Of a stretch of DNA of 64,000 nucleotides, positions 1-64,000 are shown in pieces. The notes beneath the pieces were generated by a model. The model was not told where the DNA came from, did not search any database, and saw only the letters and a list, made by a program, of their open reading frames with translations. This DNA comes from Cytophagaceae bacterium (lineage in GTDB: Bacteria; Bacteroidota; Bacteroidia; Cytophagales; Spirosomataceae): NCBI GenBank assembly GCA_027491195.1, contig JAIXWQ010000009.1, forward strand, positions 62,001 to 126,000, read 5' to 3'. Positions within the stretch are counted from its first letter, which is position 1, and each line of letters opens with the position of its first letter. The position numbers were made by a program, and so were the translations under genes.

Positions 1-2115
1 AATTGGAACTATTTTGGCGATCGCCAATCGCTCTTAGCTACGCTCGAAATTCGTTACACGGACGGAACGGAACAAGTCATTCAGACGAATCCTGGTAACT
101 GGAAAACCTTCACAGATGGTCCCATTCGTGTGGGAAGTTTCTTCCAAGGAGAGGTTTTCGATGCGCGAAAAAAAGCGGCTATCGAAGGTTGGGCTACGAC
201 AAATTTCAATGATAAAAATTGGGCACCAGCTGCAAAAATCGACTTGGCTGGAACGAGCTTTGCCTTGGATTATAAGGGCATGAAACTCGTTAATCACCTG
301 GATGATCGCGTAAGCGTTCAGCAGGTATTACAAGCAAAATCAATAGCGGAGCCTAGAAAAGGAGTTTATGTGTATGATATGGGCCAAAACATGGTCGGAT
401 TTCCTAAGATTTTTATCAAAAATGGAAAGCCGGGACAAGTCATCACGATGCGTTTTGCCGAAGTTTTATACCCTGATTTAGCCGAATACGCTGGCCAAAA
501 AGGAATGATCATGCTCGAAAATATCCGAGCAGCACTTGCTCAAGACATCCACATCCTGCAAGGAGGCGATGAATATATTCAACCACGCTTCACCTTCCAC
601 GGTTATCGCTACCTCGAAATAACCGGCGTAGACCAAGCTCCGGCATTAGCTCAAGTAGCCGGAATCGTACTTTCATCCGTGAAAAATATCAGCTCTTCTT
701 ATGAGACTTCGGACCCAATGGTGAACAAACTTTGGTCGAACATTACCTGGTCGATGCGCTCGAATTTCTTATCGATTCCGACCGATACCCCTGCTAGAAA
801 TGAGCGTATGGGATGGAGCGGCGACATCAACGTTTTCTCGAAAACTGCGACCATGATGGCTCCGGTAAATAACTTCATGCGCCGCCACTTGTTAGGCATG
901 CGCGATGTGCAACGAGTGGATGGCCGTTTCACGGACGTGGCTCCGATGGGCGGTGGTTTTGGCGGAACATTGTGGGGAAGCGCAGGCATTGTGATACCAT
1001 GGGAAACGTATTTGCAATACGGCGACAAGGCGATGCTGGCGGAACATTATGATGCCATGAAACGCTACATGACATTCTTGGATTCGAAAGTAAAAGACGG
1101 TATTCTGAACGAGGGCCCATTAGGGGACTGGCTCAGTCCGGAGGGAAATAAAAATGACAATACCTTGTTTTGGATGGCCTACCAAGCGGCTGATTTAGCT
1201 ATCGTTTCGAAGGTCGCACGCGTGCTAGGTTTTACGGCAGAGGCTGATAATTATTTAGCCCAAAGCGAAGCTAAAAAAATCGCCTTCAACGAAATTTATG
1301 TAGACAAGACCAACTTCAAAACTATTAAATCTGGAGTTAAGACAGGGTTCATGGGAGCGCCAAATGACCGTGTCAGCACCGAATCAACCGACAAAGGACA
1401 GCTCATGGATACGCAGGCGTCTTATGCGATTCCTTTGGCCTTAGGAACATTCAACGCAACTAATGCCCCTCGTGCTTTAGCCCATTTAGTCTCTGCGGTC
1501 ACTCGTTCGAATACAGATGATCAAGGGGTAGCTCGTCCTCCTTATTCGTTAATGACCGGATTCATCGGTACCGCATCCATTTCCGAGGCGCTTTCAGCGA
1601 ACGGAAAACATGACATCGCCTATGGATTATTGACGAATAAAACCTATCCTTCTTGGTTGTATTCGGTGGCGAATGGGGCGACCAGTATTTGGGAAAGATT
1701 AAACTCCTACACCATCGAAAATGGATTCGGTGGAAACAATAGTATGAACTCGTTTAACCACTATTCTTTCGGGGCTGTGGCGGCCTGGATGTACACACAC
1801 TCACTAGGTATTCAACGCGATGAAGCATCACCGGGATATCAGCATTTCATCTTACAGCCTACGCCGGATCCGACGGGCAAAATTACCTTTGCAAAAGGGC
1901 ATGTAGAAACGATGTACGGCGCCATCAAAAGTGAATGGAGAAAGAACGGAAATCAGACAACGTACCGATTCTTAATTCCTGCTAATACCTCAGCACAGGT
2001 AAAACTTTTAGGTCAAAAAATAGTGAAAGGCTTGACGGGTGTTAAAACAAAAACCAGCGCGGATCGAATCGAAATCGAACTCAGCGCTGGTCTGTATGAA
2101 GTGGTCGTGGAGTAG
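1..2115 (+). CDS. alpha-L-rhamnosidase, GH78 family (5' end outside window)
   Basis: Probably removes terminal alpha-L-rhamnose from plant or microbial glycans outside the cytoplasm. The reading frame is open from base 1, so the N-terminus, including any signal peptide, lies upstream; an internal ATG at 130 is not the true start. Visible GH78 hallmarks are a beta-sandwich segment near residues 1-60 (NWNYFGDR, YTDGTEQ), the catalytic-barrel motif NERMGWSGD, the acid-rich LGDWLSPEG, and the late GATSIWERLNSY and NSFNHYSFGAVAAW motifs, followed by a C-terminal beta domain. It converges on the esterase gene with one base between the stop codons. The family call is firm; the substrate is not. Confidence 0.9.
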   Translation, partial: NWNYFGDRQSLLATLEIRYTDGTEQVIQTNPGNWKTFTDGPIRVGSFFQGEVFDARKKAAIEGWATTNFNDKNWAPAAKIDLAGTSFALDYKGMKLVNHLDDRVSVQQVLQAKSIAEPRKGVYVYDMGQNMVGFPKIFIKNGKPGQVITMRFAEVLYPDLAEYAGQKGMIMLENIRAALAQDIHILQGGDEYIQPRFTFHGYRYLEITGVDQAPALAQVAGIVLSSVKNISSSYETSDPMVNKLWSNITWSMRSNFLSIPTDTPARNERMGWSGDINVFSKTATMMAPVNNFMRRHLLGMRDVQRVDGRFTDVAPMGGGFGGTLWGSAGIVIPWETYLQYGDKAMLAEHYDAMKRYMTFLDSKVKDGILNEGPLGDWLSPEGNKNDNTLFWMAYQAADLAIVSKVARVLGFTAEADNYLAQSEAKKIAFNEIYVDKTNFKTIKSGVKTGFMGAPNDRVSTESTDKGQLMDTQASYAIPLALGTFNATNAPRALAHLVSAVTRSNTDDQGVARPPYSLMTGFIGTASISEALSANGKHDIAYGLLTNKTYPSWLYSVANGATSIWERLNSYTIENGFGGNNSMNSFNHYSFGAVAAWMYTHSLGIQRDEASPGYQHFILQPTPDPTGKITFAKGHVETMYGAIKSEWRKNGNQTTYRFLIPANTSAQVKLLGQKIVKGLTGVKTKTSADRIEIELSAGLYEVVVE

Positions 2116-2116
2116 T

Positions 2117-3760
2117 TTAGCCTAACGCTTTTCTACCCACAGCATCTGGATTATTCACCAGTTGACATGTGTCATCTAGGATCATGGTCTCGCCATTTTC
2201 CTTCGTATATGGCTTCCAAGCAGGTAATCCACCACCGTTCGGGTTACCTGTTTTAATGAAACTTAAGAAGGACTTGGCCATCTTAGTGGACAAGGATCTC
2301 GGTCTTTTACCTCCTCCTGTATGTGTTAACATGAGGTCGGTATTATAGAACCAAAAACAGATATCATCGCAGTGGAACGCACGCATTCGTCCATCAAAAA
2401 GCGGTGGTTGCCAGCCGAACCAAGATACATACACGGGTGCTTTTCGTTGTGACACTTTCGCATCCGCAGCGGCGATCGCTCCCTTTCTATTCGAAAGAAT
2501 CATGGCCCATACTTCGACCGGTTTTGCTTTCGGGAAGTTTTGGCTATAGGCCTCTACAATTTTTGCTGAATCTGCCCCAAAACGTGGCTTGATTTTCTCC
2601 ACCACTTCCGCTAAACTAATTTCTTCTAATTTAGCATCCGTTCTACTCGGACTTGCTTCGTGAAAAGTAGTATTAATGATCAACGGAATATCCGCCGAGA
2701 AATGATTGGGATCAGAGAAAAACGGCTGATCATTCATCGTCACCCCATCCGCTACTGGTGAAAATCCGCCGCGTGAAATATTCATTTTCTTCGCTTCTTC
2801 TGTCATTTTCTCCACCGCACGCGTCGTAATATCAATGTATTCTCTCCACGGAATTTGTTGTAATTTTTCGATTTCACCTGGCTTCAAACCAGCCTCCTCC
2901 ATCACCTTCAACCCCAGCTTCTCCGCATATTCTTTGTTTACTCCTGTTAATGACGTGCCGCTCAAAGCCACTGCTTTGTGGAAAAGACCTTTCGCCGCTG
3001 GCATATTCATCAATGAAGTCACTTTCGCACCTCCGCCAGACTGGCCTATAATCGTCACATTATTCGGATCTCCACCGAAATTCGCAATGTTATTTTTCAC
3101 CCATTCCAGTGCAGCCACCATGTCTAAATTACCGACATTACCCGAATGTGGATGACCCCCAGCCGCCTTCAAATGGGAATAACCAAATGGCCCCAGTCGG
3201 TGATTAATTGAACAGAAAACGATGTTCCCTAAACGACTCAAATTCTCCCCGTGGTATCCATCTTGTTCGATCGCGTTTCCATTCGTAAATCCGCCGCCAT
3301 GTAACCAAACCACCACCGGTCTTTTACCCGAATCAATCTTAGGTGTCCACACATTCAGCTTCAAACAATCCTCCGAAACATCATCGTAATTCCAGTGATC
3401 CACAAAAGATGCGTAGGCATTTGAATACCGTTTTTCCATGATTTGTGGCGCGGTATTCCCCCACCAAACCGTTGGTTTAATATCCGTCCAAGGTTCCGGT
3501 TTTACCGGTGGCATAAATCGGTTTTTGCCGGACGTATCTGCTCCGTAAGGAATGCCTAAAAATTGATTAATTCCGCGCAATACAAAGCCTCTGACTTTGC
3601 CATACTCTGTTTTCGCAACGGCTATGTTATCCCCGACAAAAAGAAGCTGGTCATCAAATGGCTCAACAACATCCGAAGAATGTAATGGGCTAGCGCCCAC
3701 ACTTAACGTCGCCGCTCCTAGTCCTAGGGATTGGATAAAATTTCTACGATTTGATTTCAT
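2117..3760 (-). CDS. type B carboxylesterase, Tat-exported
   Basis: Serine hydrolase of the carboxylesterase/cholinesterase family, probably de-esterifying substituted glycans or aromatic esters in the periplasm. The N-terminus carries a twin-arginine signal (NRRNFIQSLG). WLHGGGFTNGN forms the oxyanion hole and S241 in GQSGGG is the nucleophile; FHCDDI near the C-terminus probably carries the catalytic histidine. At 547 residues it is of normal family length. An AAACCTA motif lies 10 bases upstream of the ATG. It is flanked by the rhamnosidase and GH30 genes, which suggests a role in glycan breakdown. A paralogue lies at 59258-60892. Confidence 0.88.
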   Translation of the reverse strand: MKSNRRNFIQSLGLGAATLSVGASPLHSSDVVEPFDDQLLFVGDNIAVAKTEYGKVRGFVLRGINQFLGIPYGADTSGKNRFMPPVKPEPWTDIKPTVWWGNTAPQIMEKRYSNAYASFVDHWNYDDVSEDCLKLNVWTPKIDSGKRPVVVWLHGGGFTNGNAIEQDGYHGENLSRLGNIVFCSINHRLGPFGYSHLKAAGGHPHSGNVGNLDMVAALEWVKNNIANFGGDPNNVTIIGQSGGGAKVTSLMNMPAAKGLFHKAVALSGTSLTGVNKEYAEKLGLKVMEEAGLKPGEIEKLQQIPWREYIDITTRAVEKMTEEAKKMNISRGGFSPVADGVTMNDQPFFSDPNHFSADIPLIINTTFHEASPSRTDAKLEEISLAEVVEKIKPRFGADSAKIVEAYSQNFPKAKPVEVWAMILSNRKGAIAAADAKVSQRKAPVYVSWFGWQPPLFDGRMRAFHCDDICFWFYNTDLMLTHTGGGKRPRSLSTKMAKSFLSFIKTGNPNGGGLPAWKPYTKENGETMILDDTCQLVNNPDAVGRKALG

Positions 3761-3844
3761 ACGTTTTAAATAGGTTTATGATACTAATTGAAAGCTGTTT
3801 GCTTGGCTTTGGGATTCGTTAAAACCCCGAATCACCATTTTACG

Positions 3845-5206
3845 CTACAACACGATTGTTAAAAATGAATCTGCTGCTAAGGATAAATTCATATTTTCGA
3901 GGGTGATGTTCTTTTTTGCTCCTTGATTTAGAATTAGAATCACCAGTTTTCCATCGGGCCGTTTGAACGCGGCAGCTGGAACACCTAAAGGCGGTGCAAT
4001 ACCTATGCGGATCGATCCAGGAGGGACAAATTTAGTCGCCTGCATGATGATATAATAGGATTGATTTCGAGTGATTTCTTGCCCACCTATGGTCAGGGCT
4101 CCTAGACATTCTGAACACCCACCTTGCGTATGTGGTCCGTAACTAGGATCGGTTGCTAAATTCCATTCGATAACGGCTTTTGCGTGATTATTGACAGAGC
4201 CCAAAACAATGTTTTTCAAATGCCACATAAACTCACTCGCAAAATCACCTTTTGCCCCAGTCCATTGCTCTGTAAAATAGACATCCTTGTCAGGATGCGC
4301 CGCCTTGACTTTACTTAGCGCTGTTATTTCCCCGTCATACAAGTGAAAGGCAGACCCATTGACGTATTTTCGAACTTCGGGTACATTTAATAATTCAATC
4401 GCATATTCTGGATGATCACAATTGTGATCGTATATGATGATTTTAGTCTGAATATTTTGTTTCTCAAAAACAGGCCCAAGCGCCTTTATAATAAAATTAC
4501 CCTGCATCTCTGCACTCATGTACATACTCGGATTATTGCCGGGATTGAGTGGTTCGTTTTGTGGCGTAAGCGACCAAATCGGTATCCCCTCCTTAGCCAT
4601 CCCTTGAATATAATTAGCTAAATATTCCGCATAAGCAACGTAGTATTTTTCCATCAGGTAGCCTCCTTTACTGGAATAATTATTCTTCATCCAAATAGGG
4701 GCAGACCAAGGGGATGCCATGATTTTAAGGGCAGGATTAACAGCTAGTATTTCTTTTAAAAGTGGAATTAAATCTGGTTTAGATTTTGCCAAACTAAAGC
4801 TTCCAGGCTCATCCTCGTAAGAAAATACAGCAGAATCTAGATCCGTAGCTCCCACCCCTACACGCAAGACGGAGATACCATTAGGGCCAAATAATTCTTG
4901 TAATAAAGCGGACCTTTTTGCCGGTTCTAAGCGATAGATTACTTGGGCGCTTCCGCCCGTTAAAGCAAGGCCAAAACCATCCATCGTTTGAAAGGTTTCG
5001 GCAGGATTAACTACCATCAAATCCCCTGACACACTGGAGCCAGGTTTATCAATTTTTTGAAAAAATGATTTCTGTTTAGGTAAACTTAAATAGAATTCTG
5101 AGTTCGAAAAATCGAGCTTTGTAACGGTCTTTTCGGGTATCTGCTCCTCTTTGCTACAAGAAAATAGCGTTAAAAACGTAAAGAATACAAGCAGAATGCG
5201 GGTCAT
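3845..5206 (-). CDS. GH30-family glycoside hydrolase lipoprotein
   Basis: Retaining beta-glycosidase of family GH30 (glucosylceramidase or beta-1,6-glucanase-like). The signal peptide ends in a lipobox-like LFSCSKEE, so the protein is probably a lipoprotein. The fold is recognised by VNPAETFQTMDGFGLALTGGSA, shortened here as the opening strand, then LRVGVGATDLD, the acid/base E218 in LTPQNEP and the nucleophile E313 in YFTEQWTG; a small beta domain closes the protein. The 453-residue length is typical. It sits in a same-strand run between the cytochrome fusion and the carboxylesterase, with short gaps. Substrate specificity cannot be decided from sequence alone. Confidence 0.88.
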   Translation of the reverse strand: MTRILLVFFTFLTLFSCSKEEQIPEKTVTKLDFSNSEFYLSLPKQKSFFQKIDKPGSSVSGDLMVVNPAETFQTMDGFGLALTGGSAQVIYRLEPAKRSALLQELFGPNGISVLRVGVGATDLDSAVFSYEDEPGSFSLAKSKPDLIPLLKEILAVNPALKIMASPWSAPIWMKNNYSSKGGYLMEKYYVAYAEYLANYIQGMAKEGIPIWSLTPQNEPLNPGNNPSMYMSAEMQGNFIIKALGPVFEKQNIQTKIIIYDHNCDHPEYAIELLNVPEVRKYVNGSAFHLYDGEITALSKVKAAHPDKDVYFTEQWTGAKGDFASEFMWHLKNIVLGSVNNHAKAVIEWNLATDPSYGPHTQGGCSECLGALTIGGQEITRNQSYYIIMQATKFVPPGSIRIGIAPPLGVPAAAFKRPDGKLVILILNQGAKKNITLENMNLSLAADSFLTIVL

Positions 5207-5250
5207 AAGAGGAAGTATATTTCTTTAAAGGTAGTCATTTAATTCGCTCG

Positions 5251-7989
5251 CTAACGCAATCCATAAATCTTCATACTCCGCATCGACCAAGGGGTAATGT
5301 CGTCCGCGGCTGCCGTGACTCCTTCCGCTAATTTCAAGCGCAAAAACTTAGTCCGGGTAGGCGGAAGTGCTACGATATTATCGCCTTGATTAGTCTTCAC
5401 GTTTGCCTGAACGACCTTCCAATCTGTTCCGTTTGTGGATGCTTCGACTAGCAGGTTTCGCGGATAAGTATGGGTGAATTCAGGAGCTTCCCCTGCTTTC
5501 GGTCTTATCCCTTTTTTGAAACCAGAGGTAGAGGTAAAATGGAATTCGGATAGCATGTATTCTGATGGAAATTCCACCTGAAATACCATGTCTTTCTCCT
5601 GCGTTTTTCCCGTCGACCAGCCCTCGTAATTGAAAGCACTTTTAGGTGAAGCGTTCCCGCCCACCCGAGTGGATGAAGTGTGGGTAGCATAGAATTTCCA
5701 GCTTTGGTCCGGTACAAATTCCACTGGAACTTGCTTCAATAAAGACTCGAATTTGTACATCCCAGCCTGCTTATTTGTATTCGCCCGAATCGCTGCTACC
5801 TGCTGTGGTGTGACGAAAGAGGCGTCATTTGATAAGCCATTTCGGATGTAAGAAACCACGTCCGAAATCCATTGATCTGACTGCTCTTTCATAGGTTGCA
5901 TCAAACCGCCTGCATAGGTTTTACCTTCAATGGCTCCTTCTAAGCCGTGCAAGATAACGCGCACCGCATACTCCGGATGTTGTTGAATGCGGAAGGATCC
6001 TGCCAAAGCCGGAGCTAACAATTTCCCATCTCCCATCTGCTTTCCCATCCCATCATTTCCGTGGCATTGAGAGCACAATTCAGCGAACACTAATTCGCCT
6101 CTTTCTAAAATACCCTTCTGTTCCTTACTCAATTCTGGCCCGTTAAATGGCGCGTTATTTCGCGACTTTGGTGGCGCAATAATTTGCTCGCCAATCAACT
6201 TCACCCCGGCCGATTTATTCGAAGCCAAAGTCGTTTTGATAGCGGTTTCATGTTCCGGAATTTTCAAAAATTTCTGCGAGAAAATCGCCTGCATCACCAC
6301 TTCATTATCCGTATCTTTCAAGGCTTTATTGTACACATCCGCTAAACCTTTTTCGCCTGCTTTGTACAAAGTCTCTGAAGCCTTTAGGGCTTGGATTCGA
6401 ATGCGTGGATTTGCATCACTCGCTAATTTCGTAACCGTGGAAACTTTCAAAGCACCTAGCCCTTCTAAGGTCCAGATCGCATGAATTCGACCATTCACAT
6501 TCGTTCCCTTCAAAGCCATCGCTGTTAATGCTGGCATCACCGTTTTATCTTGGCGTTGCACTAACACTTGTTGCGCCATATCTCGCCACCAACCGTTAGT
6601 GTGGTTTAAATAAGTCACCAATGTGGCTGATTTATCATCGTACATCTTTGGCTGTTTCGTATCGCGCTTAAAGCCCTCATGACTTAATCGCCAAATACGT
6701 CCCAAACCCACCACTTTGTCTAATTTATATTGCTCGATTTTTGTGCGCAGATACGAGCCTTTTGGCGTCCACTGTCCCTCTTGAATAATCCCGTGGTACA
6801 TATCTACGATGTACATGGTTCCGTCAGGAGCCGTGGCCATATCGATAGGACGGAAAAGGGGGTCGGTCGAGCGAATGAACTCGGATTTTTGATCCTGATA
6901 GGCGTTGTGTAAAGTGGTCAAACCTTCTGTCTTCACAGGGTTGATTTGGCGGACAATACGCGCCACTGGTTCTCCATAAAAGAGCTGACCACGAAGAGAT
7001 GCCGGCAAACGATCGCCTCGGAAAATATCATTTCCGGCAGAACCTGTCACTCGATTTAAGGAGCCATCTGGCTGGCGAATCTCGTCCATCCCCCCTTGCA
7101 TATCGGATACTTTTACCGGCGCACCATAAGGGATAACGAAGCCTGGCGCAAGTTCGTTAGGTACCTCAAAATTGCCGTATTGAATCGGGAATTGGAAGTG
7201 AGAGGGAACACCTGACGCGCCGCCTTGGAAGTATAATTTCCCATCATCGTCTTGCGTAATTCCCCATTGCGCACGGTTTGCGCCCGTTTTTTCGCGGATG
7301 ATGCCGTTAGGCGTTTCACGGATACGGAAAGCATTATAGGTAGAATAAAGCCAGTTGTCCATGCCGTAAAACAAGAAAGCTTGCTGGTGTTCTACGTTGC
7401 CTGATCGGCCGTATTTATTCGTGAAAAATTCTTTTTTATCGGCCTTACCATCACCGTTTGTGTCCGTGTACTTGTAGATATTGTCTTGATCTGACTCCAT
7501 CGTCAAAACGCTGTTTTTACCATAAGGCAGGACGAAACGCGGGAAGATTAATCCGTCTACGAAGGCAGTTCCGGTTTCGTAAATACCGTCATTATTTTTG
7601 TCTTCCCAGCGTGAAATACGACTGGTCGGTTCTAATTCATTTTTGGAATCCGCATCTAACATGTAGGATCTGAGTTCCAAAACATACATCCGTCCATTCC
7701 CATCAAACACAATTTCCGCGGGCTGCTGAATCTGAGGCTCCGCTAAAACAGGCTGCATTTGATAACCGGCAGGCAGTAAAAACTTCTTCAATTGCTCGTC
7801 GATGGTCAAAGGCTGCACCGGATCTTTAGGCGCTAAATCAATCCCTTTCCAGTTCTCATCATTCGGATCAACTCCATCCGGAATCTTCAGCGTGTCAACG
7901 AAAGTAATGCGAATAGAAGTGGAATGAAAGGAGGCCAAAAGAGCTAGCGTCAGCATTCCTGCCAAAGATAAAGCAGCTAATTTTTTCAT
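5251..7989 (-). CDS. PVC-type dehydrogenase / HEAT / cytochrome c / discoidin fusion
   Basis: Large secreted protein of 912 residues. Order seen: signal peptide (1-25); a beta-propeller like sugar (sorbosone/PQQ-type) dehydrogenases over about 60-430, with repeated Asp/Asn-rich turns such as DTNGDGKAD; HEAT-like helices at about 455-580; a class I cytochrome c with haem motif C639-S-Q-C642-H643 and a probable Met ligand in GGLMQPM; and an F5/8 type C-like beta-sandwich from about 740 to the end. It probably oxidises a sugar or alcohol in the periplasm and passes electrons to its own haem. The cofactor is not visible. TCTAAACCTAC precedes the ATG directly. Confidence 0.82.
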   Translation of the reverse strand: MKKLAALSLAGMLTLALLASFHSTSIRITFVDTLKIPDGVDPNDENWKGIDLAPKDPVQPLTIDEQLKKFLLPAGYQMQPVLAEPQIQQPAEIVFDGNGRMYVLELRSYMLDADSKNELEPTSRISRWEDKNNDGIYETGTAFVDGLIFPRFVLPYGKNSVLTMESDQDNIYKYTDTNGDGKADKKEFFTNKYGRSGNVEHQQAFLFYGMDNWLYSTYNAFRIRETPNGIIREKTGANRAQWGITQDDDGKLYFQGGASGVPSHFQFPIQYGNFEVPNELAPGFVIPYGAPVKVSDMQGGMDEIRQPDGSLNRVTGSAGNDIFRGDRLPASLRGQLFYGEPVARIVRQINPVKTEGLTTLHNAYQDQKSEFIRSTDPLFRPIDMATAPDGTMYIVDMYHGIIQEGQWTPKGSYLRTKIEQYKLDKVVGLGRIWRLSHEGFKRDTKQPKMYDDKSATLVTYLNHTNGWWRDMAQQVLVQRQDKTVMPALTAMALKGTNVNGRIHAIWTLEGLGALKVSTVTKLASDANPRIRIQALKASETLYKAGEKGLADVYNKALKDTDNEVVMQAIFSQKFLKIPEHETAIKTTLASNKSAGVKLIGEQIIAPPKSRNNAPFNGPELSKEQKGILERGELVFAELCSQCHGNDGMGKQMGDGKLLAPALAGSFRIQQHPEYAVRVILHGLEGAIEGKTYAGGLMQPMKEQSDQWISDVVSYIRNGLSNDASFVTPQQVAAIRANTNKQAGMYKFESLLKQVPVEFVPDQSWKFYATHTSSTRVGGNASPKSAFNYEGWSTGKTQEKDMVFQVEFPSEYMLSEFHFTSTSGFKKGIRPKAGEAPEFTHTYPRNLLVEASTNGTDWKVVQANVKTNQGDNIVALPPTRTKFLRLKLAEGVTAAADDITPWSMRSMKIYGLR

Positions 7990-8112
7990 GTAGGTTTAGA
8001 ATTTTACACAAGGAATACAGAATTTCATTGAATAACAATAGGTTACAAGGAATTATCAGGTCAAGCCATCCTTCGCAAAAATGAGTATCTTCGTTTTAAG
8101 ATCTATACCTCT

Positions 8113-9969
8113 ATGAAAAAATTCCTCTTTTTACTCCTCAGCTTTAGTGCATTTTCAGATGTTAAACTTCCCACATTGGTCAGCAATGGAATGGTGCTGC
8201 AACGGGATATCCCGATCAAAATTTGGGGCTGGGCAAACGCTGGCGAGAAAGTAACCGTGACCTTTAAAGGCAAAAAATTGCGTGCTTTAACGGATGCGTC
8301 CGGAAACTGGGCTTGCGCCTTGCCGGCAACCCCTGCTGGAGGTCCTTATGAAATTCAAGTGAATGAGATTCGATTAAAAGACGTCCTTTTCGGAGATGTT
8401 TGGCTCTGTTCTGGTCAGTCGAATATGGTCATCAACATGGAGCGAGTGAAGGAGAAATATCCCGCAGATATTGCTTCCGCGAATAACCCACAAATTCGAA
8501 ATTTCTTCATTCCCACGGCCATTTCTAAAGTAGAGCTTAAGCAAGATTTACCTACGAGTTCGTGGCTTCCGGTCACCCCTGAAAACGTGCTTTTAATGGG
8601 TGCCGTTTCGTATTTTTTCGCACGCGATTTGTATGCGAAATACCAAGTACCCATCGGGATTATAAACTCTAGCGTGGGAGGCACTCCCATCGAATCATGG
8701 ATCAGCGAAGAAGGATTAAAAGAGTTTCCAGCTTATGTAAAAGACACAACACGCCTCTCGCCACCATCAGTCATTGAGAAAAAATCCACCGACCGCGGAC
8801 TGTCAGAAAAATGGGCGAGTGAAAACTATCAACCCAAAGGTTGGAAGCGCTTTGCTATCCCAGGTTTTTGGGAAGATCAAGGTTTGAAAGACCTAAATGG
8901 GGTGGTTTGGTTCAGACGCGAAATCGAAATACCTTCTTCGCTTGCAGGGTTACCTGCCAAACTATTTATGGGTCGAATCGTCGACGCGGATCAAGTTTTT
9001 GTGAATGGCGAGCAGGTAGGAAATGTGACTTATCAATATCCGCCTCGCAGATATACGGTAAAAAAGGATTTACTAAAAGCAGGCAAAAATGTAGTGGTGA
9101 TAAGGGTGACGAATACCGCCGGAAAAGGTGGATTTGTTCCGGACAAAAGATATGAAATGATCGTAGGCGATAGAACCATCGATTTACAAGGAGATTGGGA
9201 ATACAAAGTGGGCGAGGTTTTTCCGCCGGTAGTAGAAAAGCCCGCACCCTCTAATTTCACTCCAACTGCTTTGTATAACGCGATGATTGCACCTTTCTTA
9301 CCTTACTCCTTAAAAGGAATTGTGTGGTACCAAGGCGAGACGAATGTGTGGAAACCGGAAGTTTACGCGTCGCTTTTACCTGCCTTAGCGAAAGACTGGC
9401 GAACCAAATTCAAACAACCCGAACTTCCCTTTTTATACGTGCAATTACCTGGATTTCAGGACCGCAATTTCCTTCCTTCAGAAAGTAATATGGCCGTCTT
9501 GCGGGAGGGTCAATTAAAGAGCTTAAGTATTCCGCGAAGCGGAATGGCCGTGACTTTAGATTTAGGCGAATGGAATGACATTCATCCCTTGACGAAGAAA
9601 CCGATCGGGGAAAGACTGGCGCTGGCCGCAAGAAAAATAGCCTACGGTGATAACATAGTTTCTTCTGGACCCATCTATGATTCTAATGCTATCGAAGGCA
9701 ACCGGATTCGCATTCGTTTCCGCGAAACCGGAAGCGGTCTTGCCATTAACAAAACGGACGAAGACGAGCTGACTTATTTCGCGATTGCGGGGAAGGACAA
9801 AAAGTTTGTCTGGGCGAAAGCAATCATTGAACGAAATACGGTGGTGGTTTGGAGTGATGAGGTGGCAGAGCCTATGTTTGTGCGCTACGGTTGGGCAGAC
9901 AATCCGGAAGGTGCAAACTTGATCAACGTGGAGGGATTGCCAGCCTCTCCATTTAGAACGGATAATTAA
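8113..9969 (+). CDS. sialate O-acetylesterase family (SGNH) protein
   Basis: Carbohydrate acetylesterase, probably periplasmic, removing O-acetyl groups from sialic acid or other acetylated glycans. After a short signal peptide comes a beta domain (residues about 17-95), then the SGNH nucleophile block WLCSGQSNM, the glycine/asparagine block NSSVGGTPIESW, an inserted beta-sandwich at about 230-365 of the kind seen in GH2 enzymes, and the VWYQGETNV block. The 618-residue length fits long Bacteroidota members. A near-consensus -7 box (TATCTTCG, 8086-8093) lies upstream. Divergent from the cytochrome fusion and followed by a GH3 gene. Confidence 0.88.
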   Translation: MKKFLFLLLSFSAFSDVKLPTLVSNGMVLQRDIPIKIWGWANAGEKVTVTFKGKKLRALTDASGNWACALPATPAGGPYEIQVNEIRLKDVLFGDVWLCSGQSNMVINMERVKEKYPADIASANNPQIRNFFIPTAISKVELKQDLPTSSWLPVTPENVLLMGAVSYFFARDLYAKYQVPIGIINSSVGGTPIESWISEEGLKEFPAYVKDTTRLSPPSVIEKKSTDRGLSEKWASENYQPKGWKRFAIPGFWEDQGLKDLNGVVWFRREIEIPSSLAGLPAKLFMGRIVDADQVFVNGEQVGNVTYQYPPRRYTVKKDLLKAGKNVVVIRVTNTAGKGGFVPDKRYEMIVGDRTIDLQGDWEYKVGEVFPPVVEKPAPSNFTPTALYNAMIAPFLPYSLKGIVWYQGETNVWKPEVYASLLPALAKDWRTKFKQPELPFLYVQLPGFQDRNFLPSESNMAVLREGQLKSLSIPRSGMAVTLDLGEWNDIHPLTKKPIGERLALAARKIAYGDNIVSSGPIYDSNAIEGNRIRIRFRETGSGLAINKTDEDELTYFAIAGKDKKFVWAKAIIERNTVVVWSDEVAEPMFVRYGWADNPEGANLINVEGLPASPFRTDN

Positions 9970-10000
9970 TTGTATCATTTTGTTACAATAGCTATATTTG
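9970..10000 (+). promoter_or_regulatory. Bacteroidota-type promoter for the GH3 gene
   Basis: TTG at 9970-9972, a 20-base spacer and TATATTTG at 9993-10000 match the Bacteroidota TTG-N19/20-TAnnTTTG promoter. The GH3 start codon follows at 10023, leaving a leader of roughly 15 bases. Confidence 0.65.
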
Positions 10001-10022
10001 CTATAAATAATACCCTACCAAC

Positions 10023-12257
10023 ATGAAAAAAATACTAGGATTACTAGCCATTTCAACTGCGGCCTTTAGCCAGCAGCAGTTCATTCAACAGAAAAATGGC
10101 CCTACTTTAGGCTATGATCAGGCTAAAATCATTCAAAAAGACGGACTTTCATTTAAAGACCTAAATAAAAATGGTCGATTGGATGTGTACGAAGATTGGA
10201 GAAAGCCGGTAGATGAGCGTGCTAAGGATTTAGCGAAGCAATTGAGCGTAGAGGAGATTGCGGGTTTGATGTTGTATTCTGGTCACCAAGCGGTGCCAGC
10301 TAGACCGGATGGTTATTTTGCAGGGACGTATAATGGCAAACCATTTGACCCTAAAACAATGGATCCGAGTGATCTAACGGATCAACAAAAGAAATTTTTA
10401 AAAGAGGATAATCTGCGCCACGTCTTATTGACAACGGTTTCTAGTCCAGAAGATGCCGCGAAATGGAACAATAAAATGCAGGCTTTCTGCGAGTCAGTAG
10501 GCAAAGGGATTCCCGCAAATAATAGCACGGATCCGCGCCACGGAACTTCCGCTCGGGCGGAATTTAATGCGGCTGCAGGAGGATTAATTTCCATGTGGCC
10601 ATCCTCTTTAGGCATGGCAGCCACTTTCCAGCCTTCACTCGTTCAAAAATTTGGTCGCATTGCAGCAGCGGAATACCGCGCCTTAGGTATTGCTACGGCC
10701 CTTTCACCCCAAGTAGATATCGCAACAGAACCTAGATGGTTGCGATTTGATGGGACTTTTGGGGAGAGCTCGAAACTTTCAGCTGCCATGGGTGAAGCGT
10801 ATTGCAATGGTTTCCAAGGGGACAATTGGGGTGGACTTAGCGTGAATGCGATGGTAAAACACTGGCCCGGCGGTGGCGCAGGCGAAGGTGGTCGTGACGC
10901 ACATTATGCGAATGGAAAGTTTGCGGTGTATCCAGGGAATAACTTCAATGAACATTTAATCCCCTTCACAGAGGGCGCTTTTAAGTTAGCGGGTAATACG
11001 AAAAAGGCGGCGGCAGTGATGCCCTATTACACGATTTCGTGGAACCAAACAAACGAAAACGTGGCGAATAACTACAATAAATACTTAGTTACAGATCTGT
11101 TACGTAACAAATATGGCTACGATGGTGTGGTGTGCACGGACTGGTTAGTAACCGGCGATCACAAGGCGATGGATGTATTCATTGATGGTAAAGTGTGGGG
11201 GGTAGAAAACTTAACAATGGCGGAACGTCATTACAAAGTGTTGATGGCAGGAGCAGATCAGTTTGGAGGTAATAACGACATGAAGCCTATCATTGATGCC
11301 TATGCGATGGGGGTGAAGGAACATGGTGAAGCAAAAATGCGCGCTAGAATGGAGCAATCAGCGGTGCGTTTATTGCGTAATATTTTCCAAGTAGGCTTGT
11401 TCGAAAACCCCTATGTAAATCCAGCGGAAACGAAGCAAATTGTGGGAAAACCTGAATACATGAAAGCTGGTTTTGAGGCACAATTAGCCTCGATTGTTTT
11501 GTTGAAAAATAAAGCTAATGTGCTACCAATCAAAGAGAAGAAAACGATCTATATCCCGAAGCGTTTTGTCGCTGCTACGCGTCACTTCTTAGGATACCCG
11601 ATTCCAGCATCGAACGATTTTCCCATCAATTTGGAACTGGTACAAAAATACTTTAACGTGACAGACGATGCTTCGAAAGCGGATGTGGCATTAGTGTGTA
11701 TCGAAAATCCAAAAAGCAATATCGGTTATGATAAGGAAGATGTGGCCAAAGGGGGAAACGGTTACTTACCTATCTCACTTCAATACACTGATTACACCGC
11801 CAATGATGCCCGTGAGGTGAGTCTGGCGGGAGGAGACCCTTTGGAAAACTTCACCAACAGAAGCTACAAAGGGAAAACGGTCAAGACCCGTAACTTAACA
11901 GACATCCAGTTAATCGAGGAGACCAAAGCGAAGATGAATGGCAAGCCTGTCATCGTTTCGATCAACGTTTCTAACCCGATGGTTTTCGCAGAATTTGAAG
12001 GAAAAGCGGACGCGATTTTAGCCAGTTTTAGCGTACAAGATCAAGCAATCTTAGAGATCATCTCCGGAAAAGCAGAACCACAAGCCCTATTGCCGATGCA
12101 AATGCCGGCGAACATGAGTGTGGTAGAAAAGCAAAAAGAAGACGTGCCATTCGATATGGAATGCCATGTGGATTCTGAAGGTCATCGCTATGACTTTGGT
12201 TATGGCTTGAACTGGAAAGGAGTCATTCAAGACGCTAGAACGAAGCAATTCAAATAG
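10023..12257 (+). CDS. GH3-family beta-glycosidase (first of two)
   Basis: Exported glycoside hydrolase family 3 enzyme (beta-glucosidase or beta-xylosidase type) of 744 residues. The signal peptide MKKILGLLAISTAAFSQQ is followed by an EF-hand-like loop DLNKNGRLDVYED, then the TIM-barrel domain with KHWPGGGAGEGGRDAH and the nucleophile D373 in VVCTDW, then an alpha/beta sandwich. It has its own promoter at 9970-10000. Its stop codon runs directly into a heptamer repeat at 12258. The second GH3 at 36093 shares the same N-terminal loop. The exact sugar is unknown. Confidence 0.9.
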   Translation: MKKILGLLAISTAAFSQQQFIQQKNGPTLGYDQAKIIQKDGLSFKDLNKNGRLDVYEDWRKPVDERAKDLAKQLSVEEIAGLMLYSGHQAVPARPDGYFAGTYNGKPFDPKTMDPSDLTDQQKKFLKEDNLRHVLLTTVSSPEDAAKWNNKMQAFCESVGKGIPANNSTDPRHGTSARAEFNAAAGGLISMWPSSLGMAATFQPSLVQKFGRIAAAEYRALGIATALSPQVDIATEPRWLRFDGTFGESSKLSAAMGEAYCNGFQGDNWGGLSVNAMVKHWPGGGAGEGGRDAHYANGKFAVYPGNNFNEHLIPFTEGAFKLAGNTKKAAAVMPYYTISWNQTNENVANNYNKYLVTDLLRNKYGYDGVVCTDWLVTGDHKAMDVFIDGKVWGVENLTMAERHYKVLMAGADQFGGNNDMKPIIDAYAMGVKEHGEAKMRARMEQSAVRLLRNIFQVGLFENPYVNPAETKQIVGKPEYMKAGFEAQLASIVLLKNKANVLPIKEKKTIYIPKRFVAATRHFLGYPIPASNDFPINLELVQKYFNVTDDASKADVALVCIENPKSNIGYDKEDVAKGGNGYLPISLQYTDYTANDAREVSLAGGDPLENFTNRSYKGKTVKTRNLTDIQLIEETKAKMNGKPVIVSINVSNPMVFAEFEGKADAILASFSVQDQAILEIISGKAEPQALLPMQMPANMSVVEKQKEDVPFDMECHVDSEGHRYDFGYGLNWKGVIQDARTKQFK

Positions 12258-12292
12258 TCGCTAGTCACTAGTCCATAGTCGATAGTCGCTAG
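12258..12292. repeat. five tandem heptamers TCNNTAG after the GH3 stop codon
   Basis: The units are TCGCTAG, TCACTAG, TCCATAG, TCGATAG and TCGCTAG, directly abutting the GH3 stop codon, itself the end of a sixth degenerate unit (CAAATAG). Because the period is seven, TAG recurs in every forward frame. It lies between the converging GH3 and TetR genes. Confidence 0.85.
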
Positions 12293-12299
12293 GAGAGGT

Positions 12300-12971
12300 T
12301 TATTTGAGGGATTTGAACAACAAATCCTTCAAGTAATTCTCCACAAACAACTGCTTATTCTCGTTTCCAGCATCTGTCAGCTTAGGCAGGTGTTGACTAA
12401 AGAAAAGCTGCGAATGAGCCGTTTCAATCAAGGTACTGCTTAATGAATGAGGGAATTTATACGCCGAATTATGGGCCTGAATCAATTCCGAAATTCGGGC
12501 ACAGAGATCTTTAAATGGCTTGAAAACTTTGTCCTCGTTAATCTCTTTTACCTCCTTTACGAGGTATACCTTACTACTCTCAGAAATCACAATCTGATGC
12601 AAAAACTTCTTGTTATAATCAGACTGCCCTTCGCTCTCGGGCAGCTCGTGGGTAAGCAATTCGATTAATCTAGTTAATTTATCGGTGGTATTTGCCAATG
12701 GTTGTAACTGAAACACAACCAGGTATTCCAGGTATGACCAATACCAATTCAAAATATACAACAACAATCGATGCTTGTTCTCAAAATAGCGATAGATGGT
12801 CGCCTCTGTCGTATTCATCTCTTTCGCTAGTTTTTTGAACGTAAAATGTTCGAAGCCCAGCTTGTAAATCAAATCGATCGCATTCTTTACGATTTGCTTT
12901 CCAAGCTCAGTGCCTTCTGGATCTCTTACGAAGATCTTTTCATTTACCTTGAAACTGAGTGAATAATCCAT
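12300..12971 (-). CDS. TetR/AcrR-family transcriptional regulator
   Basis: DNA-binding repressor of 223 residues. Residues about 25-70 form the TetR helix-turn-helix (FTFKKLAKEMNTTEATIYRYF), with the usual ATIYRYFENK recognition helix. The helical C-terminal ligand domain is not conserved enough to suggest a ligand. It is divergent from the ABC-HlyD-TolC operon, and the 130-base gap between them contains a perfect inverted repeat at 13041-13059. The simplest reading is that it represses that export operon, and possibly itself, until an exported compound binds. Confidence 0.88.
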   Translation of the reverse strand: MDYSLSFKVNEKIFVRDPEGTELGKQIVKNAIDLIYKLGFEHFTFKKLAKEMNTTEATIYRYFENKHRLLLYILNWYWSYLEYLVVFQLQPLANTTDKLTRLIELLTHELPESEGQSDYNKKFLHQIVISESSKVYLVKEVKEINEDKVFKPFKDLCARISELIQAHNSAYKFPHSLSSTLIETAHSQLFFSQHLPKLTDAGNENKQLFVENYLKDLLFKSLK

Positions 12972-13040
12972 TATTGTCTTTAATCTGAAGCAAAAATAAC
13001 AATAGATTTACTAACACAAAAGATATTTTAACAATTATTA

Positions 13041-13059
13041 ATAATAGTAATACTATTAT
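13041..13059. promoter_or_regulatory. candidate TetR operator
   Basis: Perfect inverted repeat ATAATAGT-AAT-ACTATTAT, 8-base arms with a 3-base spacer. It ends 42 bases before the ABC gene start and begins 70 bases before the TetR start. A weak -7 box (TAGTTTTA, 13075-13082) follows, so a bound repressor would cover the -33 region of the export operon. Confidence 0.6.
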
Positions 13060-13101
13060 ATCAAAAAGTCTTCCTAGTTTTACGGTAGAAATAAAGACGA
13101 C

Positions 13102-14733
13102 ATGCAAAAAATAAGTCCGCTCAAGAGAATCCAATCCCTGATAAAGGATCATCATCAGGAGATTCGTTCGATTTATTTATTCTCTATTTTAGGTGGTATT
13201 GTCAATCTAAGCTTACCCCTTGGAGTGCAAACGATCATCGGTTTGGTCATGGGTGCCACCATGGTCACCTCCATTTATGTGTTGATTTTCCTCGTGGTTT
13301 TAGGGGTATTTCTCATGGGTTTATTCCAAATAAATCAGATGAAAATCATCGAATCAATTCAGCAAAAGGTCTTCGCTCATTACGCCTTTGAATTTGCGGA
13401 TAAAATCCCTCAGTTGGATTTAAAGCAAATGGATAAGTACCATATTCCAGAGAAGGTGAATCGATTTTTCGACTCGCTAAATATTCAAAAGGGATTCGCA
13501 AAGTTGTTGCTTGACATACCGGTAGCGACGGTTCAAATTGTTTTTGGCATCGTTCTTCTATCTCTTTATCATCCTTTATTCATCATTTTAGGGGTAATCC
13601 TATTAGTGCTTTTAGGATTGATTTTATATTATACTTCCCAAAAAGGAATCGAAACAAGTATTGAGGAGTCCAACTATAAATACGAAGTGGCTGGATTTTT
13701 TGGAGAGATTGCCCGAACTATTAAAACATTCAAATTTAGTCAAGGATCTGATTTGAATTTAAAGCGAACAGACGCTAGTGTCATAGGCTATTTAACGGCT
13801 AGAACCACACACTTTCGGGTATTACTTTTTCAATACAAATCACTCCTATTTTTTAAGATTGCCTTAACGACTTTGATGCTAACCTTAGGCTCCTATTTGT
13901 TAATTAACCAGCAATTAAACGTAGGAGAATTCGTAGCGGCAGAAATCGTTATTATGTTAGTGATCGGTGCGGTAGAAAAATTGATTACTAGCTTAGATAG
14001 CGCCTATGATGTTATAACTGGATTAGAAAAATTAGCGAGCGTCACGGATAGTCCATTAGACTCCAGTGGAGATTTAGAGCTACAAACGCGGGAGGGAGTT
14101 GAAATCGAGGTGAAAAACTTTAGTTTTGAATTTGAAGCTGGCAAGCCTGTATTAGATTCTTTAAATCTGCACATTAATGCAGGCGATAAAATACAATTAA
14201 CGGGTCCGGCTGGTTCAGGTAAATCGATCTTCATGCGAATTTTAACGGGTAACTACCCCGACTTTAAAGGAACTTTATTAATCAACAAAGTCCCGATCAA
14301 AAACTACAGCTTAGATAGCCTGCGAAAGCATACCGGCATACTGCTTCAAGCGCAAGAAATATTTAATGGCACAGTTTGGGAAAACATCAGCTTAGGAAAT
14401 AAAGAAGTTAATCCTTCCGTCATTTTAGAGACGGCTGAAAACCTAGGGTTCGCTGATTTCTTAAATCATTTCCCGCAAGGATTTGATACGGAGATCGAGC
14501 CATTAGGTAAGAAGACGCCACAAACGATCATTAAAAAGATCTTGCTACTTCGCGCACTTTGTGGGGACAAGCGATTGCTTTTATTGGAAAATCCATGGAA
14601 TGGATTAGATACCCAATTAGCAGATAATTTGCGCGATTATTTATTAAAAAAATCGAATGCAACGGTTCTTATTTCTACCAACGAGTCTACCGGATTCGAT
14701 AAAAAATTAGTTTTCGATCATGGAAAAGTTTAA
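13102..14733 (+). CDS. ABC exporter (type I secretion/efflux) with degenerate ATPase
   Basis: Fused half-transporter of 543 residues: an ABC type I exporter membrane domain (residues about 15-310, several hydrophobic segments) and a nucleotide-binding domain, without a peptidase domain. The Walker A (GPAGSGKS, K374) and a Q-loop (LLQAQEIFNG) are intact, but LSGGQ is absent (LGKKTPQTIIKK in its place), the Walker B aspartate is E496, the catalytic glutamate is N497, and no H-loop histidine is seen (LISTNES). ATP binding without normal hydrolysis is possible. It overlaps the HlyD gene by 14 bases and is the first gene of the operon under the divergent TetR. Confidence 0.85.
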   Translation: MQKISPLKRIQSLIKDHHQEIRSIYLFSILGGIVNLSLPLGVQTIIGLVMGATMVTSIYVLIFLVVLGVFLMGLFQINQMKIIESIQQKVFAHYAFEFADKIPQLDLKQMDKYHIPEKVNRFFDSLNIQKGFAKLLLDIPVATVQIVFGIVLLSLYHPLFIILGVILLVLLGLILYYTSQKGIETSIEESNYKYEVAGFFGEIARTIKTFKFSQGSDLNLKRTDASVIGYLTARTTHFRVLLFQYKSLLFFKIALTTLMLTLGSYLLINQQLNVGEFVAAEIVIMLVIGAVEKLITSLDSAYDVITGLEKLASVTDSPLDSSGDLELQTREGVEIEVKNFSFEFEAGKPVLDSLNLHINAGDKIQLTGPAGSGKSIFMRILTGNYPDFKGTLLINKVPIKNYSLDSLRKHTGILLQAQEIFNGTVWENISLGNKEVNPSVILETAENLGFADFLNHFPQGFDTEIEPLGKKTPQTIIKKILLLRALCGDKRLLLLENPWNGLDTQLADNLRDYLLKKSNATVLISTNESTGFDKKLVFDHGKV

Positions 14734-16018
14734 GTCATTTAATCAAATTTACCTGCGCGGAAAAGGACCGGCTACGAGACCTTGGTTAATCGGACTGGGA
14801 CTTATATTACTAGGCATCCTCTTCCTTCCTTGGACTCAAAATATTAGATCTAAAGGACAGATCACCAGTTTGTACCAAGAGCAAAAACCTCAAAAAATCT
14901 ATAGCCCCATCGCAGGCAAAATCAGTCGTTGGTGGGTGAAAGAGGGAGACTTTGTGGAACAAGGAGATACTCTAGCTAAAATCTCAGAGATCAAAGCAGA
15001 ATACCTAGATCCTAAATTGATTTTAAGAACCCAAGAACAGCTAGATGCGAAAAAAGGAACTGTCGAATTTTACGAACAAAAAGTAAAAGCGACCGAAGAT
15101 CAAATTGCGAACCTACGCTCTTCTAAATCATTAAAACAAGATCAGCTAACGAACAAAATCACCCAATTACAGCAAAAAATAACGGGGGAAAGATCGGAGC
15201 TAGAAGCGGCAAACAACGAATACAATTTAGCCAAAGATCAGTTCGAGCGTAACTCAAAAATGTACAAAGAGGGCTTGATTTCGCAGACACAATTTCAACA
15301 GCGCAATGCATCGATGCAAAACGCTTTAGCGAAGAAAACGATCGCTGAAAATAAAGTAAATCAGACCCTACAAGAGATTCAAAATACGAAAATCGAATTA
15401 CGTGGAGTGGACCAGGAATACAGCGAAAAAATGAACAAAGCAGAGGGAGAAAAATTCCAAAGCTTAGGGATGATTGAAACAGGAAAGGGGGACATCGCTA
15501 AATTAGAAAACCAAGTATCGAGTTATACCATTCGAGATGGGATGTACTATATTTTAGCCCCTCAAAGCGGTCAGGTAATTAACGCGAAAAAAGCGGGTAT
15601 TGGCGAGCTTCTAAAAGATGGGGAGGAATTATTAACGGTTGTTCCGCAAAACACGAATTATGCTGTGGAAATGTACGTACGACCTGTCGATTTACCTCTC
15701 GTTTCTCCTGGCCAAGAAGTGCGTTTTATTTTCGATGGTTTCCCGGCGATTATTTTCGCGGGTGGTTGGCCAGATCAAAGTTTCGGGACTTTCCCAGGTA
15801 AGATCCGAGCAGTAGAAAATAACATTGACGAAAAGGGTATGTTCCGTGTCATTGTAGTCGAAGATCCTAAAGACAAAAAATGGCCAAAACAAATCAAAAT
15901 GGGCGCGGGTGCGCAAGGCATTGCCTTGTTAAATGATGTGCCATTGTGGTATGAATTATGGCGAAACATTAATGGTTTCCCAGCTGACTTTTACACGGTA
16001 AAAAAAGATGAAAAATAA
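14720..16018 (+). CDS. HlyD-family periplasmic adaptor (membrane fusion protein)
   Basis: Links an inner-membrane exporter to an outer-membrane channel. One N-terminal membrane helix (WLIGLGLILLGILFLPW, about residues 21-37) is followed by a lipoyl half-motif (YSPIAGKISRWWVKEGD), a long alpha-hairpin coiled coil at about 100-255 rich in Lys, Glu and Gln, the second lipoyl half (YILAPQSGQVINAKKAG) and a beta-barrel domain. Length of 432 residues is typical. It overlaps both neighbours (ABC and TolC), so the three are almost certainly translated together. Confidence 0.9.
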   Translation: MEKFKSFNQIYLRGKGPATRPWLIGLGLILLGILFLPWTQNIRSKGQITSLYQEQKPQKIYSPIAGKISRWWVKEGDFVEQGDTLAKISEIKAEYLDPKLILRTQEQLDAKKGTVEFYEQKVKATEDQIANLRSSKSLKQDQLTNKITQLQQKITGERSELEAANNEYNLAKDQFERNSKMYKEGLISQTQFQQRNASMQNALAKKTIAENKVNQTLQEIQNTKIELRGVDQEYSEKMNKAEGEKFQSLGMIETGKGDIAKLENQVSSYTIRDGMYYILAPQSGQVINAKKAGIGELLKDGEELLTVVPQNTNYAVEMYVRPVDLPLVSPGQEVRFIFDGFPAIIFAGGWPDQSFGTFPGKIRAVENNIDEKGMFRVIVVEDPKDKKWPKQIKMGAGAQGIALLNDVPLWYELWRNINGFPADFYTVKKDEK

Positions 16019-17396
16019 GTTCATACTATTCTTCCTTTTGAGTTTTTCGAGCGTAGCTCAAACGCCTGTTTTATACCCGGAGGCGTTCTTGAAAATTGTG
16101 CAAGCTTACCACCCCATTGCGAAGCAGGCAGGTATCAGTGTACAAAAATCAGAGGCTCAAATCCTGCAAGCGAGAGCGGGGTTCGACCCTATTTTAAGCC
16201 ACTACAGTACGAAGAAAACTTTCGATGGCAAGAACTATTATGAGTACCACGCTCCTGAATTAAATATTCCTACTTGGTATGGAATTGAGCTGCGTTCTGG
16301 CATGGAAAACTTACGAGGTTCTCGTACGAATCCAGATCAAACCTTGGGAGAAACGAGCTATATGGGGATCACTGTTCCGTTAGCAAAAAACCTTTTTATC
16401 GATCAACGAAGAGCCAGTTTGCAACAGGCAAAATTGATGAATAAAATGGCCCTGCAAGAGCAGCGCAGCATTCTGAACGATTTGTTTTCTGATGCAATGG
16501 CGGCCTATTGGAATTGGGTGAAAAGTGTACGAGTTTTAAAAATTGTCGACCAAAACCTTCGCATCGCTGAAGCGCGTGTTTCCTTCGTTAAACGTAGTGT
16601 GGAACTAGGAGAAAGACCAGCCGTTGATACCGTAGAAGCAACGACCCAGCAACAGTATTTTGACAATTTATATCAGGCCAAATGGATGGAGAAAGAGAAT
16701 TCCCGTTTAGCCTTATCCGTTTATTTGTGGCAAGAAAACAATACGCCACAAGAATTGCCCCTAGAGGTGCAGCCTGCAGAAGTGAAAAATGAGATGGCTA
16801 TACTAGCCGATTTAGACTTAAATCTTTCGTCTCTATTAGAGAAGGCTTATGCGAATCACCCAGATCTGAGTGCCTACCAGTACAAGATTGAAGGCTTAAA
16901 TGTAGAGAAAAAATTAAAGTTTCAGAGTTTACTTCCCAAGCTAGATGTGAGCTATAATGCCCTTTCGAAAGGCCTCGCTCCTAGCCTTGAAACGCGGGCT
17001 CTTTTTGACAATAATTACCAATACGGCATCAAATTTGAGATGCCTTTACGTCTCTCAAAAGGTCGCGCTGATTACCAATTAGCGAAATTAAAAATACAGG
17101 AAGAGTCCTTGAATTTAGCCCAAAAAAGACAGCAAATTCAAGTGAAAATCAATTCCTATTATAACCAGGTAGAAGCCCTAAAAAAGCAAATCCAAACCCA
17201 GGAAAAAGCCCTTTCAAACTACCAGACGCTAGTTAAAGCAGAAGAAAACCGCTTTTCACAAGGGGAATCATCGCTATTTTTAATCAATAGCCGGGAGACA
17301 AAAGCGATGGAGGCAGCTGAGAAATTAACGGAGCTGAAAGCCTACCTCTTTAAAACCATATATGCATTGCAGGCTAGTGCCGGGGTATTAATTTAA
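16008..17396 (+). CDS. TolC-family outer-membrane efflux protein
   Basis: Outer-membrane channel of a tripartite exporter, 462 residues. The signal peptide MKNKFILFFLLSFSSVAQ is followed by two copies of the alpha-helical/beta-strand OEP repeat: helices around 35-60, 125-215 and 240-280, then 345-450, with typical tyrosine- and glutamine-rich long helices. It overlaps the end of the HlyD gene by 11 bases and closes the TetR-controlled operon. An independent promoter for the next gene begins just after its stop codon. Confidence 0.9.
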   Translation: MKNKFILFFLLSFSSVAQTPVLYPEAFLKIVQAYHPIAKQAGISVQKSEAQILQARAGFDPILSHYSTKKTFDGKNYYEYHAPELNIPTWYGIELRSGMENLRGSRTNPDQTLGETSYMGITVPLAKNLFIDQRRASLQQAKLMNKMALQEQRSILNDLFSDAMAAYWNWVKSVRVLKIVDQNLRIAEARVSFVKRSVELGERPAVDTVEATTQQQYFDNLYQAKWMEKENSRLALSVYLWQENNTPQELPLEVQPAEVKNEMAILADLDLNLSSLLEKAYANHPDLSAYQYKIEGLNVEKKLKFQSLLPKLDVSYNALSKGLAPSLETRALFDNNYQYGIKFEMPLRLSKGRADYQLAKLKIQEESLNLAQKRQQIQVKINSYYNQVEALKKQIQTQEKALSNYQTLVKAEENRFSQGESSLFLINSRETKAMEAAEKLTELKAYLFKTIYALQASAGVLI

Positions 17397-17408
17397 GAAT
17401 ATTGGGCG

Positions 17409-17416
17409 TACCTTTG
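17409..17416 (+). promoter_or_regulatory. -7 box for the MFS gene
   Basis: TACCTTTG matches TAnnTTTG and lies 25 bases before the MFS start codon at 17442. No clear TTG is seen at the -33 position. Confidence 0.5.
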
Positions 17417-17441
17417 TCCTTTCTTAATATACCCCTCTATA

Positions 17442-18629
17442 ATGCCTACTTCTGCGAACCGCACGAAAATTATCTTAATTCTGGGAATCTTATCTGCCAT
17501 TGGACCTTTGTCCATCGACATGTATTTACCCGCTTTTAAGAACATTGCCTTAGCGTTAAATTGCTCACAAGAAGAAATGGGATATACGCTATCCAGTTTC
17601 TTTTTTGGCATTTGTCTAGGCCAGTTAATAAGTGGCCCCCTTTTAGATCATTTCGGCCGCAAAAATGTGCTGTATATTGGCTTATCCATTTATGTGTTAA
17701 GCTCTATCGCCTGCGCCTTTTCGCCCTCTGTAGAAATGCTAGTTGTTTTTCGCCTGTTCCAAGCACTAGGTGGTAGCGTAGGAATGGTAGCTCCTAATGC
17801 CGTAATTAGAGAAACCTTTGAAGAACATGATCGCCCAAAGATCATGTCTTTAATGATTTTAATCTTAGGAGTTTCTCCTATTTTAGCTCCTTCGTTAGGT
17901 AGTTTATTATTAACCATTGCTAACTGGAAGGCTATCTTTTTAACCTTAGCTGGCATCTTATTAGTAATCATCTTTTTAATTAAATCTTGGCTACCCGAAA
18001 AGACGAACCGTGAACATGGGGGTGCATTTCGAATCTCGACCATTGTAAAGGCGTACAAATCTTTATTCAAAGAGAAGCAGTATTTAGTCTTTGCTTTCAC
18101 AGGAGCCATAGGTGCTGGAAGTATTTTCACTTATGTAGGTGGTGCGCCGCTTACTTTCTTAACGTATTATGGGGTGAATGAGTCCAAATTTGGATTCATT
18201 TTTGCCATCGTCGCTTCCGGAATTATCTCCGCAAGTCAATTGAATCGGGTCGTTTTAAAGAAGTATTCTAGCTTGCAAATTTTGAAAGTAACCTTGCCTA
18301 CGCAATTAACCTTAGGCCTTTTGCTTTCCATTTTAGCTAAACTAGACCTCTTGTCCATGGAATTAAATATCGCCTTGCTCTTCCTTATTATGGGCTGCCA
18401 AGGATTTAATTTCCCCAATGTCGCAACACTCGCCTTACGTCCATTTCATAAAGGAGCCGGAACAGCTTCGGCCATGTTAGGGTCCATTCAAATGGCCTGG
18501 GGAGCAGTATGCGCCACCTTAGTAGGTTTGTTTTTCGATGGAACACCGTTTACGATGGCAATCATCATCTTCGGTTGTGCTGTGCTGGCTAATACGATTT
18601 TGTTTGTAGTTGGTAAAAAATATATTTAG
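17442..18629 (+). CDS. MFS drug efflux transporter, Bcr/CflA type
   Basis: Inner-membrane proton-driven exporter of 395 residues with about 12 hydrophobic segments. The loop 2-3 signature GPLLDHFGRKNVLY and the motif C-like ALGGSVGMVAPNAVIRE are characteristic of the Bcr/CflA (DHA1) group, which exports drugs and small metabolites. It has its own -7 box at 17409 but follows the ABC-HlyD-TolC operon on the same strand with 45 bases between, so read-through is possible. Its 3' end overlaps the converging barrel gene by four bases. Confidence 0.88.
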   Translation: MPTSANRTKIILILGILSAIGPLSIDMYLPAFKNIALALNCSQEEMGYTLSSFFFGICLGQLISGPLLDHFGRKNVLYIGLSIYVLSSIACAFSPSVEMLVVFRLFQALGGSVGMVAPNAVIRETFEEHDRPKIMSLMILILGVSPILAPSLGSLLLTIANWKAIFLTLAGILLVIIFLIKSWLPEKTNREHGGAFRISTIVKAYKSLFKEKQYLVFAFTGAIGAGSIFTYVGGAPLTFLTYYGVNESKFGFIFAIVASGIISASQLNRVVLKKYSSLQILKVTLPTQLTLGLLLSILAKLDLLSMELNIALLFLIMGCQGFNFPNVATLALRPFHKGAGTASAMLGSIQMAWGAVCATLVGLFFDGTPFTMAIIIFGCAVLANTILFVVGKKYI

Positions 18630-19321
18630 GGAATATAGGTAATCTCAAAAACGACTGCATCCTGAGATTTGCTACCCATGGTAGGTTTTTGATAGCCGGC
18701 TGACAGAACTACATTCTTTGAGATGAAGTAAGCCCCGCCTATAACGACCTCTCCTAACGAGTGCTTACCGCTTATAAAATCGGCTTGAAATAAGAGTTTT
18801 TCTTTCCAAAGATTTCGCTCAATACCCGCCTGAAATCCAAACTTACCCAAAACCCCTGAAGTACCTATACCCCTACTTTCCGGTCCAAAATAGGCATCAG
18901 AAGTATAGTATAATCCTCCCACTAATTTCGTGTTCTCTAGCTTATAAACGCCGTTCGAATAGGCATATGTACCCCCTTCAGCGAGTGAACTTAATCCAAT
19001 TTGCCCCCCCAATGCAGCAGAAAAAGCAGGAGATACGTCCCACTTTTTCTGCCCATTCACCACCATAAAAGTGCCTGCATTATCTTGTAAGGATGCCGCA
19101 TAATCGACCGTTACTCCGATCACATTAATACCTATCTCATAATTTTTCCCTAATCCATAACAAAAGGTCGTGGAGGACTGAAATCCAGCACTAATGAAAT
19201 TCAATTGTTGCTGGAAAAACACGTGTTTTGCCTTCGTCATGTCCGAACTAGGAACATTAAAGAAGTTCTGCTGACTAAATCCCATGAATGAAATCAGTAA
19301 AAAGAAGAGTACCTTTTTCAT
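18626..19321 (-). CDS. small outer-membrane barrel protein, function unknown
   Basis: A 231-residue exported protein. A signal peptide (MKKVLFFLLISFMGFSQ) is followed by alternating beta-strand-like segments with many Gly and aromatic residues (YGLGKNYEIGINVIGV, FGFQAGIERNLW), ending in FEITYIP, as in outer-membrane barrels. Its start overlaps the stop codon of the upstream porin gene (TAATG), so the two form an operon and probably act together. No family was recognised with confidence. Confidence 0.7.
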   Translation of the reverse strand: MKKVLFFLLISFMGFSQQNFFNVPSSDMTKAKHVFFQQQLNFISAGFQSSTTFCYGLGKNYEIGINVIGVTVDYAASLQDNAGTFMVVNGQKKWDVSPAFSAALGGQIGLSSLAEGGTYAYSNGVYKLENTKLVGGLYYTSDAYFGPESRGIGTSGVLGKFGFQAGIERNLWKEKLLFQADFISGKHSLGEVVIGGAYFISKNVVLSAGYQKPTMGSKSQDAVVFEITYIP

Positions 19322-20667
19322 TAGATAAACAATTGAAATTGAAGCGTCACCGAGTTCAAGCGTTGCCCTTTCAGTAATTCGCCTTGGTTCACGAGGAAAC
19401 TGGGGCGATTTTGAAAGTCTAGGCTTAGCTTCGATTTATTGCTTTGGATGTAGTAATTAATCCCAAAGATGTAGGTGTTATTTGAGAAGCCATTTAGGCG
19501 GTCGTATTTTGCCAAAGTCGCAGAAGCATAGGGCATCCAGCGATTCGACATGCTCGCATTTTTAGAAGGCAATAAATAACCAATCTGCGTATAAACAACC
19601 GAACCAGTTCCAAACATCGGGTAGCTATTTCCATACACCGGACCTTGTCCGCTGATCGAATTCGCTGCTGTCGCTGATGTCCCATTTGCCGGGTTCATCA
19701 CCCCATTATAGCGCAAATAATTCGTACCATAATTCGTATTGAAATATCCAATGTAAGCATTAAGCGCACTGTGTTTTTCCTTGTTCAAAGGAATGTCGAC
19801 AAAGCTTTCGATGGCCCAGTGCACCATGTTTTGGTAGGTCGTATCAGGCGATGAAACTTGTTTATTCCACATCGCATTCTTCTGGTAAATAGCCCCAGTA
19901 GCGATATTAACGATCTTTTTTGTTCCTAAATAGGATCCCGTCATATACGGTGTGGTATGTGATTCTTGGTCAAAAAACTGGTAAATCAAGTAGGCTTGGT
20001 GTTGCAAATTATGTCCCTTTAACGCAAAGTTAGAAACGGGGGCAAGTGCCGGTGGCGTTTGACCATTCGAAGTGATTGGAAAAGGATCGCTTAGAATGTA
20101 GCGGTAATCCCAACGGCCTATTTGGCCTCTTGCATAGACACTTAATTTACGTGAAAATTGGTCGATTTGATCCACCGTAGTTTGGGCGAAAACGGGCACA
20201 TCCATCGTCGTAATCGTGCCAATGCTGGGCTGAGAAAAACGGGATAGGCCCCCAATAATACTCAAGCCTCCACCCACTTTCAACTGGTTTTTATCTGAGA
20301 TTCGATACTCCCCTAAAGCGTCGTGGAAAAATGGCGCAATCTTGCGATTAGAAGTGGAGTTATATTGGGAATTAAAGTTGTTTTGGCCAAACTGAAAATA
20401 GATAAACGTTCGATCCGTAATCTGGCCAAAAAGCTGTAAACGAGTTCTTCGCAAGCCAATATCAAACGATTGAGACTCCGGATTTCCTTGTACTAAGGTA
20501 CCAGGATTATTTTCGGTCGTACGAACCCAAACTTGATTCAAAAAAGTGGTTTGAAAATAGTGCGAACCACTTTCATTCAACTTGATTTTCAGGGCTTCAT
20601 TATCCGTCTGCGCAAAGGCAAATAGAATTGGGTTGATCGCAAGGATCAATAACATGATTTTTTTCAT
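19321..20667 (-). CDS. porin, phosphate-selective O/P-like
   Basis: Outer-membrane channel protein of 448 residues. The signal peptide MKKIMLLILAINPILFAFAQ is followed by a beta-barrel pattern throughout; RRTRLQLFGQITDRTFIYFQFG near residues 83-104 is the RxRLxFxG strand typical of OprO/OprP-like porins (a longer stretch not quoted), and the chain ends in an aromatic-containing strand (LQFQLFI). It is first in a two-gene operon with the 231-residue barrel protein. The transported solute is not indicated by the context. Confidence 0.7.
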   Translation of the reverse strand: MKKIMLLILAINPILFAFAQTDNEALKIKLNESGSHYFQTTFLNQVWVRTTENNPGTLVQGNPESQSFDIGLRRTRLQLFGQITDRTFIYFQFGQNNFNSQYNSTSNRKIAPFFHDALGEYRISDKNQLKVGGGLSIIGGLSRFSQPSIGTITTMDVPVFAQTTVDQIDQFSRKLSVYARGQIGRWDYRYILSDPFPITSNGQTPPALAPVSNFALKGHNLQHQAYLIYQFFDQESHTTPYMTGSYLGTKKIVNIATGAIYQKNAMWNKQVSSPDTTYQNMVHWAIESFVDIPLNKEKHSALNAYIGYFNTNYGTNYLRYNGVMNPANGTSATAANSISGQGPVYGNSYPMFGTGSVVYTQIGYLLPSKNASMSNRWMPYASATLAKYDRLNGFSNNTYIFGINYYIQSNKSKLSLDFQNRPSFLVNQGELLKGQRLNSVTLQFQLFI

Positions 20668-20720
20668 AAGATAGACTGGTATTAAATTAGACTAATTGAA
20701 TAAAGGAAATGTCTAATTTT

Positions 20721-21038
20721 CTACAGTCGTAAATTATGATATCGTAAATAAGCGGGAAGGACAACCGAGGTGGTGGGTGCGAAAAAGAGGAGCACGAGAA
20801 GGCCTAAAATAACAGCCGATTCTAGTTTCCAATCAAACGACGTCGCGGAAATAAAAGAGGTGATGACATCCTCTACTTCGTCTTCTAACTCGATCGCAAA
20901 AATTAAATCCGAATGATCTGTGGTCGCATATAAGTGCGTATGGTAGAAGGACGTGAAGGTGGGATTAGAAGTTACGCGGGAGCCTAGCAGCATAAAGCCA
21001 CAAAAAACGACTACCCGTAAGACCCACGTGTTTTTCAT
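20721..21038 (-). CDS. small membrane protein, unknown
   Basis: A 105-residue protein with an N-terminal hydrophobic segment (VLRVVVFCGFMLLGS) and a second near residues 73-92 (AVILGLLVLLFFAPTTSVVL), separated by an acidic, serine-rich periplasmic stretch (IELEDEVEDVITS). It follows the DUF6370 gene by 15 bases on the same strand and is probably cotranscribed. No family was recognised. It could be a metal or copper-handling accessory because its neighbour is cysteine-rich, but this is only positional. Confidence 0.6.
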   Translation of the reverse strand: MKNTWVLRVVVFCGFMLLGSRVTSNPTFTSFYHTHLYATTDHSDLIFAIELEDEVEDVITSFISATSFDWKLESAVILGLLVLLFFAPTTSVVLPAYLRYHNLRL

Positions 21039-21053
21039 CAGTGCAAAGATAGC

Positions 21054-21383
21054 TTATTCTAGCTTTAAAAGCTCAAAATAGGTTACGACGAATTTATCTT
21101 CTTTTAAACTGCCTTGGACTTTGGCCTTACGCACCGCCATGCAAAACCCCTTCTCCTCGTGTGCATCTCCATGGTCATCTAGTCCAGTGCCCTCCACGGC
21201 ATAGGCCTTACCTTCGTATTTCACCGCTAGAAAACAGCCTTTGCCTTTCATCTCGAAATTGCAAGTACCACAGGAAGCCTCAAGGGTCAGAACTGGTTTA
21301 GACGTATCTAACTTACCAGCTGGTTTGGATTGGGCGGTGGCAGTAAATGCCGCCAGGAAAAAAAGAAAGAAGAGCTTTTTCAT
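21054..21383 (-). CDS. DUF6370-like cysteine-containing secreted protein
   Basis: A 109-residue protein when started at the ATG at 21383 (MKKLFFLFFLAAFTATAQ gives a proper signal peptide); the frame extends to 21422 but that would bury the signal. The mature part contains LEASCGTCNFEMKGKGCFLAV and a later GFCMAVRKAKVQG (each quoted partly), giving four cysteines in a compact fold that could bind metal or form disulfides. It resembles the DUF6370 family found in Bacteroidota. The function is unknown. Confidence 0.7.
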   Translation of the reverse strand: MKKLFFLFFLAAFTATAQSKPAGKLDTSKPVLTLEASCGTCNFEMKGKGCFLAVKYEGKAYAVEGTGLDDHGDAHEEKGFCMAVRKAKVQGSLKEDKFVVTYFELLKLE

Positions 21384-21478
21384 CCTGTAAAGAAAAACCT
21401 TTTCTCGCATAAAATCCATCATTCATCTATACAATCAACCGCCAGGCAGAAAAAATGCCCTATCTAATTAAATGAATG

Positions 21479-21486
21479 TACCTTTG
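21479..21486 (+). promoter_or_regulatory. -7 box for the TonB-linked receptor gene
   Basis: TACCTTTG, identical to the box before the MFS gene, lies 32 bases before the start codon at 21518. No good -33 TTG is seen. Confidence 0.5.
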
Positions 21487-21517
21487 TGGTACAATTTTAT
21501 GGTAAACAATCCACCTA

Positions 21518-24118
21518 ATGAGAAAAATACTTGCTTCAGCGCTATTCGCGCTTCTCTCCATTACCACTTTTGCTCAAGTTACTGGAGGCCCTCCAGCGGG
21601 TGCGCGTGGTCCTGGAGCAAATCTAAATCAGGGTCATGTCTATGGAAAAGTCGTAGACGAAATGGGGAAACCTGTTGAATTCGCTTCGGTCGTTTTATTG
21701 AAATCCACCGTCGATCCCGCAACTAAACAGGCAAAAGACATCTTAGTGAAAGCACAGACTGCAGAGCTAAACGGTGATTTCAACTTCAAAGAAATCCCGG
21801 TCAACGCACGTTTAAAAATCAAAATCAGTTTTGTAGGTTACAAGAATTACGAAGCTGCGGTGGTATTTGAAATGCCTAAAATGGAGCCAGGGGTTCAGCC
21901 TGATATGGCGAAAATGATGGCCGCCTTTGAGAAAGATTTAGGTAATATCAAATTAGCGTTAGATTCGAAGGAATTAGAAAATGTGGTGGTGACGGGGACG
22001 AAATCTTTGGTCGAAATGGACATCGACAAGAAATCATTTAATGTAGCCCAAAACCTGGTGACCACAGGCGGAACTGCCATCGACGTGATGCGCAATATTC
22101 CATCGGTACAAGTGGATATCGATGGTAATGTAAAGGTGCGTAATGCGAATCCGACCTTGTTTATCGATGGTCGTCCTACGAGTCTTTCGATGGATCAAAT
22201 CCCTGCAGATATCATCGAAAAAGTAGAGGTGATCACGAATCCATCTGCGAAATACGATGCGTCTGGAAGTATGGCGGGTATTATTAATATCGTGTTAAAG
22301 AAGAACAAAAAGAACGGTTATAATGGGATGGTGAATGTGGGAGCGGATCGTTTTGGCGGTTCGAATATCATGGGAAATTTTACCTACCAACAGAACAAAT
22401 GGAATTTAACGGCGACGTTAATGAACATGCGCATGCGCAATAATTCCATCGGGAATAGTCTTCGTTCTAGCGATTTAGGGGGTGTTTTATCCTCTGTAAA
22501 CCAGGAATCAGATAACAAAACGCAAGGGATGATGTTATTCCCCCGTTTCGCGGCAGACTATGCAGCCAGCAACAGGACGACGCTTTCTTTAGGCGCTTTC
22601 TTTGGTGGTGGCGGTCAATTCCGCCCTACGGAAAACACCGAAATTGTGAGTACTGTCAATGGGGTTACCACACAAAGCCAACGCTTATCCGAGAATATGC
22701 GTGAATTTAAACCGGCTGGATTTCAGGCTGGATTTAAGCACAGCTATCCAAAAGCTGGTCGTGAACTAACTGGGGATTTCAACTATTTTGGCGGAACTAA
22801 TCAATATGACGGTCTATTCACAACCGATTATTTGAAAAACAATGTCATCACAGGTACGCAGATTCAAAAGAACATAGGTTCAGGTAAAAATTCATTTATC
22901 ACAGCTCAAATAGATTATGTAACTCCCACTAAAAATGAAGGGACTATCGAAACAGGCTTACGTGCGCAAATTAATGACCTAGAAAATCAAATTCTGAATA
23001 CCATTAAACCGGTAGGTACAGATGTTTATAAAACTATTTCTGCTGCATCTGCGAATTATGAGAGCACGAACAAGGTATACGCGGCCTATTTCTCTATCTC
23101 TGGAAAGGCGAGCAAAACACTTTCCTACAAGATTGGTTTACGTGGGGAGAGCTCAGAATACGAGGGTAAATTATTAAATACGAATCAAGCGTTTAGCAAT
23201 AAATACCCGATTAGCTTATTCCCATCCATCTTCTTGAAGAAGGATTTATCGAAGACGGATCAGTTACAATTAAGTGTGACCCGCCGCGTGAATCGCCCTA
23301 ATTTCTTCCAAATCATTCCGTTTGTAGATTATAGCGACAGCTTAAATATCCAGCGAGGTAACGCGGATTTGGTTCCGGAATTCACCACATCGGGTGAACT
23401 TTCTTACAGCAAGTCACAGGGTTCTGCCACCTTCTTAGTGTCTGGATATTATAAGTACACAGATAATTTGATCACGCGTTATTTGAAACAAGAGACGAAT
23501 CCGATTAGTGGTAAACTGGATTTAATTAACACGTTTGTGAACGCGAATTCGAGCATTAATTACGGGGTAGAATTTACTTACACAAACAAGCTTCAAAGCT
23601 GGTGGGATTTAACGGCGAACGTGAACATGTACAATTCGAAAATCAACATTTCGAACATCGATGCGACACAAGTAAACGAAGCTTTGTGGTCTGTTTTTGG
23701 GAAGCTAAATAACACGTTTATTTTGCCCAAAAAGTGGAGCATCCAGTTGTCTGGTGATTACCAAGGAAAAACAAATGTGCCTGTTACCTCTGGCCAACAA
23801 ATGCCAGGCCCTCCGGGTGGTCAAGCACAAAGTTCATCACAGGGATATATTGAACCTTTCTTTGGCATCGACTTAGCGATCAAAAAGACCTTCTTGAAAA
23901 ACGACATGGCTTCCTTAACATTAGCCTTCAATGATATCACACGTTCACGTGGAAACACCCGCGTTTCTTTCGGCGAAGGATTCTCGCAGACCTCTTTCCG
24001 CTTAGCGAATCCACAAATGATTCGTCTAACGTTCTCTCTTCGTTTCGGTAAATTCGACATGAGCCAAATGAAAAAGAACAATTCAGGTGGTGGAATGGAT
24101 GCGATGCAAATGCAATAA
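21518..24118 (+). CDS. outer-membrane beta-barrel / TonB-dependent receptor-like protein
   Basis: Outer-membrane protein of 866 residues. After the signal peptide (MRKILASALFALLSITTFAQ) comes a carboxypeptidase-regulatory-like domain (GKVVDEMGKPVEFASVVLL), a plug domain (NIPSVQVDIDGNVKVRN, then IPADIIEKVEVITNPSAKYD) and a long barrel of the outer-membrane-protein beta-barrel family; the Bacteroidota group with this plug is common beside GLPGLI or peptide genes. A Pro/Gly-rich stretch (GQQMPGPPGGQAQ) lies near residue 765. It stands alone, with its own promoter and a strong terminator. The ligand is unknown. Confidence 0.85.
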   Translation: MRKILASALFALLSITTFAQVTGGPPAGARGPGANLNQGHVYGKVVDEMGKPVEFASVVLLKSTVDPATKQAKDILVKAQTAELNGDFNFKEIPVNARLKIKISFVGYKNYEAAVVFEMPKMEPGVQPDMAKMMAAFEKDLGNIKLALDSKELENVVVTGTKSLVEMDIDKKSFNVAQNLVTTGGTAIDVMRNIPSVQVDIDGNVKVRNANPTLFIDGRPTSLSMDQIPADIIEKVEVITNPSAKYDASGSMAGIINIVLKKNKKNGYNGMVNVGADRFGGSNIMGNFTYQQNKWNLTATLMNMRMRNNSIGNSLRSSDLGGVLSSVNQESDNKTQGMMLFPRFAADYAASNRTTLSLGAFFGGGGQFRPTENTEIVSTVNGVTTQSQRLSENMREFKPAGFQAGFKHSYPKAGRELTGDFNYFGGTNQYDGLFTTDYLKNNVITGTQIQKNIGSGKNSFITAQIDYVTPTKNEGTIETGLRAQINDLENQILNTIKPVGTDVYKTISAASANYESTNKVYAAYFSISGKASKTLSYKIGLRGESSEYEGKLLNTNQAFSNKYPISLFPSIFLKKDLSKTDQLQLSVTRRVNRPNFFQIIPFVDYSDSLNIQRGNADLVPEFTTSGELSYSKSQGSATFLVSGYYKYTDNLITRYLKQETNPISGKLDLINTFVNANSSINYGVEFTYTNKLQSWWDLTANVNMYNSKINISNIDATQVNEALWSVFGKLNNTFILPKKWSIQLSGDYQGKTNVPVTSGQQMPGPPGGQAQSSSQGYIEPFFGIDLAIKKTFLKNDMASLTLAFNDITRSRGNTRVSFGEGFSQTSFRLANPQMIRLTFSLRFGKFDMSQMKKNNSGGGMDAMQMQ

Positions 24119-24141
24119 TATACCCCTAACCCTATCAAACG

Positions 24142-24165
24142 AAAGGCCCGGAATTCCGGGCCTTT
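24142..24165. terminator. bidirectional terminator, perfect 24-base palindrome
   Basis: AAAGGCCCGGAA followed by its exact reverse complement, with T-runs on both exits. It separates the converging receptor gene and the polytopic membrane protein gene. Confidence 0.85.
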
Positions 24166-24169
24166 TTTA

Positions 24170-25393
24170 TTAGCTAAAAGAGAATATTAACGGGAAAATA
24201 AAACTCACAATCGCCGCCCAAACTGCGTAATAAGGAAGGTAGGTAGTCAGGCCTTTTTCGATACCCTCCACCGTTTCAACTCCCTTTATAAACCGGGATA
24301 AGTGACGTGTTACTAATACTAAATGAACCATAACCAGCGCATTGCTTCCTAAAACTGCGAGTCGATTCGCGCTGACACCAAATTCCATTAATCGGAACCC
24401 AATCGCTGATAAGGCAATCCCATTATCAATGATGGCTACAATAGCTAAAGCCAACAAAAAATACTGGTGAATGCGAGAGGCATTTTGCTTTGTCGCTTCA
24501 CCTAGAGAAAACAAAATCAAGGCCATCACGCCTATCAAAACCCCATTAAAAATCAGCAAAAAATCCCGGTCATTGTAGGGATCTTTCCCCGTGAAAATAA
24601 TAGCTACTAAAAAAATAGCTAGGGTGATCGTAACTAAAGGCGTAAAAATACGAGCGATCACGGGGGAAATTTTGCTGACTAAACTGGTGTTTTGGCGCAC
24701 TAATAAAGTGGCAAAAAGCGGCACCGAAGGAAGGATAGAAAGGACGATATAGCGGAAATAAAAATCGTCAATTTTAAGCTGCACTAAATTAAACAGATTC
24801 AACGTTAAGGCCGTAAACAATCCCCCAGCTAATCCAATAACGACCGTCATCACTACTAAGTCTCCGTGATAACGCAAGAAATCCATCCGCTTGCCCGCAT
24901 CAGATCCCGCAAAAATGTATCCCACCGCTAACCAGATCAAGATAGGAATATGCAGGCAGGTTAACAGCAAGGTGGTACTTTTCTCCGGCAACAGATTGAT
25001 AAAAAGGATGGATGCCACTAAGGTGGCGATAGGCCACAGGAGTTCTCTCAAACCTAGCCCTTGCTTATAAGCAAAGTAGGCGCCTATTCCGGGCATCACA
25101 AAAAAGGACATGTTACGCGGGAAATAGCGGTCATGTGAAAGATGTGCTAGATCGGGAAGCTGCATAAAGAAACCGGCGAGTAGCGCAAAGGCCATCAGCA
25201 ATATCCAATCGTTTTTAGAGCCCCAAGACGTAGAGGAAACAGCTAAACGTTCCTGCCAAATTTGGGCAGCAAGTTCCGTGGAGATTTGTGGATAAACCGC
25301 TTCGAAAGCACGGCTAAATGTAGCAGGATTCGAACGATACAAGCTTTCCAAAGCTGCCGGGTTCGAGATGTTTTTAATGATTTCGTTTTCCAT
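24170..25393 (-). CDS. polytopic membrane protein, possibly DUF4153-like
   Basis: A 407-residue protein with a soluble N-terminal region of about 65 residues (NPAALESLYRSNPATFSRAF) followed by about ten to twelve hydrophobic segments. The segment FTGKDPYNDRDFLLIFNGV and the arrangement of helices recall DUF4153 membrane proteins, but this assignment is tentative. It is transcribed alone between two terminators. No function can be given. Confidence 0.6.
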   Translation of the reverse strand: MENEIIKNISNPAALESLYRSNPATFSRAFEAVYPQISTELAAQIWQERLAVSSTSWGSKNDWILLMAFALLAGFFMQLPDLAHLSHDRYFPRNMSFFVMPGIGAYFAYKQGLGLRELLWPIATLVASILFINLLPEKSTTLLLTCLHIPILIWLAVGYIFAGSDAGKRMDFLRYHGDLVVMTVVIGLAGGLFTALTLNLFNLVQLKIDDFYFRYIVLSILPSVPLFATLLVRQNTSLVSKISPVIARIFTPLVTITLAIFLVAIIFTGKDPYNDRDFLLIFNGVLIGVMALILFSLGEATKQNASRIHQYFLLALAIVAIIDNGIALSAIGFRLMEFGVSANRLAVLGSNALVMVHLVLVTRHLSRFIKGVETVEGIEKGLTTYLPYYAVWAAIVSFIFPLIFSFS

Positions 25394-25472
25394 AATTTCA
25401 GAAAATTACAGCCCGCAACAGATATATATCCACTCTTTTATTAAGCGGTCATATCGACAGATAAGTGGTTTA

Positions 25473-25506
25473 AAAAAAGCCCCAAATCGGATGATCTGAG
25501 GCTTTT
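25473..25506 (-). terminator. terminator after the Gfo/Idh/MocA gene
   Basis: Read on the minus strand, the arms AAAAGCC and GGCTTTT enclose a loop and are followed by a run of seven T residues. It lies directly after the stop codon at 25511. Confidence 0.75.
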
Positions 25507-25510
25507 ATCT

Positions 25511-26911
25511 TTACTTCAATTTCATATTCACTGGATCCCACTGAATGATTTTCTTTTGGAAATAACTTTCGTTACAAGCTAAGGCAGGTGCCGCAGCTCT
25601 AAATCCAAATGTAGCATCTTCCACTACCGATGTTCCGTTGCGGATCGCATCGAAGAAGTGAGTGAAGTGATCCACGTGCTCGTCATATCCTGCGGGCGCT
25701 CTGAAAATAACGTCTTCTTTCGTAGGGCGCTTGCGCTGCGCATCCGTCCACTTCGCATTGTATTCGCGGGTCATTTCTTCTTGCATACTCTTAGGAAGTG
25801 TAAACACCGAATCATACCCCCCGAAGCCTGGAGCTTCTGGCATGATGCTATGCTTCACGGAAATCGTATTGCCTTTCACATCCATCACCCCTTCTGAACC
25901 GATCAAACGAATAACTTCTTGTCCCCCCGTTCCACTCACGAAGTTCACTTGAAGGGTTAATTGGAAGGCAGGATGCTCTGCCGTATTCCCATATTGCATA
26001 ACGCCAGCCATCACATCTGGTAGGTTACGGCCATCGTTCCAGTGGCTAAATTGACCTGTTGAGAAGATGGTTTCTGGTCCATTCGAATTCGTCATAAAGT
26101 GGGTTCCTGATAACAAGTGAATGAATAAATCACCTGCTACGCCGGTTCCTACCTCTTTAAAGGCGCGCCACCAGAAGAATTTCTTCGAATCGAATTCCAT
26201 TTTAGCCGTCGCCTCGATGAATCGATTCCAGTCGCAAGTGGATGCATCCGCGTCCTTAGGGATGGTATACTGCCAAGCGCCGATGGAACTTTGGCGATCA
26301 TAGACCGCGTTCACCATGTTCAATTTTCCGATCTCACCGGCAGCTAACATCTCTTTCGCTTTCGCTAATCCGATGCTGCTCACCCGTTGTGAACCTACTT
26401 GTAGGACTTTACCGTATTTCTTTTGGGCGGCAATCACCTTCGGACCTTCGTCTATTTTATAGACCATCGGTTTCTCGATATAGACGTGTTTGCCTTTTGC
26501 CAAAGCATCGATGGTGATGCGTGCATGCCACACATCATGTGTCGCGATAATCACCGCATCGATATCCGAACGGTCTAATAATTCTTTGTAATTACGTGTC
26601 GTGTATAAATCCTTGCCGTATAATTCCTTCGCGTTTTCGATACGACCCGTGTATAAATCACAGATTCCGGCTAATTCTACCCCTGGAACTTTCAGCGCTG
26701 AAGCTAAGTCAAAGTGACCTTGTACCCCAAAACCAATCACACCTAAGCGGATCTTTTCGCCCACCGAAATGCGTTTTTCGTAGGTCAAAATACGTTCCTC
26801 TGCTTTTTGCTGAGCGCCTAAAGAGGCGAAAGGCGAAGACGCCGCGACGAGGCTAGTTGCCCCTATTTGTTGTAAAAACTTCCGTCTAGAAGCTTGACTA
26901 TCTTTGTTCAT
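25511..26911 (-). CDS. Gfo/Idh/MocA-family oxidoreductase, Tat-exported
   Basis: NAD(P)-dependent oxidoreductase of 466 residues, probably acting on a sugar or sugar derivative in the periplasm with a tightly bound cofactor. It has a Tat signal (SRRKFLQQIGATSL), a Rossmann start (IRLGVIGFGVQGHFDL), and the EKP motif (KGKHVYIEKPM) that carries the conserved lysine. The C-terminal alpha/beta domain follows. An AAACCTA motif precedes the ATG by seven bases. It is second in an apparent operon after the TolB-like gene. Confidence 0.88.
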   Translation of the reverse strand: MNKDSQASRRKFLQQIGATSLVAASSPFASLGAQQKAEERILTYEKRISVGEKIRLGVIGFGVQGHFDLASALKVPGVELAGICDLYTGRIENAKELYGKDLYTTRNYKELLDRSDIDAVIIATHDVWHARITIDALAKGKHVYIEKPMVYKIDEGPKVIAAQKKYGKVLQVGSQRVSSIGLAKAKEMLAAGEIGKLNMVNAVYDRQSSIGAWQYTIPKDADASTCDWNRFIEATAKMEFDSKKFFWWRAFKEVGTGVAGDLFIHLLSGTHFMTNSNGPETIFSTGQFSHWNDGRNLPDVMAGVMQYGNTAEHPAFQLTLQVNFVSGTGGQEVIRLIGSEGVMDVKGNTISVKHSIMPEAPGFGGYDSVFTLPKSMQEEMTREYNAKWTDAQRKRPTKEDVIFRAPAGYDEHVDHFTHFFDAIRNGTSVVEDATFGFRAAAPALACNESYFQKKIIQWDPVNMKLK

Positions 26912-26945
26912 ATTTCAATAGGTTTTTTGTGAATTTACTCCCTTT

Positions 26946-27863
26946 TTACAAATCTTCCAAGGCATAGCGCACATAGGCAAATTTCTTGCCATCTGGGCTC
27001 CAAGAAGGCACATTAATGGTTCCTTGTCCCCCATAAAATGCCTCGGTTAAATCCTTCACTTCTTTCGTCTTCAGATCCAACAAACGAAGTTTGACTTGAT
27101 GTCCAAAAGGATGGGCCTGCTTTTGGTCCTCCATATAGGTAATAATCGTCGCCACTTTGTTAGTAGGCGCAATGTGTGCAAACCAATTTGAATGGGCATC
27201 AAAGGTCATCTGCTCTGGATCAGATCCATCCGCCTTCATCCGCCAAATCTGCATCATCCCTGAACGGTAGGAATTGATGTAAATGTATTTCCCATCTGGT
27301 GAGTATTCTGGGCCATCATCTAAACCATCCGTAGTAGTTAATCGAATTTCATCTCCTCCATTCGAAGACATCGAATAGATATCATAATTGCCATTTCTAG
27401 CCGCGCAATAAACGATCGTTTTGCCATCAGGAGAGACCCCATGCCAATAAGAAGGGGTCAATGGAGTCAACTGAACCGGTTCTCCTCCTACCGCTGAAAC
27501 CTTATAAATAAAGGAGGTATGCTCTTTTATTTCTGCTTTTGCACTAGAGATATAAAGTGATTTCCCATCAAAACTATAGCCGTGATCGTTATTCGCCTTA
27601 GCTACGGAGCCCGTGTTTAACTCGCCTAATTTCTCGCCTTTCGGGCTAATTTTTTCGAGTTTTCCGTAGGCATTGATTAACAAAAACTTGCCATCTCGAG
27701 ACCAGTTAGGTGCTTCAAAATGGCGTTTCTCCGTCAGAATTAATTCGGACTTTCCAGAAGCTAGATCGTACACATACAGGGAGGAGATGACCTTTTTGCC
27801 AGCCGGAATTTGGGCAGATAAAGAAAGGCTACATCCTAGTAAAAGGATCGCTAGATATTTCAT
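26946..27863 (-). CDS. TolB-like beta-propeller protein (PD40 repeats)
   Basis: A 305-residue exported protein built of six or so PD40/WD40-like repeats: SRDGKFLLINAYG, SFDGKSLYISSA, SPDGKTIVYCAAR, SPDGKYIYINSYR and SPDGKKFAYVRY are clear repeat cores. These resemble the TolB propeller and the N-terminal propeller of prolyl oligopeptidases, but there is no peptidase domain. A signal peptide precedes. It lies 34 bases upstream of the Gfo/Idh/MocA gene, suggesting one operon ending at 25473. It may be a binding or scaffold protein; no enzyme activity is implied. Confidence 0.82.
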   Translation of the reverse strand: MKYLAILLLGCSLSLSAQIPAGKKVISSLYVYDLASGKSELILTEKRHFEAPNWSRDGKFLLINAYGKLEKISPKGEKLGELNTGSVAKANNDHGYSFDGKSLYISSAKAEIKEHTSFIYKVSAVGGEPVQLTPLTPSYWHGVSPDGKTIVYCAARNGNYDIYSMSSNGGDEIRLTTTDGLDDGPEYSPDGKYIYINSYRSGMMQIWRMKADGSDPEQMTFDAHSNWFAHIAPTNKVATIITYMEDQKQAHPFGHQVKLRLLDLKTKEVKDLTEAFYGGQGTINVPSWSPDGKKFAYVRYALEDL

Positions 27864-27947
27864 GTTTCATAGGTTTAGAAACATAAGTTAGGAATAGTTT
27901 TAGCATTTCATATCCTGATAAAAAGGAAAATTATGTCTATTATAGTT

Positions 27948-27955
27948 TAGATTTG
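27948..27955 (+). promoter_or_regulatory. -7 box for the methyltransferase-like gene
   Basis: TAGATTTG matches TAnnTTTG. It overlaps the position of an upstream TTG codon, supporting the ATG at 27974 as the true start with a leader of about 12 bases. Confidence 0.5.
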
Positions 27956-27973
27956 TGCCAAATCATTTTCAAA

Positions 27974-28537
27974 ATGGAAATCACGATTCTCGGAATAGCT
28001 TGGGTGTTCTACTTTTTTGTCCATAGCTTTTTAGCCTCCACCACGGCTAAGGCGCTCATACAGCGGAAATCGCCCTTCCTTTTTACCTATTACCGACTGC
28101 TCTATAACTTGATTGCTTTAGGGGGATTAATTCCTTTATTGATTCAAAGCATCCTCACGCCTGACGCCTATTTATTTACAGGCAGCTTAGCCCTAGGTAG
28201 TGCCATAACGGTCATCGGTCTGGTATTTTTATTCCTCGCATTTCAGGCTTTTGACGGAGCAGAATTTCTCGGAATTAAGGCAGAAGGAAAACCGGAATTA
28301 GTCCAAACAGGGATGTACGGTTTCGTTCGTCATCCACTCTATTTCGCGACAATCATCTTAATTTTAGGTCTTTTTCTGCTTATCCCCACGCAGAAAATGG
28401 GACTCGTACTTCTCATTTCTTACGTCTACCTTATGGTAGGCTACCGACTGGAGGAGCGTAAGTTAGTCGCTGTTTTTGGCGAAGAATATACTACTTACAA
28501 AAAACGCGTGAAAGCACTTATTCCCTACCTATACTAG
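27974..28537 (+). CDS. isoprenylcysteine methyltransferase / NnrU-like membrane protein
   Basis: A 187-residue protein with about five hydrophobic segments and the C-terminal signature VRHPLYFATIILILG ... RLEERKLVAVFGEEY of the ICMT/PEMT-type membrane methyltransferases, which use S-adenosylmethionine to methylate lipids or prenylated substrates. The open frame begins at a TTG at 27953, but that codon lies inside the promoter box, so the ATG at 27974 is preferred. Substrate unknown. It is monocistronic and converges on the PepSY gene. Confidence 0.75.
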   Translation: MEITILGIAWVFYFFVHSFLASTTAKALIQRKSPFLFTYYRLLYNLIALGGLIPLLIQSILTPDAYLFTGSLALGSAITVIGLVFLFLAFQAFDGAEFLGIKAEGKPELVQTGMYGFVRHPLYFATIILILGLFLLIPTQKMGLVLLISYVYLMVGYRLEERKLVAVFGEEYTTYKKRVKALIPYLY

Positions 28538-28539
28538 AT

Positions 28540-29046
28540 TTACAACAGCAATAATACGAGGGTCAAAATAGCCCCAGCCGCCGTAAAAAGCATCGCCTTT
28601 TTAAAAATGGTCGTCTTCGGCAAGAACATCCAGAAGGATGAAATCACGAAGAACAGCAGAGATAAACCGAAGAAAATATTCAGATAAAACAAGGGATCAT
28701 TCGTAGTTGCCTTGTGCAGTTTTGTCATCTTGCTAACTACCTTAGGCAGTTCCGATACGGTATAATCCGCTACCCCAGATTTCAGGTTGTAGGTTCCTTG
28801 CTTAAATCGAACAATGTCACCTAGTGTAGTATCAGGCTTAAACCCCTTAATTTTAAGTTCTTTACCCAGCTTTTCACCTTGTAAACCGGGCTGTAATGTG
28901 ATTACTTTATGCACATCACTTTTTAAGAATTTAGTTTCGCGAAAAATTAAAATAATGCCGCTGATTGCATAGACCGCCATAATACCGGCCAGAAAAAAGC
29001 CTAGGTAACGGTGGTAAATTCTCATTTTAGAAGAAAGTTGACTCAT
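28540..29046 (-). CDS. PepSY-associated transmembrane protein
   Basis: Inner-membrane protein of 168 residues. The N-terminal helix after YHRYLGFFLAGIMAVYAISG carries the HRYLG motif of PepSY-associated membrane proteins, a periplasmic PepSY-like region follows, and two C-terminal helices close it. Such proteins next to siderophore receptors are thought to help reduce or release iron. It starts three bases after the stop codon of the TonB-dependent receptor gene, so the two form one operon under the Fur-like box at 31466. Confidence 0.8.
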   Translation of the reverse strand: MSQLSSKMRIYHRYLGFFLAGIMAVYAISGIILIFRETKFLKSDVHKVITLQPGLQGEKLGKELKIKGFKPDTTLGDIVRFKQGTYNLKSGVADYTVSELPKVVSKMTKLHKATTNDPLFYLNIFFGLSLLFFVISSFWMFLPKTTIFKKAMLFTAAGAILTLVLLLL

Positions 29047-29049
29047 GAT

Positions 29050-31389
29050 TTAGAAAGCAAAGGTTAAACTAAGGCTATAATTTCGGGGGGTAATAGGATT
29101 TACCGAATTGTCATCGTGCACATTATAACTTAATACGTCGCCTAAATTAGCTACTTTAGAGCGAACGATAAAATGTTTTATCCGATAAGAGAGGCTAAAA
29201 TCAACTTGTGTATAAGCCGGTAATTCGATTAATCTGTAAGCGTCATTTGCCACAGCGACCCGAGTGGATCTGCCAGCGAAGCGTTCCCCAATATAAACAG
29301 ATGTTAAGCCTGCTTGCCATCCATTGTGACGGAAAGAAATCCCAATATTAGCGGTATGGTTCGGATTATAGCGCAATAAACTTCCCTCAATGTAGGTGTT
29401 ACTTTTCACATATTTCGTTTCGTTATAACTATAACCTCCGGTAAATGAAATTCCAGCAACTGGTTTAGTGCTGAGGTCTATTTCTAATCCCTCACTTTGG
29501 ACAGCACCCACTAATTCTTTTACATAGGAATAGGTAGTCGCATTGATTAAAGAGTTTTGGGCTAAATTATTGTTCAAAATCCGATAGGCCGTCACATTTG
29601 CCGAAAGCATCCCCTTGAACAATTCATTTTTTATTCCAAGCTCATATTGATCTATTAGGGAAGGAGGCAAGGCATTGTTATTTATATCAACGCCTGAATT
29701 CAAAGCAAATGAATTAGCGTAGCTAGCAAAAATAGCGTGAGATTTTGTAGGTTGAAACACAAGTCCCAAACGAGGTGAAAAGGCGCCGTCAAAGTTAGTA
29801 GATACCGTTGTTTTCGATGTGCTATACGTATATAATTCACTAGTTGTTTGTTGATAAGAATACCTTAAGCCCACTAAAAGTTTCATTTTTTCACTTATGT
29901 GGACTAGATCCTGTACGTATATGCCCACCCGATTAATAGGGGCTGTTGTGGTAGTAAATGGAGTCATCGCTGGCTGATCAACCCGTTTTGTAGCTGGATT
30001 GGGACCTAAGATGTTTATCGTATCATAGCGCACGAATTGATTAAATGCCTGAGTAACCGTGTTAAAATAATCCGAATCTGCGCCTACTAAAAGTTGGTGT
30101 TTTATCACTCCTGTGTGAAGGGTTCCTGCCAGATCCACTTGAGCTATGCCATAATTCTCTCGAGCATTCGCTTTTTGTAAATTGCGAATCCATCGACCGT
30201 CCTCTGAAACAAAAGAGCCTGCGTTAGGTCTAGCATTCGAGAATAAATCAAATCCATTATTTCGAATCCCTGCCATTAATTTAATCGTCCATTGATCTGT
30301 TAAACGATGGGTTAAAGACGTTGTGATGCTTGATTGATTTTGATTCATATAAGACCATGCAACTCCTAAAAAACGCTCTCTCGGTACGTCTACGATTTTA
30401 TAATTGATAATCCCAGCGCCAAAATCAGGGGTTCTTTTATCTTCTAAATAATCCCCTTCCACTACTAATTCCGTTTTATTAGACAACTTAAAAAGAAGCG
30501 AAGGATTTACATAGAAACGCTCTGAACGAACTCCCTCTCTAAAACTATTCGCCTGTTCATGCGTAGCATTTAATCGAACAGCCACCTTCGAGGACAATCC
30601 TCCATAGAGATCAATAGATGGTTTGATTAAACCCCAGCTTCCAGAACGCAAACTAATTTCTCCCCCAAAATTAAACTTAGGCTTCTTCGTCACTAAATTC
30701 AACACCCCACCTGCAGCTACATTACCATATAAAATAGCCGCACTTCCCTTTAAAATTTCTACTTTTTCAATCCCACTTAGCTCACTCATCATCCCATTTG
30801 CATACCGCATTCCATTTTTAAAGGTATTAGAACTTCCCATTGAAAAACCTCGAGCAGAAATCTCTTCTTGGTAGCCTCCAGTAGTTCCCATAATGTAGAC
30901 CCCATTTGTATTCATTAAAACATCACTCATTGATCTAACCTGTTGTGTTTCTAGAAGTGTACGATCTAGGGTCATGACACTTTGAGGTAAATCCATGGGC
31001 CGGATAGGCAATTTTCCGATACTTACGGATTTTTCATTTTGACTAACATGTCCCACTACGACAATTTCTTTTAGATCCGTTGTGGTCTCCAAGAGTTCGA
31101 GCGCCAAATTTAATGTCTTACCTTCTTCTAACGTGACCGATTGTTGTAAAGTCTTGTATCCTACATAAGAGGCTTGAAGCGTATAGGTACCTGAAGGTAA
31201 TGATGGAATAGAAAATTGACCAGTCTCATCTGATAATTTCCCTTTCTTTAATTCCAAAAGTCGAACATTAACTCCGTTCACGGGCTGTCGACGAGCATCG
31301 AAAACACTACCAGCTAAACGTGAATTCTGGGCAAAAATGGAAGTTGAAGTAAGTATAAATAAGGCGATTAGGCGGATTTTATTAGACAT
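29050..31389 (-). CDS. TonB-dependent siderophore receptor
   Basis: Outer-membrane receptor of 779 residues for ferric siderophores. Order: signal peptide, carboxypeptidase-regulatory-like domain (GSVFDARRQPVNGVNVRLL), plug domain (DLPQSVMTLDRTLLETQ; EISARGFSMG; VEILKGSAAILYGN) and a 22-strand-type barrel ending in LSLTFAF. The RGF and LYGN motifs are those of the TonB-siderophore subgroup. A promoter (31431-31461) and a Fur-like box (31466-31484) lie upstream. It is followed directly by a PepSY membrane protein. Confidence 0.9.
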   Translation of the reverse strand: MSNKIRLIALFILTSTSIFAQNSRLAGSVFDARRQPVNGVNVRLLELKKGKLSDETGQFSIPSLPSGTYTLQASYVGYKTLQQSVTLEEGKTLNLALELLETTTDLKEIVVVGHVSQNEKSVSIGKLPIRPMDLPQSVMTLDRTLLETQQVRSMSDVLMNTNGVYIMGTTGGYQEEISARGFSMGSSNTFKNGMRYANGMMSELSGIEKVEILKGSAAILYGNVAAGGVLNLVTKKPKFNFGGEISLRSGSWGLIKPSIDLYGGLSSKVAVRLNATHEQANSFREGVRSERFYVNPSLLFKLSNKTELVVEGDYLEDKRTPDFGAGIINYKIVDVPRERFLGVAWSYMNQNQSSITTSLTHRLTDQWTIKLMAGIRNNGFDLFSNARPNAGSFVSEDGRWIRNLQKANARENYGIAQVDLAGTLHTGVIKHQLLVGADSDYFNTVTQAFNQFVRYDTINILGPNPATKRVDQPAMTPFTTTTAPINRVGIYVQDLVHISEKMKLLVGLRYSYQQTTSELYTYSTSKTTVSTNFDGAFSPRLGLVFQPTKSHAIFASYANSFALNSGVDINNNALPPSLIDQYELGIKNELFKGMLSANVTAYRILNNNLAQNSLINATTYSYVKELVGAVQSEGLEIDLSTKPVAGISFTGGYSYNETKYVKSNTYIEGSLLRYNPNHTANIGISFRHNGWQAGLTSVYIGERFAGRSTRVAVANDAYRLIELPAYTQVDFSLSYRIKHFIVRSKVANLGDVLSYNVHDDNSVNPITPRNYSLSLTFAF

Positions 31390-31430
31390 TTTGAATGTTG
31401 TTTTTATTTAGATTGATTAAAAATAACACT

Positions 31431-31461
31431 CAAAACTACGGAGGCATTCTTACATTTGCAA
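31431..31461 (-). promoter_or_regulatory. promoter of the siderophore receptor operon
   Basis: On the minus strand, TTG (31461-31459), a 20-base spacer and TAGTTTTG (31438-31431) match the Bacteroidota promoter. The start codon is at 31389. Confidence 0.7.
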
Positions 31462-31465
31462 GCTT

Positions 31466-31484
31466 ATTTAGAATAATTTTAAAT
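31466..31484. promoter_or_regulatory. Fur-like box
   Basis: ATTTAGAATAATTTTAAAT is a near-perfect inverted repeat (the surrounding arms CTTATTTA/TAAATAAG are exact). From memory it is close to the ATTTAGAATNATTCTAAAT boxes described for Fur in Bacteroidota. It sits just upstream of the -33 TTG of the siderophore receptor promoter and overlaps the end of oxyR. Confidence 0.6.
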
Positions 31485-32369
31485 AAGTTTTTCCTTCACC
31501 AGCTCTTGAATATCCTCATTCAATCGCTTAATCACATTCCATTTAGCATAAGGCCGGTAATAACATAAACTAATTTCGCGTTCGATTCGGCCTTCCACGA
31601 GGGGAATCAGGCGCTTCTTGCGCACTTCAGATAATTGGGCAGAATAGAGTTTTGGCAAAAAAGTCATCCCTTGAAAATCGTCTACTAAATTCAACAGGGT
31701 ATCGAAGGTATTCGACTCAAAACGCAAATTTCCAGGAAGAAATTTGTTTTTCTTCAATTCGCAAAGTTGAATGATTTGATCCCGAAGGCAGTGCCCATCT
31801 TGTAACAAAAATAGGCGCTGCTCGTTTAATTCGGATTTTTTTATGACGCTCTTCCCAAAGTGTCCGTACAAGACTAATTCCTCCTTGTAGAGTAGTTCGG
31901 TTTCCAGGTCAGAGGTCGCGATGGGTGTACTCAAAATCCCCAAATCCAGCTTTCCGTCTAAAAGGCTTTTCATCAATTGGGACGTCGTTTGTTCATGAAT
32001 CTCAAAAATCAAAGCCGGGTATTTTTCCATCAAAGGCTTTAAAATAATGGACATTAACGAACTGGCGATCGTGGGGATCACCCCTAATTTTAGCTTGCCT
32101 TCAATTTTCCGATTGATGGATTTAGAGGAATCTAGTAGCGCATTTGCGTGCGCCACCACTTGCAAGGCCTGCGCTAAAATTTCGCGCCCATTTTCTGTCG
32201 TCGCGATAGGATTTGCCTTCCTGTCGAAAATGACGATATCCAGCTGCTCCTCGAGCTTTTTTACCATGGCGCTCAAGGTCGCCTGTGTAACATGACAATA
32301 ATCAGCTGCTTTGGAGAAGCTTTTAAATTGGTCAACTGCTAGTATGTATTCTAATTGCTGTATATTCAC
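31479..32369 (-). CDS. oxyR: hydrogen peroxide sensor OxyR (LysR family)
   Basis: LysR-type regulator of 296 residues. The N-terminal helix-turn-helix (FSKAADYCHVTQATLSAMV) is followed by the effector domain with C194 in DGHCLRDQ and C203 in QLCELKK. These are nine residues apart, as in the C199/C208 redox pair of E. coli OxyR, so the peroxide-sensing disulfide is preserved. It is divergent from katG, and a consensus OxyR site (32374-32410) starts five bases before its own ATG, which predicts autoregulation and peroxide-induced katG. Confidence 0.92.
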   Translation of the reverse strand: MNIQQLEYILAVDQFKSFSKAADYCHVTQATLSAMVKKLEEQLDIVIFDRKANPIATTENGREILAQALQVVAHANALLDSSKSINRKIEGKLKLGVIPTIASSLMSIILKPLMEKYPALIFEIHEQTTSQLMKSLLDGKLDLGILSTPIATSDLETELLYKEELVLYGHFGKSVIKKSELNEQRLFLLQDGHCLRDQIIQLCELKKNKFLPGNLRFESNTFDTLLNLVDDFQGMTFLPKLYSAQLSEVRKKRLIPLVEGRIEREISLCYYRPYAKWNVIKRLNEDIQELVKEKLI

Positions 32370-32373
32370 TGAT

Positions 32374-32410
32374 ATAGATTTTATCTATGCCAAATATAGA
32401 AAATTTCAGT
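32374..32410. promoter_or_regulatory. OxyR binding site between oxyR and katG
   Basis: ATAG-N7-CTAT-N7-ATAG-N7-CAGT. The first half, ATAGATTTTATCTAT (32374-32388), matches the E. coli OxyR half-site ATAGntnnnanCTAT exactly and is a perfect palindrome; the third tetranucleotide ATAG (32396-32399) is correctly spaced; the fourth (CAGT) is degenerate. Confidence 0.8.
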
Positions 32411-32425
32411 TTTCTCTATAAATAA

Positions 32426-34795
<2,370 letters not shown>

Positions 34796-34811
34796 TTAAG
34801 GTTAACATTTG

Positions 34812-34842
34812 AAAAGCCAGCTGCATTTTGTGGCTGGCTTTT
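34812..34842. terminator. bidirectional terminator after katG
   Basis: Arms AAAAGCCAGC and GCTGGCTTTT around an 11-base loop, with T-rich exits. It also overlaps the stop codon of the converging XRE gene. Confidence 0.85.
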
Positions 34843-35332
34843 ATTTTTGACCGCCCTTCAGCTTATCGTATTCCCGCTGCTCTAGCGAACCCACTTCGAT
34901 CACGTAAGCATTCACATATTGAATTCCCAGTCCTAGCCCCCAGCCTAACATCGGCCAAATAGGCCATGGGATGCGATTAATATCTTTATCCTGTGAGGTT
35001 AAAAACCAAATAACCCACAGAAAAGAAATTACTACTGAATAGGCCCCTAGGCCTCTTTTAAACTTCGCGCGTTTCTTCGCGATTGCCCACAATTGTACGT
35101 CTGTGCTTTCCATGATATTTCGTTTTTCAGTTTCATCATCTGGAGCATACAATAAAGTCAAATTCACCCCCAAGACTTCCCCGATCGCATTCATCGAATA
35201 CAAACTTGGTTTCCCTTCGTTGCGCTCCATACGTTGAACGGTACGCAAAGCGATGCCACTCTTGTCAGACAGCTCGTTTTGGGTTAATCCTTTCGAGGTG
35301 CGGATTTCCTTTAATTGTTCTCCAAAATTCAT
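34841..35332 (-). CDS. XRE-type HTH regulator with 2TM domain
   Basis: A 163-residue protein with an N-terminal Cro/CI-type helix-turn-helix (QNELSDKSGIALRTVQRMERN, quoted partly; residues about 18-60) and two C-terminal membrane helices (AYSVVISFLWVIWFLTS; IPWPIWPMLGWGLGLGIQYV) like the 2TM domain of Bacteroidota membrane proteins. It is thus a membrane-tethered DNA-binding protein, probably responding to an envelope signal. Targets are not evident. No partner gene lies next to it on the same strand. Confidence 0.82.
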   Translation of the reverse strand: MNFGEQLKEIRTSKGLTQNELSDKSGIALRTVQRMERNEGKPSLYSMNAIGEVLGVNLTLLYAPDDETEKRNIMESTDVQLWAIAKKRAKFKRGLGAYSVVISFLWVIWFLTSQDKDINRIPWPIWPMLGWGLGLGIQYVNAYVIEVGSLEQREYDKLKGGQK

Positions 35333-35391
35333 GGGGCAAAATTGGGTTTAAAAAACTGAGCAACAAACGCCTTTCTTATGACTTCTTTGCG

Positions 35392-36039
35392 TCATCTTTT
35401 AAAATTCTCGATAGCACGGTGCGATCCATCGCAACTCGGCTTCCGTTTTGTCAAGCCACAAATGCAATCCGTGATACCAATACCTTTTAGGATGTACTTT
35501 TCGTTTTTCTCGATGCGCGAAGTCCGTGTTTCGGATTGCTTTCCGTCTGAAAAAAAGCGAAGGTAGGCTCTTTGACGACCCCGAGTTAATTTTTCAAAGG
35601 CTGTTTTAACAGCGGGTTTCGCGGCGAAAATAGTGACTAATTCTTCCGGATAAGGGATTTCCGATGGCTTCTCCATTTTCAAACCCATTTTCTCTACTTC
35701 GATTGCCTCCATGATGTAAGCTTTAATGAGGTCCTCTTTTTCTTGGATCTGCTCCACCGAATTGAACTTCATCCAACGACCTAATTGCGTGTGCTCGCCG
35801 GGTTTAATTAATAAGCCCTCTTCGTCCTGAAGCAATGCTCCATTGAAAAAATTCAAAGCACAATGTTCTTTTAAACTTGAGATGGCAATGAGGTTTTTCT
35901 TGCCCACCATATACACCGGTGTTCTCCATTTATAGGTTTCGACCATCAAACAGTCCAGTAAGAGGTAGCGTAAATACGCCATCTCCGCTTGCCACTTGTC
36001 GGCACTTTGTATGAATTCGTCTACATTAGGGTCTTTCAT
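35392..36039 (-). CDS. DUF1801/YdeI-family protein with C-terminal CDGSH iron-sulfur motif
   Basis: A 215-residue cytoplasmic protein. Residues about 10-110 resemble the DUF1801 fold (WRTPVYMVGKKNLIAISSLK), followed by the YdeI/OmpD-associated C-terminal segment (FEKLTRGRQRAYLRFFSDGK). The last 24 residues add C192-x-C194 ... C203-D-G-S-H207, an exact match to the CDGSH consensus CxCx2(S/T)x3PxCDG(S/A/T)H that binds a 2Fe-2S cluster. YdeI-like proteins are linked to envelope or antimicrobial peptide resistance in other bacteria. The role here is unknown. Confidence 0.8.
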   Translation of the reverse strand: MKDPNVDEFIQSADKWQAEMAYLRYLLLDCLMVETYKWRTPVYMVGKKNLIAISSLKEHCALNFFNGALLQDEEGLLIKPGEHTQLGRWMKFNSVEQIQEKEDLIKAYIMEAIEVEKMGLKMEKPSEIPYPEELVTIFAAKPAVKTAFEKLTRGRQRAYLRFFSDGKQSETRTSRIEKNEKYILKGIGITDCICGLTKRKPSCDGSHRAIENFKR

Positions 36040-36092
36040 CTGATTAGAAATAGGTTCGAATGTGCTTTCCTATACAAAGAAAGAAAAAACCT

Positions 36093-38099
36093 ATGAAATC
36101 ACGTGTTCTCCTTGCCTTGCTTTTTGCGTCTGGCTCTTTATTTGCCCAAACACAACCTGTTTTAGTGGCGATGAAAGCCCCTACTTTGCGCATCGGAAAA
36201 TTATCCTTTAAGGATTTAAACAAGAATAATAAACTCGATAAATACGAGGACTGGCGTTTACCGGTGGCGGAACGAGCGAAGGATTTGGTTTCGCAGATGA
36301 CTTTGGAAGAAAAAATAGGCTTCATGCTGATCAGCACGACGCGTATGGGAGGCGACCAAGTGTTCGCTAATGGAGTTCAAGGAAATACGGGGCCTCGTCC
36401 TAAAATTACGGAAGGATTTAATGAGGAGGATTTAGTCCAAAACACCAACATGTTCACCCGCAAGCCGCTAGAGTCCCCGAATATGTCGGCGGCTGGTACG
36501 ACAAAAGGGGTGACTCAATTTCACTTACGACACTTCATTTTGCGTGCGAGCGCAGAGCCAGCGATCATGGCGAAATGGGCGAATAACTTACAAGAATTAT
36601 GTGAATCAACTCGTTTGGGAATCCCAGCGATCGTGGCTTCAAATCCACGTAACCACGTGACTACCGATGCATCTGTAGGCTTAAGTGTGGGCCTAACAGC
36701 TTTCTCTAAATGGCCAGGTGAATTAGGTTTAGCGGCGATGCGCGACTTTACATTAACACGCAAGTTTGCTGAAACGGCCTCTGCTGAATGGCGTGCCGTA
36801 GGTCTTCGCAAGGGCTATATGTACATGGCGGATTTAGCGACAGAACCTCGTTGGGGTCGTGTGGAAGGAACTTTTGGGGAGGATGCTGACTTAGCAGCTA
36901 ACATGATTACCCAAATCGTTTTAGGTTTCCAAGGTTCGAAACTATCTACTTCATCTGTGGCGATGACCACGAAACACTTCCCAGGTGGTGGCCCGCAAGA
37001 GGGTGGACAAGATTCTCACTTTGATTGGGGTAAGTTTGCGCACTATCCAGGCAATATGTTCTCCTACCACGTGAAGCCATTTAAGGCGGCAATCGCGGCT
37101 GGAACTTCAGCCATTATGCCCTACTATTCTGCGCCAAAAGGCAAGGAATTCGAAGAGGTAGGATTCTCGTTTAACAAGGCGATTATCCGCGATTCCCTAC
37201 AAGGTAAATTAGGCTACAAAGGAATCATCAATTCAGATACGGGTCCTATCGAAATGATGCCTTGGGGGGTGGAAAAACTAAGCATTGAGGAGCGTTACCA
37301 AAAAGCTCTAACTGCAGGCGTTGACATCTTCTCTGGTGCAGCAGACCCGACTACCTTGATCCAAGTGGTGAAGAAAGGCTTAGTTTCTGAAGAGCGCATC
37401 AACCAATCCGTGGCGAAATTACTAAAGGAGAAATTCGAATTAGGCTTGTTTGAAAATCCCTACGTGAATGTAGAGGAGGCCGTGAAAATCGTAGGTAATA
37501 AAGAGGCCGTGGATGCGGCTAATTTAGCCCTTCGCAAATCCATCGTATTAGTGCGAAACGATGAGAAGCGCTTGCCAATAGCGAAGAAAACGAAAGTGTA
37601 TTTCGAGACCTATTTCCAATCAGGTCGTAACGCAGGTGAGGCGATCAAAGTATCGAAACCAAACTACCCAGGCTTAGAATTCGTGTCGACAAAAGAAGAA
37701 GCTGATGTTGTTTTATTGTGGTTAGTTCCTACCTCTGGTGGTTTATTCAGTTCACAAGGGTCTAAAATCGATTTGAATTTGTCAGCGAATCGCATCGATG
37801 TGAATCACGTGAATGAGATTTTAAATGCGAAACCGACAATCTTGGCGATCAATTACACGAACCCTTGGGTGATTTCAGAGATCGATAAGGGGAAGGCGAC
37901 TTCCATAATCGCGACTTTTGGAACTACACAAGATGCCTTATTAGATATCGTGACGGGAGCTTATAATCCGACGGGTAAGATGCCATTCACAACTCCGGTT
38001 AGTCAGGCGGCGGTAGATGCAAATAAATCAGACGTTCCGGGTTATATGGAAGGTCCGGGATATGGATTGTTTCAGTTCGGACTGGGATTGAGTTATTAA
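36093..38099 (+). CDS. GH3-family beta-glycosidase (second of two)
   Basis: Exported GH3 enzyme of 668 residues. The ATG at 36093 gives a proper signal peptide (MKSRVLLALLFASGSLFAQ); the frame extends upstream to 36060 but that would bury it. As in the first GH3, an EF-hand-like loop DLNKNNKLDKYED follows the signal. The barrel carries KHFPGGGPQEGGQDSH and the nucleophile D382 in IINSDTG, then the alpha/beta sandwich; a truncated final domain ends in FGLGLSY. A -7-like TAGGTTCG is at 36051. A terminator follows at 38103. Confidence 0.9.
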   Translation: MKSRVLLALLFASGSLFAQTQPVLVAMKAPTLRIGKLSFKDLNKNNKLDKYEDWRLPVAERAKDLVSQMTLEEKIGFMLISTTRMGGDQVFANGVQGNTGPRPKITEGFNEEDLVQNTNMFTRKPLESPNMSAAGTTKGVTQFHLRHFILRASAEPAIMAKWANNLQELCESTRLGIPAIVASNPRNHVTTDASVGLSVGLTAFSKWPGELGLAAMRDFTLTRKFAETASAEWRAVGLRKGYMYMADLATEPRWGRVEGTFGEDADLAANMITQIVLGFQGSKLSTSSVAMTTKHFPGGGPQEGGQDSHFDWGKFAHYPGNMFSYHVKPFKAAIAAGTSAIMPYYSAPKGKEFEEVGFSFNKAIIRDSLQGKLGYKGIINSDTGPIEMMPWGVEKLSIEERYQKALTAGVDIFSGAADPTTLIQVVKKGLVSEERINQSVAKLLKEKFELGLFENPYVNVEEAVKIVGNKEAVDAANLALRKSIVLVRNDEKRLPIAKKTKVYFETYFQSGRNAGEAIKVSKPNYPGLEFVSTKEEADVVLLWLVPTSGGLFSSQGSKIDLNLSANRIDVNHVNEILNAKPTILAINYTNPWVISEIDKGKATSIIATFGTTQDALLDIVTGAYNPTGKMPFTTPVSQAAVDANKSDVPGYMEGPGYGLFQFGLGLSY

Positions 38100-38102
38100 T
38101 AC

Positions 38103-38128
38103 AAGGGGGCTTAATCGCCCCTTTTTTT
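38103..38128 (+). terminator. terminator after the second GH3
   Basis: GGGGC-TTAATC-GCCCC hairpin followed by seven T residues, just after the stop codon. Confidence 0.75.
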
Positions 38129-38129
38129 A

Positions 38130-38137
38130 TATCTTTG
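38130..38137 (+). promoter_or_regulatory. -7 box for the DUF4442 gene
   Basis: TATCTTTG matches TAnnTTTG and lies 20 bases before the ATG at 38157, immediately behind the preceding terminator. Confidence 0.5.
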
Positions 38138-38156
38138 GTTCAGAACATTGCATACC

Positions 38157-38645
38157 ATGAACCCACACTTCCCTGCCCTCAAACGGATCATTACAAATCC
38201 GGTGCTATTTAAGTTTTTTGTTTTCCAAAAGCTTTCCGCTGCTTTCTGGGCCGGATTATCAATCGCGCACTTCGATGAAAAATCCTGCGGGGTTCGCGTG
38301 AAGCTTTCGTGGTTTAATCAGAATCCGTTTCGATCGATGTACTTCGCAGTAGAGGCGATGGCCGCGGAGATGAGCTGTGGGATGTTGGCTTTTGGGCAAG
38401 TGTATAAACGCCAACCAGCGGTGAGCATGCTGGTGGAAAAGCTGGAGGCTAAGTTCGTCAAGAAAGCGACAGGGGTGATTATTTTTACCTGCGCAGATGG
38501 CGAAGCTTTGCGCGATACAGTGAATGAGGCTTTAGCTAATCCCGAGGGCACAAAATTGCAGGTGACTTCAATCGGACGTAATCAGGCAGGCGAAATCGTC
38601 GCTGAATTTGTCTTTACCTGGACCTTTAAGGCGAAGAACTTATAG
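38157..38645 (+). CDS. DUF4442 hotdog-fold protein
   Basis: A 162-residue protein resembling the DUF4442 branch of the hotdog thioesterase superfamily: GVRVKLSWFNQNPFRSMYFA and the following helix EAMAAEMSCGMLAF are the typical strand-helix core. These proteins are possible acyl-CoA thioesterases, but activity is unproven for the family. The ATG at 38157 is preferred over a TTG at 38148. Six bases of its 3' end overlap the converging gene. Confidence 0.7.
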   Translation: MNPHFPALKRIITNPVLFKFFVFQKLSAAFWAGLSIAHFDEKSCGVRVKLSWFNQNPFRSMYFAVEAMAAEMSCGMLAFGQVYKRQPAVSMLVEKLEAKFVKKATGVIIFTCADGEALRDTVNEALANPEGTKLQVTSIGRNQAGEIVAEFVFTWTFKAKNL

Positions 38646-39272
38646 GGTATATTTGATGCTCACGGTTCCGATTACTTGCCCATCTGTGAGAGTGATATTG
38701 CCAAAGGCTTTGGCCTGAAAATGCTTGTCAATATCATAGGAAATCGTCTCCGCCATTCCTGTTAAATCTCCTACCGTCAGATAATATCCTTGCGTTAAAA
38801 AATTCCACTTCTGGTGGTGGTAGTTCGTGTTTCCAGATACAAGCGTTACTTTAAAATCCGTATTTCGGGCATTCCCATTTAAGATAAAAGATCCTACATT
38901 CCATTTCGAGCTAACAGGATAACTCAAGGTTAATTCGCGGCCGAAGAAACTCGTTACTTTATAATCTTCCGTCATCTGAAACGCGGGAATATGAATTCCG
39001 GCCGTAGCCTTAAATTTCTTATCTATAAAACGGTAACGCGTGAATAGAGCAACCGTCGTGGGCGTCATGCTTTGCACACGCATCATATACATCATCGCAC
39101 CTGTTAATCTTCTTTTCGGATTTGTGCTCGCGTTGATGATGATATTGGGCTCTTTCGAGGTGAATGCGGGAATAAAAGAGAAGCCACCAGTACTCATTTC
39201 GATGCTACCCGTTTGGGCTTTTAGCGAGATGGAAGCTAGGACGAATAGGCAGATGGTTACTAATTGTTTCAT
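38640..39272 (-). CDS. exported protein, probably outer-membrane barrel, unknown
   Basis: A 210-residue protein with signal peptide MKQLVTICLFVLASISLKAQ followed by regularly spaced amphipathic strands (FTRYRFIDKKFKATAGIHI, ELTLSYPVSSKWNVGSFIL) and a final strand TVSIKYTL, consistent with a small outer-membrane barrel. No family was recognised. It stands alone, divergent from the photolyase cluster, with about 80 bases between. Confidence 0.65.
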   Translation of the reverse strand: MKQLVTICLFVLASISLKAQTGSIEMSTGGFSFIPAFTSKEPNIIINASTNPKRRLTGAMMYMMRVQSMTPTTVALFTRYRFIDKKFKATAGIHIPAFQMTEDYKVTSFFGRELTLSYPVSSKWNVGSFILNGNARNTDFKVTLVSGNTNYHHQKWNFLTQGYYLTVGDLTGMAETISYDIDKHFQAKAFGNITLTDGQVIGTVSIKYTL

Positions 39273-39354
39273 TTTGATACATTAAATAATAAGGCGGTGC
39301 AAAGGTAGTATTTTCTTTCTGAAAACATCCTATGGCCTTTTAAGTTATTAAGGT

Positions 39355-40818
39355 ATGCCAAAGTCCCCGATCAATATTGTCTGGTTTAAACGTGATCTCC
39401 GATTTACGGATCACGAACCTTTGTATCGGGCTTTGGACACTGGAATTCCCACCCTTTTAATCTATTTTTTCGAGCCCTCCCTCATCGAATTTCCTGACAG
39501 CGATGTGCGCCACTGGCGTTTTGTGCATGAATCTTTAGTGGAAATGCAGGGTAGGCTAGAGGGCCGAAATGGCCAGCTGTATTTGTTCCATTCCGAGGTC
39601 CTTCCCGTGTTCCAGGCACTCGCTTCATCCTACGATATCCAGACCCTTTATTCCCATGAAGAAATAGGGAACGCTCTGAGTTTTCAGCGGGATAAGGACG
39701 TGACGGCGTTCTGTTTGACTGCCGGAATAACATGGAAAGAGACCCCGACGAACGGGGTTATCCGCCGCTTGAAATCCCGGAAAACCTGGCAACAACGATG
39801 GGAAGCAACGATGCGTAGCGAACCCTTTTTTCAACGAGAGGATGACTGGAATTTACTGACTTTACCTGCTGATTTTTATGCCGCTTACAAGGGTCCTCAA
39901 TTACCATTGTCTTTTCAGACACGCAATCCCATCTTCCAAGAGGGGGGCGAATACTGGGGCTGGAAATACCTGAAAAGTTTCATCGAAACACGACATGTGG
40001 GGTATAGTTCATTGATCAGCAAACCAGAAGCAAGCCGAAAAGCTTGCAGTCGGATTTCGCCCTATTTGGCCTACGGAAACATCAGCATGCGGATGGCACA
40101 TACGTTTACCATGCAGCATTATAAAACGGCAAGAAACAAGCGTTCCCTTCAAAATTTTGTGTCGCGATTACACTGGCAAAGTCACTTTATCCAAAAGTTT
40201 GAGGACGAATCACGCATGGAGTTTGAGCCGGTAAATAAGGCATATCAAGGTTTGGAGAAAGACCGCGATGAACGATTAATTCAGGCTTGGGAAACTGGTC
40301 ATACCGGAGTTCCACTCGTAGATGCCTGCATGCGTTGTGTGGTGGCAACGGGGTATTTGAATTTTCGAATGCGGGCGATGGTGGTGTCGTTTTTCGTCTT
40401 TAATCTGTGGCAGGATTGGCGGGATTTAGCGCACTTTTTAGCACGGCAATTTCTCGACTATGAACCCGGTATTCATTACCCACAAATTCAGATGCAAGCC
40501 GGTGTGACGGGTATTAATACCATTCGCATTTACAACCCGGTGAAGAATTCATACGCACACGACCCAGACGGTGTTTTCATTAAAAAATGGGTGCCGGAAT
40601 TAGCCGCGGTTCCTGCCACCTTGATCCATGAACCATGGAAACTAAGCGACATGGAACAGACCTTGTATGGAGTTAAAATAGGCGTTGATTATCCTGCTCC
40701 AATAGTTGATTTAAGCGCGACGCGCAAGACGGCGTCGGATCAAGTTTGGGCGATGCGCAAGACGCGTACGGCCAGAAAAGAGAGTAGTCGCATCCTCCAA
40801 AAACACGTAAACAAATGA
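39355..40818 (+). CDS. cryptochrome/DNA photolyase (class I-like)
   Basis: Flavoprotein of 487 residues that uses blue light to repair pyrimidine dimers or to signal. The N-terminal antenna domain begins [16 protein letters not shown]; the FAD-binding domain shows [48 protein letters not shown] and [20 protein letters not shown], a complete photolyase fold. Whether it repairs DNA or acts as a cryptochrome is not decidable here. Its stop overlaps the start of the next photolyase family gene by four bases (ATGA), so the two are cotranslated. Confidence 0.88.
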
Positions 40819-42254
40819 GCGCATTTCTGATTTTTCCGCACCAGCTTTTCGATGAGACTTTGGCTCAGGACGCTGGTGTTTTTTACCTCATCGAGTCCGA
40901 TTTATTCTTTAAGCAATATGCCTTTCACAAACAGAAACTAATTTTCCACCGAGCAAGCATGCGCGCTTTTGCAGATCGACTGCGTGAGGCGGGAAAGACG
41001 GTTGAATACATCGATGCTCAAGATCTGAGGTCTTCAGAAGTCTCTCTCGGCGAGTCCATAAAAGGCGAAATTACCTTATTCGATCCGAATGATTATTTGC
41101 TAGAAAGGCGCTTGCGTAGGTCGGGCAACGTTCGTTTTTTACCTAGTCCTAATTTCCTAAATACGGACACTGCTTTATTAGGCAATCGCAAGCCTTATTA
41201 CCAAACTGCCTTCTATACCCAGCAGCGTAAAGACCGAGGCATCTTGCTAGAAGAAGACGGCAAACCGGTGGGTGGCCAATGGACTTACGATGCTGAAAAT
41301 CGAAAGAAAATTCCGAAAAACACGTTCATTCCGGCACCCTTTCCAGAGGCCGTTCCGAACACATACATTAACGAGGCCGTGAGCTATATTTCACATCATT
41401 TCCCAGATAACCCCGGGTCGAGTGACATGCCCTTTTCAGGCGCCTATTATCCGGTGACCCACGCGGAGTCGCAAGCTGCATTGGAATTGTTTTTAAGGGA
41501 ACGGATGCACTTGTTTGGTGATTACGAAGACGCGATTAAAGCACAGGAGAAGACCTTGTTTCATAGTATTTTAAGTCCGTTGATTAATGTGGGATTGCTT
41601 AATCCTGCTGATGTTGTGGCACGTGTCGCCACATGCCATGGCCCATTAAACAGCGTGGAAGGCTTTATTCGCCAAATCATCGGCTGGCGTGAATTCGTAC
41701 AATTGCTCTATCGCAAAATAAGCGTGCAGCAACGTACCACGAATTACTGGGGCTTCACGAATGAGATGCCGGCTGCCTTTTATGACGGAACGACAGGATT
41801 AGAACCCATCGATCAGACGATTCGTAAGCTCTTAAAAACGGGTTATAATCACCACATCGAACGCCTGATGGTGCTGGGGAATTTCATGTTATTGTGTGAA
41901 ATAAAACCCGACGCTGTTTATCGCTGGTTCATGGAAATGTACATCGACGCCTACGATTGGGTGATGGTACCTAACGTCTATGGCATGTCGCAATTTAGCG
42001 ATGGTGGATTGATGACGACAAAACCCTATATCTGCGGATCCAATTACATCTTGAAAATGAGTGACTACCCGAAGGGCGAATGGCAGGAGATTTGGGATGG
42101 GTTATTTTGGCGATTCTTAGATAAACAAAGGGAGACCTTCCGCAAAAATCCGCGTTGGGCGATGCTGATCAGTACCTGGGACAAGATGCCTTTGGAAAAA
42201 AAGGAAACGCATTTAAACAATGCAGAAGCCTTTTTAGCTCAGCTTTTTACTTAA
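40815..42254 (+). CDS. FeS-BCP/CryPro-type photolyase family protein lacking cluster cysteines
   Basis: A 479-residue protein of the prokaryotic (6-4) photolyase-like family ([59 protein letters not shown]). Members such as PhrB bind a 4Fe-4S cluster through a C-terminal YCxGC ... ACPF cysteine set. Here that region reads [19 protein letters not shown]: at least three of the four cluster cysteines and about ten residues are missing, while the FAD pocket looks intact. It overlaps the upstream photolyase gene by four bases and converges with the third family member. Confidence 0.85.
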
Positions 42255-43310
42255 TTTATTCCAATAGGAAAAGAAGCTATTGAACTCGCCTAAAAGTCCG
42301 GGAGAGAGCGTAGGATGCGCCTCCCGTATACCCTCAAAATGGGCATTAATGGGATGATCTCGGAAAATGGCTTTGATGTTAAGCGACGCATATTCGCCAT
42401 AATAAATCTGCATGCCTGGAATATTTTCGGCTAGATCATAAATGAATTGTATCGTCCGCGGAGACATCGGATGCTTCGCGAAATGACTCGGCTCTAAGAC
42501 CAAAATTCGGTTGCCTTCTTCCCCTTCATGAAAAGTAGGATCTAGGGTATAATGAGTAAACACGAAGGTGGGAAGATCTGCCTGAATCTCAAGTGCTTTC
42601 GTCACGGGTGGTGTGAAAACAAGATCCGCTTTCGCAGATTTTCTTAACTCTTCTGGCACCTGAAGCAAAGGCAATTCCTCGTACGTACAGTCTAAAAAAG
42701 TGCCCTGTTGTCTGCTGCCCGTATATTTATTGATGTTTTCTTGGTTCACATAATATAGCTTATTGCTAAAAGTACCAGCGCACCATTGCCAGCTCAAGGC
42801 ATTACTCGCTAAATCCCCATCCAATAAATGGTAGTACAACCAGGCTGCAGGTTCAGACCAATGGTATTTCCCCACATTGCAGGTGATGGCCGCCAGGTAC
42901 ATACGCAGGTGATTATGTAAATAACCGCGCTGTGGAAATGTGGCCAAGAAGGTGTCCAACGACCGAATCCCGGTCTCAGCAGATAACACCGCTTCCGGAA
43001 TTCCCTTGTTCAAAACTCCCTCTTGCGGATGGCGAATGTCTGTAAAAATTCCATCGCCTCTCTGAAACCAGGTACGCGTATAAAACTCCCGCCAAGCTAA
43101 TTCTTGTATAAATTTTTCCGCCTGTTCCATACCAATGCCGCGGTCTTTTAGTCGGGCTACGACTTGGGGTACTGTGATAAATCCGCGGGATAAATAGGGA
43201 GAAAGGTAGGAAACACCACCGTTCAGAAAATTACGGGAGCGGGCATAATGTGCGGGATCGAATGCATCGATTCGAGCATAAACGCCTTCAAGTGTCGTCG
43301 GAAATTCCAC
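42234..43310 (-). CDS. FAD-binding photolyase-like protein with reversed domain order
   Basis: A 358-residue protein. Residues 1-205 match the photolyase/cryptochrome FAD-binding domain (GGVSYLSPYLSRGFITVPQV; FIQELAWREFYTRTW; GYLHNHLRMYLAAIT; LASNALSWQWCAGTFSNK). The usual N-terminal antenna domain is missing, but residues about 245-345 look like an alpha/beta domain resembling it (NRILVLEPSHFAKHPMSPRT), so the order appears reversed. The GTG start overlaps the TIGR03643 stop (TAGTG), which indicates translational coupling. It converges with the other two photolyase genes with a 21-base overlap. Confidence 0.8.
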   Translation of the reverse strand: MEFPTTLEGVYARIDAFDPAHYARSRNFLNGGVSYLSPYLSRGFITVPQVVARLKDRGIGMEQAEKFIQELAWREFYTRTWFQRGDGIFTDIRHPQEGVLNKGIPEAVLSAETGIRSLDTFLATFPQRGYLHNHLRMYLAAITCNVGKYHWSEPAAWLYYHLLDGDLASNALSWQWCAGTFSNKLYYVNQENINKYTGSRQQGTFLDCTYEELPLLQVPEELRKSAKADLVFTPPVTKALEIQADLPTFVFTHYTLDPTFHEGEEGNRILVLEPSHFAKHPMSPRTIQFIYDLAENIPGMQIYYGEYASLNIKAIFRDHPINAHFEGIREAHPTLSPGLLGEFNSFFSYWNKLSKKLS

Positions 43311-43606
43311 TAGCGTTTGCTGATTTTATTCATACTGATGCTACGCTGCAGGGTGCATTTAAAACGGGGATCTACCGCAATGCGCTTTTGCAAATGTTTC
43401 GTTCCGCGACCCGTCATGCGTTTGCGCCACATGCGGAAACTTGACTCTTTGCTATTCAATCGCATGAATTCGATGACCTCTTTTTCTTTCAGCCCAAACT
43501 GAAATTCAATCGCCTCAAAAGGCGTGCGATCTTCCCACGCCATTTGGATGATGCGGTCAATGTCCTCGTCAGTAAACTTATTTGCTACGTCTGCACTTTT
43601 CACCAC
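43310..43606 (-). CDS. TIGR03643-family protein
   Basis: A 98-residue protein with the conserved core DEDIDRIIQMAWEDRTPFEA and QFGLKEKEVIEFMR, followed by SFRMWRKRMTGRGTKH, the signature of the TIGR03643 family, which is often found beside cryptochrome genes. It has a helix-turn-helix-like appearance and may bind DNA; the function is unknown. No in-frame ATG precedes the core, so a GTG at 43606 (or 43603) within the end of the DUF2256 gene is the likely start. The same frame runs further up to 43753, but that part is not coding. Confidence 0.75.
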   Translation of the reverse strand: MVKSADVANKFTDEDIDRIIQMAWEDRTPFEAIEFQFGLKEKEVIEFMRLNSKESSFRMWRKRMTGRGTKHLQKRIAVDPRFKCTLQRSISMNKISKR

Positions 43607-43715
43607 AGTAGATGATTTGATCCCAATTCTTCTCCCATTTCTTGCGCCAGGCGAAAGGGCGGTTGCATACGGGACAGGTTTTGGAAGGTAAATGTTGTTT
43701 CTTAACGCCTTGCAT
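43578..43715 (-). CDS. DUF2256 small zinc-ribbon-like protein
   Basis: A 45-residue protein: KKQHLPSKTCPVCNRPFAW then RKKWEKNWDQIIYCGEKCR, giving C14-x2-C17 and C37-x3-C41 with three conserved tryptophans, a clear match to the DUF2256 family. It lies in a different frame from the long open frame that covers the region. Its ATG follows directly after the T-run of the terminator of the upstream gene, and its 3' end overlaps the start of the TIGR03643 gene by 29 bases. Such proteins accompany cryptochromes in many genomes; their function is not known. Confidence 0.85.
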   Translation of the reverse strand: MQGVKKQHLPSKTCPVCNRPFAWRKKWEKNWDQIIYCGEKCRRSK

Positions 43716-43718
43716 AAA

Positions 43719-43750
43719 AAAAGGGCTTGCCTACAAAGACAAACCCTTTT
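43719..43750 (-). terminator. terminator between dinB-like gene and the DUF2256 gene
   Basis: On the minus strand, AAAAGGG-TTTG ... CAAG-CCCTTTT (one mismatch) followed by a seven-base T-run. The T-run ends at the ATG of the DUF2256 gene. Confidence 0.7.
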
Positions 43751-43768
43751 CATCTAAAAATGTTTCGA

Positions 43769-44284
43769 CTAGAACAACTTCTCTTGCGGAGGAGTCGCAC
43801 CTGCTAAGCGAATATACACGGTTGCTTGACCTCGGTGGTGTGTTTGGTGTTCAAACGCCTTATCGATCGCTTGGCCCTTTGTCATATCAAAACGCCCGAA
43901 CAGTTTTACCGACTCCGCCAATTTTGCGTCCGGTACGTTCTTGATTGCATTAATCGCAAAATCATAGGCCGCTAGTACTTTCTCCGTGACGCTCGCTTTC
44001 GCCACATCGTTTGATTTTTCCAAATCTTTTGCCGTAGGCGCAACATCCGTTGCTGTTCCCACAAACATGTAAATCGCATCTGAAAGGTGTAACATTTGGC
44101 CTGCGAAAGAACGCATTTCTTTCGTCGGTTTTAATGCATATCCAGTTTCCGGCATCGCATCTAAATATTCTTTCGTATAAGCACGAGCGCGCTCCCAGTC
44201 TTTTACTAGGTTTGCCTTAGGAGTTTGAGCGTTTAAGCCCGTTGCCATCGCTAGAATGGCGAAGAAGGTGAATAATTTTTTCAT
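43769..44284 (-). CDS. exported DinB-family protein
   Basis: A 171-residue member of the DinB/DUF664-like four-helix fold: EYLDAMPETGYALKPTKEMR is the first-helix signature, HLSDAIYMF and FEHQTHHRGQATVYIRLAG carry the histidines that normally bind a metal (H in LSD and the HHRGQ motif). Unlike most of the family it starts with a signal peptide (MKKLFTFFAILAMATGLNAQ) and is probably periplasmic. Some cytoplasmic relatives transfer thiols; nothing specific can be said of this one. Confidence 0.82.
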   Translation of the reverse strand: MKKLFTFFAILAMATGLNAQTPKANLVKDWERARAYTKEYLDAMPETGYALKPTKEMRSFAGQMLHLSDAIYMFVGTATDVAPTAKDLEKSNDVAKASVTEKVLAAYDFAINAIKNVPDAKLAESVKLFGRFDMTKGQAIDKAFEHQTHHRGQATVYIRLAGATPPQEKLF

Positions 44285-44288
44285 GGTG

Positions 44289-44444
44289 TTATAATTTATA
44301 AGGATTGTTAACTCGTTTATTGACTGTTTTTACCAAATTACTTTTAAACGGACTTTTTGGAATAATTTTATCATTTTTCCGAAGCTCATGTACGGTTTGT
44401 TTTCCCAGCATTCCGCCCGACTTGGCTAGTTTACTATTTTTCAT
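44289..44444 (-). CDS. possible small basic protein, 51 residues
   Basis: Open frame starting two bases after the PhzF stop codon on the same strand: MKNSKLAKSGGMLGKQTVHE is the start, the rest is rich in Lys and Asn (KNDKIIPKSPFKSNLVKTV). Close spacing behind PhzF and a sensible composition favour a real gene, but no family was recognised, and the frame could be fortuitous. Confidence 0.4.
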   Translation of the reverse strand: MKNSKLAKSGGMLGKQTVHELRKNDKIIPKSPFKSNLVKTVNKRVNNPYKL

Positions 44445-44446
44445 CT

Positions 44447-45232
44447 TTACACGTTAATCTCGCCCTGCAAATATAACACACTTTCTCCGGCTATTTCCAC
44501 GCGATCGCCTTTTAGCGTACAGGTCAGCGAACCGGTTCTTTGCGATAATTGAAGAGCGGACAAAGTGTTTTTTCCTAAAACCGAAGACCAAAAAGGGGTC
44601 AAACTCGTATGGGCAGAACCCGTCACCGGATCCTCATTCACCCCACAAGCTGGGCCAAAAAATCGAGAAACAAAATCTACCTTTTCACCCGGAGCCGTCA
44701 CAATGATCCCTCGCACGGGATGTATTTTCAAGGCTTCAAAATCAGGTTGAAGTGCTCTGATATCAGCCTCCGCATCATAGACGAACAGGTAATCCGTTTT
44801 GCCTTTGTAAACAGCGCGAGGGGCTTTGGAAAGTCCAGAACTATGAATGGGTTCTACATCGATTTGCGAAATCGTATCACTAGGGAAATCCAGAACGAAT
44901 TCGGCCCCTCTTTTTGTCACCGTTAACAGGCCGCTTCTAGGTGAATGAAAATTCACGAAATCTCCCTTATAACCGAGTTCGTGAAACACCACATGCGCAC
45001 TAGCTAAGGTAGCGTGGCCACATAAATCGACTTCTACGGTAGGGGTAAACCAGCGAATTTCATAACCCTCATTAGCGGGAACAATGAAGGCCGTTTCGGC
45101 CAAATTATTCTCCTGAGCAATGTTTTGCATCAGTTCATCCGGCAGCCATTCTGTTAAAGGACAAACGGCGGCGGGGTTGCCTTTGAATAATTTATTGCTG
45201 AAGGCGTCGACTTGGAAGATGGAAATTTTCAT
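44447..45232 (-). CDS. PhzF-family isomerase/epimerase-like protein
   Basis: A 261-residue protein of the PhzF/diaminopimelate epimerase fold. FKGNPAAVCPL, the NNLAETAFI block with the catalytic-type glutamate, VDLCGHATLASAH and CGVNEDPVTGSAHTSLTPFW are the family signatures in order in both halves. The substrate is unknown; most such proteins are not in phenazine pathways, and none is present here. It is followed by the possible small basic protein. Confidence 0.88.
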   Translation of the reverse strand: MKISIFQVDAFSNKLFKGNPAAVCPLTEWLPDELMQNIAQENNLAETAFIVPANEGYEIRWFTPTVEVDLCGHATLASAHVVFHELGYKGDFVNFHSPRSGLLTVTKRGAEFVLDFPSDTISQIDVEPIHSSGLSKAPRAVYKGKTDYLFVYDAEADIRALQPDFEALKIHPVRGIIVTAPGEKVDFVSRFFGPACGVNEDPVTGSAHTSLTPFWSSVLGKNTLSALQLSQRTGSLTCTLKGDRVEIAGESVLYLQGEINV

Positions 45233-45365
45233 GATGCTAAAATAACAGCATTTTCCTTAAACCCTTTCACTGTCAAATAAACTCCCAGCGAAAATTCCCA
45301 CAAAGCGATGGGAATAGCAGATCCCCCTGCTAGATATAAAATAGCGTAAATTATCAGTTTACTTG
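45233..45365. other. intergenic stretch without genes
   Basis: AT-rich sequence between the PhzF start and the remnant fic region. It contains a short inverted repeat TAGCAG-ATCCCC-CTGCTA of no obvious role. No coding region was found. Confidence 0.5.
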
Positions 45366-45392
45366 TTTTACTTTACATATATTAAAGTAAAA
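45366..45392. promoter_or_regulatory. perfect inverted repeat before the fic remnant
   Basis: TTTTACTTTA-CATATAT-TAAAGTAAAA, 10-base arms and a 7-base spacer, 40 bases upstream of the fic remnant start. It may be an old operator of that gene. Confidence 0.5.
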
Positions 45393-45431
45393 TAGCGGAT
45401 TTTTTATTTTACTTAATACAAACAAAAAAAC

Positions 45432-45674
45432 ATGATCAATTTAGCGAATTATACAGCGGGGAAATAGGTAAAACACCCGACGGGATATGCCTATTTTATG
45501 CCCACGAACATCAATGATTAGTGGGTTTGGGATAACCCACAAATAAATTCGTTGTTAGAAAAGGCAGCAAATGATCTCGTATCCGCTTTTGTGGCAGCTG
45601 GAATTTTAAAAGAAATGACTGGGAAAAATCGTAATAGGCTTTTCGTTTTCAACGAATACGTAAAGCTATTTTAA
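45432..45674 (+). pseudogene. decayed fic (Fic/AMPylator family) remnant
   Basis: One continuous frame reads like a shrunken Fic protein: an N-terminal part (MINLANYTAGK, stop, VKHPTGYAYFMPTNIND, stop, WVWDNPQINSLLEKAANDL) joined directly to the usual Fic C-terminal winged-helix end (FVAAGILKEMTGKNRNRLFV, then FNEYVKLF). In-frame TAG codons are at 45465-45467 and 45519-45521, and the catalytic HxFx(D/E)GNGR domain is absent. This is a deletion of about two thirds of the gene followed by decay. Recognition rests on memory of Fic N- and C-termini. Confidence 0.75.
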
Positions 45675-45692
45675 TATAATTGAAACTCGACC

Positions 45693-46433
45693 TTAATACC
45701 TCAAGCCCCAATACGGATTACGTTCGCCTTTGATCGAATCTTTGATGAAGTCAGCAATGATTTTTGTGTACTCCGCATCTGAAATTTTCTTGCCTTTTAT
45801 TTTCTTCAAATTAAACTCATTCGTGAGTTTTTTAAACTCGACTTTGCTAGCAACAATGGTCACGTCGCCTTCATTAATATCCAATTCTAAGATCAAACCA
45901 GGAAGACCAAAATAGCGCTCAGGACCCGCCATAACTGGAATGTCTTGTGCGAACCAAGCAGTGATTTTTTGGTTTTTTACCGTATCTACCGTTTCTGCTT
46001 TCATACAGATATAGCCCGCAACTTCCTTAATTTGATTTAAAATTTTCCAAGTAGGCGTGTGCAAGGTATCATCCACAATATAGGTTTTACCTAACATATC
46101 GATGTAGTCTGTGGAGTGCTCAGCAGCAAAATTCTTCGTTAAGAAAAAAGTCTCTTTTCTGCCAGACCAGCCTTGTTCTGTATTTTCTTCACCATAGGCA
46201 TACAAGCTTTGGTTTTCATTAAATGCTAAGGTCATTTTTTGTTTCCACCCTTCATCAGTACTTCCCCAAGTCAATTTAATCCGATCTTTTTCTTCGGCAC
46301 TTAAATAAGTCAGCCTAGACATAATATTTACCCAAAAAGTCGTGCGCTCATAGTGAACAACGCCCTCCTGTTTTCCTTCTTGACAGAAGGCGAAAAAGGA
46401 TACCAAAAACAATAAAATAGCGACTTTTTTCAT
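45693..46433 (-). CDS. GLPGLI-family exported protein
   Basis: A 246-residue exported protein with signal peptide MKKVAILLFLVSFFAFCQ. The defining motif appears as FGLPGLILELDI (residues about 182-193); upstream is the family sequence ITAWFAQDIPVMAGPERY. GLPGLI proteins are paired with outer-membrane barrels in many Bacteroidota, and this gene begins two bases after the stop of the barrel gene at 46437. The function is unknown; peptide or metal handling at the envelope has been suggested for the family. Confidence 0.88.
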   Translation of the reverse strand: MKKVAILLFLVSFFAFCQEGKQEGVVHYERTTFWVNIMSRLTYLSAEEKDRIKLTWGSTDEGWKQKMTLAFNENQSLYAYGEENTEQGWSGRKETFFLTKNFAAEHSTDYIDMLGKTYIVDDTLHTPTWKILNQIKEVAGYICMKAETVDTVKNQKITAWFAQDIPVMAGPERYFGLPGLILELDINEGDVTIVASKVEFKKLTNEFNLKKIKGKKISDAEYTKIIADFIKDSIKGERNPYWGLRY

Positions 46434-46436
46434 GAT

Positions 46437-49247
46437 TTAGTTTTTACGAAGTGAAGAGCTTAATCCTCGCATGTTGTAGGTATAACTCAACATTACATAC
46501 TGTGAAAGTGTTTTTGTTTTTTCGAAGCTCACGAAGTTTTGAAAAGCGTTTTGGTTTACACCTAAGTTCTTTTTAAAGACATCGTAGACCGTTAGTCGAA
46601 TCTCTGATTTTTGGGCTTTCCCCACATATTTATAAACAGAAACATTTAAAATAGGCATCTCTTGGTATAATCCACGCGTCTTATTTTCATACACCTTGTA
46701 ATCTAAATTATAAGAGAAGAAGGTGTTCTTCCCAAAATTCACATTCAATTCCGAACCATATTGATTGTTATAAATCGTCTGCTCAGGCAAGGCGGATTTT
46801 TCATAGGTCGAATTAATCAGGCCAAACTGCGCATTCAAATAAAAGGTAATTCGGTCATTTGGCGTAAAAGAAAGACGAGAGGAAATACTTCCAGAATTTG
46901 TATTCGTTTTCGATAACACATCATTTAAAAATAATGGGTTTCCCGCCGAGTTAAAGTCTGCGTTAATGTTCAAAGTACTGACCGTTTTTTTCAAAGGAAA
47001 GCCGAATCCAAAGTAGCCTACATAACTTTCTCCACCTGAAATATTCATTGGCTTGGTTAAGACAATTCCATTCGCATTAATACTCTGATTGTAAACCACC
47101 TGATTAACATTGTAATTATAGGAGAGATTCGAATAGAAGTTCAAAAAATTCGCCGCATCAAATAGATTAAATCCCGTGCTTAGGGAGTGATTCAAGCTGG
47201 GTAATAAATTCGGATTTCCTACCCGCAAGAACAAAGGATTGCTGTTATCAACAATGGGCTGCAAATCTCGAATAGATGGCTCTTGAACACTTTTATCATA
47301 AGAAAAAAACAGGTACCGATTATTTTTTAATTCTAAATCAATTCCAACTTTAGGAATCCAAGCCAAGTAATTTAAGTCAATTGTAGCCAAATTCGTAGCT
47401 CCAGCCGCCTTTCTGAAATCCCCTGTTAAATTAAAGTGTTGAGCCGCTAAACCCACCGTTACATTTACTCCATCTTTTGAATACCTAACACTTGATCCCA
47501 ACCGATTATAGGTTAAGTTGTTATCGTAAAAGCGACTTAAACTATCATTTCTAGTTTGCATCCCCACTGAACTGCGATCGGAAAGATCCCGATTTACTCG
47601 GTTATTTTGGAAACTCGTATTAAAAAATGATTCCCAATAGAATACCTTCGATAATGGCTCCACAAAAAAGAGACTTGACTTTACCTGCGTCTTCGTGGAA
47701 AAGTTATTTGTTAATTGATCGATGGCTTGAATTGAGTCCCGTAGTGTAGTTGCGCTAAGGAATTTATTCAGCGATTTCTGCGTAGATGCTCCATCTGAAT
47801 TCGCGTAATTATATCCAGCACTGGCAGAAAAACTACGGCCTTTTTTCGCAAATTTATGACGGAAGATAGCGGTATTTTGAGATGTAAAAGACTGCTGATC
47901 ACTTGCATTTGCAAGTTTCGTATTCCTTGGGTAGAGATTATTTTGAACGAGTAATTGCTGGAAAATTTGACTGCTCTGTGTCGAATTCCCTAAAGAAATT
48001 TTACCATTGCCAATCAATATCAATGTATTCAACGTATCTAACGTTTTCTCATAGCGCAAGCTCATTCGGTGGTTCGCAGAGAACGAAAGTTGGCTGGTCG
48101 TATCTGCAGAGTTTTGTGTTTTATCCTGAAAAAAGCGCTGTGTAGTGGCTATTTTATCAATCAAACGCTCGGATTGATTGAAGTAATAATTCGAACTGAA
48201 CTTGGTATTTTTGGTATCATAATTATAATTTGCTCCCCCAGAATAATTCTTAGAAAAACCATCACGTCTACCTCCAATTGGAATACCTAATTGTTCATCT
48301 CCATCATCAAAGGTGATATAGCGACTATTACCAGAGAAACCGAAATCAGCCTCATCCCCCCATGAAAACGCTTGACTGCCCCTGAAGTCTTGGTAATCAT
48401 CAAAAGACATCCCAGACTGATTCGTGTTATTCGCTAAACCAATCACAGAAACCTGGTTTTTCGCGTCGAATTTATTGTAATTACCTTTTAATTCATTTCT
48501 TCCCTCCGTCGCAATTCCTGCCGTTATTTTACCAAAACCGCCCTTCTTATGGCTTTCCTTTAATTCTAAATTAATCGTCTTTTCTTTCTTCCCATCGTCA
48601 ATGCCAGTCACCTTTGCCGCTTCCGTTTTGCCATTAAAAACTTGGACCTTTTGAATGGCGTCGGCTGCTAAATTTTTAGTCGCTAATTTAGGGTCAGATC
48701 CGAAAAAACTACGCCCATCAACCGTCACTTTTTTCACGGTTTGGCCCTGTGCTCGAATACTTCCATCCGCCTCAATCTCCATTCCTGGAAGCTTTCTTAA
48801 CAAGTCTTCTACGGTAGCTCCTGGTGGAACTTTAAACGAGCCCGCATTGTATTCAATTGTATCTCCACGAATACTCAATGGAGCTTTAGCGGTCCTAACG
48901 ACTACCTCAAACAATTCTTTAGAGATCGGCTTCATCGACAGCGCCCCTAGATCAAGCGACTCCTCTTGCGCCGGATTCACATCTACCTGCAAGGGCACAT
49001 AACTTACATAGGATGCTTTTAATAGATAGGGCTGGCGTTTAACATTTTTAAATACAAAGGCCCCTTGCTCATTTGCCCGACCAAAATTAACTAAGGACGA
49101 GTCCTTCGGTAATAACAACATCACGGTCGCTTGCGACAAGGGATGTCCACTGGTATCCACTAATTTTCCTAGGATTTGGACGCGGGTTTGGCCTATGGCT
49201 ACAAAACTGAACAAAAGCAGGATACTGAAGGAGAGGGTTTTTAGCAT
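46437..49247 (-). CDS. large outer-membrane barrel receptor paired with GLPGLI protein
   Basis: A 936-residue outer-membrane protein: signal peptide, carboxypeptidase-regulatory-like domain (SGHPLSQATVMLLLP), plug-like domain (ATVEDLLRKLPGMEIEADGS; VTVDGRSFFGSDPKLATKNL) and a long barrel of the outer-membrane-protein beta-barrel family. The gap to the downstream GLPGLI gene is three bases, so the two are one operon. A -7 box at 49252 is so near the start codon that the transcript would be leaderless or nearly so. Confidence 0.85.
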   Translation of the reverse strand: MLKTLSFSILLLFSFVAIGQTRVQILGKLVDTSGHPLSQATVMLLLPKDSSLVNFGRANEQGAFVFKNVKRQPYLLKASYVSYVPLQVDVNPAQEESLDLGALSMKPISKELFEVVVRTAKAPLSIRGDTIEYNAGSFKVPPGATVEDLLRKLPGMEIEADGSIRAQGQTVKKVTVDGRSFFGSDPKLATKNLAADAIQKVQVFNGKTEAAKVTGIDDGKKEKTINLELKESHKKGGFGKITAGIATEGRNELKGNYNKFDAKNQVSVIGLANNTNQSGMSFDDYQDFRGSQAFSWGDEADFGFSGNSRYITFDDGDEQLGIPIGGRRDGFSKNYSGGANYNYDTKNTKFSSNYYFNQSERLIDKIATTQRFFQDKTQNSADTTSQLSFSANHRMSLRYEKTLDTLNTLILIGNGKISLGNSTQSSQIFQQLLVQNNLYPRNTKLANASDQQSFTSQNTAIFRHKFAKKGRSFSASAGYNYANSDGASTQKSLNKFLSATTLRDSIQAIDQLTNNFSTKTQVKSSLFFVEPLSKVFYWESFFNTSFQNNRVNRDLSDRSSVGMQTRNDSLSRFYDNNLTYNRLGSSVRYSKDGVNVTVGLAAQHFNLTGDFRKAAGATNLATIDLNYLAWIPKVGIDLELKNNRYLFFSYDKSVQEPSIRDLQPIVDNSNPLFLRVGNPNLLPSLNHSLSTGFNLFDAANFLNFYSNLSYNYNVNQVVYNQSINANGIVLTKPMNISGGESYVGYFGFGFPLKKTVSTLNINADFNSAGNPLFLNDVLSKTNTNSGSISSRLSFTPNDRITFYLNAQFGLINSTYEKSALPEQTIYNNQYGSELNVNFGKNTFFSYNLDYKVYENKTRGLYQEMPILNVSVYKYVGKAQKSEIRLTVYDVFKKNLGVNQNAFQNFVSFEKTKTLSQYVMLSYTYNMRGLSSSLRKN

Positions 49248-49251
49248 GGTA

Positions 49252-49259
49252 CAAAACTA
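49252..49259 (-). promoter_or_regulatory. -7 box for the GLPGLI operon
   Basis: TAGTTTTG on the minus strand ends five bases before the ATG at 49247, so transcription would start at or very near the A of the start codon. No good -33 TTG is seen. Confidence 0.45.
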
Positions 49260-49304
49260 CTAAAATCCCGCTATTCCTTCCTTGAAAAAAGGATAAGTGG
49301 TCAT

Positions 49305-50648
49305 TTAGCGGATTTTCTCGAATAGAAGACGAGCCCCTTTGGCATCTGAAACAAATTCTCCATCCTGGTAAAGTAGATTTCCGTTCACAAATGTGCGCTT
49401 CACTTTTGCACTTAGTTTTTCCCCCACGACTGGCGCCCATCCACACTTGTATAACAAAGAATTTTCCGTTACCTCAAAAGGCGAATGTGGAGCTACTTCG
49501 ACGAGATCTGCAAAGTATCCTTCCCTGATATATCCCCTTTCTTTTAAGCGGTAAATCTCGGCCACGTGATGACTGGTTTTCTCGACGATTTGCTCCAAGA
49601 ATAATTCTCCGCGAGAGGCTAATTTAAATAGAAGAGGTAAGGTATGTTGCACGATAGGGGCGCCTGATTTTACTTCCTCATAAGTTCCAATTTTCTCTTC
49701 TTTGCTGTGTGGAGCGTGGTCTGAGGCAATAATATCCAAACGGCCTTCTTTTAATGCCTCGATTAACTGGCGTCTATCTTCCTCGGATTTTATAGACGGA
49801 TTCCATTTGATGTAGCCTCCACGCTTCTCATAATCTGACTCATTAAACCAGAGGTGATGGATACACGCTTCTGCTGTCACGCGCTTTTCTCTGATGGATG
49901 GGGAGGCAGAAAATAACTGCGCTTCGGCACCCGTTGAAATGTGAAAAAAATGCAAGCGGTTATGGTATTTCGATTGAATAGCAAGCACCCGTTTGGTGGC
50001 GGTTACACAGGCCTCTGCGTTTCTGATTTTGGCATGATAAGACAACGGAATTTTACCTTCCTTCTCGTGGAAATAATGCTGGTAGTTACGATGAATAATG
50101 GATTCATCCTCGCTGTGTAAAGCCACCAAGGTCTCCGCACGAGAGAAGAGTTTTTCTAAATATTCCGGATTATTCGCTAAAATTTCCTGCTCGTTAAAGT
50201 ACAATCCATCATCCGTAATTCCACAAACTGTTTCATTATCCACCCGTAATGCCTCTTCTAAATTAGCGGCGGTAACACCCATAAAGAAGGAGTAGTTTGC
50301 ACTTGAATGCAAGGCGGCGGATTGGTATTTCTGTTCTAATAATTCTCTGCTTAAGGTGTTCGGAACGGTATTAGGCATGTCCATAATGGAGGTCACACCG
50401 CCCGCGATGGCCGCTTTTGATTCAGAGGAAATATCTCCCTTGTAGGTCAATCCCGGATCCCTAAAGTGTACCTGGTCGTCGATCATTCCTGGGAGGAGGT
50501 AATTCCCATTTAGGTCGATAATGTCCGCATTGGGTGAAGTAATGTGCGGGCCTATTTTTTCTATTCTGCCCTGGTGAATCAAAACATCTGAGGCGAACGA
50601 AATTCCCTCATTGACAATTTTAGCGTTTACAAGTAGTAACTTTTTCAT
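49305..50648 (-). CDS. pyrC: dihydroorotase
   Basis: Amidohydrolase of 447 residues in pyrimidine synthesis (carbamoyl-aspartate to dihydroorotate). Seen: GMIDDQVHFRDPGLTYKGDI, GVTSIMDMPNTVP, ALHSEDESI, FFHISTGAEAQLF, and the DHAPHS metal/catalytic block. The first metal motif reads DxQVH instead of DxHxH, so one histidine is replaced by glutamine; similar Bacteroidota enzymes show this. It overlaps the tsaC gene by four bases and is last in the operon beginning with sbtA. Confidence 0.9.
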   Translation of the reverse strand: MKKLLLVNAKIVNEGISFASDVLIHQGRIEKIGPHITSPNADIIDLNGNYLLPGMIDDQVHFRDPGLTYKGDISSESKAAIAGGVTSIMDMPNTVPNTLSRELLEQKYQSAALHSSANYSFFMGVTAANLEEALRVDNETVCGITDDGLYFNEQEILANNPEYLEKLFSRAETLVALHSEDESIIHRNYQHYFHEKEGKIPLSYHAKIRNAEACVTATKRVLAIQSKYHNRLHFFHISTGAEAQLFSASPSIREKRVTAEACIHHLWFNESDYEKRGGYIKWNPSIKSEEDRRQLIEALKEGRLDIIASDHAPHSKEEKIGTYEEVKSGAPIVQHTLPLLFKLASRGELFLEQIVEKTSHHVAEIYRLKERGYIREGYFADLVEVAPHSPFEVTENSLLYKCGWAPVVGEKLSAKVKRTFVNGNLLYQDGEFVSDAKGARLLFEKIR

Positions 50649-51592
50649 TTAGCTGAAGCTCTTTCAAATCGATCATTAACAGTTCTTCCCAAACCTTCAT
50701 TGGGAAGACGTTCTACAATAATTAAATCAACGCCATCTTTTTCTAACCTATGTAAGGCGTCGTACATGTTAGCTGCCGCTTCCTCATAGGTCCCCGAGGG
50801 AGACAAAACGACGTTTTTGAACACTTTAGGGCTCGCAATTTTCACCTCCTTAAACCATAAAATTCCCACCTTCTTTTCCTGTACTGCACTCAACATAAAG
50901 AGTGGTTCATAGCTAATGATTAATTCGCACAAAGGGGAATAGTGCTTTTTTGATCGACCCGGCGCTTGGTGGTCTGTGCCCGAAGTGCGGTCTAAAATAC
51001 GGCCTACTTTTTGCTGAATCGGTTCGATCGAAATAGCACCGTGTCGCAATAAAACTACCTCATCCCCTTCGAACGAGAGGATAGTGGATTCTACTCCCGC
51101 CTCGCAATTTCCCCCTTCTAAAATGGCAATTTCAGGGAAATATGCTTCCACATGAGAAGAACGCGTAGGGCTAATTCGGTTATACGGATTTGCACTAGGT
51201 GCTGCGATGGGAAAGTCTAGCGTTTGTAATAAGTGTAGGGTTATCGGGTGGTTAGGTATTCTGATAGCCACCGTGGGCTGATGCGCGGTAATGCTATCGG
51301 AAATGAGTGGGCTTTTAGGTAAAATTAAGGTCAAGGGGCCAGGCCAAAAATGTGCCGCCAATTGCTCTGCTTTGGGCGGAAAATGCGCCGCCACTTCTTT
51401 TGCTTTTTCTAAGGAATGTACATGCACAATGAGCGGATTCGTCTGGGGTCTTTTCTTCGTCGAAAAAATGGTCGAGATCGCCTGCTCATTAAAGATATTA
51501 GCGGCTAAACCATAGACCGTTTCGGTCGGAATTCCGACGACATCGCCTTGTTCTAACTGTTGTTTTATTAAATTTAAATCAGTCGTAATCAT
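50645..51592 (-). CDS. tsaC: threonylcarbamoyl-AMP synthase (Sua5/YrdC type)
   Basis: Makes threonylcarbamoyl-AMP from threonine, bicarbonate and ATP for the t6A modification of tRNA. The YrdC domain (residues 1-200) shows GIPTETVYGLAAN, STKKRPQTNPLIVHV and IAAPSANPYNRISPT; a Sua5-type C-terminal domain follows to residue 315. Overlaps pyrC by four bases and begins seven bases after the DUF6671 stop. Confidence 0.92.
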   Translation of the reverse strand: MITTDLNLIKQQLEQGDVVGIPTETVYGLAANIFNEQAISTIFSTKKRPQTNPLIVHVHSLEKAKEVAAHFPPKAEQLAAHFWPGPLTLILPKSPLISDSITAHQPTVAIRIPNHPITLHLLQTLDFPIAAPSANPYNRISPTRSSHVEAYFPEIAILEGGNCEAGVESTILSFEGDEVVLLRHGAISIEPIQQKVGRILDRTSGTDHQAPGRSKKHYSPLCELIISYEPLFMLSAVQEKKVGILWFKEVKIASPKVFKNVVLSPSGTYEEAAANMYDALHRLEKDGVDLIIVERLPNEGLGRTVNDRFERASAK

Positions 51593-51599
51593 CGTTTAC

Positions 51600-52436
51600 T
51601 TAGGGGTTACATAATTCACAAAACATCGGGTCCTCTTCCGTTTTCCCTTCTGGGAAATCTACTTTCTCCGTGTAATGACAGCCTTCACAGGAATAGATGA
51701 CTGCTTTGATAGAACGCGTAGGCATCGAGCAGGTCGAGCAGAGCAAACCCTTTAGCGCATCTGTTATACCAAAGCCCGGCCTGCTACATCCGGGGCATTG
51801 GCTTTGCATCTTTTGGATTAGCTTATCGGTTGCCTCCTGAATAGCGGTCATCCGCGATGGATTGTACATCGCGCGCATATCCGTCATCAGTTGGTATTTT
51901 CCATTCAGAGAAATACATGCATTGATGGCTCGATCTAGCTGCTCCCTGGATTGAATTCCCTTTTCTATAAAATCGGCTGTTTTCACTATCAGCGCATGAG
52001 ATGGAAACTTCACTCGCTTTAAAAAATCCGCTAAAGATTCGTCAGATTCCGTGGAAAAATACCCATAATTCGTTTGGAGACTCGTATGCTTTACAGCAAT
52101 TTCAAGGTCATTTTTTCGATCAACTAAAAGTACTATTTCCTCATCGGTCGGCATGAAATATAAAGTAGGATGAGTTCCAAAAGACCCCTCAGAAGCAATC
52201 GCTATCTCCGAATCATGCTTCTCCAGGGCTAAGCGGCATTTTTCTCTTGCTGCCTCCAACGGTGTTAAAAGACGCTCTACTTCACCTGAAAATGTGCCTA
52301 ATAAATCCGTATCGAAAGCCGCTACCGAATACTTCATTTTGAATGCTTCTTCCAAAGCAGGGCCGATCACCTTTTCCTTGCCATGCATAGTCGCTATACA
52401 AATTTCTCTACCCTCAAAAAATGCCTGATTAGCCAT
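51600..52436 (-). CDS. DUF6671-family protein with two zinc-ribbon-like pairs
   Basis: A 278-residue protein of a Bacteroidota/proteobacterial family of unknown function. Its core is FFEGREICIATMHGKEKVIG and AIASEGSFGTHP. The C-terminus carries four CxxC pairs, C214/C217, C233/C236, C250/C253 and C273/C276, which would form two zinc ribbons. It overlaps the sbtA gene by eight bases and precedes tsaC by seven, so it is probably functionally tied to bicarbonate import or use. No enzyme activity can be inferred. Confidence 0.78.
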   Translation of the reverse strand: MANQAFFEGREICIATMHGKEKVIGPALEEAFKMKYSVAAFDTDLLGTFSGEVERLLTPLEAAREKCRLALEKHDSEIAIASEGSFGTHPTLYFMPTDEEIVLLVDRKNDLEIAVKHTSLQTNYGYFSTESDESLADFLKRVKFPSHALIVKTADFIEKGIQSREQLDRAINACISLNGKYQLMTDMRAMYNPSRMTAIQEATDKLIQKMQSQCPGCSRPGFGITDALKGLLCSTCSMPTRSIKAVIYSCEGCHYTEKVDFPEGKTEEDPMFCELCNP

Positions 52437-53403
52437 GAATTAATTGAAAATAGAGCGGAAGTCCGATCGTAATATTTAAGGGAAAGGTTACCCCTAATGC
52501 CATAGGGATATAGATTCCAGGGTCCGCTTTGGGTGCTACTAAACGCATCGCAGCAGGTACGGCAATGTACGAGGCGCTGGCTGCTAGAACAGCAAAAATC
52601 AATCGATTAGCTTCGTCTTGAATGAGGAATTGTGTAAGCCAAGCCACGGCAGAACCATTGAAAAGAGGAACAAGAAGCGCGAAGAAAATCAGGAATGGGC
52701 CTTGCTGTTTAAACGCCTTAAATCGACTGGCGGCAAGCATCCCCATGTCTAGTAAGAAGATGGCCAGAAAGCCTTTGAAAATATCCGTCGTGAAATGTTT
52801 AATCCCGATCGATTGGGAGGAATCAGAAACAAATCCAATTAACAAACTACCAAAAATCATTAACACACTTCCGTTCGTCAAAGAGTGCTTCATCGCTAAT
52901 TTCCAATCAATGGAACCCCGCTTTTTCTCCTCCGTTTTGTCTGGAAAAAGATTGATCAAAATAACCCCCATGATAATAGCAGGAAATTCCATCGATGCCA
53001 TCACCGCCACCATTTCACCACCCATCTTCAGCTGATTCATTTCTAAAAAAGCGACCGCAGAAACGAACGTTACCGCACTAACTGAGCCGTAAGAGGCGGC
53101 AATCGCGCCTGCATCGGAGGAATTTAACTTGATGCGAAGTATAAAAAAGGAATAGATGGGAATAATCAGCGCTAGCAACATACCTAGCACTAGGCTAGTT
53201 ATCACCTCGGTTGTAATCCCGGTAACGGCTAATTCACTACCTCCATTAAATCCGATGGCGAATAGTAAATACAGGGAAATAAAGCTCTTCGTAGCAGCCG
53301 GAATTTCTAAATCACTTTTTACGTATTTGGCAAAAACCCCCAGAATGAAAAACAATAAAGTCGGGTTAGTGAGATTAAAGGTCAATAGTTCAAAATTGAT
53401 CAT
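52429..53403 (-). CDS. sbtA: sodium-dependent bicarbonate transporter, SbtA family
   Basis: A 324-residue inner-membrane protein with about ten hydrophobic segments. The N-terminal half KSFISLYLLFAIGFNGGSEL and the repeated second half (FLAIFLLDMGMLAASRFKAF) show the inverted repeat of the SbtA family, which imports bicarbonate with sodium. It starts the operon sbtA-DUF6671-tsaC-pyrC and is divergent from a LysR regulator, the common arrangement for carbon-uptake genes. A weak -7 box is near 53436-53443. Confidence 0.87.
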   Translation of the reverse strand: MINFELLTFNLTNPTLLFFILGVFAKYVKSDLEIPAATKSFISLYLLFAIGFNGGSELAVTGITTEVITSLVLGMLLALIIPIYSFFILRIKLNSSDAGAIAASYGSVSAVTFVSAVAFLEMNQLKMGGEMVAVMASMEFPAIIMGVILINLFPDKTEEKKRGSIDWKLAMKHSLTNGSVLMIFGSLLIGFVSDSSQSIGIKHFTTDIFKGFLAIFLLDMGMLAASRFKAFKQQGPFLIFFALLVPLFNGSAVAWLTQFLIQDEANRLIFAVLAASASYIAVPAAMRLVAPKADPGIYIPMALGVTFPLNITIGLPLYFQLIHG

Positions 53404-53476
53404 TCGCGGCGGGTTACGGGTAAAACTTCTTTTTGCAAAGTAAATAGGCGTACATTAATAATTTTTATTTAAGTTT

Positions 53477-53496
53477 ATAATGAAATCCATAATGAA
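53477..53496. promoter_or_regulatory. direct repeat between sbtA and the LysR gene
   Basis: ATAATGAA occurs twice (53477-53484 and 53489-53496), 12 bases apart, just before the LysR start codon. This is a possible regulator site. Confidence 0.4.
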
Positions 53497-53501
53497 TTGT
53501 T

Positions 53502-54413
53502 ATGAACTATACCCTAAATCAGCTGCAGATTTTTGTCAAAGTCGTGCAAACTTCCAGCATTACAAAAGCAGCTGAAGAGCTCAATCTAACACAGCCAGCG
53601 GTCTCTATTCAGATCAAAAATTTTCAAGCCCAGTTTGAAATTCCCTTGTTGGAAATTATCGGGAAGAAAATTTATGTGACAGATTTTGGGAAAGAAATTG
53701 CTGCATCCGCAGAAGGAATATTAGAGCAAGTATACGCCATCAATTACAAAACGATGGCCTTCAAAGATCAGCTAATCGGACGATTAAAAGTGTCCATTGT
53801 CTCCACAGGAAAATATGTATTGCCGTATTATTTATCGGATTTTCTAAAAGCTAATCCGGGCGTCGAAATCAGTATTGATGTGACCAATCGAGGAAAAGTA
53901 ATCGAAAGTTTAGAGCAAAATGAAGTCGACTTTAGCCTAGTTTCAGACCAGCTGGAGAGCACACAATTCGATTTCATCGACATTCTAAAAAACGAGCTCG
54001 TTCTAGTGGGAAATACGGAAACTGCGGCGATGAATCCCTCCTTTGATTACAATACGTTTAAACATGAGTTGCCCCTCATTTTTAGGGAGTCTGGCTCAGG
54101 AACCAGAAAAATTATGGAGAGCTATCTAAAAAAACAGGGAGTCAGTAGCTTAAAACGAATCGAATTAATGTCGAATGAGGCTGTTAAACAGGCCGTAATG
54201 GCGGGCCTAGGCTATTCCATCATGCCATTGATCGGTATAAAAAGAGAAATTAAGGACGGCTATTTAGCCATCATTCCACGAGAAGGTCTACCTATTACGA
54301 CCGATTGGAAATTGATTTGGCATAAAGAAAAAAAGCCATCCCCCGTGGCGAAAGCTTTCATGAATTTTGTTTTAGAAAACAACGAAAGGATTAAACAGAG
54401 CTTCTTTAACTAA
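53502..54413 (+). CDS. LysR-family regulator (CbbR/CmpR-like)
   Basis: A 303-residue LysR-type regulator with helix-turn-helix SITKAAEELNLTQPAVSIQI and a periplasmic-binding-like effector domain (IVSTGKYVLPYYLSDFLK; FRESGSGTRKIMESYL; NEAVKQAVMAGLGYSIMP), features shared with the CbbR/CmpR branch that senses carbon-supply metabolites. Divergent from the sbtA operon over 98 bases, so it probably controls bicarbonate uptake. A strong terminator follows. Confidence 0.88.
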   Translation: MNYTLNQLQIFVKVVQTSSITKAAEELNLTQPAVSIQIKNFQAQFEIPLLEIIGKKIYVTDFGKEIAASAEGILEQVYAINYKTMAFKDQLIGRLKVSIVSTGKYVLPYYLSDFLKANPGVEISIDVTNRGKVIESLEQNEVDFSLVSDQLESTQFDFIDILKNELVLVGNTETAAMNPSFDYNTFKHELPLIFRESGSGTRKIMESYLKKQGVSSLKRIELMSNEAVKQAVMAGLGYSIMPLIGIKREIKDGYLAIIPREGLPITTDWKLIWHKEKKPSPVAKAFMNFVLENNERIKQSFFN

Positions 54414-54445
54414 ATAAAGCCAGGTAAAAATTACCTGGCTTTATT
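54413..54445. terminator. terminator after the LysR gene
   Basis: AATAAAGCCAGGTAA, three A residues, then the exact reverse complement, followed by a T-rich exit. It overlaps the last base of the stop codon. Confidence 0.85.
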
Positions 54446-54578
54446 GTATTCGTTTTTCATTAATTAAACCAACAGAAATATATGAATTTCAATCAGTTGC
54501 ATCTGTTTGCACAACAAAACTAAATAGCAGAGATAATTAATAAAATTTAAACTTTGTAATGAATATCATAAGCGTTAT

Positions 54579-56816
54579 TTATGATATATCATCCATAAAT
54601 GGCTGTTTATAAAAACGTTTACCCGTCGCCTTGTACAAGGCATTCGCCATCGCCCCAAAAATAGGAGGGAATGGAGGTTCGCCAAGACCCGTAGGATCCA
54701 CTTCATTTTGGACAAAATGTACGTCTATCTTCTTGGGTGCTTCGTTATGGCGTATCATCCGATAGGTATCAAAGTTCTTTTGATCTGTGCGGCCGTCAGT
54801 TAAACTTAATCGGCCGAATAGCGCATTACCAATGCCATCAATCGCCGCACCTTCCGCCATATTTTTCGCGCCTTCTGGATTCACAACCACGCCACAATCT
54901 AAAGCAGAGGTCACTTGATCCACCATTACTTGCCCATCCTTCACGTGTAAATCAATCACCTGAGCTGCATACGAATTATGACAGAAATACGCTGAAACTC
55001 CGCGTTTCTTCCCTGCATTTTCGGGTTTCCCCCAGCCCGACTTATCGCGCACTAATTCCAAAACTCCCATATAACGCGCCGCATCGTAATCGTTGCTTTT
55101 GCCTACTGGATTGTCTTTTGCTCTTTGTAATAATTCTAAACGGAACGCAATCGGATCTTTGCCCATGTATTCTGAAATCTCATCTAAGAAGGACTGTTCT
55201 GCCGCCGCATTGAAATTAGAACGCGGGGCACGAAAAGCCCCAATCGTGATGTTAGAAGGGATTGCCCAGCTCTCCGCTAGGTAATTATCCAAAGCTCCTG
55301 CTGGGAAACGATTTGCATGAAGTGGGGATTCAGAAACGCCTCCACCTTTAATGTGCATCGCCGTCAAGAGCTTGTTTTCATCGAAAGCGGCACGATACGT
55401 CATTTGGTACGTGGGACGATAAATACCCGCACTCACATCGTCTTCTCGCTTATAAATTAATTTCACAGGTGCATTTGCTTGCTTCGAAATCAACACCGCC
55501 TCCAGCATATAATGTCCGTAAGCACGGCGGCCAAAGCCTCCGCCCATACGGGCTAATTGAATCTCAATATTCTCTTTCGGAATCCCTAAACGTGTCGCCA
55601 CCGTTGTAGCTACCATATCTGGCCCTTGAATAGGTCCCACAATTTTCACTTTATCCCCTTGAACATGCGCAAACGTATTCGTAGGTTCCATAATATTATG
55701 GGCTAAAAACGGCGCCGTATAGGTCCGCTCGATTACGTGTTTTGCCTCCGCAAAAGCTTTTTCTGGATCCCCGTCTTTCCGCTCCTCGCGTCCTGGTTTA
55801 TTATCCATTTCTAACATCTGAGCATAATGCTTTGTCGTACTTTCAAGGCCAGCTGGCACGATCGTATCGCGACCACCCATACCCAGTTCTTTCGTCTCTG
55901 GCGCATTTTCCCACACCACTTTCAAGGCCTTTCGCGCATTCATCACATCCCAGGTTGTTTTACCAACCACCGCGATCACTTCGTTAAAAGTTCGCGTATC
56001 GAACATAGCAAGTTTCTGGGTAGGCTCATACACTTGAATGGGGAAAATATCTACGATACCTGGCATCTTTTTAGCAGCTGTCGCATCAAAGGACTTTAAG
56101 CGCATACCGAAAGCCGGAGGTCGTTCTGTCATCGCAATAAGCATACCAGGAACTTGGTAATCCATACCAAACAAGGGTTGGCCTTTCACAATTTTAGGCC
56201 CCTCCACATTCTTCTGTGGGGTGCCTAATAACTTGAAGTTTTTATTTCCTTTTAAAACGATGTCTTTCGGAACAGGTAATTTCGAAGCGGCCGTCGCAAA
56301 GGATCCATAGGTCGCAGACTTCCCACTGAATGAATTCATCACCATTCCATTTGCGGTCGTTAATTCCGCAATGGGCACATTCCATTCTTGGCTGGCCGCG
56401 GTAAGAATCATTTGGCGAGCTGAAGCTCCTGCCGTACGTAACAATTTCCAAGCTTGACGGATGGATTGACTACCTCCCGTAAATTGACGATTGTATAAAG
56501 CAAGACTGTAATTAGCTTGCTCGACCTGAACTGACTTGAAATCAATATCTAATTCCTCTGCAATGAGCATAGGAAGTGAGGTCATGACGTTTTGGCCAAA
56601 CTCTGGATTAGGCGAGAATATCTTCACCACATTATCTGGTGTGATCTTGATGTAACTTGTTAATTGCTCCCAAGTAGGCTCCGCACCTAATGCCTTCAAG
56701 GTTTCCTCTGACTTCGCAGAAGCGAACCAAGATATACCTAACATCAGTCCGCCTCCTGTTAAGGACGAGACTTTTAGAAACGAGCGTCTGCTGTAATTTT
56801 CGTTGGTCTTTTTCAT
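54579..56816 (-). CDS. molybdenum hydroxylase large subunit (IorB-like), Tat-exported
   Basis: Large subunit (745 residues from the ATG at 56816) of a xanthine dehydrogenase-family aldehyde or N-heterocycle oxidoreductase. A Tat signal (SRRSFLKVSSLTGG) is followed by the two molybdopterin-binding domains with MGGGFGRRAYGHYMLE and the C-terminal catalytic glutamate block TGLGEPPFPPIFGAM. It starts one base after the 2Fe-2S subunit stop codon. The frame continues upstream to 56873 inside the partner gene, which is not the start. The substrate is unknown. Confidence 0.88.
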   Translation of the reverse strand: MKKTNENYSRRSFLKVSSLTGGGLMLGISWFASAKSEETLKALGAEPTWEQLTSYIKITPDNVVKIFSPNPEFGQNVMTSLPMLIAEELDIDFKSVQVEQANYSLALYNRQFTGGSQSIRQAWKLLRTAGASARQMILTAASQEWNVPIAELTTANGMVMNSFSGKSATYGSFATAASKLPVPKDIVLKGNKNFKLLGTPQKNVEGPKIVKGQPLFGMDYQVPGMLIAMTERPPAFGMRLKSFDATAAKKMPGIVDIFPIQVYEPTQKLAMFDTRTFNEVIAVVGKTTWDVMNARKALKVVWENAPETKELGMGGRDTIVPAGLESTTKHYAQMLEMDNKPGREERKDGDPEKAFAEAKHVIERTYTAPFLAHNIMEPTNTFAHVQGDKVKIVGPIQGPDMVATTVATRLGIPKENIEIQLARMGGGFGRRAYGHYMLEAVLISKQANAPVKLIYKREDDVSAGIYRPTYQMTYRAAFDENKLLTAMHIKGGGVSESPLHANRFPAGALDNYLAESWAIPSNITIGAFRAPRSNFNAAAEQSFLDEISEYMGKDPIAFRLELLQRAKDNPVGKSNDYDAARYMGVLELVRDKSGWGKPENAGKKRGVSAYFCHNSYAAQVIDLHVKDGQVMVDQVTSALDCGVVVNPEGAKNMAEGAAIDGIGNALFGRLSLTDGRTDQKNFDTYRMIRHNEAPKKIDVHFVQNEVDPTGLGEPPFPPIFGAMANALYKATGKRFYKQPFMDDIS

Positions 56817-56817
56817 C

Positions 56818-57279
56818 TTATTTCGAGGCTGCTGCTTGTAGGATGGCTTTTTTAATGCGGGTATAGGTTCCACAACGGCAAATGTTGCCCGTCATGAAAT
56901 TCTCAATATCTTCTTCCGTGGGTTTCGGTGTGCTTTTTAGAAGGGCTGCGGCACTCATGATTTGGCCTGACTGGCAGTAACCGCATTGTGCTACGTCGAC
57001 GTCTAACCAGGCTTTTTGGACTGGATGATCTCCCTTTTCCGCTAAACCTTCGATGGTTGTTATATCTTGATTTGCCAAAGCCGAAATAGGCAGCTGACAC
57101 GACCGAACGGCCGACCCGTTCAAATGAACGGTACAGGCGCCACAAGAGCCCACACCACAACCGTATTTCGTACCTTTCATGTCCAGAATATCCCGAAGCA
57201 CCCACAAAAGTGGCATGTTCTCATCCACCGTAACAGTGTGGGATTTCTTATTAATGCGAACTGTGAATTTCTTGATCAT
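56818..57279 (-). CDS. 2Fe-2S subunit of the molybdenum hydroxylase (IorA-like)
   Basis: Small electron-transfer subunit of 153 residues. The plant-type ferredoxin domain binds one cluster with C41, C46, C49 and C61 ([15 protein letters not shown]), and the helical domain a second with C99, C102, C134 and C136 ([16 protein letters not shown]). Electrons pass from the molybdenum centre of the large subunit encoded just downstream. No signal peptide is seen; it is presumably carried out by the Tat signal of its partner. Confidence 0.92.
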
Positions 57280-57346
57280 AGTCTGTATAGTTTAGCGCAA
57301 TTTAAGGTTTTCTTTTTTTGAAAAATTATAAAAAACAAACAATAGA

Positions 57347-59112
<1,766 letters not shown>

Positions 59113-59257
59113 AATAAAAAACTTAATAACGAAATTTAAACAAAATCAGTGCATCTTAAATAGGCATCAGTAAAAATGGTAGAAAATGCGGTAATTTATC
59201 TACTTGGTTTCGCTTGAATCAGTGGAAATTTGTTGCAACAATTAACCTCTAGAATAC

Positions 59258-60892
59258 ATGCAAAATTTACGATCTTTAACATGGGCATTTTTACTCTTTG
59301 CGCCATTCTTTATTCAAGCCCAAACTGGCCCCGTTGTCCGGACTCAATCCGGCGCTGTACGTGGAATCTCGGAAGGGGATGTTTCAATCTTTAAAGGGAT
59401 ACCGTTTGCGGCGGCTCCCACAGGAGAGTTTCGCTGGAGACCGCCACAACCTGTAACTCCATGGCAGGGAGAACGTGATGCAACAACCTTTTGTAAAGAT
59501 TGTGGACAAGCGGGGTATGGACCTGGTGGAAGACAAAAGATATCTGCAAACGCATCAGAAGATTGTTTAGCACTAAACATTTGGAAGCCTGAAAAAACGA
59601 CTAAAGAATCCAAACTACCTGTCATGGTATGGATTCATGGTGGAGGGTTCACTGGCGGAAGTGGTGCAACTCCACAAAATTTTGGAAATTCGTTTGCAAA
59701 ACAAGGCGTGATTTTAGTGACGATTAATTATCGATTAGGTCGATTAGGCTATTTCGCGCATCCAGCTTTGAGTAAAGAGAATCCGAATGAGCCAAAAGGG
59801 AATTACGGATATATGGATCAAATCGCTGCCTTACAATGGATCCAAAATAACATTGAATCATTCGGAGGTAACCCCAAAAATGTGACCATTTTTGGATTTT
59901 CTGCTGGTGGGGTTTCTGTTCATTCTTTGCTAACGATCCCATCTGCCAAAGGCTTATTTCACAAACTTATTAGTGAGTCTGGAGGAGGAAGAGATGGTGT
60001 TTTGACAGGTAGACCTATGAATAAAGAAAATGCAGATGTGTTGTATAACGTTTCTGCGGAAACGATCGGGCTTAATTTTGCAAAATCGAAGGGTATTGAG
60101 GGGACCGATGCAGAGGCTTTAGCAAAATTAAGAGCCTTAAAAGTAGAGGATATCGTCGATGGAGGACAAGAAACGGATGGCCCCAATGGACCAAGGACTT
60201 ATTCTGGACCTATTCTTGATGGCAAATTGGTGGTGGAAACCGCTGAAAGTGCCTACATGGCAGGTAGACAGCCTAACATCCCCTTGATGATAGGTAATTG
60301 CAGTGCTGAAATAGGCGGGGCCTTTGTTAGTAATGCAAAAACGAAGGAAGAATTATTTGCTTCCATGGGAGATTTAGCTTCAGAAGCCCAAAAAGCCTAT
60401 GACCCAGAAAACAATAAAACCTTTAATGAAGTCATCGCGAAGTTCAATACAGATTGGGTTTGGGGCGAACCCGCAAGAATGACAGCCATGGCATTTCTTT
60501 CCAAGAAAGCACCCGCGTATATGTATCAATTTGGATATGTTTCACCGGCTAATCAGCAACGTTCCCCATTTGGAGCAGGTCATGGATCTGAGGTTTCCTT
60601 TGTGTTTAATACACTGGATGCGCCTCGCTTTGGTCCTCCCTCTAAACCAACCGAAGCTGAATATGAGTTAGCTCAAAAAATGAATCTATACTGGATTAAT
60701 TTTGCAAAAACAGGAAATCCCAATGGCAATGGGTTGCCAAATTGGCCTGCTTACAATAAGCAGAATCAAGACATGTTAGACGTGGAATTAGATGGTAAAA
60801 TAATTAGCAAATCAGATCCACGCAAAACTCGATTTGATGTCATTGAAAAAGCCATGAAAAAAAGAGGTACAATCCAGTCAAGAGGCATTTAA
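59258..60892 (+). CDS. type B carboxylesterase (second of two)
   Basis: Exported serine esterase of 544 residues. Signal peptide [20 protein letters not shown], then [18 protein letters not shown], oxyanion block [11 protein letters not shown], nucleophile S215 in GFSAGG, and [14 protein letters not shown] with the catalytic histidine near the C-terminus. It differs from the paralogue at 2117 in having a Sec signal. It leads a plus-strand run with the NTF2-like, hydrolase and molybdenum hydroxylase genes. Confidence 0.9.
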
Positions 60893-60922
60893 TACACTAA
60901 ATTTTTTAAAACGAATAAATAC

Positions 60923-61375
60923 ATGAAAACTACAGTCCTATCCTTTCTATTCACCTTACTTTTCATTCAAGTGGGTGTAGCCCAACAAAGCAATGACGCG
61001 CAATCGTTAATTAAACTTTCCCAAGACAAATGGCAATGGATGTCTGATAAAGATGTCGATAAATTAAAAGACCTTTTTGACGACAAATCTAAATTCGTTC
61101 ACATGAGCGGAACCTGGAAAAAAGAGGAAGAACTTGATATCATTAAAACAGGGAGAATTTGGTACAAAAAAGCGACCGTAAAAGATACCGCAGTAGAAGT
61201 TTTCGGAAACACGGCGATCGTTTGGAATCGAATTACATTAGACGCAATCGTCAGCGAACAAGTCGCTATAACCGAATTTACGGTAACCGAGGTGTATCAA
61301 AAAAATGGGGACAATTGGAAACTGTTGGATTTAACATTTAGTAGCGTACGTGACACCCACGAAATCAAACATTAG
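60923..61375 (+). CDS. NTF2-like (SnoaL/DUF4440-type) exported protein
   Basis: A 150-residue protein with signal peptide MKTTVLSFLFTLLFIQVGVA and a cone-shaped NTF2-like fold (DKWQWMSDKDVDKLKDLFDD; FGNTAIVWNRITLDAIV; FTVTEVYQKNGDNWKLLDLTF, quoted partly). Such proteins bind small molecules or act as isomerases. It is 30 bases downstream of the esterase and six before the hydrolase gene, so the three form an operon. Confidence 0.8.
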   Translation: MKTTVLSFLFTLLFIQVGVAQQSNDAQSLIKLSQDKWQWMSDKDVDKLKDLFDDKSKFVHMSGTWKKEEELDIIKTGRIWYKKATVKDTAVEVFGNTAIVWNRITLDAIVSEQVAITEFTVTEVYQKNGDNWKLLDLTFSSVRDTHEIKH

Positions 61376-61381
61376 TCGAAT

Positions 61382-62431
61382 ATGAAGTACCTTTTTTTAG
61401 CCTTAACATTCGTATTTGTCCTTCCCACATTTGCGCAAAAGCGCCCCCTGCTCATCCAAGAGCAGGGGAATTTTGCTGTTGGGGGCACTGTTATCACAAA
61501 CCCAGGAACCTACGATCCCATTAAGCGTGGGCCGGAAGGGCAGACTTACCATGGGGATCACGCCTACATTAGTTACCAAATTCCCGTAAAGGCACGCAAA
61601 TTGCCTTTGGTTTTTTGGCATGGGATTGGTCAATTTTCACGCACTTGGACAAGCACACCAGACGGCCGGGAGGGATTCAATAACCTCTTCTTGCGTAAGA
61701 GATACAGTGTTTATTTAATTGATCAACCTCGTAGGGGCAATGCTGGTAGAAGTACTGTTTCTGCGACCATCAACCCCACCCCGGATGAACAAATGTGGTG
61801 GGGAACCTTTCGCGTAGGCGTAGGAAATAGTTATTATCCTGGCGTTCAATTTGCGCAAGATGAGGAAACAAGAAATCAGTATTTTCGTCAAATGACGCCC
61901 AACATTGGCGGGTTTGATACGGAAGTTATTACCAATGCTACTTCTCAACTTTTCGATAAAATCGGAGACGGTATTTTAGTAACTCATTCTCATTCTGGTG
62001 GTTTTGGCTGGGCAACAGCAATCAAAAATCCTCACATTAAAGCGATTGCCTCGTATGAACCCGGTAGTGGGTTTGTATTCCCCGTAGGTGAAGTGCCAGA
62101 ACCTATTCCTAGCTCATCAGGCGCATTAACTGCCATGGGTGTGTCCAAAGAAGACTTTTTGAAGCTGACCAAAATTCCTATCATCATTTATTACGGCGAT
62201 TTTATCCCCGAAAAATACGATGAAAACCCGGGAGCAGATGGTTGGCGAGCAAGGCTAGAAATGGCTCGAAAGTGGCGTGATAAAGTGAATGCCTACGGTG
62301 GCGATGTCACAGTCATTCATTTGCCAGAAATCGGGATAAAGGGAAATACCCATTTCCCCTTTTCAGACTTAAACAATGTGCAAATTGCAGATTTGCTTGA
62401 AACATTTTTTAAAAATAAAGGCTTAAATTGA
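61382..62431 (+). CDS. exported alpha/beta hydrolase, esterase 713-like
   Basis: A 349-residue hydrolase with signal peptide MKYLFLALTFVFVLPTFAQ. The arrangement GDHAYISYQIPVKARKLPLV, FWHGIGQFSRTW (oxyanion region) and the nucleophile elbow VTHSHSGGFGW recalls the esterase 713 family known from Alcaligenes. A late LPEIGIKGNTHFPF supplies the probable catalytic histidine. It lies six bases after the NTF2-like gene and 28 before the molybdenum hydroxylase, suggesting one transcription unit. The substrate is unknown. Confidence 0.82.
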   Translation: MKYLFLALTFVFVLPTFAQKRPLLIQEQGNFAVGGTVITNPGTYDPIKRGPEGQTYHGDHAYISYQIPVKARKLPLVFWHGIGQFSRTWTSTPDGREGFNNLFLRKRYSVYLIDQPRRGNAGRSTVSATINPTPDEQMWWGTFRVGVGNSYYPGVQFAQDEETRNQYFRQMTPNIGGFDTEVITNATSQLFDKIGDGILVTHSHSGGFGWATAIKNPHIKAIASYEPGSGFVFPVGEVPEPIPSSSGALTAMGVSKEDFLKLTKIPIIIYYGDFIPEKYDENPGADGWRARLEMARKWRDKVNAYGGDVTVIHLPEIGIKGNTHFPFSDLNNVQIADLLETFFKNKGLN

Positions 62432-62459
62432 TTATCATTTTACTCTAAAATTTAGCAGT

Positions 62460-64000
62460 ATGAATCGCCGTACCTTCTTACAATCTTCGGCCCTAAGTGG
62501 CGGTGGCCTATTATTGAGCTTCACTTTTCTTTCTAGTTTTAAAGAGAAAGCGGTCTCGAGCACGCAAGAGTTAAATGGTTTTGTAAAAATCACATCCGAT
62601 AACATCATTCAAATTATGTCCCCCAATCCCGAGGGGGGCCAAGGGGTAAAAACCTCGATGCCCATGATTGTGGCGGAAGAATTGGATGTTGATTGGAAAC
62701 AGGTTCAGGTCATTCAGGCAGATTTAGATACCAAACACTTTACCCGCCAATTCATCGGCGGAAGCCAAGCGATTCATCAGGGATGGAAACCGCTTCGACA
62801 AGCAGGTGCGACAGCGCGCCAACTCCTCCGGGAAGCCGCTGCCAAACAATGGCAAGTAAATGTCAATGACGTCACCACCGACAAAGGTGTTTTATTCCAC
62901 AAGGCATCAGGTCGCAAAGCCACCTATGGGGAAATGGCCTCTAAGGCCGCAGAAATTCCCTTACCAGCAAAGGTGGAATTAAAAAAGGTGAGCGATTTTC
63001 AAATCATTGGAAAATCAAAACGCAATGTTGATCTGCGAAAAATCGTAACCGGCAAACCGCTTTTTGGAATTGATACCCAAGTCAAGGGAATGCTTTATGC
63101 GATGATTGTTCATCCACCTGCATTTGGCCTACGACTTAAAAATATAGAGCAGGGATCTGCGCAAAAAATGCCTGGCATTAAGGCCATATTTCCCATCAAA
63201 ATTTTCAATGACAATTATGAAAAAACCTTCTTCGATACCACCACTTTCCCGGAGGTCGTAGCCCTCGTCGGTAATTCAACGTGGGAGGTAATGCAAGCTA
63301 AAAAAGCACTCATTGTCCATTGGGAACCTTTTACGAGCTATACGCAAAACCGGGACATGTTAGGCAGAAAAGTTGTCGAAAAAGTGCCTGGGGGACTAGA
63401 AAGTACAACGGATCATATCGCAGCGATGAACGCTCGTATGCTACAAACTGGAACCACAAGGAGAAAAGATGGCGATATCGATGCAGCATTTAAATCTGCA
63501 GCAAAGGTGGTCGAAAGAACCTATTATGGTCCGTATCTAGCGCATAACTGCATGGAGCCCATGAACTTTTTTGCTCATGTGCAAGGGGACAAAGTTTCTT
63601 TAGCTGGCCCCCTTCAAAAACCCGAATATACTGAGCAAGCTTTAGCTGCACGCCTCGGTATTTCAGTGGATAATATTGATATCAAAATGACACGGCTAGG
63701 CGGCGGTTTTGGTCGCAGGTCATACGCCCATTGGTTACTAGAGTCTGCCCTAATTTCCCAAAAAATGCAGGCCCCTATCAAGTTGCAATACAGCCGGGAA
63801 GACGATATGACAGCGGGCATTTACCGCTCTACTTATTCTGCCACTTACCGTGCAGCTTTAGACGCTAATAACCAATTAATTGGGTTTCATGTAAAAACGG
63901 GGGGTACGCCTGAATCCCCCTTATATCCGAATCGCTTTCCAGCCGGTGCCGTTGACAATTACCTAGCTGAAGACTGGACCATTGATAGCAACATTACCGT
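62460..64000 (+). CDS. molybdenum hydroxylase large subunit, second copy (3' end outside window)
   Basis: Start of a second IorB-like large subunit, open to the last base and so lacking its stop. A Tat signal (NRRTFLQSSALSGGG) is followed by SPNPEGGQGVKTSMPMIVAE, GGSQAIHQGWKPL and LGGGFGRRSYAHWLLESAL, aligning along its whole length with the large subunit at 54579. No 2Fe-2S subunit precedes it within the window; one may lie downstream. It ends the esterase-led plus-strand run. Confidence 0.88.
   Translation, partial: MNRRTFLQSSALSGGGLLLSFTFLSSFKEKAVSSTQELNGFVKITSDNIIQIMSPNPEGGQGVKTSMPMIVAEELDVDWKQVQVIQADLDTKHFTRQFIGGSQAIHQGWKPLRQAGATARQLLREAAAKQWQVNVNDVTTDKGVLFHKASGRKATYGEMASKAAEIPLPAKVELKKVSDFQIIGKSKRNVDLRKIVTGKPLFGIDTQVKGMLYAMIVHPPAFGLRLKNIEQGSAQKMPGIKAIFPIKIFNDNYEKTFFDTTTFPEVVALVGNSTWEVMQAKKALIVHWEPFTSYTQNRDMLGRKVVEKVPGGLESTTDHIAAMNARMLQTGTTRRKDGDIDAAFKSAAKVVERTYYGPYLAHNCMEPMNFFAHVQGDKVSLAGPLQKPEYTEQALAARLGISVDNIDIKMTRLGGGFGRRSYAHWLLESALISQKMQAPIKLQYSREDDMTAGIYRSTYSATYRAALDANNQLIGFHVKTGGTPESPLYPNRFPAGAVDNYLAEDWTIDSNIT

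Follow-up and report, generated by a model that had tools for sequence, protein, structure and literature searches.

What task could hold five genes together when three of them encode photolyase-family proteins (P1, P2 and P3) and two encode small proteins of the DUF2256 and DUF2805 (TIGR03643) families, all packed with overlapping frames into 4.4 kb? The question is raised by a locus of a Cytophagaceae bacterium, which lies in a stretch of 64,000 nucleotides of contig JAIXWQ010000009.1, referred to below as the window. The reading favoured here, with moderate confidence, is that of a light-driven repair module for UV photoproducts, directed at several lesions and equipped with two small helpers.

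Organisation of the cluster

The original prediction placed three members of the photolyase family within about 4 kb, and the Pfam domains found on P1, P2 and P3 bear this out (Table 1). It had also coupled two small proteins to P3 on the opposite strand, with which the matches to PF10985/TIGR03643 and PF10013, in overlapping frames, agree. The frames of P1 and P2 overlap by 4 nt and those of DUF2805 and P3 by 1 nt, P2 and P3 are convergent with a 21-nt overlap, and DUF2256 and DUF2805 overlap in different reading frames. An ORF of 147 aa (43310-43753, minus strand) is over-extended and covers DUF2256 out of frame; the true DUF2805 start is more likely one of two adjacent GTG codons, at about 43606 and 43603. 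The canonical photolyase is encoded at a separate locus of the same genome (G000:C11), and P1, P2 and P3 are all non-canonical.

Table 1. Genes of the cluster, in window coordinates
Gene	Position	Strand	Length	Features
P1	39355..40818	+	487 aa	PF00875 + PF03441; divergent photolyase, own clade
P2	40815..42254	+	479 aa	PF04244 (DPRP) + PF03441; prokaryotic (6-4) photolyase family without Fe-S cysteines
P3	42234..43310	-	358 aa	GTG start; inverted-topology (short/NewPHL-like) photolyase
DUF2805/TIGR03643	43310..43606	-		start probably GTG 43606 or 43603; open frame to 43753
DUF2256	43578..43715	-	45 aa	ORF with CxxC...CxxxC

P2 and P3

P2 combines PF04244 and FAD_binding_7 with similarity to solved prokaryotic (6-4) photolyases, among them the S. 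elongatus enzyme (8ijy; E = 1.9e-78), and the presence of such enzymes in its family supports a role in repair. At the positions which we take to be the [4Fe-4S] ligands, P2 has lost a loop with three cysteines and carries a proline in place of the remaining aligned one, so that it lacks the four ligating cysteines of the FeS-BCP proteins. The CxxC...C motif is absent in 56 of 58 distinct P2 homologues and present in the other two. Its sequence features make P2 a relative of the prokaryotic (6-4) photolyases that lacks the Fe-S cysteines; PromaPL is a known example of this type. The Fe-S-free subgroup M, described as PromaPL of Prochlorococcus and Phr2 of marine Synechococcus (PMC9178010, PMC9426592), shares PF04244, FAD_binding_7 and the absence of Fe-S cysteines with P2, which may or may not fall inside it; P2, by contrast, is encoded together with P1, P3, DUF2256 and DUF2805.

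In P3, PF03441 is the sole domain match (residues 67-189 of 358), and the FAD domain (residues 1 to about 220) is followed by an alpha/beta domain. This inverted order, with the second domain at the C-terminus and no N-terminal antenna domain, is the topology of the NewPHL or short photolyase-like (SPL) proteins. In a tree whose NewPHL side consists of presumptive members, P3 groups with such relatives from alphaproteobacteria and Deinococcus (97/89), which have the same domain order; Dinoroseobacter shibae A8LJA9 is an example of a characterised NewPHL. It differs from NewPHL/SPL in forming a separate Bacteroidota clade (100/97), in a profile alignment to three alphaproteobacterial relatives that ends at residue 222, ahead of the C-terminal domain, and in its location within a photolyase cluster.

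Evidence for a circular permutation of P3 is mixed, and none is claimed here. Predicted alone, the C-terminal domain reached a pLDDT of 87.3. In a second look with VIA, the top six matches of this model were prokaryotic (6-4) photolyases (Z 6.6 to 6.3 over 89-115 residues, values below 8, which may reflect a mere common arrangement), all mapping within chain 1-163, the antenna domain; photolyases and cryptochromes made up 37 of the best 50 rows, and a universal stress protein domain equalled the Z of 6.3. PF00875 was matched at the C-terminus of two Deinococcus relatives (E = 2.3e-4 and 1e-3, both below the curated cut-off), but not in the C-terminal domain of the window P3, one Bacteroidota orthologue (L061) or three alphaproteobacterial relatives. 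Foldseek returned nothing for this domain at E <= 0.001, its best rows being unrelated, and hhalign found no similarity to the N-terminal domains of P2 and P1, a weak test since those two fail against each other as well.

P1 and the question of light sensing

P1 has the same two-domain order as class I CPD photolyases and DASH cryptochromes and falls among class I-like proteins in a tree of FAD domains, yet it differs from both in its long stem (1.89), its replaced active-site residues and its scores, which lie under every NCBIfam class cut-off listed. Sixteen P1-type proteins are monophyletic in this tree (support 100/100), which was drawn from random subsets of P1, P2 and P3 and carries a warning that long branches meet.

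The relevant class I sites are presumably E274, N341, W382 and W384, along with W277 and W359, in E. coli numbering. Aligned to the canonical photolyase of its own genome, P1 has R, F, I and M at the first four and retains W277 and W359, and so does not carry the full set of active-site and Trp-triad residues of a class I CPD photolyase. The E274 column is R and the W384 column M in at least 90% of 28 Bacteroidota P1 proteins, in an alignment which misaligns the canonical photolyase near E274, so that the change from E to R rests on the alignment of the window P1 with that enzyme. An alternative set of conserved residues is found across P1 proteins of Bacteroidota, Vibrionaceae, Pseudoalteromonas, Tritonibacter, Deinococcus and Duffyella.

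Membership of the DASH class is ruled out by the TIGR02765 cut-off of 317 bits, P1 scoring 143 bits and three P1-type relatives 145-171. Nor is a PhrSph98-type bifunctional photolyase supported, that group being described as class II-like (PMC9649867) while the phr2 model gives P1 a score of only 37 bits. P1 could belong to the group that PMC9178010 calls 'DASH-like'.

Without the residues used in canonical repair, P1 may not repair DNA at all. If the cluster were a light-sensing module, at least one of its proteins would be a cryptochrome-like photoreceptor, most likely P1 because its repair residues are replaced, with DUF2805 as helix-turn-helix regulator and DUF2256 as adaptor. This would be in keeping with the conservation of the alternative residue set from Bacteroidota to Duffyella, with the carotenoid or retinal synthesis genes close to some P3 loci, and with the reported role of RsCryB, a related (6-4) photolyase, as a regulator of photosynthesis and energy-metabolism genes (PMC9178010). 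Such a module is nevertheless unlikely. Neither a sensor kinase nor an output domain was seen to recur in the five-gene cluster, only 6 loci have the same response-regulator-like protein near P3, and DUF2805 is often distant from photolyases (at up to 29 of 47 places). Furthermore, a P1 relative in D. proteolyticus has a complete uracil-DNA glycosylase (UDG) as its fusion partner, an arrangement that speaks for repair rather than for light sensing alone. Reversal of deaminated dimers leaves uracil, and the fusion fits an excision of this base. Where the original prediction left the choice between a joint repair and a light-sensing system, the fusion makes repair the better half; sensing has no direct support.

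The small proteins

The DUF2805 ORF matches PF10985 (E = 2.4e-32) and TIGR03643 (110.6 bits, cut-off 66.55), both above curated cut-offs. A helix-turn-helix-like pattern can be seen in it by eye. The DUF2256 ORF scores 74.5 bits on PF10013 (cut-off 25) and has four cysteines; its family has been assigned to the TRASH clan of metal-binding domains (PMC4047054) and is common among bacterial proteins no longer than 50 residues (PMC11796252). It is plausible from their sequences that both are DNA- or RNA-binding helpers.

A photolyase-family gene lies within 5 kb of DUF2256 at 32 or more of 48 places, DUF2805 being that close to another member or a photolyase at only 18 or more of 47. Outside Bacteroidota the association holds in part: DUF2256 adjoins photolyases in some of the Proteobacteria plasmid records examined and not in others. 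The plasmid count took in 60 of 134 DUF2256 records (18/60 being a lower bound), 30 of 72 P1 records and 11 chosen DUF2805 records, together with 35 P2 records among the 60 listed of 87. On one plasmid each of Pantoea, Hirschia and Spirosoma, no annotated photolyase was found within 4-5 kb of DUF2256 in a gene table that is incomplete.

Conservation and co-occurrence

Within Bacteroidota the families are repeatedly associated in other genomes. Among 48 named P3 loci with at least 4 kb of flanking sequence on both sides, P2 lies up to about 6 kb away in 35, DUF2256 in 32, DUF2805 in 29 and P1 in 13, with none of them in 2; they belong to 80 named loci, the best of 577, which partly overlap another locus set (L063 and L083 resemble the genomes of L037 and L039). 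A phylum sample holds 16 other genomes with P3, and in 15 of these one or more of DUF2256, DUF2805, P2 and P1 are its neighbours, at a distance of up to about 6 kb, so that the association is more than chance; P1 is near P3 in two. This set excludes two partial P3 candidates, G280 (121 bits) and G101 (68 bits), with short open frames. A DUF2256 gene likewise lies about 1 kb or less from the G280 fragment.

Across 148 Bacteroidota genomes, DUF2256 (48 genomes, after dropping from 50 the weak partial matches of G082, just over the cut-off, and G011, under it) and DPRP (49) share 46 (Fisher 4e-32). At genus level (N = 83), the only correction made for phylogeny, DUF2256 (33) and DPRP (35) share 32 (p = 2e-18). 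As the DPRP count mixes Fe-S and Fe-S-free types, this link concerns the family at large and not the P2 type of the cluster. DUF2256 shares 37 genomes with DUF2805 (43). All 20 genomes with P1 (matches above 270 bits, the next best being 167) have both DPRP and DUF2256, as do all 14 with P3, on the assumption that the 148-genome draw equals G000-G147. P1 and P3 themselves co-occur no more than by chance (3 genomes in common, p = 0.29), and the five genes are thus not one obligate unit.

It is also conceivable, if improbable, that the cluster is a loose neighbourhood of independent light-stress genes brought together by common light- or UV-induced expression and by co-transfer. The chance-level co-occurrence of P1 and P3 suits this account, as do a gene order and membership that differ between loci, the functional mixture of recurring neighbours (SDR and carotenoid genes) and the many plasmids that carry photolyase-family genes. 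Co-transfer of neighbours alone, however, does not explain how DUF2256 and DPRP come to share 46 genomes when, for 27 of the 49 DPRP genes, the incomplete set of listed partners shows no other member of the cluster within 5 kb.

A proposed model of photorepair

That much of the gene set recurs in other bacteria makes a UV-damage repair module the probable function of the cluster, which would work in addition to the canonical photolyase at its separate locus. P2 would reverse (6-4) photoproducts, P3, like the NewPHL enzymes described, would reverse CPDs in single-stranded DNA, and P1 may take a third kind of photoproduct or context. The changed active site of P1 and its missing FAD-proximal tryptophan point to a chemical reduction of the flavin in place of the usual Trp triad; a flavin-reductase-like gene stands beside related clusters (at 25 of 98 P3 loci under single-linkage grouping, with two checked by Pfam), and none was found in the cluster of the window. 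DUF2256, as a putative zinc-binding mini-protein, and DUF2805, probably a helix-turn-helix protein, may both be nucleic-acid-binding helpers with a part in recruiting the photolyases or in regulation of the cluster, and the three enzymes and their helpers would act jointly.

A more far-reaching combination is doubtful as a whole. In it DUF2256, a zinc-binding mini-protein, would together with DUF2805 partner photolyases in general, loading or stabilising them on nucleic acid, and P1, P2, P3 and the helpers would be united in one multi-lesion photorepair complex. P1 would be a distinct class, with a substrate different from the standard CPD and taking electrons from a flavin reductase without Trp-triad photoactivation, and the C-terminal domain of P3 would be the antenna domain, moved to the other end by circular permutation.

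Relation to known systems and significance

The enzyme kinds in the cluster are largely known. A two-photolyase operon with overlapping frames, UV-B-inducible and co-transcribed, has been described in Synechococcus sp. PCC 7335 (PMC9649867). The cluster shares the pair of photolyase genes with overlapping frames; the partner enzyme in PCC 7335, by contrast, is class II-like and bifunctional, and DUF2256 and DUF2805 are not mentioned in the available passages of that report. In open-licence PubMed Central full text, neither the conserved assembly nor a photolyase link of DUF2256/DUF2805 was found, and the passages there that name DUF2256, DUF2805 or TIGR03643 give no such link.

Two tiny uncharacterised proteins gain a testable working context from this photolyase cluster. 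DUF2256 is still classed as a domain of unknown function, and the near one-to-one occurrence with DPRP among the sampled Bacteroidota offers a function for it that can be tested. The P1 clade, with its rebuilt active site and its UDG fusion in Deinococcus, suggests that the range of light-repaired lesions, or of ways of supplying electrons, is wider than the model enzymes indicate.

Organisation of the cluster

The original prediction of three photolyase-family proteins encoded with two small proteins was upheld by Pfam and NCBIfam. The photolyase-family members are P1 (PF00875 with PF03441), P2 (PF04244, the DPRP family, with PF03441) and P3 (inverted domain order); the small proteins are DUF2256 (PF10013) and DUF2805 (TIGR03643, PF10985). 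The source assembly (2.49 Mb, 98% complete) contains four PF03441 matches, the fourth of which (L001, at G000:C11) keeps the canonical class I residues.

Genes of the photolyase cluster, with window coordinates
Gene	Position	Strand	Remarks
P1	39355-40818	+	3' end overlaps P2 by 4 nt
P2	40815-42254	+	converges with P3, 21-nt overlap
P3	42234-43310	-	GTG start at last base of DUF2805 stop
DUF2805	ORF to 43310; longest ORF 43310-43753	-	overlaps DUF2256 and P3
DUF2256	43578-43715	-	45-aa gene, overlaps DUF2805 ORF

The longest open frame spanning DUF2805 runs through DUF2256 in another reading frame; automated gene calling might give DUF2805 a wrong start and overlook the small gene. At 43716-43768, where a DinB-family gene ends, an inverted repeat with a T run that resembles a terminator directly abuts the DUF2256 ATG, so there is hardly any space for a separate promoter. 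Some 4.6 kb upstream of the cluster lies a gene resembling the catalase-peroxidase KatG, as judged by eye (32462-34795).

Conservation and co-occurrence

The neighbourhood of P3 is conserved. Orthologues covering most of P3, one of them matched in two pieces, occur in 16 further genomes of a phylum sample of 296, the set having been closed at a drop in score from 234 to 121 bits, below which two partial candidates were excluded. The neighbours found in the 16 genomes no more than about 6 kb from P3 are DUF2256 (11), P2 (10), DUF2805 (7) and P1 (2); one genome has none of them. P2 is present at 51 of the best 80 named loci (of 577; some lie on short contigs), DUF2256 at 43, DUF2805 at 42 and P1 at 25. 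The nearest named relatives of P3 come from Cytophagaceae/Spirosoma MAGs (76-84% identity), on which basis the source organism is assigned to Bacteroidota. Where at least 4 kb is available on each side (n = 48), the counts are 35, 32, 29 and 13 respectively, with no member in two. The order DUF2805-P3-P1-DUF2256-P2 is met repeatedly (e.g. loci L072, L094 and L122).

Among 148 Bacteroidota genomes, 46 share DUF2256 (48 genomes, after removal of two weak matches) and DPRP (49 genomes; p = 4e-32), and since the DPRP model does not distinguish proteins with and without [4Fe-4S] (Fe-S) cluster cysteines, the association is with the whole DPRP family. It holds at genus level (32 common to 33 and 35 of 83 genera; p = 2e-18). 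DUF2256 and DUF2805 (43 genomes) have 37 in common (p = 7e-19). All 20 genomes with a P1-type match (>270 bits; next best 167 bits) and all 14 with P3 also have DPRP and DUF2256. P1 and P3 occur together in only three (p = 0.29), and they are therefore alternatives or extras, not obligate partners. Another cluster member lies within 5 kb of 22 of the 49 DPRP genes, and in 21 of these it is DUF2256. DUF2256 itself has a photolyase-family gene within 5 kb at 32 of its 48 places; DUF2805 is near a cluster member or other photolyase at only 18 of 47.

The association extends to other phyla. On Acinetobacter plasmids TIGR03643, DUF2256 and a cryptochrome/photolyase gene adjoin one another. DUF2256 adjoins a P1-type photolyase in Salinivibrio and Tritonibacter and a photolyase in Sphingomonas, and three Novosphingobium replicons have matches to P1, DUF2256 and P2 in one place. 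In at least 18 of 60 DUF2256 plasmid records, among the matches listed, DUF2256 has a match to P1 or P2 no more than 3 kb away. As counter-examples, no annotated photolyase was found near DUF2256 in Pantoea, Hirschia and one Spirosoma plasmid, or near the Nostoc and Pseudoalteromonas DUF2805 genes examined; a Vibrio DUF2805 gene has a P1-type gene about 3 kb away. Full-text searches of openly licensed PubMed Central papers found neither a conserved three-photolyase cluster nor a tie of DUF2256 or DUF2805 with photolyases.

The photolyase-family proteins

P1, P2 and P3 are members or variants of known enzyme kinds. Sixteen P1-type proteins (ten from Bacteroidota, five from Proteobacteria, one from Deinococcus) form a single clade in the FAD-domain tree (support 100/100, stem 1.89). 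The window's P1 scores 118-143 bits on four photolyase class models, on which seven other Bacteroidota photolyases score 202-428 bits. In at least 90% of the 28 P1 proteins from Bacteroidota, the E274 column holds Arg and the W384 column Met; column W382 usually carries Phe, with Ile in the window's own P1. In E. coli numbering we take these positions to be the class I Glu, the lesion-side Trp and the FAD-proximal Trp, respectively. On D. proteolyticus plasmid pDEIPR01 (L142:3995-6268) a uracil-DNA glycosylase that scores above curated cut-offs is fused to a P1-type photolyase, and uracil-DNA glycosylase is the annotation of the P1 match in all seven Deinococcus entries among the matches listed. 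The fusion could couple photoreversal of a deaminated dimer to subsequent uracil removal within one protein, a neat arrangement if so.

The closest solved relatives of P2 are prokaryotic (6-4) photolyases (8ijy, 3zxs, 4dja and others). Its Fe-S loop is deleted, and the CxxC...C motif is missing from 56 of 58 distinct homologues, being retained in two Pedobacter-type ones. This loss is not new, since Fe-S-free members, PromaPL among them, have been described as subgroup M (PMC9178010, PMC9426592). At two Pedobacter P3 loci (L062, L063) an Fe-S-type (6-4) photolyase takes the place of P2; both types are thus able to occupy the same spot.

P3 gave a confident AlphaFold2 model (mean pLDDT 95.7), in which the stretch from residue 1 to about 220 corresponds to the photolyase catalytic domain (Z 16.0 and rmsd 2.7 over 217 residues against E. 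coli 1dnp) and the remainder forms a small C-terminal alpha/beta domain. The latter may be the antenna domain moved by permutation, which is no more than a suggestion. In a tree of 52 FAD domains, for which the tool warns of long branches and deeper joins are unsure, P3 joins alphaproteobacterial and Deinococcus proteins of the same domain order (97/89; P3 clade 100/97). On a Deinococcus sp. QL22 plasmid (L137:3875-5166) the inverted photolyase is divided between two neighbouring genes that overlap; the second of them, annotated as hypothetical, has a sub-threshold PF00875 match.

Small proteins and the role of the cluster

DUF2256 has been assigned to the TRASH clan of cysteine-based metal-binding domains (PMC4047054) and is reported as highly frequent among proteins no longer than 50 residues (PMC11796252). 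A metagenomic study found DUF2805 to correlate with translation-related domains (PMC3597751). From its sequence DUF2805 appears helix-turn-helix-like. Single-linkage clustering places a flavin-reductase-like protein (two of the 25 checked by Pfam) and an SDR oxidoreductase (by clustering alone) each near P3 at 25 of 98 loci. At L069:3508-5660 lycopene cyclase and beta-carotene 15,15'-dioxygenase genes immediately precede DUF2805-P3, tying the cluster to retinal synthesis in that genome. The window's cluster contains no flavin-reductase-like, SDR, lycopene cyclase or beta-carotene dioxygenase gene.

It seems unlikely that the cluster serves as a photoreceptor module, and just as unlikely that it is a loose grouping of genes for light stress. 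The best-supported reading is that these genes probably constitute a module that repairs several UV photoproducts with the aid of two small helper proteins.
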